DNA of 20,900 nucleotides from a virus. The stretch is from positions 1 through 20,900 of IMG/VR virus record IMGVR_UViG_3300007513_000234; one strand, 5' to 3'. Both the position numbers and the translations under genes were made by a program. Shown piece by piece: positions 1-20,900 of the stretch (the stretch's first letter is position 1; each line of letters opens with the position of its first letter). The notes beneath the pieces are model-generated. The model worked only from the letters and a program-made list of their open reading frames with translations. It had not been told where the DNA came from and did no database searches.

Positions 1-440
1 ACTAGCTGTGTTGTAACCACCTGTGGTGTTATAGTATAAACTATTATAACCACTAGCTACATTACTATCTCCTGTGGTGTTGGAGTATAAACTATAATAA
101 CCACTAGCTGTGTTGTAATTGCCTGTGGTGTTGGAGCGTAAACTATACATACCAGAGGCAGTGTTTTGATTACCTGTGGTGTTTGAGTATAAACTATACA
201 TACCACTAGCTGTGTTATAAGTACCTGTGGTGTTGTAGCGTAAACTCTGATAACCACTAGCTGTGTTGTAATTGCCTGTGGTGTTAGAGAATAAACTATA
301 ATAACCACTAGCTGTGTTTTGATTACCTGTGGTGTTGTAGCGTAAACTATACATACCAGAGGCTGTGTTGTAATTGCCTGTGGTGTTGTAGCGTAAACTC
401 TGATAACCACTAGCTGTGTTGTTAGAGCCTGTGGTGTTGG
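1..440 (-). repeat. 51-bp tandem repeat array inside the tail fibre gene
   Basis: Units begin at 1, 52, 103, 154, 205, 256, 307, 358 and 409 on the + strand, exactly 51 bp apart. Each encodes one 17-residue NTASGxxSLxxNTTG unit. Copies differ mainly in the SLRY/SLYS/SLFS and GYQ/GMY/GYY positions. The array continues past the left edge, so the copy number is unknown. Confidence 0.93.
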
Positions 441-2550
441 CAGTCAAAGCACCATCACCAACACCTACATTATAATCACCAGTAGTAATACTATCTACAG
501 CACCTGTGCCTAGTCCTAGGTTAGATGTGGCTGGAGTGGTGGCATCTGATAGGTCTCCGATGGCGGAAGCACCACCCGCACCACCCGCAGCATCCTGCAT
601 AGTAGGTGCAGCACCAGCACCATTACTTGTTAATACCTGTCCTGATGTTCCTACTGCAACCGTTGCGGGATTACCGCTGGCATCCCATGTGATTATTTCA
701 CCATCAGTACCATCTGCGAGGTCTGCTACATCTACATTAGAAAGACTGTTGCCAGTACCATTTGCATCAAATGTCTTATTGGTGAATGTCGTAGTCGAGG
801 ATGCTGTTGCGTTGTTAGAATCATAGGCTTGTACGTTTACACCGATGTCTGCATCTTTCAGTATAGTAGCGTCTGCTGGCTCATAGGTTCCTGTGTGGTT
901 ATGAGATGTAGCAGACTTACCGTCAAGCTGAGTTTGGATGGCAGAAGTTACACCATCAAGATAACCAGCTTCAGTTTGACTTACTGAAGAAGGAAGATGC
1001 TCATTACCTGCGCCAGTTGGATGAGAGTAGTTATTAGCACTAGCTTCAATACCGTCTAGCTTGGTGTGGTCTGCATCAGTAAAAGCATTGGTATCTAACT
1101 CAGCTTCATAGGCAGTCTTAATCTCTGCTCCAGTTTGGTCTGCTGTTGCTCCAGATTCCATTCCAGATAGCTTAGTCTGCTCTGTGACAGACATTTTCTT
1201 GTAAGTAGTGCCATCAGCAATATCATCTAATGTACCAGATAGTTCAGACAAATCATCTTTTGATTGAACTTGACTATCAACATAAGCCTTAACAGACTGT
1301 TGTGTTGGAACTTTAGTATCATCATCAGATGCCATATCATCTTCATCTACAACAAATGACATATTAGCCGTAGTTATATCAGATTCCATAACCGCACCAG
1401 CAGCATCTACATTAGTAGAATCAGTAACATCAGCACTGGCTTCAATGCCACTTAATTTAGTCTGTTCAGCATCACTAAACTCATTAGTATCAGCATTTGA
1501 CTCATAAGCAGTTTTGATTTCACTAGCAGATTGGTCAGCAGTAGCGTTTGCTTCTATTCCAGATAACTTAGTTTGTTCAGCATCACTAAATTCATTCGTA
1601 TCAGCATTAGCTTCATAAGCCGTCTTAATTTGAGCATTGGTTTGGTCAGCGGTTGCCCCAGCTTCAATGCCAGATAGTTTAGATTGCTCAGTAGCAGACA
1701 TTCTTTTATAAGTCGTGCCATCAGTAATATCATCAAGCGTACCACTTAATTCACTTAACGCATCTTTAGTTTCAACTTGACTATCAACATAAGCCTTAAC
1801 ACTTTGTTGTGTTGGTATCTTTGTAGCACTATTTGATGTCATAGCATCTTCATCTACAACAAACGACATATTCGCTGTGGTTGTATCTGATTCCATAACC
1901 GCACCAGCAGCATCAACATTAGTTGAATCAGTAACATCAGCAGAAGTTTCAATACCGCTTAATTTCGTGTCTTTAGTATCTGTGTAAGCATTGGCTTCGG
2001 CTTCGTATAAAGTCTTGATTTCAGCACCAGTTTGATCGGCTGTGGCTGCTGTTTCTATACCATCTAATTTAGTATTATCATCTGAAGTAAAGTTGATCTC
2101 TGTTAAGCCACCGTCACCAACTGAATAAGTAGTGTCAGTGTAGTTACCAGTGTGGATATTTGTAGCACCTTGATCAGCAGTCCAATCGATATGTTCGTTA
2201 GCAGAGAAGCCAACTAAATTGTCATGATTAACAATCGCTTCAATCTCGCCTGCTGTTTGATCAGCTGTAGCACCTGACTCGATACCATCTAACTTAGAAT
2301 GGTCAGCATCAGTGAATGCATTAGTGTCAGCATTGTTTTCATATGCAGTCTTGATCTCTGCATCTGTTTGGTCAGCAGTTGCGCTTGTCTCAATACCATC
2401 TAACTTAGTCTTGAGAGTAGAAGTGAAGTTCTCTTCTGTAATATTATCCTTAGTGATCTTCTTAGAAGTTCCACTATCGTTAATCAGGAACTCCTCAGTA
2501 CCTACTGGAGTAGTTTTAGATGTTAGGGCTGATACTTTAGTTGTAGCCAT
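1..2550 (-). CDS. Tail fibre protein with YadA-like NTTG/NTASG repeats, C-terminus cut by window edge
   Basis: The frame is open from an ATG at 2548-2550, with GGAG upstream, to the window edge: 850 codons and no stop. The N-terminus (MATTKVSALTSKTTPVG) is typical of phage tail-fibre proteins. The next ~500 residues repeat a KLDGIE/KLSGIE-ATADQT-EIKTAYE unit, including a near-duplicate module about 507 bp apart (near 1200-1440 and 1707-1947). A fibre-type segment (VGTSGQVLTSNGAGAAPT) follows. The last ~145 visible residues are eight full 17-residue repeats plus a partial one (NTASGxxSLxxNTTG), known from trimeric YadA-head-like beta-rolls in phage fibres. Such proteins often end in a self-cleaving S74-type chaperone, which would lie outside the window. 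The likely role is host receptor binding at the distal tail. The fibre assignment is strong; the receptor is unknown. Confidence 0.9.
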   Translation of the reverse strand, partial: MATTKVSALTSKTTPVGTEEFLINDSGTSKKITKDNITEENFTSTLKTKLDGIETSATADQTDAEIKTAYENNADTNAFTDADHSKLDGIESGATADQTAGEIEAIVNHDNLVGFSANEHIDWTADQGATNIHTGNYTDTTYSVGDGGLTEINFTSDDNTKLDGIETAATADQTGAEIKTLYEAEANAYTDTKDTKLSGIETSADVTDSTNVDAAGAVMESDTTTANMSFVVDEDAMTSNSATKIPTQQSVKAYVDSQVETKDALSELSGTLDDITDGTTYKRMSATEQSKLSGIEAGATADQTNAQIKTAYEANADTNEFSDAEQTKLSGIEANATADQSASEIKTAYESNADTNEFSDAEQTKLSGIEASADVTDSTNVDAAGAVMESDITTANMSFVVDEDDMASDDDTKVPTQQSVKAYVDSQVQSKDDLSELSGTLDDIADGTTYKKMSVTEQTKLSGMESGATADQTGAEIKTAYEAELDTNAFTDADHTKLDGIEASANNYSHPTGAGNEHLPSSVSQTEAGYLDGVTSAIQTQLDGKSATSHNHTGTYEPADATILKDADIGVNVQAYDSNNATASSTTTFTNKTFDANGTGNSLSNVDVADLADGTDGEIITWDASGNPATVAVGTSGQVLTSNGAGAAPTMQDAAGGAGGASAIGDLSDATTPATSNLGLGTGAVDSITTGDYNVGVGDGALTANTTGSNNTASGYQSLRYNTTGNYNTASGMYSLRYNTTGNQNTASGYYSLFSNTTGNYNTASGYQSLRYNTTGTYNTASGMYSLYSNTTGNQNTASGMYSLRSNTTGNYNTASGYYSLYSNTTGDSNVASGYNSLYYNTTGGYNTAS

Positions 2551-2553
2551 TGT

Positions 2554-2793
2554 TTATTGCTCCGTAATATAAAAGTCTGGAGAGGCGCTAGAAGAAGATT
2601 CCGTAATCAATAGAAGCCCATTCTCTGTAGTAAGCTCAAGAGCGGAAGAGGCTTGTGCGCCAAACTCTCTATCCCACTGCCTACGATTATCCAATACAGT
2701 TAAGAGCTTCTTTTTCTTCCAATGAAGTCTTGGGAATGAACGCGCTCTCGCTATAGGCTTACTCTTAAATACAGGAGGCTTGCTTCTTCGCAT
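2554..2793 (-). CDS. Unknown 79-aa protein between tail fibre and 187-aa gene
   Basis: This 79-residue gene starts at an ATG that overlaps the upstream stop (TAATG) and ends 3 bp before the fibre ATG, so it is translationally coupled in the late operon. The N-terminal half is strongly basic (MRRSKPPVFKSKPIARARS, then HWKKKK). The C-terminal half is polar and Ser-rich (ESSSSASPDFYITEQ). There is no signal peptide, membrane segment or recognised motif. Its place between capsid and fibre genes suggests a minor virion or assembly component, but that is inferred from context only. Confidence 0.75.
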   Translation of the reverse strand: MRRSKPPVFKSKPIARARSFPRLHWKKKKLLTVLDNRRQWDREFGAQASSALELTTENGLLLITESSSSASPDFYITEQ

Positions 2794-3356
2794 TACAAGC
2801 GATCCTCCATAGTCTTTCGACCAATGCGCTGTCTCTGCTTAAGTGATGCAAGCTCATCCTTGACCCCATCAAACAGACTGCCCATTTTGACAGTTCTTGA
2901 CTCGGCCTTTCTCCTCTTGAGAGAGCCTTTCTGAGCTACAGGGTCTTTGGTTCGTGGCTTTACTTTGACATCAGGAGCAGAAGTAAGCATTCCCTTCTGA
3001 ATATCAACAACCGTTGAGGAAGGTATCTCGCCCTTGTCATGCGACTTAGACTTAGGCTCTTTGCCTTGTTCTACCTTCGGGGTTTCGCCATCTTTCTCTA
3101 CTGGATCAAGATCATCCTCGACAGTCATCTCATCGAGCATATCTAGTAATTCGTCAACCTCAGAATCTTCTTGTGACTCTGGGAAGTTTAGAGCATTCTC
3201 TTCAATGAATGCTTGGATTTCTTCTGGTGAAGCGCCAGGATTTTCTGCTCGGTATACTTGAAGAAGAAGAGACTCGTACAGAGTAGCAATCTTCCCCCTA
3301 ATCTTTTCTAGTTCAAGACCAAATGTACTGTCATCAGCTATGTTTGCTACCTGCAT
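2793..3356 (-). CDS. Unknown 187-aa acidic/basic late protein
   Basis: 187 residues. The first ~30 residues look helical (LELEKIRGKIATLYESLLLQVY). Residues ~55-90 are very acidic (SEVDELLDMLDEMTVEDDLD). The rest is Lys/Arg-rich and probably disordered, with a helical, charged end (DELASLKQRQRIGRKTMEDRL). Its first 23 bp overlap the 3' end of the FmdB-like gene, and its last base overlaps the next ATG, so it sits inside the late operon. No family was recognised. Low-complexity charge segregation is common in phage assembly or minor structural proteins; that role is a guess. Confidence 0.8.
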   Translation of the reverse strand: MQVANIADDSTFGLELEKIRGKIATLYESLLLQVYRAENPGASPEEIQAFIEENALNFPESQEDSEVDELLDMLDEMTVEDDLDPVEKDGETPKVEQGKEPKSKSHDKGEIPSSTVVDIQKGMLTSAPDVKVKPRTKDPVAQKGSLKRRKAESRTVKMGSLFDGVKDELASLKQRQRIGRKTMEDRL

Positions 3357-3555
3357 TTTCGTGTACCCTCGCCCACTTATCGTATGCGCCTGGGAATCCT
3401 GGGTCGGTTCCGTCTAACGCAATGTTAGGTGTTGATACAATGAATGATGCTGGTTTATCACATTTTTTGCAAGTAGTTGTTTCAGTTCGGTTCTCTACCG
3501 ATCTCAACCTTGTTGAAATATGACCTTCCTCACACTTGTACTCGTAGATAGGAAT
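3334..3555 (-). CDS. FmdB-like zinc-ribbon protein, 73 aa, apparent ATT start
   Basis: Translating the minus strand from 3555 gives a 73-residue protein beginning PIYEYKCEEGH, the hallmark N-terminus of FmdB-like zinc ribbons (usually MPIYEYKC). Likely metal ligands are C8, H12 and the CKKC pair C29/C32. The C-terminal half (LDGTDPGFPGAYDKW) resembles small phage zinc-ribbon proteins found beside capsid genes. The frame has an in-frame TGA seven codons upstream and no ATG, GTG or TTG before PIYEYKC. The codon at the family start position is ATT, preceded by GGGAGGG at good spacing. Either ATT initiates, or an assembly error hides the start. It lies 70 bp after the capsid gene and overlaps the next gene by 23 bp. 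Function is unknown beyond metal binding. Confidence 0.75.
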   Translation of the reverse strand: MPIYEYKCEEGHISTRLRSVENRTETTTCKKCDKPASFIVSTPNIALDGTDPGFPGAYDKWARVHENAGSKHS

Positions 3556-3625
3556 GACTATACCCTCCCAAATTCACCAAACATAAAGGGGTACTCACCT
3601 TTCGGCTTTCCCCCTCCACTTAAAC

Positions 3626-4546
3626 TCAGCTTTCAGGTACTACGAATGCTACAGCAGCGTCATTACGAAGCTCTGCAATACCGTAGATGCAATCTGAAGT
3701 ATACAGATCACCCAGATATTCCTGCTTGTACTGAGTCTGAGAACGTACACCGACCTGCTCTGCGAGACACATAGCGTCTTTGTGCATCAACAGACCAACA
3801 CGGTCAGAACCCTCAGTAGTAGGACAGTTGCTAGAAACGTATACGTCAACACCGTAGATCATACCGATCTTACCAGTCTTGATTGCGTCACCAGAACCGA
3901 TGTACTGCTGCTCAGTGAAGCGGTTGATACCCAACAGGTCGTTAGCCGCTACAGGAGGGATAATCAGTGAACGTCCGTCCATAGGAACGTCAGCGTTATC
4001 CAGAGTCAGGATCATCTTACGGATACCGGCATCAACGATGTCAGTAGCGTTAGGTGAATCTCCAGTAAATGCAGTGGTACCATCACCACCGATTACAGCG
4101 TTCTCGTATGCAGAAGCACCAGAACCACCGACAGTACCACCCTGGAAGCCCTCAGCCAGAGCAAGCAGATCAGTATCTACCTGCTTAGACAGAGCATAAC
4201 CAGCGTCATCAGTGTAGAACTTACGCATGGAAGAGAGAGACTGAACCTCTGCGATGTCCTCGATCAGCTTTGAATACTCGTAGTGCTTGTCCAAAGAGAC
4301 ATTTACTACAGAGTTAGTGGCAGCAGACAGAGTTACCTGAGAGCCAGCAGCCTTAGCAGAAGCTGAACCACGACTAGGGACAGGAATATGGATGGTGTCA
4401 CCCTTCTTGCCCTTATGGTTAATGCGAGTTACGAGGTTAGCAGCAACAAGGTTAGACTTGTATGCGCCGATGACCTCATCAGACCATAGCTCTGGAATAA
4501 AGTTTCCAGCTACGGTAGTAGTTGTGTTGTTAGTACCCAATGGCAT
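3626..4546 (-). CDS. Major capsid protein (HK97-fold type)
   Basis: 306 residues, directly downstream of the scaffold gene, with AGGAG before the ATG. The start (MPLGTNNTTTTVAGNFIPELWSD), the early GKKGDTIHIPVPSRG segment and the C-terminus (GIAELRNDAAVAFVVPES) match the pattern of podophage-type major coat proteins. The central sequence (DAGYALSKQVDTDLLALAEG; PMDGRSLIIPPVAANDLL; GVDVYVSSNCP) is typical of HK97-fold coat spine-helix and A-domain regions. The product would form the icosahedral head on the scaffold. Length and gene order (portal, scaffold, coat) agree. The family call rests on recognition and synteny, not alignment. Confidence 0.88.
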   Translation of the reverse strand: MPLGTNNTTTTVAGNFIPELWSDEVIGAYKSNLVAANLVTRINHKGKKGDTIHIPVPSRGSASAKAAGSQVTLSAATNSVVNVSLDKHYEYSKLIEDIAEVQSLSSMRKFYTDDAGYALSKQVDTDLLALAEGFQGGTVGGSGASAYENAVIGGDGTTAFTGDSPNATDIVDAGIRKMILTLDNADVPMDGRSLIIPPVAANDLLGINRFTEQQYIGSGDAIKTGKIGMIYGVDVYVSSNCPTTEGSDRVGLLMHKDAMCLAEQVGVRSQTQYKQEYLGDLYTSDCIYGIAELRNDAAVAFVVPES

Positions 4547-4568
4547 AATAAACTCCTAAATATATCAG

Positions 4569-5357
4569 TTACTTAACCCTGCCTTCCTGATATGCCTGAT
4601 AGATTTCATCTGCAAGCGTATCGTACTTGGCAGGGTCGGTTTGTTTCAAACGAATCAAATCAGCCCTACGGTAGATTTTCTTTCCTGCTGTGGATTCGCC
4701 AGAGGACTTCGATACACCTTTGCCAGCTTTGAGGCCGTTTTTACGGTTCTCCTCTTTAGCTGCTTCGACCTCCTGAGTCTTGGAAATCATCTTTCGATCC
4801 TTCCAATTCGTCAGCAGTTCGTTACCTGCATCAAAGTTATAATTCGCATTCGCCTGTTGGAACAGTTGAACTCGAATCGGACTCTCGCTTACCCACTCCT
4901 GAAAACTTCTGTCTTGTACGACATCCATGTAATCAGGATGTGCGCCTGCAAACTTCTGTTGAGAGCTTTGCTGCTGCTGCAACTTGGTCTGCTCACGCAT
5001 CTGTTGAATTGTCGGATCATTTTCGATTGCCCTTTGTACTGCTGCACTCGGGTCGTCAAAGAAATCCGGCTCTTCAACCTCTACTTGTGGTTCCGGTTTA
5101 GCCTGTTGCTGTAACAACGAATCAGCGTATTGCTTGAGGGGCCGAAGCTCACCTAGTTCTGCTCCTTGTTGTTTCATCTTATCCTCTAGGTTTAGATAAG
5201 AATTCACAATGTCCTCAGCACTTTTCCCCTCAAAGCGTTCTGGCATCTGAAATGCAGGTTGTTCCTCTTCGGCCTGTACTTCCTCTACCTGTTCAACTTC
5301 TTGAGGTTCTGACTGTTGATATTCCTCAGTTTCGGCTACTACACTCTCCACATTCAT
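4569..5357 (-). CDS. Capsid scaffolding protein
   Basis: 262 residues, very acidic and Gln/Glu-rich at the N-terminus. The block RFEGKSAEDIVNSYLNLEDKMKQQGAELGELRPL (about residues 41-75) is characteristic of phage scaffolding proteins. A long Gln-rich helical region follows (MREQTKLQQQQSS), then a basic C-terminus (KKIYRRADLIRLKQTDPAKYD) of the kind that contacts the coat. It lies between portal and capsid genes, the usual scaffold position, with GGAGA upstream of its ATG. It should template procapsid assembly and be released before DNA packaging. No protease domain is visible, so release is probably not by self-cleavage. Confidence 0.85.
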   Translation of the reverse strand: MNVESVVAETEEYQQSEPQEVEQVEEVQAEEEQPAFQMPERFEGKSAEDIVNSYLNLEDKMKQQGAELGELRPLKQYADSLLQQQAKPEPQVEVEEPDFFDDPSAAVQRAIENDPTIQQMREQTKLQQQQSSQQKFAGAHPDYMDVVQDRSFQEWVSESPIRVQLFQQANANYNFDAGNELLTNWKDRKMISKTQEVEAAKEENRKNGLKAGKGVSKSSGESTAGKKIYRRADLIRLKQTDPAKYDTLADEIYQAYQEGRVK

Positions 5358-5410
5358 AAGTTAATTTTCTCCATTTGGCATCCGAAGGATGTTATCCATT
5401 GGGTTAATAT

Positions 5411-5644
5411 TTACTCTGGCTCTTCCGAGTTTTCCAGAGTCAGCTTAGTAGACTCTTCTAAATTCAATAACATATTGAGAATACTCAACTGCCCTCGAAT
5501 ATAGAACAAGTCCTTTTCATTGTCAATTGACACAACGCTATCTATAGATTTGGCTAGATTTCCCAGCTCTTCTAATAAGTCGATCCAGCCAGCCTCTACA
5601 AAGAGATTGAGCCTATTGTCAAAGAATTCTTTATCGTCCTGCAT
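5411..5644 (-). CDS. Unknown 77-aa acidic helical protein after portal
   Basis: 77 residues, starting 14 bp inside the 3' end of the portal gene, so translation is coupled. The sequence is acidic and looks all-helical (EFFDNRLNLFVEAGWIDLLEEL ... KDLFYIRGQLSILNMLLNLEES). Short proteins of this look (EGW-LL--- then DL-Y-KGQ---L--LL) occur next to portal genes in other podophage-like genomes and are normally left hypothetical. It could assist portal or procapsid assembly; this is inferred from position only. Confidence 0.75.
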   Translation of the reverse strand: MQDDKEFFDNRLNLFVEAGWIDLLEELGNLAKSIDSVVSIDNEKDLFYIRGQLSILNMLLNLEESTKLTLENSEEPE

Positions 5645-7601
5645 TTATAGCCTCTTGCCTAGCCTTTGCGTAGTTCAAAGCTGTCTCAGACTGTAAGTGT
5701 TGCATTTCAGGAATGTTTCGTGCAGTCTCTACCTTGAGATTTGCGATCTTCGCTGCCTTCTCTTCAACTCTAATCGCTTGCTCCTGGAGATTGAGTTGCT
5801 CCTTCGCCATTTCAAGCTCTGGGATTTTGAGGGGCGGTAGTTCTTTAGCCTGTGCGTCCACCATATACTTAGCAGTTTGAGCTTGAGTCTTTTGAACATC
5901 AGCGGCCTTTTGATCCAATTCAAGTTTGACACCCTGCATCTGCATTTCAGTGACCATCTGCTGTTGTTGTTGCTGCCCTGGTGATGGTTGCATTTGCTGC
6001 ATAATAGCCTGAATCATCTGATCTCGATTGGAGAGAGATGAATTCTCGAAGATTCCAAGCAGGATAATCCAGTATGCAGGAGTCCCTTGCTCCATCAGGG
6101 AGAGAAGCTGGATCAATTGAGTCTGCTCTAGCTCCTTGGCCATGATGCCCATACTTGATGATGGAATAAACTTGTAGTCAGCTACAGGATACCGTTGAGG
6201 GTCGAACTGGATCTTTCTCCATGCAGACTTCTTGATTGCAGGAATCAGGAATCCACCCTGGAAATTCATCAAAGTACGCTTCTGTCGCTTGATTGAAGCG
6301 GCTTGAAGCATAGACATACCGGATGCAGTAGCATTTCGAGGATTAGTAGCACCACTTGTCGCCGTATCCATCGAACCAGTACCCATCTGAATCATTCGCT
6401 CAAGCTCTGCTGCCTGGGTAAATGTCTGATTATCCATGTTGCCGAAGTTCATTGGCATCAATACGGAGCGTGGATCACCGTTAGTTACTACGCTCTTACC
6501 TGGGCGAACCTCTAGCTTGGTTCCCCTGGGTAGTCGTGTGGCATCTACACCCATCATTGGGTGAGTAGTAAGTGCCAACCCATCGATTCTTGCTCTCAGC
6601 TCTGCATCGAGAGCCTTTTGAGGATTAAATCCCTTCTCTGCTACGCCTCTTCCCCAGAATTTGTTAGGGACTTGGTCGTGCTGGTAAGCGATGAAGGGTC
6701 GATCTTTCATCATAAAGGGATTTTCTACAGCCCTTAGAACAGAATGATCGTTGGCAATCGTTACTACTGCCTCTACAAGCTCGTCAGAGTCGTAATCGAA
6801 CTCTTGATCTTGAGAGTTATTCAGGAACTTCTTAGGAACCAGCCCCCAGTACTCGACAATCTTTACCTTGTCATCAGCATTGGTGTTATCTGGCTCGTCA
6901 TCAAACCCGAAATCTGCCTTATCATAAGCTCCGATAGGCTTATCTTCATAGACTCCTTCGTTAATGCTGTTGATGATGGAGAATCGTGGCTTCACTACGA
7001 TGTGTGCGACACCAAGAGCCTCATCAACTGAGTTTGCAGACGAATCAATGACGAATTGATTTGGATCAACTGCCTCAAAGCCCACCTGAACGACTGTTTC
7101 TTCGGTCACTCCACGAACTGAGGTCAGAGTACCTTCTACTGGCATCTCTGCTGGCTTAATCTCTACGGTTTCTTCGGTAATGATCTTGCCAATACCTGTT
7201 CCGTAGATAGCGCCGTTGAGGAGAATCTCGTTGATGGCCTCAATCGCCCCTGCTGACTCCAAATCCTCTTTGAGTCGGGTACGAACAAGCCCTGCATCTT
7301 GTGGATTCTCATCTAAAACATCATCACGGAGGTCAAACCAGTTGTCATTTCCGAATGTTGCCTCGGATAACTCAGCTACAGCAGCCTCAATAGCCTGTTG
7401 GAGTGCTGGAGCAACGATCTTTGACCGCTCTGAATCCCTAGTCTTGTCCTCACTCGACCAAATACCACGCCATAGACGGTAATATTCGTTCCATTTCTCC
7501 TCATAGTTCTGTTTTCTATGAGCTTCCCAATCGTCAACACGGGTAGTTACCCATGAAGCAAGTTGGGCTTGAGGGTCTGTATAGACTAATTCATCATTCA
7601 T
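5631..7601 (-). CDS. Portal protein
   Basis: 656 residues, the size of P22-like portals. Features supporting the call are a helical N-terminus (DDWEAHRKQNYEEKWNEYYRLWRG), an internal segment WGRGVAEKGFNPQKALDAELRARIDGLAL, the clip/stem-like part (ATSGATNPRNATASGMSMLQAA), and a long Gln-rich helical C-terminus with a QQQQQQ run followed by charged coiled coil resembling a portal barrel. It follows the large terminase gene by 60 bp, standard synteny. Twelve copies would form the ring through which DNA is packaged and to which the tail attaches. AAGGA precedes the ATG. The portal call is firm; the P22-type subfamily is inferred. Confidence 0.9.
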   Translation of the reverse strand: MNDELVYTDPQAQLASWVTTRVDDWEAHRKQNYEEKWNEYYRLWRGIWSSEDKTRDSERSKIVAPALQQAIEAAVAELSEATFGNDNWFDLRDDVLDENPQDAGLVRTRLKEDLESAGAIEAINEILLNGAIYGTGIGKIITEETVEIKPAEMPVEGTLTSVRGVTEETVVQVGFEAVDPNQFVIDSSANSVDEALGVAHIVVKPRFSIINSINEGVYEDKPIGAYDKADFGFDDEPDNTNADDKVKIVEYWGLVPKKFLNNSQDQEFDYDSDELVEAVVTIANDHSVLRAVENPFMMKDRPFIAYQHDQVPNKFWGRGVAEKGFNPQKALDAELRARIDGLALTTHPMMGVDATRLPRGTKLEVRPGKSVVTNGDPRSVLMPMNFGNMDNQTFTQAAELERMIQMGTGSMDTATSGATNPRNATASGMSMLQAASIKRQKRTLMNFQGGFLIPAIKKSAWRKIQFDPQRYPVADYKFIPSSSMGIMAKELEQTQLIQLLSLMEQGTPAYWIILLGIFENSSLSNRDQMIQAIMQQMQPSPGQQQQQQMVTEMQMQGVKLELDQKAADVQKTQAQTAKYMVDAQAKELPPLKIPELEMAKEQLNLQEQAIRVEEKAAKIANLKVETARNIPEMQHLQSETALNYAKARQEAINAGR

Positions 7602-7661
7602 AATTGAGTCCTTGCAAGATCAATAAGCGAATAGTCGCCCTAAATCACTGAATTGTCAACT

Positions 7662-8909
7662 TTAGTAGCCAGCATACTCATCTGAATACTCGTAGTCCTC
7701 CAATTCGATACTGCTTGCAAAATCAGCAATAGATACCTGATCGATATACGCTAAAGCATCAATCAGATCGTCATGGACACCTTTTGCTGGAAAATCAAGG
7801 AGTTGCGTAACGAAATCATGGTTCCAATCAGCTTTATTCAACGTGATCTTGCCATGCTCTAGCCTACCCTGTAATGCCCAAGTAATTCGCTCGGTCTTTT
7901 TCTTACCTCCATGAGTGACTGTGGTGATGTTTATCCATCTACCCTTAGACCTCATTTCATCCTCAAGGTACGGCATGATGGCATTCTTCAAAGAACCTTT
8001 CTCGATGCCAACCGTTGTAGCCTGAACGTCGATAGCCGCTGAGAGGATTCGTGCTGCTGTCTCCTTGATCGACCACCTGCCGTGATAAATATCCTTTACG
8101 AACCACTCATCCGCATTAATTTTAACTATGGCAATAGCTGTTTCATCGAGTTTTTGCTTCGTTCTGGATGCGTCATTCCCTACTGCCTCAAAACCAGCAG
8201 GGTCAACTGCGATAACGTAACTTCCTTGTGTTGGCTCCTCTCCATACTGAATCCAGTCCTCTTTGAAGATTCCTCCGCTGAATGTTTGGAAGCTGGCCTC
8301 GAACTCCTGCCTGAAAGCCGTTGTGGACATGGATTCCTTGGCGTGTTTGATCTCCCTTGGATCAATCAGCGGGTTGTCTGTCGAGTTAAACTGGAAAGCC
8401 TCCCAATCCTCTAAGTCCTGAGCGTCTTGCCATAGCTCGTAAAAGTGATTCTTACCTTCTGGAGTCCCAATAAACAGAGCATCACCCTTAACGTCAGCCA
8501 GTGTTGGCCTCAGAATCATCTCCCAAGTAGCAGGCTTCATCGTTGCGTACTCATCCAGCACGATATACCGATAACCTACTCCACGGAGAGAGTCTGGCTT
8601 ATCAGCACCTTTGAGATGAATCTTGATACCATTGACAAGGGTAATCACCATGTCGGATTCACTGATCTGAGCCGTTACAGAGGATGCAGCATTCTTGATC
8701 TCTCCCCACATGATGCTCTTTGCCATGCCCAAAGTAGGCGCAACGTAAAGTACATCCTTATCTTTCGACTCTAAGCCCTTGAGAATTAACGTCCACATGG
8801 ATAAGTAGGTTTTGCCTCCTCTACGGCCAGCAGCCACAACCTTAAATCGAGACTTAGAATTAAAGACCTCTAACTGCTTCTTGTGGAAATTGACGTTTAA
8901 CTCAGCCAT
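7662..8909 (-). CDS. terL: Terminase large subunit (packaging ATPase and nuclease)
   Basis: 415 residues. The N-terminal ATPase has Walker A GRRGGKT (residues 28-34), Walker B YIVLDE (115-120) and a coupling motif GTPEG (148-152). The C-terminal RNase H-like nuclease has acidic residues at D236 (VDPAG), E303 (GIEKG) and D380/D381 (HDDLIDALAY). The length is compact but normal for this Terminase_6-like group. It cuts concatemeric DNA and pumps it through the portal encoded next. GGGAGAAA lies just upstream of the ATG, which overlaps the end of the four-Cys mini-gene by 8 bp. All key residues appear present. Confidence 0.95.
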   Translation of the reverse strand: MAELNVNFHKKQLEVFNSKSRFKVVAAGRRGGKTYLSMWTLILKGLESKDKDVLYVAPTLGMAKSIMWGEIKNAASSVTAQISESDMVITLVNGIKIHLKGADKPDSLRGVGYRYIVLDEYATMKPATWEMILRPTLADVKGDALFIGTPEGKNHFYELWQDAQDLEDWEAFQFNSTDNPLIDPREIKHAKESMSTTAFRQEFEASFQTFSGGIFKEDWIQYGEEPTQGSYVIAVDPAGFEAVGNDASRTKQKLDETAIAIVKINADEWFVKDIYHGRWSIKETAARILSAAIDVQATTVGIEKGSLKNAIMPYLEDEMRSKGRWINITTVTHGGKKKTERITWALQGRLEHGKITLNKADWNHDFVTQLLDFPAKGVHDDLIDALAYIDQVSIADFASSIELEDYEYSDEYAGY

Positions 8910-9093
8910 TTTCTCCCTTTATTACCTTTTTCCTAGCTACTTTCTTCTTAGTAGCTGCTTTCTTCTCGAATTCGCCGCACCAATCAGTCAATTCAACATA
9001 AGGCCACACAGCATTACCTCTTTTGTAAGCCGTAGAAGGAGCGTTACGCCGACATCTCGCCATAGATAAGTACCTACAGTCCTTACACTTCAT
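8902..9093 (-). CDS. Four-Cys, Lys-rich mini-protein upstream of terL
   Basis: 63 residues. The N-terminal part has a possible metal site (C3, C6, C14, C39: MKCKDCRYLSMARC ... DWCGEFE). The C-terminal tail is Lys/Ala-rich (EKKAATKKKVARKKVIKG), a typical nucleic-acid-binding tail. GGGAGA lies upstream. It overlaps the nuclease gene by 11 bp and terL by 8 bp, so it is firmly in the operon. Small proteins with this KC-DC---C---WC arrangement are common in phages. A DNA- or RNA-binding role is inferred from the tail; nothing more specific can be said. Confidence 0.8.
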   Translation of the reverse strand: MKCKDCRYLSMARCRRNAPSTAYKRGNAVWPYVELTDWCGEFEKKAATKKKVARKKVIKGENG

Positions 9094-9469
9094 CCATGTT
9101 CTCCCGAATCATGCAAATCCAAGCCTCAAACGGCATACTTATCCTGTAACCCTCATCTGCAAGCTCAGGAATATGATATTTCGCAGATAATTCAACTGTA
9201 ATCGGCTGGTAGTCCAGTTTATACACCAAAACAGGAAGCTCTCCACATTTATCTGCCTGCTCTACGGTCTGTTTCCACCATTGAGGGCTGTATTTCTTGG
9301 CTCTCTTGCACTCAATCGCCCAACCTTCAACCCCAACAAGGTCAGTGCCGCCATGAGCAGCCTGTTCCTGCCAGTTTCTAGTGACCTCTACACCTAATTC
9401 CTCTCTAAGCGTCCTGGCGATGTCCTGCTCAAACGCTCTACCCTTAGTCCTGCTGTTAATTCTGCCCAT
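9083..9469 (-). CDS. Hjc-like PD-(D/E)XK nuclease (candidate Holliday-junction resolvase)
   Basis: 128 residues. The sequence RTKGRAFEQDIARTLREELG supplies the N-terminal helix with E14. GGTDLVGVEGWAIECKRAKK then gives D43, E53 and K55, the PD-(D/E)XK catalytic set as in Hjc-type resolvases and VRR-NUC-like phage enzymes. The remainder (QTVEQADKCGELPVLVYKLD) matches the usual core strand-helix layout. It lies next to the packaging genes, which suits removal of branched DNA before packaging. The nuclease fold is well supported; junction specificity is inferred. Its ATG overlaps the preceding stop (TAATG). Confidence 0.8.
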   Translation of the reverse strand: MGRINSRTKGRAFEQDIARTLREELGVEVTRNWQEQAAHGGTDLVGVEGWAIECKRAKKYSPQWWKQTVEQADKCGELPVLVYKLDYQPITVELSAKYHIPELADEGYRISMPFEAWICMIRENMDEV

Positions 9470-9618
9470 TAAATCAATCCGTACTCTTTAAGAAATATGA
9501 ACAAAAGGACGAAAATAATGCCAGCAGTCCAAGCAATAGCCCCGCCAAGCAAGTGCGCTTTCGCCATCTCATCCAGCTGCTCTCTCCTAACTGGCTTCAC
9601 CTTTCTCAAGTCCATCAT
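9469..9618 (-). CDS. Small single-span membrane protein
   Basis: 49 residues from the chosen ATG at 9618 (MMDLRKVKPVRREQLDEMAK). A basic, charged N-terminus is followed by one hydrophobic segment (GGAIAWTAGIIFVLLFIFL, about residues 25-43) and a short tail (KEYGLI). An in-frame ATG at 9657 would give 62 residues but lacks a ribosome site and would lie deeper in the upstream gene; the 9618 ATG has GGAG about 10 nt upstream. It could be a holin-like or other inner-membrane protein, but the lysis genes are not in view and one span is not diagnostic. Confidence 0.65.
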   Translation of the reverse strand: MMDLRKVKPVRREQLDEMAKAHLLGGAIAWTAGIIFVLLFIFLKEYGLI

Positions 9619-9754
9619 TTCTCTTAAACTCCTCAATCGAATCTCTGGAAATCTCATTCAGCACAACATCGAGAACACTGCCATACGGAATCTCCCATTC
9701 TGGCTTCTTGCGCTTGCGTTTCCAGTAAGGCTTAGTCTTTGGCTGATTGCTCAT
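9587..9754 (-). CDS. Unknown 55-aa basic protein
   Basis: Start chosen at the ATG at 9752-9754 (MSNQPKTKPYWKRKRKKPEW), which has GGAGAGAG immediately upstream; the longer frame to 9898 has no such site. The N-terminal third is very basic and the rest amphipathic (SVLDVVLNEISRDSIEEFKRND). It overlaps the upstream gene by 23 bp and the downstream membrane-protein gene by about 32 bp. No family was recognised. Confidence 0.6.
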   Translation of the reverse strand: MSNQPKTKPYWKRKRKKPEWEIPYGSVLDVVLNEISRDSIEEFKRNDGLEKGEAS

Positions 9755-10055
9755 CTCTCTCCACCGCAATACCAAGCGCCACTGACGGCCTGTGTCGCTC
9801 GACTCTCTTTGCTTCCACGTTGGTAATTGCGCCATCCTCATCCTTGGTGACGGATATAGAGTAAGTAGGGGCTTTCTCTCCCTCCGCCAATAAGTCAAAC
9901 TTATGCGACATACCTATATACTCCATTACATCATTCATATAGTGATGCTCAACCCTAACAGGGACAAATTCAAGCATAGACAATACAGCCAGCATCTCCT
10001 CTGGATCAATAAGCGCAAAGCTAGGCACCTCAAAAACACCAAGATTTCTATTCAT
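9732..10055 (-). CDS. Unknown 107-aa protein
   Basis: Start chosen at ATG 10053-10055 (MNRNLGVFEVPSFALIDPEEM) with GGAGAGGGA just upstream; this overlaps the previous stop by 8 bp, whereas the longer frame to 10082 has no better site. The protein is 107 residues, mixed alpha/beta in appearance, with no membrane segment or Cys cluster. Its C-terminal half (TYSISVTKDEDGAITNVEAKR) looks like beta strands. It lies in the leftward operon upstream of terL. Function unknown. Confidence 0.7.
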   Translation of the reverse strand: MNRNLGVFEVPSFALIDPEEMLAVLSMLEFVPVRVEHHYMNDVMEYIGMSHKFDLLAEGEKAPTYSISVTKDEDGAITNVEAKRVERHRPSVALGIAVERDEQSAKD

Positions 10056-10395
10056 CCTTATCCCTCTCCACTGTAACTTCAAGCGCCGTTGAGGGCATAT
10101 CAGTCAGAGCTTGAGATTCCTCAGTCACATCTATCACGTCTTGCACCTCATCTGGCAAGTCCTCCAAAGCCCCTACATTAATAGATATGTTGTAGTCAGT
10201 CTTGGTCTGACGAACATCCACACTCTTATGAGCAGGAAGTATCCGATCTACCAGCATCTTCAAGCACTGAGTATCACCATCCAAACCCATAGTTATCACC
10301 TTCTGCATAATCAAAGGACTCTTGTCCTCCAACATCGACCGAACCATCTCCCTCGGCTTCTTACGAACAGGCAATCTACGATTCTTATGCCCCAT
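10048..10395 (-). CDS. Candidate terminase small subunit
   Basis: 115 residues. A basic start (MGHKNRRLPVRKKPREMVRSM) leads into LIMQKVITMGLDGDTQCLKMLVDRILPAHKSV. That block resembles the DUF5681-like region of phage small-terminase-type proteins (ALEGD--ALK--LDRI-P). The C-terminus is acidic (ALEDLPDEVQDVIDVTEES). It lies in the packaging operon upstream of terL, where a small terminase is expected, and no other candidate is evident. GAGGGA precedes the ATG. The pattern and position are visible; the function is inferred. Confidence 0.55.
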   Translation of the reverse strand: MGHKNRRLPVRKKPREMVRSMLEDKSPLIMQKVITMGLDGDTQCLKMLVDRILPAHKSVDVRQTKTDYNISINVGALEDLPDEVQDVIDVTEESQALTDMPSTALEVTVERDKDE

Positions 10396-10687
10396 AACTA
10401 TCCCTCACAACCTCACCAAAAGTGACAAGCGCTCCCTCAATACCCCTCAAACGCTCGTACTCAGACCTCTCAACCAAAACATCATCACCAATCTTCTCCA
10501 GCATCGACAAAACAACCATTGCGTAAACAGGCACCTTCTCCCAATTGTAAAAGCTGGAAATCTGAGAACCCGTCATCTCACTAAGCATCTCCTTCGTGTA
10601 ACCATAACGCTTCATCTTAGCCCAATACTGCTTCTTGGTAAGCGGCTTAACCTCTTTTTCCTCTGTATTTTCGTCTATTTCGCTCAT
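10385..10687 (-). CDS. Small HTH-like DNA-binding protein, first gene of leftward operon
   Basis: 100 residues. The central part YGYTKEMLSEMTGSQISSFYNWEKVPVYAMVVLSML resembles XRE-type helix-turn-helix proteins (L---TG-S---I--WE---VP-YA---L). The flanks are acidic at the N-terminus and helical at the C-terminus. It is the first gene after the sigma70-like leftward promoter. Its position suggests regulation of late transcription, or DNA recognition for packaging as an alternative. The ATG has only a weak GGGAA upstream. The HTH call is by eye. Confidence 0.6.
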   Translation of the reverse strand: MSEIDENTEEKEVKPLTKKQYWAKMKRYGYTKEMLSEMTGSQISSFYNWEKVPVYAMVVLSMLEKIGDDVLVERSEYERLRGIEGALVTFGEVVRDSYGA

Positions 10688-10742
10688 TTCCCATACTTTC
10701 TCTATGTTTGGTTTTATACTCCCTCGGAAGCACGTCTATCGA

Positions 10743-10771
10743 AGTCTATATATGGCACTGACAAATGTCAA
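10743..10771 (-). promoter_or_regulatory. Sigma70-like leftward promoter
   Basis: On the minus strand TTGACA (10766-10771) is followed after exactly 17 bp by TAGACT (10743-10748). The -35 is a perfect match and the -10 a 4/6 match. It would start about 50 nt upstream of the HTH gene and drive the leftward packaging operon. TGACA-aa-TGTCA dyad symmetry overlaps the -35 and could be an operator. Confidence 0.5.
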
Positions 10772-10893
10772 GGGGGGTAGAAGTTGAAATGATTTGGGTG
10801 GGGTATAGCATATTCAATTCGATACCCAAAACACCCCCTCCCCCCCTCATTCTCAGACAAGTACCTAATCCGTAAGTTATTGATATATATGAC

Positions 10894-10907
10894 GTTCCAC
10901 GTGGAAC
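10894..10907. promoter_or_regulatory. parS-like palindrome GTTCCACGTGGAAC
   Basis: A perfect 14-bp palindrome whose core equals the ParB-binding parS core known from Pseudomonas-type chromosomes. The flanking bases are C and A, so it differs by one base from the 16-bp form with T and A. No ParA or ParB homologue is visible in the window. The site lies in non-coding DNA between the two transcription arms. Binding by host ParB, or by a phage protein, is inferred. Confidence 0.6.
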
Positions 10908-10967
10908 ATGCCAGGAATTGAGGCCGATAGGTGATGAAGGGCGCGGCTCTGACTCCCTGGTATGGTT

Positions 10968-10996
10968 TTGGATGTCTTCTTACTATCTAATATAGT
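10968..10996 (+). promoter_or_regulatory. Candidate rightward promoter
   Basis: TTGGAT (10968-10973), a 17-bp spacer, then TATAGT (10991-10996). The -10 is a 5/6 match and the -35 weaker. It points at the right arm, whose first clear gene starts about 285 bp downstream. The -10 lies in the dyad TACTAT-ctaat-ATAGTA, which could bind a regulator. Confidence 0.35.
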
Positions 10997-11024
10997 ATGG
11001 AGTGTTGGGTTGTTGACGGCTGCT

Positions 11025-11139
11025 GGTATTCTCTTTTTTTGTTTCCGCGCGTTGATTTTCCTGTACCTGTTTACTCTACTCACTACTATATATGGTGAGA
11101 GTAGATACAGTCGGTATTCTCTTTTTCTTTTTCGGCGCG
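11025..11139 (+). repeat. 27-bp direct repeat pair (11025-11051 and 11113-11139)
   Basis: Both copies begin GGTATTCTCTTTTT, continue with a T-rich stretch and end in a GC-rich GCGCG; 24 of 27 positions agree. They lie 88 bp apart in the same orientation, upstream of the first rightward gene. No coding function is visible. They could be regulator or replication-protein sites or twin phage promoters. Confidence 0.7.
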
Positions 11140-11279
11140 ACACCAGATAAATCCATTTGATACCCGATAGAGTATCCCAATGCGGATAGATACATTTATT
11201 ACTGTACTTGTGTGCAGCTTCGTGTACTATTGCAGCTATGGATCAATTGATCCTACTTTTACTACAACAGGAGAATGTT

Positions 11280-11519
11280 ATGCGTAATGAAATTCAATCC
11301 ATTAGAAATGCAGTATCGAATTGGACCTCCGACAATGGAGGTTTAACCGACCATGCCACAGATGTTATGCGTTTAGCTGACTACGCAGAAGCTCTCCTTT
11401 ACACAGGTCAACCTGACTTAGCCGAAACAGAAACCTGGTATCGCTTATCTTATCAAGCAAGCTCAGGTCTTGAATCTGATTTGATGGCACTAATTGCCAG
11501 ATTTCACAACATGGGTTGA
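11280..11519 (+). CDS. Unknown 79-aa helical protein, first gene of right arm
   Basis: Start chosen at ATG 11280 (MRNEIQSIRNAVSNWTSDNGG), with CAGGAGA about 9 nt upstream; the longer frame from 11208 has no ribosome site. The 79 residues look helical and acidic, with repeated MRLADYAEALLY / DLMALIARFHNMG amphipathic segments. No motif is recognised. As the first gene downstream of the control region it is a likely early host-takeover gene, by position only. Confidence 0.7.
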   Translation: MRNEIQSIRNAVSNWTSDNGGLTDHATDVMRLADYAEALLYTGQPDLAETETWYRLSYQASSGLESDLMALIARFHNMG

Positions 11520-11616
11520 GGTAGAGACTGGCGAGAAGCTACACCTCGCAGCCCTGACAATCCTGAACAAAATCGCATAAATCTATCAGCCCCTTCGGGG
11601 GCATCTATTGATAGAG
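11520..11616 (+). other. Intergenic hairpin with CCCC-TTCG-GGGG core
   Basis: GCCCC-TTCG-GGGGC (11589-11602) forms a strong tetraloop hairpin. It is nested in outer arms CTATCA (11583-11588) and TGATAG (11609-11614), with a 6-nt bulge on one side. No T-run follows, so it is not a standard intrinsic terminator. It could stabilise mRNA ends, act as a weak terminator, or limit initiation at the small open frame just downstream. Confidence 0.45.
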
Positions 11617-11742
11617 GTGGAAGTAGAGTTGTGCGATGGGTGCGCCATCATAACTGATGTATTCTCCGACTGTGTTATCGGAGAGTGGTGCGCCCCTGAT
11701 GTAGCAAAAAAAGTCTGGGAAACCCCCCAGGCGTTCGTATGA
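11617..11742 (+). CDS. Possible 41-aa four-Cys mini-protein
   Basis: An open frame follows the stop at 11578-11580. It can start at GTG 11617 (41 residues) or TTG 11629 (37 residues, with GAGGTGG upstream). The product contains ELCDGCAIITDVFSDCVIGEWC, with Cys at positions 6, 9, 20 and 26 of the longer form, a plausible zinc site, and then APDVAKKVWETPQAFV. It ends 25 bp before the next gene's ATG. The non-ATG start and the small size keep this tentative. Function unknown. Confidence 0.4.
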   Translation: MEVELCDGCAIITDVFSDCVIGEWCAPDVAKKVWETPQAFV

Positions 11743-11767
11743 TCCTAGACTAAATGGAGAATGAACA

Positions 11768-12031
11768 ATGAGAATTGCAGATAACAAGATAGCAAGACAA
11801 TACGACGAATTGCAGAATTCTATCGACTGGAATTTTGCAACCGACGCCCAGCAGATAGAGTGCATGAATAAAATAATAGAGCTATTGAAGGAAGTACCCA
11901 ACAACACGCCGATATTCGATTTTCGTGCACATAACATGAAAACAGGGGAGTCTATTGTCACAAATGCTATCGACCAACTTGATTACGTTATTACAAGAAG
12001 GAACAGGCTTTCAAAGAGGGCGGAACAATGA
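11768..12031 (+). CDS. Unknown 87-aa protein
   Basis: 87 residues with GGAGA seven nt before the ATG. Mostly helical and polar (DELQNSIDWNFATDAQQIECMNKIIELLKEV), with no membrane or Cys motif. Its stop overlaps the next start as ATGA, so the two are translated together. The last ~11 codons (RNRLSKRAEQ) lie in a 37-bp repeat that recurs at 12295-12331 and is read there in another frame. Function unknown. Confidence 0.75.
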   Translation: MRIADNKIARQYDELQNSIDWNFATDAQQIECMNKIIELLKEVPNNTPIFDFRAHNMKTGESIVTNAIDQLDYVITRRNRLSKRAEQ

Positions 12032-12331
12032 ATCGATACAGCAACACATATGGCAAAAAACTTATAAACGTTATGGCAGAAGGTTTTGAGTATCTGACCG
12101 CTGAAATCGACAACATCGAGATGAAAGAGCGGTTGATCCCTACCATACAGAGCCATCTACATTCTCACGCCGAAAGAGAATTAAAGGGTATTGTGCCGCG
12201 AGAGATTGTTGATAAGTACGTCAATCTGATTTTTCTAACTTTTCACGCATAACGGAGAATATTAAAAATGACAACATTAAACACTTATACACAAAAGGAA
12301 CAGGCTTTCAAAGAGGGCGGCACAATGAATC
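11998..12331 (+). repeat. 37-bp direct repeat (11998-12034 and 12295-12331) spanning a start region
   Basis: Both copies read from AAGGAACAGGC through AAAGAGGGCGG to ACAATGAATC, with one mismatch (A versus C before ACAATG). In copy 1 the ATG is the start of the 74-aa gene, and the preceding bases code for the end of the 87-aa gene. In copy 2 the same bases are read in a different frame within the 71-aa gene, where the ATG is an internal Met or an alternative start. This suggests duplication of a translation-initiation region. Confidence 0.9.
12028..12252 (+). CDS. Unknown 74-aa protein
   Basis: 74 residues, starting in an ATGA overlap with the upstream stop; GAGGGCGG upstream can serve as ribosome site. 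The sequence (GKKLINVMAEGFEYLTAEIDNIEMKERLIPTIQS) is helical with an HSHAERELKGIVPREI stretch. No family was recognised. One of a run of very small early genes, which in phages commonly inhibit or redirect host proteins; the role here is unknown. Confidence 0.75.
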   Translation: MNRYSNTYGKKLINVMAEGFEYLTAEIDNIEMKERLIPTIQSHLHSHAERELKGIVPREIVDKYVNLIFLTFHA

Positions 12332-12483
12332 CACAATTCAAGGCCGGAGCAATCGCCTTCATTAAGGCTCAATTCAGGGCTGCACCATGCGGCCTCAGTA
12401 TGCAGGAACGCAAAGAATGGTATAAGGGTTACGATAACTGCAACCCTGATATTGCCCGCAAGATTATGGAGAATAGAAAATGA
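12268..12483 (+). CDS. Unknown 71-aa protein (alternative start at 12325)
   Basis: 71 residues from ATG 12268, which has GGAGA upstream. A second ATG at 12325 lies in the duplicated start region and also has GAGGGCGG before it; it would give 52 residues beginning MNPQFKAGAIAFIKAQFRAAP. The first 19 residues may be a product of the duplication. The C-terminal part (SMQERKEWYKGYDNCNPDIARKIM) is helical and polar. Its stop overlaps the next ATG (ATGA). Function unknown. Confidence 0.7.
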   Translation: MTTLNTYTQKEQAFKEGGTMNPQFKAGAIAFIKAQFRAAPCGLSMQERKEWYKGYDNCNPDIARKIMENRK

Positions 12484-12689
12484 AATACACGCATTCAGTA
12501 AATGCCTATCTTAACGAAACAAAAATTATGAATGAGCAGCTTTCTGCGCTTACTGTTGAAGCGATGGTGAATGGCGAGCTTACTGATTTGGTTGCAACAA
12601 CACGCCGCCGCATCAATGACAATATTGAGAAAATCCACGCCGCTACAGGCATGGAGTTGTGGGAAATCACCGAAGCGACCTACGCATAA
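12480..12689 (+). CDS. Unknown 69-aa protein
   Basis: 69 residues, ATGA-coupled to the upstream gene, with GGAGA upstream. Predominantly helical (NEQLSALTVEAMVNGELTDLVATTRRRINDNIEKIH), acidic overall, no Cys or membrane span. It is the last gene before a non-coding gap with two hairpins. Function unknown. Confidence 0.75.
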   Translation: MKYTHSVNAYLNETKIMNEQLSALTVEAMVNGELTDLVATTRRRINDNIEKIHAATGMELWEITEATYA

Positions 12690-12698
12690 ATGCCGGTT

Positions 12699-12765
12699 TT
12701 CTATGCCTTCTCTCTGAGAGACTGCATAGACGGTTTTGCAGAGTGCCGCGAATCTCTGCTTTCTA
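12699..12765 (+). terminator. Paired hairpins, weak terminator candidate
   Basis: Hairpin 1: CTATGC ... GCATAG outer arms (about 12700-12728), with inner TCTCT-ctg-AGAGA separated by symmetric 2-nt internal loops. Hairpin 2: GCAGAG (12738-12743) with CTCTGC (12754-12759) followed by TTTCT. The T-run is poor, so this may be an attenuator or processing site between two small-gene clusters rather than a full terminator. Confidence 0.45.
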
Positions 12766-12837
12766 TCTATCTAACGATTGTCTGATTAACTATAAGAGAA
12801 TCGATTGATCTTAATTTTGACTAATGGAGAAGTAATC

Positions 12838-13284
12838 ATGTTTCAACAATACACCTACAAGAGTAGCAACGATAAATACAACGCTCAAGAAAACCTTCAG
12901 GGTCGCACTCACTATGCTGACGATTCAACACTACGATTCCACCATGCTCGAATCAATGCGGCCTATCCTATCGCTAACGGCCTGTTGTTCTATCTGCGTG
13001 AATCCGTGGCACTCGATCCTGACAACATGACGAGAGGCCATAGAGTAGTTATTTTCGATCTATTCGGAAATGTTATCTATTTCCCTGATCTTGATGATTG
13101 TTTCACTACTGGCGAACAGGCGCGTCGAGCCGGGGAGGAATGGTTAAAAAGCATCAATATTGGAACCTCTTCCAGTATTGGTGATGCCGCCCAGATTAAC
13201 CGCGAAGCGGCTGATCGTGAGAGACAGTATCTTAACAAGCAGACTGACTACGCTCTTGACATGATTGAAGAGCTGGCGCAATGA
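12838..13284 (+). CDS. Unknown 148-aa protein
   Basis: Start chosen at ATG 12838 (MFQQYTYKSSNDKYNAQENL) with TGGAGA at 12825-12830; the longer frame from 12805 would use the leader itself. The protein appears soluble. The middle (LLFYLRESVALDPDNMTRGHRVVIFDLFGNVIYFPD) looks like a mixed beta region, and the C-terminus (AAQINREAADRERQYLNKQTDYALDMIEELAQ) is a long polar helix. Its leader resembles the one before the 17591 gene. No family was recognised. Confidence 0.8.
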   Translation: MFQQYTYKSSNDKYNAQENLQGRTHYADDSTLRFHHARINAAYPIANGLLFYLRESVALDPDNMTRGHRVVIFDLFGNVIYFPDLDDCFTTGEQARRAGEEWLKSINIGTSSSIGDAAQINREAADRERQYLNKQTDYALDMIEELAQ

Positions 13285-13315
13285 AACGAAGTGGACATTA
13301 AAGGAGAGCAGAACA

Positions 13316-13492
13316 ATGAAACACAACCTTTTCACCGCGTACAAAGTCACTGTAGACGGCAACCAGCACCGCAGGGACTATCAGCACAATTTAACCAAAA
13401 AGGACGTAAATAAACTACCTTGCGGGCCGCAGAGTGATCATATCGGCGAATACATATGGTCTTATGGAATCAATGAAGGGATGAAAATATGA
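13316..13492 (+). CDS. Unknown 58-aa protein
   Basis: Start chosen at ATG 13316 (MKHNLFTAYKVTVDGNQHRR), which has AAAGGAGAG upstream; the frame open to 13265 overlaps the previous gene and lacks a site. Basic N-terminal half, aromatic end (GEYIWSYGINEGMKI). Its stop overlaps the next ATG. Function unknown. Confidence 0.7.
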   Translation: MKHNLFTAYKVTVDGNQHRRDYQHNLTKKDVNKLPCGPQSDHIGEYIWSYGINEGMKI

Positions 13493-13626
13493 AACGCAAC
13501 CGATTGAACATTGATCCGCGCTATACCATCGAAGACGCTGCGGTTGCTATCGGCCTGACCATAGGCATCGCTTGGATCGTTGGTGTTGTTGGCGTGTTAC
13601 TACTTGGAATTTTGGATTTACTATAG
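13489..13626 (+). CDS. 45-aa single-span membrane protein
   Basis: 45 residues: a basic start (MKRNRLNIDPRYTIEDAA) followed by a long hydrophobic segment (about residues 18-44, rich in Ile, Val, Leu and Gly). GAAGGGAT lies upstream, and its ATG overlaps the preceding stop (ATGA). A small early membrane protein; a role in envelope modification, superinfection exclusion or lysis cannot be separated from sequence. Confidence 0.7.
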   Translation: MKRNRLNIDPRYTIEDAAVAIGLTIGIAWIVGVVGVLLLGILDLL

Positions 13627-13635
13627 GGGAAAAAA

Positions 13636-13704
13636 ATGAGAGAACAGACTATTAGAATTCACAAAATTGATGAATTACCAGAGACAGGGGAGCTTTACAA
13701 ATGA
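13636..13704 (+). CDS. Possible 22-aa peptide
   Basis: MREQTIRIHKIDELPETGEL plus two residues, with AGGGGAAAAAA upstream and an ATGA overlap with the next gene. Its KIDELPETG loosely echoes the FDQLPVGNTF start of the next protein, so it may be a truncated relative or only a coupling leader. Weak on its own because of length. Confidence 0.4.
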   Translation: MREQTIRIHKIDELPETGELYK

Positions 13705-13880
13705 AACGGAAATATTCTATCGCCTTCGATCAACTGCCAGTCGGTAACACTTTCTCCATGAATGGCAATCGATGGATGAAACGATCAACTCGAACGGCTG
13801 AAATTGTTAAACCTGTTGACTACGCTGGCCAGTGGTTTTATTTCAGCATGAATGAACGAGTGATAATCAAAAGAGGATAA
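13701..13880 (+). CDS. Small phage protein, 59 aa
   Basis: 59 residues: MKRKYSIAFDQLPVGNTFSM, then NGNRWMKRSTRTAEIVKP and YAGQWFYFSMNERVIIKR. The pattern LPVG--F-MNGN-W-KRS-RTA recurs in small uncharacterised phage proteins. GGGGAG lies upstream in the preceding short frame, and the start overlaps that stop as ATGA. It ends 10 bp before an intrinsic terminator, so it closes this small-gene operon. Function unknown; a small beta-rich fold is likely. Confidence 0.75.
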   Translation: MKRKYSIAFDQLPVGNTFSMNGNRWMKRSTRTAEIVKPVDYAGQWFYFSMNERVIIKRG

Positions 13881-13886
13881 ATTAGA

Positions 13887-13911
13887 AAGCCGCCATCATC
13901 GGCGGTTTTTT
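13887..13911. terminator. Intrinsic terminator, bidirectional
   Basis: CCGCC (13890-13894), a 6-nt loop, GGCGG (13901-13905) and TTTTTT downstream; the upstream AAAG extends the stem against the T-run. It ends the rightward small-gene operon. On the minus strand the stem follows an A-run and is followed by TTTCTAATTT, so it probably also stops the convergent HNH gene, whose stop codon lies inside the hairpin. Confidence 0.85.
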
Positions 13912-14183
13912 GTTGGGTAATCGATCCCCCATAGATCACAATATTCCGCTATTTCAGCGTTTTGCAGTTGGAGTAATGCCAATTGAGAGCCATATTTCTC
14001 GCCAAACTCAAAGGGGGAATGGTGGTATCCGTTCTGGCCGGTGTGGTGATCCATGCAGAGTGCGATGGTACATGAATCATCCGATTTCATACCAGCGCCG
14101 GTTTGATCCTTGATATGGTGGATTTGTGCTGGCCGCTTGCAGATCAGGCAACCCAACTCGCTGAGTATCTCAAATCTAGTCAT
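13896..14183 (-). CDS. Ref-like HNH nuclease
   Basis: 95 residues. The zinc/HNH pattern is clear: CLIC (C12, C15), HHIKDQTG (H22, H23), ALCMDHH (C43, H46, H47) and GYHHSPFEFGEKYG (H54, H55, E59). This arrangement matches the Ref family (RecA-dependent nuclease of phage P1) and related phage HNH proteins. Ref cuts DNA at RecA-bound D-loops, which would suit the recombination genes nearby; the specific activity here is inferred. It is leftward amid rightward genes and ends in the shared terminator. No strong ribosome site precedes the ATG, so expression may be low or the start slightly different. Confidence 0.75.
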   Translation of the reverse strand: MTRFEILSELGCLICKRPAQIHHIKDQTGAGMKSDDSCTIALCMDHHTGQNGYHHSPFEFGEKYGSQLALLQLQNAEIAEYCDLWGIDYPTKNRR

Positions 14184-14759
14184 AACGCTATGCTGATATA
14201 TCCCGACCTCATCATAAGTCTATATGATGAAAATATATCATGGCCGCTATTGAACGAGAAATGATTTTATGATTATATAGAGAAATCCCCCACCAAGCAG
14301 ACACTTGATGAGGGACTGAAGAAAGGGCGATTCAGGCACCCGATGGAAAGGATTATAGTAGTTTCTCTCTCCATTGCAACATTTTTTGCCAGTATCACCC
14401 AACAGCCTGACACGCTGCAAGATTTGGGTGAATTATCGTGCCTGTTGTCAACAAAGCGATATTCGGGATTGATGTCCGCAAAGATCATCCGGTTCGACCA
14501 CTGAGCCGTTAGACCGTATTGGAGTCCTGGAGCCGTTGAAGGTATGGATGCCAGCATGATATATCTGTTTAATATCATGGAGTTATCGAAAGATAACGGG
14601 GAATATAGGGGGAAGTGATCCACTCTCTATAGAGTGCCTGAAAGGGAATTACACTCAAGTGAACTGAGTACCATCGTTTCGACGATTCCGTGATCTGGAC
14701 TATGAATATCCTATATTGGATCCATAGGGGAAAAGTGGGTAATTGTGTCTGGAGGAAAA
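14184..14759. other. Structured, mostly non-coding gap before the primase/helicase genes
   Basis: About 575 bp with no strong gene. It contains TGATATATC at 14194 and 14557, with an inverted CATGATATAT near 14233-14242; the dyad CACTCT-ctat-AGAGTG (14621-14636); a perfect ATCGT-TTCG-ACGAT hairpin (14673-14686); and a nested hairpin CTATG/CATAG with ATCC/GGAT inside (14700-14727), just upstream of the GGAGG of the next gene. A 24-aa frame at 14544-14618 (MDASMIYLFNIMELSKDNGE) is possible but unsupported. The hairpins next to a replication gene could be an origin or an mRNA leader. Confidence 0.55.
14343..14504 (+). CDS. Doubtful 53-aa ORF with hydrophobic N-terminus
   Basis: ATG 14343 opens 53 codons: MERIIVVSLSIATFFASITQ, then QPDTLQDLGELSCLL. 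The start looks like a signal peptide or membrane segment. There is no good ribosome site (AAAGGGCG is about 16 nt away), and a minus-strand frame of similar quality overlaps it. Listed as possible only. Confidence 0.25.
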   Translation: MERIIVVSLSIATFFASITQQPDTLQDLGELSCLLSTKRYSGLMSAKIIRFDH

Positions 14760-15197
14760 ATGCACACTGACGAAATTTTGCTATCGCTGGATGACGTGAA
14801 GCCAAACGGAAAAGGGCAGTGGACTTCGCGTTGCCCGAATCAGGATCATCGATCAGCCAGAGTATCTATCATGGATACCGGCGAAAAAACATTGATCCGG
14901 TGTTGGGGCGGATGCAGCACGGGTGACGTTATATCTGCTATCGGCCTGACATTCTCAGACTTATATCATCATGATATGACCGTTGAGAAAAGACAGGAAA
15001 GGAAACAGATTCACACCTATGAACAGCTATGCTTTGAACGGACATTGCTCCAGCTTGCTCACAATAGCAGATCATCATTAAGCGATGAGGATAAGAAGAG
15101 AGCGAATCAAGCGCATAGACGATTGAGGGATGCAGGATGGCTGACCATGACAGATAAACTAATAGAACAAGATAAGAGGCAGCTATGCTGGCACTGA
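14760..15197 (+). CDS. CHC2-type primase zinc-domain protein
   Basis: 145 residues from ATG 14760, which follows GGAGGAAAA; a GTG five codons earlier is less likely. The region KGQWTSRCPNQDH ... TLIRCWGGCSTGDVISAIG gives C25, H30, C48 and C52, the arrangement of the DnaG CHC2 zinc finger, followed by a helical segment (LTFSDLYHHDM). No TOPRIM catalytic domain is present; the C-terminal half is helical and charged. So it is a primase-type DNA-reading zinc domain without the catalytic part. It overlaps the SF2 helicase gene by 13 bp, suggesting a complex or coordinated action. It could help primer-site recognition or be an accessory factor. Confidence 0.75.
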   Translation: MHTDEILLSLDDVKPNGKGQWTSRCPNQDHRSARVSIMDTGEKTLIRCWGGCSTGDVISAIGLTFSDLYHHDMTVEKRQERKQIHTYEQLCFERTLLQLAHNSRSSLSDEDKKRANQAHRRLRDAGWLTMTDKLIEQDKRQLCWH

Positions 15198-16690
15198 GAG
15201 ACAATCAGCAGGAAGTTAAGCGCAAGGTATATCAGGAAATAAGAGGCGGGAAGAAGCGCGTTGTAGTCCAGGCAATGACATCATTCGGGAAAACAGCCCT
15301 TGCAGCATCAATAGTGCTGGATTGTTTGGAGAAGGGACACTCTGTAATTTTTACTGCTCCACTTTTGACCCTTGTAGAGCAGACAATCGATGAATTCGTG
15401 AAGTTTGGTATCCCCAAATCCAAGATAGGGGTAGTCCAGGCAGATAATCCGCTCAAGGACTTCTCCAGACCAGTACAAATCTGCTCGATTCAATCCCTAG
15501 CGGCCATCATGCGAAGAGATAAGCATGGTTGGTTGAAGTATTGCGATGGAAAAATGCTCATCCACGATGAAACCCACCTGCTATACAAGGCGCACATGAT
15601 GATGAACGAGGCAGCATCGATGCCCGTTATCGGTCTATCTGCTACGCCGTGGAGGAAGGGATTAGGCAAATACTACGACTCATTGGTGCATGGTCAATCC
15701 ACCAGAGAGCTAATAGATAATGGTGATCTATGCGACTATGTGGCCTACTCTCACTATATCCCTGATTTGAAGGGAATCAGCACATCGAATGGAGACTTTA
15801 ACGCTCAAGAAACTGGAGACAAATACGGCAATACAGTCATAGGCGACATCGTTCAGACGTGGATGAAACACGCCGAAGGTAAGAAAACCATCCTGTTTGC
15901 CCCTAGAGTAGTCGATGCAGAACGATTCGCTGCTGAATTCCGTCACATAGGATTCAATGCGGTATCGGTCAACGGCTACATGGATCAGGAGGATTGTGCC
16001 AAAGAGATCGAGCGATTCAGGAATAGCGATATAACCATCCTATGCTCAGTTGCTAAACTGGCAACCGGATTCTCAGTAAAAGACGTTGAGTGCATCATTG
16101 ACGCTCAACCAACCAAGTCCCTGATGCGTCATATCCAGAAGCTAGGCAGAGGGCTTAGAACGCATCCAGATAAAGATAAGGTAATCATCTTGGACAATGC
16201 AGGGAATCTAATCCGCAACGGCCTACCCGATGGGACTTATCCACAAGTGCTGGATGATGGCAAAACGAAAGTCTCAGACCGTAGAGACAAGAAAGAGCCA
16301 GAGCCTAAGCAATGCTCTAAGTGTAATTACATTAAGCCGCCTAGAGTCCATGAATGCCCTTCTTGTGGTCATAAGCCAAAGCAGATCAGCCAGCTTGAGA
16401 TAGAGAAGGGTGAGTTGAGATTGCTCAAGGGCAAAGAATTGAACCGTAAAGCACCCTGGGACTACAAGATTACCTTTATGTCTGGCCTGAAAACCCACGC
16501 CCACATCAACGGCTATAGTCATGGATGGGTATCGCATACCTATAGGGATAAGTTTGGGGTATGGCCGAATGATCCGAAACTAAAACAAGCACCAAAAGGG
16601 GAGGTTACAGAAGATGTCCAGCGATGGATCAAGTACAAACAGCTTAAATACGCACTCGGTAGACAGAAAGGAGATAAAAGATCGGCGTGA
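15185..16690 (+). CDS. RadD-like SF2 DNA helicase with C4 zinc finger
   Basis: 501 residues. Motif I is MTSFGKTA (31-38), motif II DETH (128-131), motif III LSATPWRKG (151-159) and motif VI QKLGRGLRT (318-326), all in SF2 DEAD/DEAH order. ILCSVAKLATGFSVKDVECII (285-305) and VIILDNAGNLIRNG (333-346) match RadD-like and phage helicases of the epsilon15 type. A C4 zinc finger follows (C377, C380, C391, C394). The C-terminal domain (residues ~400-501) includes WVSHTYRDKFGVWPND, frequent in this phage group. It should unwind or remodel DNA for replication or repair. It is translationally coupled to the primase zinc-domain gene; no DnaB-type helicase is seen in the window. Confidence 0.9.
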   Translation: MLALRDNQQEVKRKVYQEIRGGKKRVVVQAMTSFGKTALAASIVLDCLEKGHSVIFTAPLLTLVEQTIDEFVKFGIPKSKIGVVQADNPLKDFSRPVQICSIQSLAAIMRRDKHGWLKYCDGKMLIHDETHLLYKAHMMMNEAASMPVIGLSATPWRKGLGKYYDSLVHGQSTRELIDNGDLCDYVAYSHYIPDLKGISTSNGDFNAQETGDKYGNTVIGDIVQTWMKHAEGKKTILFAPRVVDAERFAAEFRHIGFNAVSVNGYMDQEDCAKEIERFRNSDITILCSVAKLATGFSVKDVECIIDAQPTKSLMRHIQKLGRGLRTHPDKDKVIILDNAGNLIRNGLPDGTYPQVLDDGKTKVSDRRDKKEPEPKQCSKCNYIKPPRVHECPSCGHKPKQISQLEIEKGELRLLKGKELNRKAPWDYKITFMSGLKTHAHINGYSHGWVSHTYRDKFGVWPNDPKLKQAPKGEVTEDVQRWIKYKQLKYALGRQKGDKRSA

Positions 16691-16877
16691 GCAGTGGGAA
16701 TGGGTACAGAAAAACGACTCTATCCTTGCCAATTTCCTGATAGAAGCCAAGAAACAGGGACTCGGATTACACAATCTAAAACTAACAATCGGAGAATTCG
16801 ATGAACCAAATAGAAAAAGAGCAGAAACTTACAGAGATACGCCGTATCGTGGCAGATTACGCTACCGCAAAAGCTAA
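16614..16877 (+). CDS. Unknown 87-aa protein overlapping both neighbours
   Basis: ATG 16614 has GGGGAGG about 9 nt upstream. The frame overlaps the helicase 3' end by 77 bp and the next gene by 77 bp. The central part (DRREQWEWVQKNDSILANFLIEAKKQGLGLHNLKLTIGEF) looks like a genuine helical protein. The first ~18 and last ~23 residues, which lie in the overlaps, are of low quality. Parts may be constrained only by the neighbours. No family was recognised. Confidence 0.6.
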   Translation: MSSDGSSTNSLNTHSVDRKEIKDRREQWEWVQKNDSILANFLIEAKKQGLGLHNLKLTIGEFDEPNRKRAETYRDTPYRGRLRYRKS

Positions 16878-17142
16878 CAGAATTTACCTTGGAGAGTATC
16901 GCAAGTCTCTAAGATCAATGCTTATGAAAAAGTATGAGACAGAAGGGGCTAAAACAGCCGCACAGCAGGAGCGTAACGCTATGGCTGACCCTGAGTACCT
17001 AGAGCTGCTAGAAGGGCTGAGAGAGGCTGTAGAGACCGAAGAGAAGCTACGTTATGAATTAGTGTTACATGAACAGGAATTCGATGCCTGGAAATCCAGG
17101 CTTTACGCAAAAACCGCTGAGATGAAAGCATACGGCGGCTAA
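16801..17142 (+). CDS. Coiled-coil 113-aa protein
   Basis: 113 residues, CGGAGA eight nt before the ATG. Almost entirely helical and charged (EKEQKLTEIRRIVADYATAK; LEGLREAVETEEKLRYELVLHEQEF), consistent with a coiled coil. No catalytic motif. It lies between the helicase and the regulator and ends convergently against the leftward repressor with a 4-bp overlap. A Gam-like or accessory recombination role is possible from context but not shown. Confidence 0.75.
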   Translation: MNQIEKEQKLTEIRRIVADYATAKANRIYLGEYRKSLRSMLMKKYETEGAKTAAQQERNAMADPEYLELLEGLREAVETEEKLRYELVLHEQEFDAWKSRLYAKTAEMKAYGG

Positions 17143-17480
17143 TTCCATCTGTAGACGCAATTCTGACATTTGACCGGAATATCGTTACCCAATACAGGGT
17201 CATCCTCTGTTTCGGCTATGTCAGGACGAAGATAGGCAAACGAGATACCTTCATTCCAGCTCTCAACCGTCCAGGCATGACTCTCTGGAAGTGGAAGGTT
17301 TTTGTACCTCATATTGTAGAGAGTGCGATGATTCAAATCCAGACGGCTTGCAAATTCCTTGATACCACCAAAGAAATGAGTCGCTGCTTCCTTAGCCATA
17401 ACAGCCCTTTCGTGAAGATTCTCGATCTCATTCAGGTCAACAGTGTGCGCTCGTTTCCAGTAATTTTTAGGTAGTGCCAT
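17139..17480 (-). CDS. Leftward HTH transcription regulator (repressor-like)
   Basis: Start chosen at ATG 17480 (MALPKNYWKRAHTVDLNEIE), preceded by GGAGAG; the longer frame from 17531 lies in the promoter region. 113 residues with a helix-turn-helix at about 38-60 (GGIKEFASRLDLNHRTLYNM), followed by a beta/acidic C-terminal part and a terminal CQNC pair. It is the only regulator-like gene facing left in this part of the arm, with divergent promoters upstream, the layout of phage switch genes. The dyads at 17514-17524 and 17549-17567 are candidate operators for autoregulation and control of the recombination operon. No peptidase (LexA-type) domain is present. Confidence 0.75.
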   Translation of the reverse strand: MALPKNYWKRAHTVDLNEIENLHERAVMAKEAATHFFGGIKEFASRLDLNHRTLYNMRYKNLPLPESHAWTVESWNEGISFAYLRPDIAETEDDPVLGNDIPVKCQNCVYRWN

Positions 17481-17510
17481 TTTTCTCTCCAAAAAAAGAT
17501 GAATTATTTG

Positions 17511-17567
17511 TTGACAATAATTGTACATCAAGCTACATTTGACCTCAAGGTTTCATTGGAAACCAAT
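17511..17567. promoter_or_regulatory. Overlapping divergent promoters and candidate operators
   Basis: Rightward: TTGACA (17511-17516), 17 bp, TACATT (17534-17539). Leftward: TTGAGG (17543-17548), 17 bp, TACAAT (17520-17525). They face each other and overlap. Dyads ACAAT-a-ATTGT (17514-17524), GGTTTC-attg-GAAACC (17549-17564) and ATTGG-aaa-CCAAT (17555-17567) lie on or next to them. Arrangement and spacing support a regulated switch for the HTH gene and the operon from 17591. Confidence 0.6.
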
Positions 17568-17590
17568 TTTGACTAACTGGAGATACTACT

Positions 17591-17803
17591 GTGAACGACT
17601 ATGAGAGCGAAGAATTGCTTGGCCTTGGTGACGATATGTCTGCCATGCAGGAGGAGAGATACCTGCTGACCATGCTGGAGGAAGTACAGCGAATCATCGA
17701 CGGCAAATCAGCCATGCTACTTTCTAGTGAGCATTGTCGAGCAATGTACAAAATAATTAAAAATGAGGCACCTAATCTCTTTAATTCTGAGGAGACTTTC
17801 TAG
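17591..17803 (+). CDS. Unknown 70-aa acidic protein, GTG start
   Basis: 70 residues from GTG 17591 with TGGAGA nine nt upstream. Acidic and helical (SAMQEERYLLTMLEEVQRIIDGKS), no motif. It is the first gene of the recombination operon after the divergent promoter region. Its last codons and stop lie in the first copy of a 14-bp tandem repeat whose second copy is the ribosome site of the next gene. Function unknown. Confidence 0.75.
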   Translation: MNDYESEELLGLGDDMSAMQEERYLLTMLEEVQRIIDGKSAMLLSSEHCRAMYKIIKNEAPNLFNSEETF

Positions 17804-17816
17804 AGGAGACTTTCTA
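17789..17816 (+). repeat. Tandem 14-bp duplication of a ribosome-binding site
   Basis: GAGGAGACTTTCTA occurs twice, head to tail, at 17789-17802 and 17803-17816, directly before the ATG of the Sak3 gene. Copy 1 encodes the last residues and stop of the 70-aa gene; copy 2 is untranslated and supplies GAGGAGA at good spacing. With one copy, the stop and start would overlap as TAATG. Confidence 0.95.
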
Positions 17817-18266
17817 ATGGATTTCAATGATCTGGTAAAAAGCACCACCAAGACAAAACTTGGGAGCAAGGTAGAGCAGAAGGGTAATTTTGATTACCTC
17901 AGTTGGGCGCACGCCATCCATATTCTCGGAGTGGCTAACCCTGACTTCACCTATGAGGTTAAGCACTTTCCTCAACTGTTCACCCGTAAGGATGAGAACG
18001 GAGAGGTTGAATACTACGTCTTGGACGGCGTGACAGTCCCATACAACCGCACTAACACTGGATACTATGTTGAGGTATCTGTAACCGTAGGGAAGGTCAC
18101 ACGCACCCAGATTCACCCTGTACTAGACGGACGGAATCAGCCTGTCGCCCAACCATCTAGCTTTCAGATTAACACCAGTATTCAGAGGGCATTAGCTAAG
18201 GCTATAGCACTTCATGGTGTAGCACTCAGCTTGTATGCAGGTGAAGACTTGGAGGACATCCAGTGA
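17817..18266 (+). CDS. Sak3-type (DUF1071) single-strand annealing protein
   Basis: 149 residues from ATG 17817 (MDFNDLVKSTTKTKLGSKVE); the longer frame from 17763 reads through the upstream gene. Family hallmarks are NFDYLSWAHAIHILG (24-38), VKHFPQLFTR (48-57), YYVEVSVTVGKVTRTQIHPVLDGRNQPV (83-110) and SFQINTSIQRALAKAIALHGVALSLYAGED (115-144). DUF1071/Sak3 proteins anneal complementary single strands in phage recombination, usually paired with an exonuclease, and one lies just downstream. It may also act with host RecA and the SSB-like protein. This is among the most secure calls of the right arm. Confidence 0.88.
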   Translation: MDFNDLVKSTTKTKLGSKVEQKGNFDYLSWAHAIHILGVANPDFTYEVKHFPQLFTRKDENGEVEYYVLDGVTVPYNRTNTGYYVEVSVTVGKVTRTQIHPVLDGRNQPVAQPSSFQINTSIQRALAKAIALHGVALSLYAGEDLEDIQ

Positions 18267-18424
18267 CTCCATACGACCAGAAAAGAGCCATTGTGCTAAT
18301 TGAGGAGCTACTTGAGGAGGTGAAGGTGGCAGAACGTGAAACCAATACCCATAGAGCATTCCGAAAAGAGCTGATCTCTATGACTGAGGAATTTATGACG
18401 GAGATTACTGATGAAGCTTACTAA
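18263..18424 (+). CDS. Unknown 53-aa helical protein, GTG start
   Basis: 53 residues: MTPYDQKRAIVLIEELLEEV, then KVAERETNTHRAFRKELISM and TEEFMTEITDEAY. GTG 18263 overlaps the Sak3 stop (GTGA), and TTGGAGG lies 7 nt upstream, a very good site. The 3' end overlaps the exonuclease start by 14 bp. Fully helical, acidic, no motif. Its tight placement between the annealing protein and the exonuclease suggests a linker or accessory factor of the recombination pair. Confidence 0.7.
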   Translation: MTPYDQKRAIVLIEELLEEVKVAERETNTHRAFRKELISMTEEFMTEITDEAY

Positions 18425-19250
18425 CAAGCAGGGTCTTCCAGAAGCCATTGTAAATGCAGTCAAAAACGACTCTTACAGTGCTGGCAACAGTGATATTTCA
18501 GCTACTCGTTTGATTTCTCCCCCTCAACAGGTTTACTTGCAGAAGGAATGGTACGACAAGATTGAAGAGGATGTGTCTGGTCGCATTTGGTCACTACTTG
18601 GTCAGTCTGTTCACCATATTCTTGAGAGAGCAGCGAATTATAGCGACATTGTTGAAGAGAGATACTTCACTGAGATTAATGGATGGAATGTCTCCGGTCA
18701 GGTAGACCTGATCTCTAAAGATGCACTCTATGATTTCAAGGTGACATCATCTTGGTCAGTCCTCAATGGACATAAGATTGAGTGGGAGCAGCAGCTTAAT
18801 GTTCTTCATTATCTAGCTGATGACCCTGATGTTGAGGAACTAAAGATCATTGCTATCCTCAGAGATTGGTCTAAATCCAATGCGATGAGAAGCCATGACT
18901 ATCCACGATCTCAGGTTATCGAGCTAGATATTCCTCTATGGACTAAGGAAGAACAAGAGGAGTACGTTAAAGAGCGTGTGGTTCTTCATCAGAGAGCGCA
19001 ACTAGAGCATGAGTATCCTAAATGCTCTCCAGAAGAGAGATGGCAAAAGGATGATGTTTGGGCGCTGATGAAGGAAGGTAGAAAGAGTGCTGTTAAACTC
19101 CATTCCTCTGAGGAATCAGTAGAAGAACACTTGGAGAACATGGACAACAAGCACTATATCGAGTTTCGTCCAGGTGAGTCTATTCGATGTAAGGATTACT
19201 GTTCTGTTAATAAATTTTGCAATCAATACAAGGAGTTAATCAATGAGTGA
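18411..19250 (+). CDS. Cas4/RecB-like PD-(D/E)XK exonuclease with four Cys
   Basis: 279 residues. The nuclease core shows GQSVHHILERA (64-74), VSGQVDLI (94-101; D99), ALYDFKVTSSW (105-115; D108, K110) and EWEQQLNVLHYLA (124-136; Q128), the RecB/Cas4 order. Cys at 205, 260, 264 and 270 (RCKDYCSVNKFCNQY at the end) could bind an iron-sulfur cluster as in Cas4/AddB-type enzymes. No helicase domain. In phages such enzymes digest one strand of a duplex so that the annealing protein can act, so it forms a pair with the Sak3-type gene upstream. A CRISPR role is not suggested: no array or cas genes are present. Confidence 0.85.
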   Translation: MKLTNKQGLPEAIVNAVKNDSYSAGNSDISATRLISPPQQVYLQKEWYDKIEEDVSGRIWSLLGQSVHHILERAANYSDIVEERYFTEINGWNVSGQVDLISKDALYDFKVTSSWSVLNGHKIEWEQQLNVLHYLADDPDVEELKIIAILRDWSKSNAMRSHDYPRSQVIELDIPLWTKEEQEEYVKERVVLHQRAQLEHEYPKCSPEERWQKDDVWALMKEGRKSAVKLHSSEESVEEHLENMDNKHYIEFRPGESIRCKDYCSVNKFCNQYKELINE

Positions 19251-19491
19251 TTTCGACAATAGCAATACGTTTATTCTCTTCAAGAACGACAAGAAGGGAA
19301 ACGAGAAAGCTCCAGACTACAAGGGAACGATGACTCTTGAGAATGGAGAAGAGAAGGATATTGCTGCATGGATCAAGACAAGCAAGAAGGGCAGTAAGTT
19401 TATGTCTGGTCGAATCCAGGACAAGTGGCAGCCAGAGGGTCAGCAGACTCAAGCAAGCCCAGATCCAGTAGACGATTCGATTCCGTTTTAG
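19243..19491 (+). CDS. SSB-like / DUF736-like single-strand-binding candidate
   Basis: 82 residues. The start SNTFILFKNDKKGNEKAPDYKG and the following AAWIKTSKKGSKFMSGRIQ are beta-rich and basic, similar to DUF736-like phage proteins. The tail DPVDDSIPF copies the acidic C-terminal tip of bacterial SSB proteins (DDDIPF) that recruits repair enzymes. It overlaps the exonuclease gene by 8 bp. A single-strand-binding role is inferred from the tail and the recombination context; a standard OB-fold SSB is longer. Confidence 0.65.
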   Translation: MSDFDNSNTFILFKNDKKGNEKAPDYKGTMTLENGEEKDIAAWIKTSKKGSKFMSGRIQDKWQPEGQQTQASPDPVDDSIPF

Positions 19492-19592
19492 CATCCCCAC
19501 CTGAGCTATAGCAGGAATCCACTGCAACGGTGGATTAGTCAAAACCCTACGGCACTAGGGTCTATAGCAGTGCCACTAATTTTGGAGTGAAT
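19492..19592 (+). ncRNA. Structured interval with alternative hairpins, possible RNA regulator
   Basis: AATCCAC (19516-19522) pairs with GTGGATT (19530-19536). ACCCTA (19544-19549) pairs with TAGGGT (19556-19561). The alternative pairing GGCACT (19551-19556) with AGTGCC (19569-19574) excludes the second hairpin. CTATAGCAG occurs at 19505 and again at 19562. The GGAG of the next gene lies 10-20 nt further on. No T-run and no gene. It may be an mRNA switch, processing site or attenuator within the operon. Confidence 0.45.
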
Positions 19593-19751
19593 ATGGACAT
19601 TATGAAATACAAGCGTGAGTTATCTCGAAAGCGGAAGGAAGCTAGGGAGACTTACGAAAAGACCAGAAATAAGAAGTGGCTAGAGGAGTACAAGAGAGCC
19701 AATTGGGGCTATCAGCACCTACAGGACTTCATGGATAGGGAGGGAGTATGA
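19593..19751 (+). CDS. Unknown 52-aa basic helical protein
   Basis: 52 residues: MDIMKYKRELSRKRKEARET, then YEKTRNKKWLEEYKRANWGY and QHLQDFMDREGV. GGAG lies 5 nt before the ATG at 19593. Highly charged, basic, helical; no motif beyond a possible nucleic-acid-binding helix. Its stop overlaps the next ATG (ATGA). Function unknown. Confidence 0.75.
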   Translation: MDIMKYKRELSRKRKEARETYEKTRNKKWLEEYKRANWGYQHLQDFMDREGV

Positions 19752-19996
19752 GCGAGATGATTGTTGCCACGATTGGGGATTACTTTGCAGTCAAGACTAC
19801 TAAAGACCCTCATAGCCACCTCAAGAGCGCCGTTGATAAAGCAAAGCCTCGATACATAACGGACAACCCTAATCAGGATGAGCAGGGTATTTGGTATTGG
19901 GTGTTCTATGGCGAATATCTGAATGATGAAGAGCTGAAACAGAAAGCCAAGAAGTTCAGAAAGGACATTAGGTACACAAAAATCATAAGAAGATGA
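19748..19996 (+). CDS. Unknown 82-aa protein
   Basis: 82 residues, ATGA-coupled, with GGGAGG upstream. The sequence (IGDYFAVKTTKDPHSHLKSAVDKAKPRYITDNPN; GIWYWVFYGEYLNDEELKQKAKKF) suggests a small alpha/beta fold with a basic C-terminus. No family was recognised. Confidence 0.75.
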   Translation: MSEMIVATIGDYFAVKTTKDPHSHLKSAVDKAKPRYITDNPNQDEQGIWYWVFYGEYLNDEELKQKAKKFRKDIRYTKIIRR

Positions 19997-20021
19997 GCGC
20001 AATATCGGGAGGAGTAAGAGC

Positions 20022-20453
20022 ATGACTTGCAAGCTATACAGGCATTACAACGATAGTGGGGAGCTGCTGTATGTAGGAGTTTCATTAAATGCTATTCAGC
20101 GCCTAACACAACACAATGAGTCCTCTTCGTGGGCTGACGATATTGCTCATATCGACATAGAGACTTTCCCGGACAAAGAAATCGCATTGAAGTATGAGAA
20201 GTGGGCAATACAACATGAGGAGCCTTTGCACAATATCAAACACAAGTGCAAGTCACCATACCCATACCTTGCAATGGAGTACAAAGGAATGAATCTGCGT
20301 CAAATTAGCGACAATGTGTGGCTAGATCCGGGCAAGAACGTAATTGAATCAATAGATGAAGATGGCAGCCTTGTTTACGGAGAAACGACCGAAGGCAATG
20401 GCCTGCTAATAAAAACCAAAAGCGGAACATTCCTCCAGATCAACGAAATTTAA
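20022..20453 (+). CDS. GIY-YIG-like nuclease-fold protein
   Basis: 143 residues. LYRHYNDSGELLYVGVSLNAIQRLTQH (5-31) matches the GIY-YIG core with a YN---LLYVG variant: Y9 and Y17 on strands, R27 on the helix. DKEIALKYEKWAIQHEEPLHNI (51-72) supplies E59 and the asparagine after the second helix. The C-terminal half (residues ~90-143) is a separate, acidic, beta-rich part. Whether it is an active homing-type or structure-specific endonuclease cannot be told. GGGAGGAG lies upstream of the ATG. Confidence 0.75.
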   Translation: MTCKLYRHYNDSGELLYVGVSLNAIQRLTQHNESSSWADDIAHIDIETFPDKEIALKYEKWAIQHEEPLHNIKHKCKSPYPYLAMEYKGMNLRQISDNVWLDPGKNVIESIDEDGSLVYGETTEGNGLLIKTKSGTFLQINEI

Positions 20454-20468
20454 CAGGAGAACAAGAGC

Positions 20469-20669
20469 TTGAAAGGGTTTCGTACTATCAGTGAGATGCG
20501 GTGCAAGCTGAACAAGGATATTGCATACATGGAAAAGCGCATAGCAATTGCCGTAGCTAATACCGAGAAAGCCCAGAGCGGAAAACGAGTAAGGGGCTTG
20601 AGCGGCATAAAGGCTAAGCTTAATAGACTGATCTTCATGCGTGAGTACATGATGGAGGGGAACAAGTGA
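20469..20669 (+). CDS. Unknown 66-aa basic protein, TTG start
   Basis: 66 residues from TTG 20469, with CAGGAGA about 9 nt upstream; no ATG gives a better start. Basic and helical (ISEMRCKLNKDIAYMEKRIAIAVANTEKA; GIKAKLNRLIFMREYM), perhaps a short coiled coil. Its stop overlaps the next start (GTGA). Function unknown. Confidence 0.65.
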   Translation: MKGFRTISEMRCKLNKDIAYMEKRIAIAVANTEKAQSGKRVRGLSGIKAKLNRLIFMREYMMEGNK

Positions 20670-20800
20670 AAGTGTTCATCTGCGTTCACTGTTTCGATAA
20701 CAAAACCAGCAACCCCGATGGTGTTTGCGATATATGCAAGCGTGAGAAGCGCCAGGAAGGGCTGCTCGGGAAGATTAAGAGGCTGCTGAGGTTGAAATGA
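20666..20800 (+). CDS. 44-aa zinc-ribbon mini-protein, GTG start
   Basis: GTG 20666 opens 44 codons: MKVFICVHCFDNKTSNPDGV, then CDICKREKRQEGLLGKIKRL. Two CxxC pairs (C6/C9 and C21/C24) form a zinc ribbon, with a basic helical tail. GGAGGGG lies upstream, and the start overlaps the preceding stop as GTGA. A small nucleic-acid- or protein-binding adaptor is plausible. Confidence 0.7.
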   Translation: MKVFICVHCFDNKTSNPDGVCDICKREKRQEGLLGKIKRLLRLK

Positions 20801-20900
20801 TTACCCCACACCAGAAGGCAGGACTAGCTGCCAAGCATAAGAGCGAGCTATCTAAGTGGAGACCGGGTTACTTTAATAGAACATGGACTACTGACCAAGG
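20797..20900 (+). CDS. Unknown protein, cut by the right edge
   Basis: ATG 20797 overlaps the preceding stop (ATGA). The 34 visible residues begin MITPHQKAGLAAKHKSELSK and continue WRPGYFNRTWTTDQ. The frame is open to the window end. Too short to assign. Confidence 0.55.
   Translation, partial: MITPHQKAGLAAKHKSELSKWRPGYFNRTWTTDQ

Follow-up and report, generated by a model that had tools for sequence, protein, structure and literature searches.

A parS-like palindrome in the control region of a phage contig and the possible recruitment of host ParB

What is a perfect copy of the core of a bacterial centromere doing in the control region of a phage in which no ParB is visible? ParB–parS is the most widespread bacterial chromosome segregation system; should the carriage of parS be routine among phages lacking ParB, these phages would be connected to the segregation, SMC-loading or ParB-silencing functions of their hosts, with a bearing on phage DNA positioning, inheritance without integration, or regulation. 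Our search, which was directed to the open-access literature, found no publication that describes parS of the host type in phages without ParB. The site was noticed in a virus record of 20.9 kb, all of which was analysed and is referred to here as the window.

The features of the window are presented in Table 1. Related records reach 37–38 kb, so a large share of the genome of this phage is probably missing. The packaging/structural arm, with TerL, the portal and the major head protein, is on the minus strand to the left of ~10.7 kb, and the replication arm, with a helicase, a Sak-like annealing protein and an exonuclease, is on the plus strand to the right of ~11.3 kb. No integrase is seen in the window, part of the genome being probably absent from it. 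The promoter-like sequence of the structural arm that is nearest to the parS-like site is ~120 bp from it. The control region also contains a 27-nt direct repeat (89%), GGTATTCTCTTTTT..TTTCCGCGCG, at 11025–11051 and 11113–11139 with a spacing of 88 bp. The second palindrome listed in Table 1 could be a weak terminator or an operator. Positions 1–2400 form a long repetitive left end with units common to another record (L008); this is probably a tail or fibre gene rich in repeats and truncated where the contig ends.

Table 1. Features of the window. L323 and L367 are contigs of a Methylophaga MAG.
Feature	Position	Strand	Remarks
Divergent non-coding control region between the arms	10688..11279	.	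partly alignable with L323 1-280
parS-like palindrome GTTCCACGTGGAAC	10894..10907 (extended 10893-10908)	.	core identical to that of parS on the Methylophaga MAG chromosome
Sigma-70-like promoter TTGACA-17-TAGACT, structural arm	10743..10771	-	consensus match alone; TTGACA conserved in L323
G-rich run	10834..10848	-	conserved in L323
IHF-consensus-like TATCAATAACTTA	10873..10885	-	8 bp from parS; weak, chance possible
Second perfect 14-bp palindrome GGATCAATTGATCC	11240..11253	.	precedes first replication-arm gene
Small protein, first structural-arm gene	10385..10687	-	L323 homologue 42%; no family match
Possible small terminase subunit	10048..10395	-	L323 homologue 63%; function assigned from position
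Terminase large subunit (TerL)	7662..8909	-	phrog_2, 1.7e-45
Portal protein	5631..7601	-	phrog_1216
Major head protein	3626..4546	-	phrog_267
First small replication-arm gene	11280..11519	+	ATG 11280 after AGGAG
DNA helicase	15185..16690	+	phrog_16
Sak-like single-strand annealing protein	17763..18266	+	80% homologue on L367
Exonuclease	18411..19250	+	54% homologue on L367

An earlier inspection of the letters (the sequence-only reading) had described the site as a perfect 14-bp palindrome equal to the parS core, located in non-coding DNA between the two arms, with no ParB in view, and as a 14-mer not expected by chance in 21 kb. The first three points were confirmed: the match to the core is exact (14/14), the site is within the divergent region, and the ParB_N domain (PF02195) was not found in the window. 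Based on an exact search the 14-mer is unique in the window, and no degenerate copies exist elsewhere in it at ≤3 mismatches. The minus strand over the extended site reads ATGTTCCACGTGGAACGT, which equals the parS consensus TGTTCCACGTGGAACA at 15 of 16 positions; the plus-strand flanks of the 14-mer are C..A, and it is the outermost base pair that departs from the consensus. Compared with the chromosomal-type consensus TGTTNCACGTGNAACA, the agreement is likewise 14/14 in the core and 15/16 in the extended form. Concerning chance, the base composition of the window predicts 5.8e-5 copies of this 14-mer, which bears out the earlier claim; of perfect 14-bp palindromes of any spelling, 1.4 are expected and two are present, both in the intergenic region. 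The palindrome per se is therefore unremarkable; its identity with parS is remarkable, and only that identity requires explanation.

Two sets of relatives were compared. In IMG/VR, none of the TerL relatives at 63–80% identity has parS at ≤1 mismatch; such a match exists only in L002, a record with 100% identity to the window that thus says nothing on constraint. The second set was obtained by scanning bacterial genomes with a TerL alignment, and yielded L323, from an uncultured Methylophaga MAG (TerL 82%), and L326, from a Red Sea MAG labelled Acidimicrobiaceae (TerL 49%). The control region of L323 can be aligned with that of the window, conserved elements included (Table 1), but ~50 bp beyond the G-rich run, where the window has parS, the alignment shows none in L323; a different palindrome, CATAATATATATTATG, is found near the homologous spot. 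L326 has the same divergent layout as the window and contains an exact parS, GTTCCACGTGAAAC, at 8840 between the arms, 1.16 kb before TerL and ~120 bp before the first late gene, the product of which is similar to the possible small terminase subunit of the window. Among the ~36 relatives with ≥1.5 kb upstream of TerL, parS is found only in the window and in L326; in the 3.5-kb upstream regions of all relatives together, 0.002–0.008 exact copies are expected. That two phages which have diverged strongly, and whose flanks are unconserved, both have parS in this region argues against chance, and its absence from L323 shows gain and loss of the site. The sequence-only reading had proposed this comparison of the intergenic region, and had stated that it would be refuted if related phages lacked the palindrome or let it drift and if neither host nor phage ParB bound it. 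The first half of this goes against the reading, as the site is lacking at the homologous place in the relative with 82% TerL identity and is also lacking in most others; on the other side is the independent exact parS in L326.

Further relatives of the control region were sought in IMG/VR with the helicase, exonuclease and small-gene sequences as queries, and none was found beyond the identical L002 and a differently arranged record (L082). Nor did similarity searches among isolate phages, for which the control region and two contigs carrying parS served as queries, reveal any relative of use. Two other motifs were set aside. Matches to ACGTGGAAC are present in many relatives ~1 kb past the end of TerL, where the predicted layouts place the portal gene, and were discarded as coding. 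The IHF site was considered as a conserved partner of parS and rejected: its consensus is matched upstream of TerL in many relatives, but most of these matches coincide with the beginning of a small coding sequence (xINDL/INNL peptide), and it is coding that accounts for the seeming conservation. In non-coding DNA, the ATCAATAACTTA form of the IHF consensus is found only in the window and L326.

The likely host can be approached through the MAG which contains L323 (G062). Both arms of a close relative of the window's phage are found in it, the left arm on L323 and the right arm on L367, with the annealing protein at 80%. The G062 chromosome has a canonical ParB, and parS in the form ATGTTCCACGTGGAACAT occurs twice beside gyrB-recF-dnaN-dnaA; 17 of its 18 bases equal the window site, and the core at this origin region is identical to that of the window. 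Another phage contig of the same MAG, L369 (TerL phrog_38, portal phrog_1216), also carries GTTCCACGTGGAAC. The same contig has, at 561–1028, a gene for a GroES-like co-chaperonin adjoining the portal and TerL. The tetranucleotide usage of the window is nearest to that of L323 and L367, followed by that of the G062 oriC contig. Binning and composition are the basis for regarding a Methylophaga-type bacterium as the likely host, with the reservation that phage contigs are not binned reliably and that G062 is not clean (its contig L370 has a very different GC).

The occurrence of parS in viral contigs at large was surveyed in IMG/VR, whose records are fragments and may include proviruses and plasmids. 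The canonical parS 16-mer TGTTTCACGTGAAACA has at least 120 matches, compared with one for the single control palindrome used, TGTTTGACGTCAAACA; this difference, in contigs mostly without ParB, makes the idea that ParB-less phages routinely carry parS directly testable. In the canonical loci listed, 72 of 170 parS-type sites are non-coding, compared with 10.9% of the bases (~4-fold enrichment, p ~1e-25), and several parS-type sites are present in 25 of the 119 loci among the matches listed. The exact 14-mer of the window occurs in at least 120 stretches. When the flanks of all its occurrences were considered, the coding ones with T..A proved to be inflated by a single reading frame (24/31 among the matches listed), so the overall flank bias was rejected as evidence and only non-coding occurrences were used. 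Of the 34 non-coding occurrences among the matches listed, 22 are flanked by T..A, where chance would give ~10%, and five by C..A as in the window (0.6 expected); the share put down to chance is an estimated ~4/34. Also, 28 viral records contain ~10 additional perfect GTTNCACGTGNAAC sites, compared with ~0.1 expected. Among the matches listed, ParB_N is present in 0/40 records of one set and in 4/50 with canonical parS, and TerL in 14/40 and 16/50, respectively. Contamination by chromosomal DNA was considered as the origin of these sites and rejected, as none of gyrB, recF, dnaN and dnaA was found in 239 parS loci among the matches listed.

The coding form GTTCCACGTGGAACA is read in the frame GTT CCA CGT GGA ACA (VPRGT) and is probably a conserved protein motif which mimics parS and would mislead naive scans. 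Clusters of 2–12 parS-type sites are seen on the viral contigs L182 (1537–3789), L185 (311–348), L218, L245, L264 and L288; the first five of these records have no ParB_N, and L182 combines four parS-type sites with TerL.

Since parS-type sites are common in viral sequences without ParB, such phages may borrow the segregation protein of the host. There is about an even chance that this is general, i.e. that many tailed phages carry host-type parS without ParB and pirate the host centromere system by loading host ParB, accompanied by ParA or SMC, onto their own DNA, the window being one case. For the window itself, we consider it probable (roughly 0.6) that the palindrome is a host-type parS, by which a phage without visible ParB would recruit host ParB to its control region. 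The recruitment of host ParB had been suggested by the sequence-only reading, and it gains from the L326 site, from the excess of viral parS, mostly without ParB among the matches listed, and from the match to parS of the likely host; it loses from the lack of the site in L323 and most relatives.

ParB binds parS, closes as a CTP clamp and slides (PMC12704722). In Pseudomonas aeruginosa, ParB binds GTTCCAC half sites (PMC10419367), and at the intergenic parS3 and parS4 it represses the adjacent promoters (PMC5521831). Once the phage has infected a cell, or while it is maintained there in the manner of a plasmid, the chromosomal ParB of the host would bind the phage parS, be loaded in the form of a CTP clamp and move across the divergent control region. 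The likeliest consequences, of equal weight, would be that the phage DNA, as an unintegrated genome, is partitioned, held or positioned via the ParA/SMC machinery of the host, and that the neighbouring promoters are damped, as by ParB beside parS3/parS4. A role as a decoy seems less likely for a single site, although phage DNA does multiply during infection.

Three other explanations were weighed against host ParB recruitment. The best surviving, though unlikely, is chance: among the 1.4 perfect palindromes to be expected, one has the parS spelling by accident and was noticed by a reader among many windows. The palindrome count, the single copy and the lack of the site in the 82% TerL relative and most others agree with it, whereas the low expectation for this exact sequence, the exact parS which L326 has independently at the corresponding place between its arms and the parS-type flanks of non-coding viral 14-mers, of which few are attributable to chance, speak against it. 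Somewhat less likely still is that the site is the operator of a phage-encoded regulator and only resembles parS, its role being filled at similar places in relatives by palindromes such as GCATAACATGTTATGC. In four relatives (L031, L038, L068 and L035), 3–4 copies of palindromes different from parS precede genes of the two diverging arms, and the palindrome of L323 would fit as well. The operators of relatives are repeated, however, in contrast to the single window site with no degenerate copy; the adjacent small gene (10385–10687) matches no DNA-binding family, and the parS spelling in both the window and L326 is not expected of an operator. The product of 17139–17531 has a sub-threshold match to YdaS. 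The early-arm palindromes of the four relatives, 14–16 bp long (GCATAACATGTTATGC / GTATAACATGTTATAC; at 5569, 7775, 8433 and 9291 in L031, and at 2264, 4736 and 6051 in L035), are probable operators of phage regulators. The third explanation, also raised by the sequence-only reading, is a ParABS of the phage's own, as in a phage-plasmid, with ParA and ParB encoded beyond the window, and it is improbable: the window is a fragment, the rest of the genome being unseen, and a few canonical-parS viral records among the matches listed do contain ParB_N, but this domain is absent from the window and from 21 records of relatives, three of them of 36.7–38.2 kb, and comparison of the main proteins of the window with PHROGs or Pfam yielded no match to ParA.

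Compared with known systems, the site is closest in sequence to the chromosomal parS of bacteria (P. aeruginosa, Methylophaga-type), with which it shares the core (14/14), the extended form (15/16) and a non-coding location; it differs in being a single copy on phage DNA, away from any parAB or origin cluster. Plasmid prophages such as P1, with its parABS, and mycobacteriophages with parABS (RedRock) have parA and parB genes of their own, and their sites are specific to the encoded proteins. The window resembles them in having a centromere-like site on phage DNA, but no ParB was found here and the site is of the host type. Concerning ParB–parS silencing at parS3 and parS4 of P. aeruginosa (PMC5521831), the genes there are chromosomal, whereas the putative promoters here belong to a phage; common to both is an intergenic parS beside promoters which ParB would cover.
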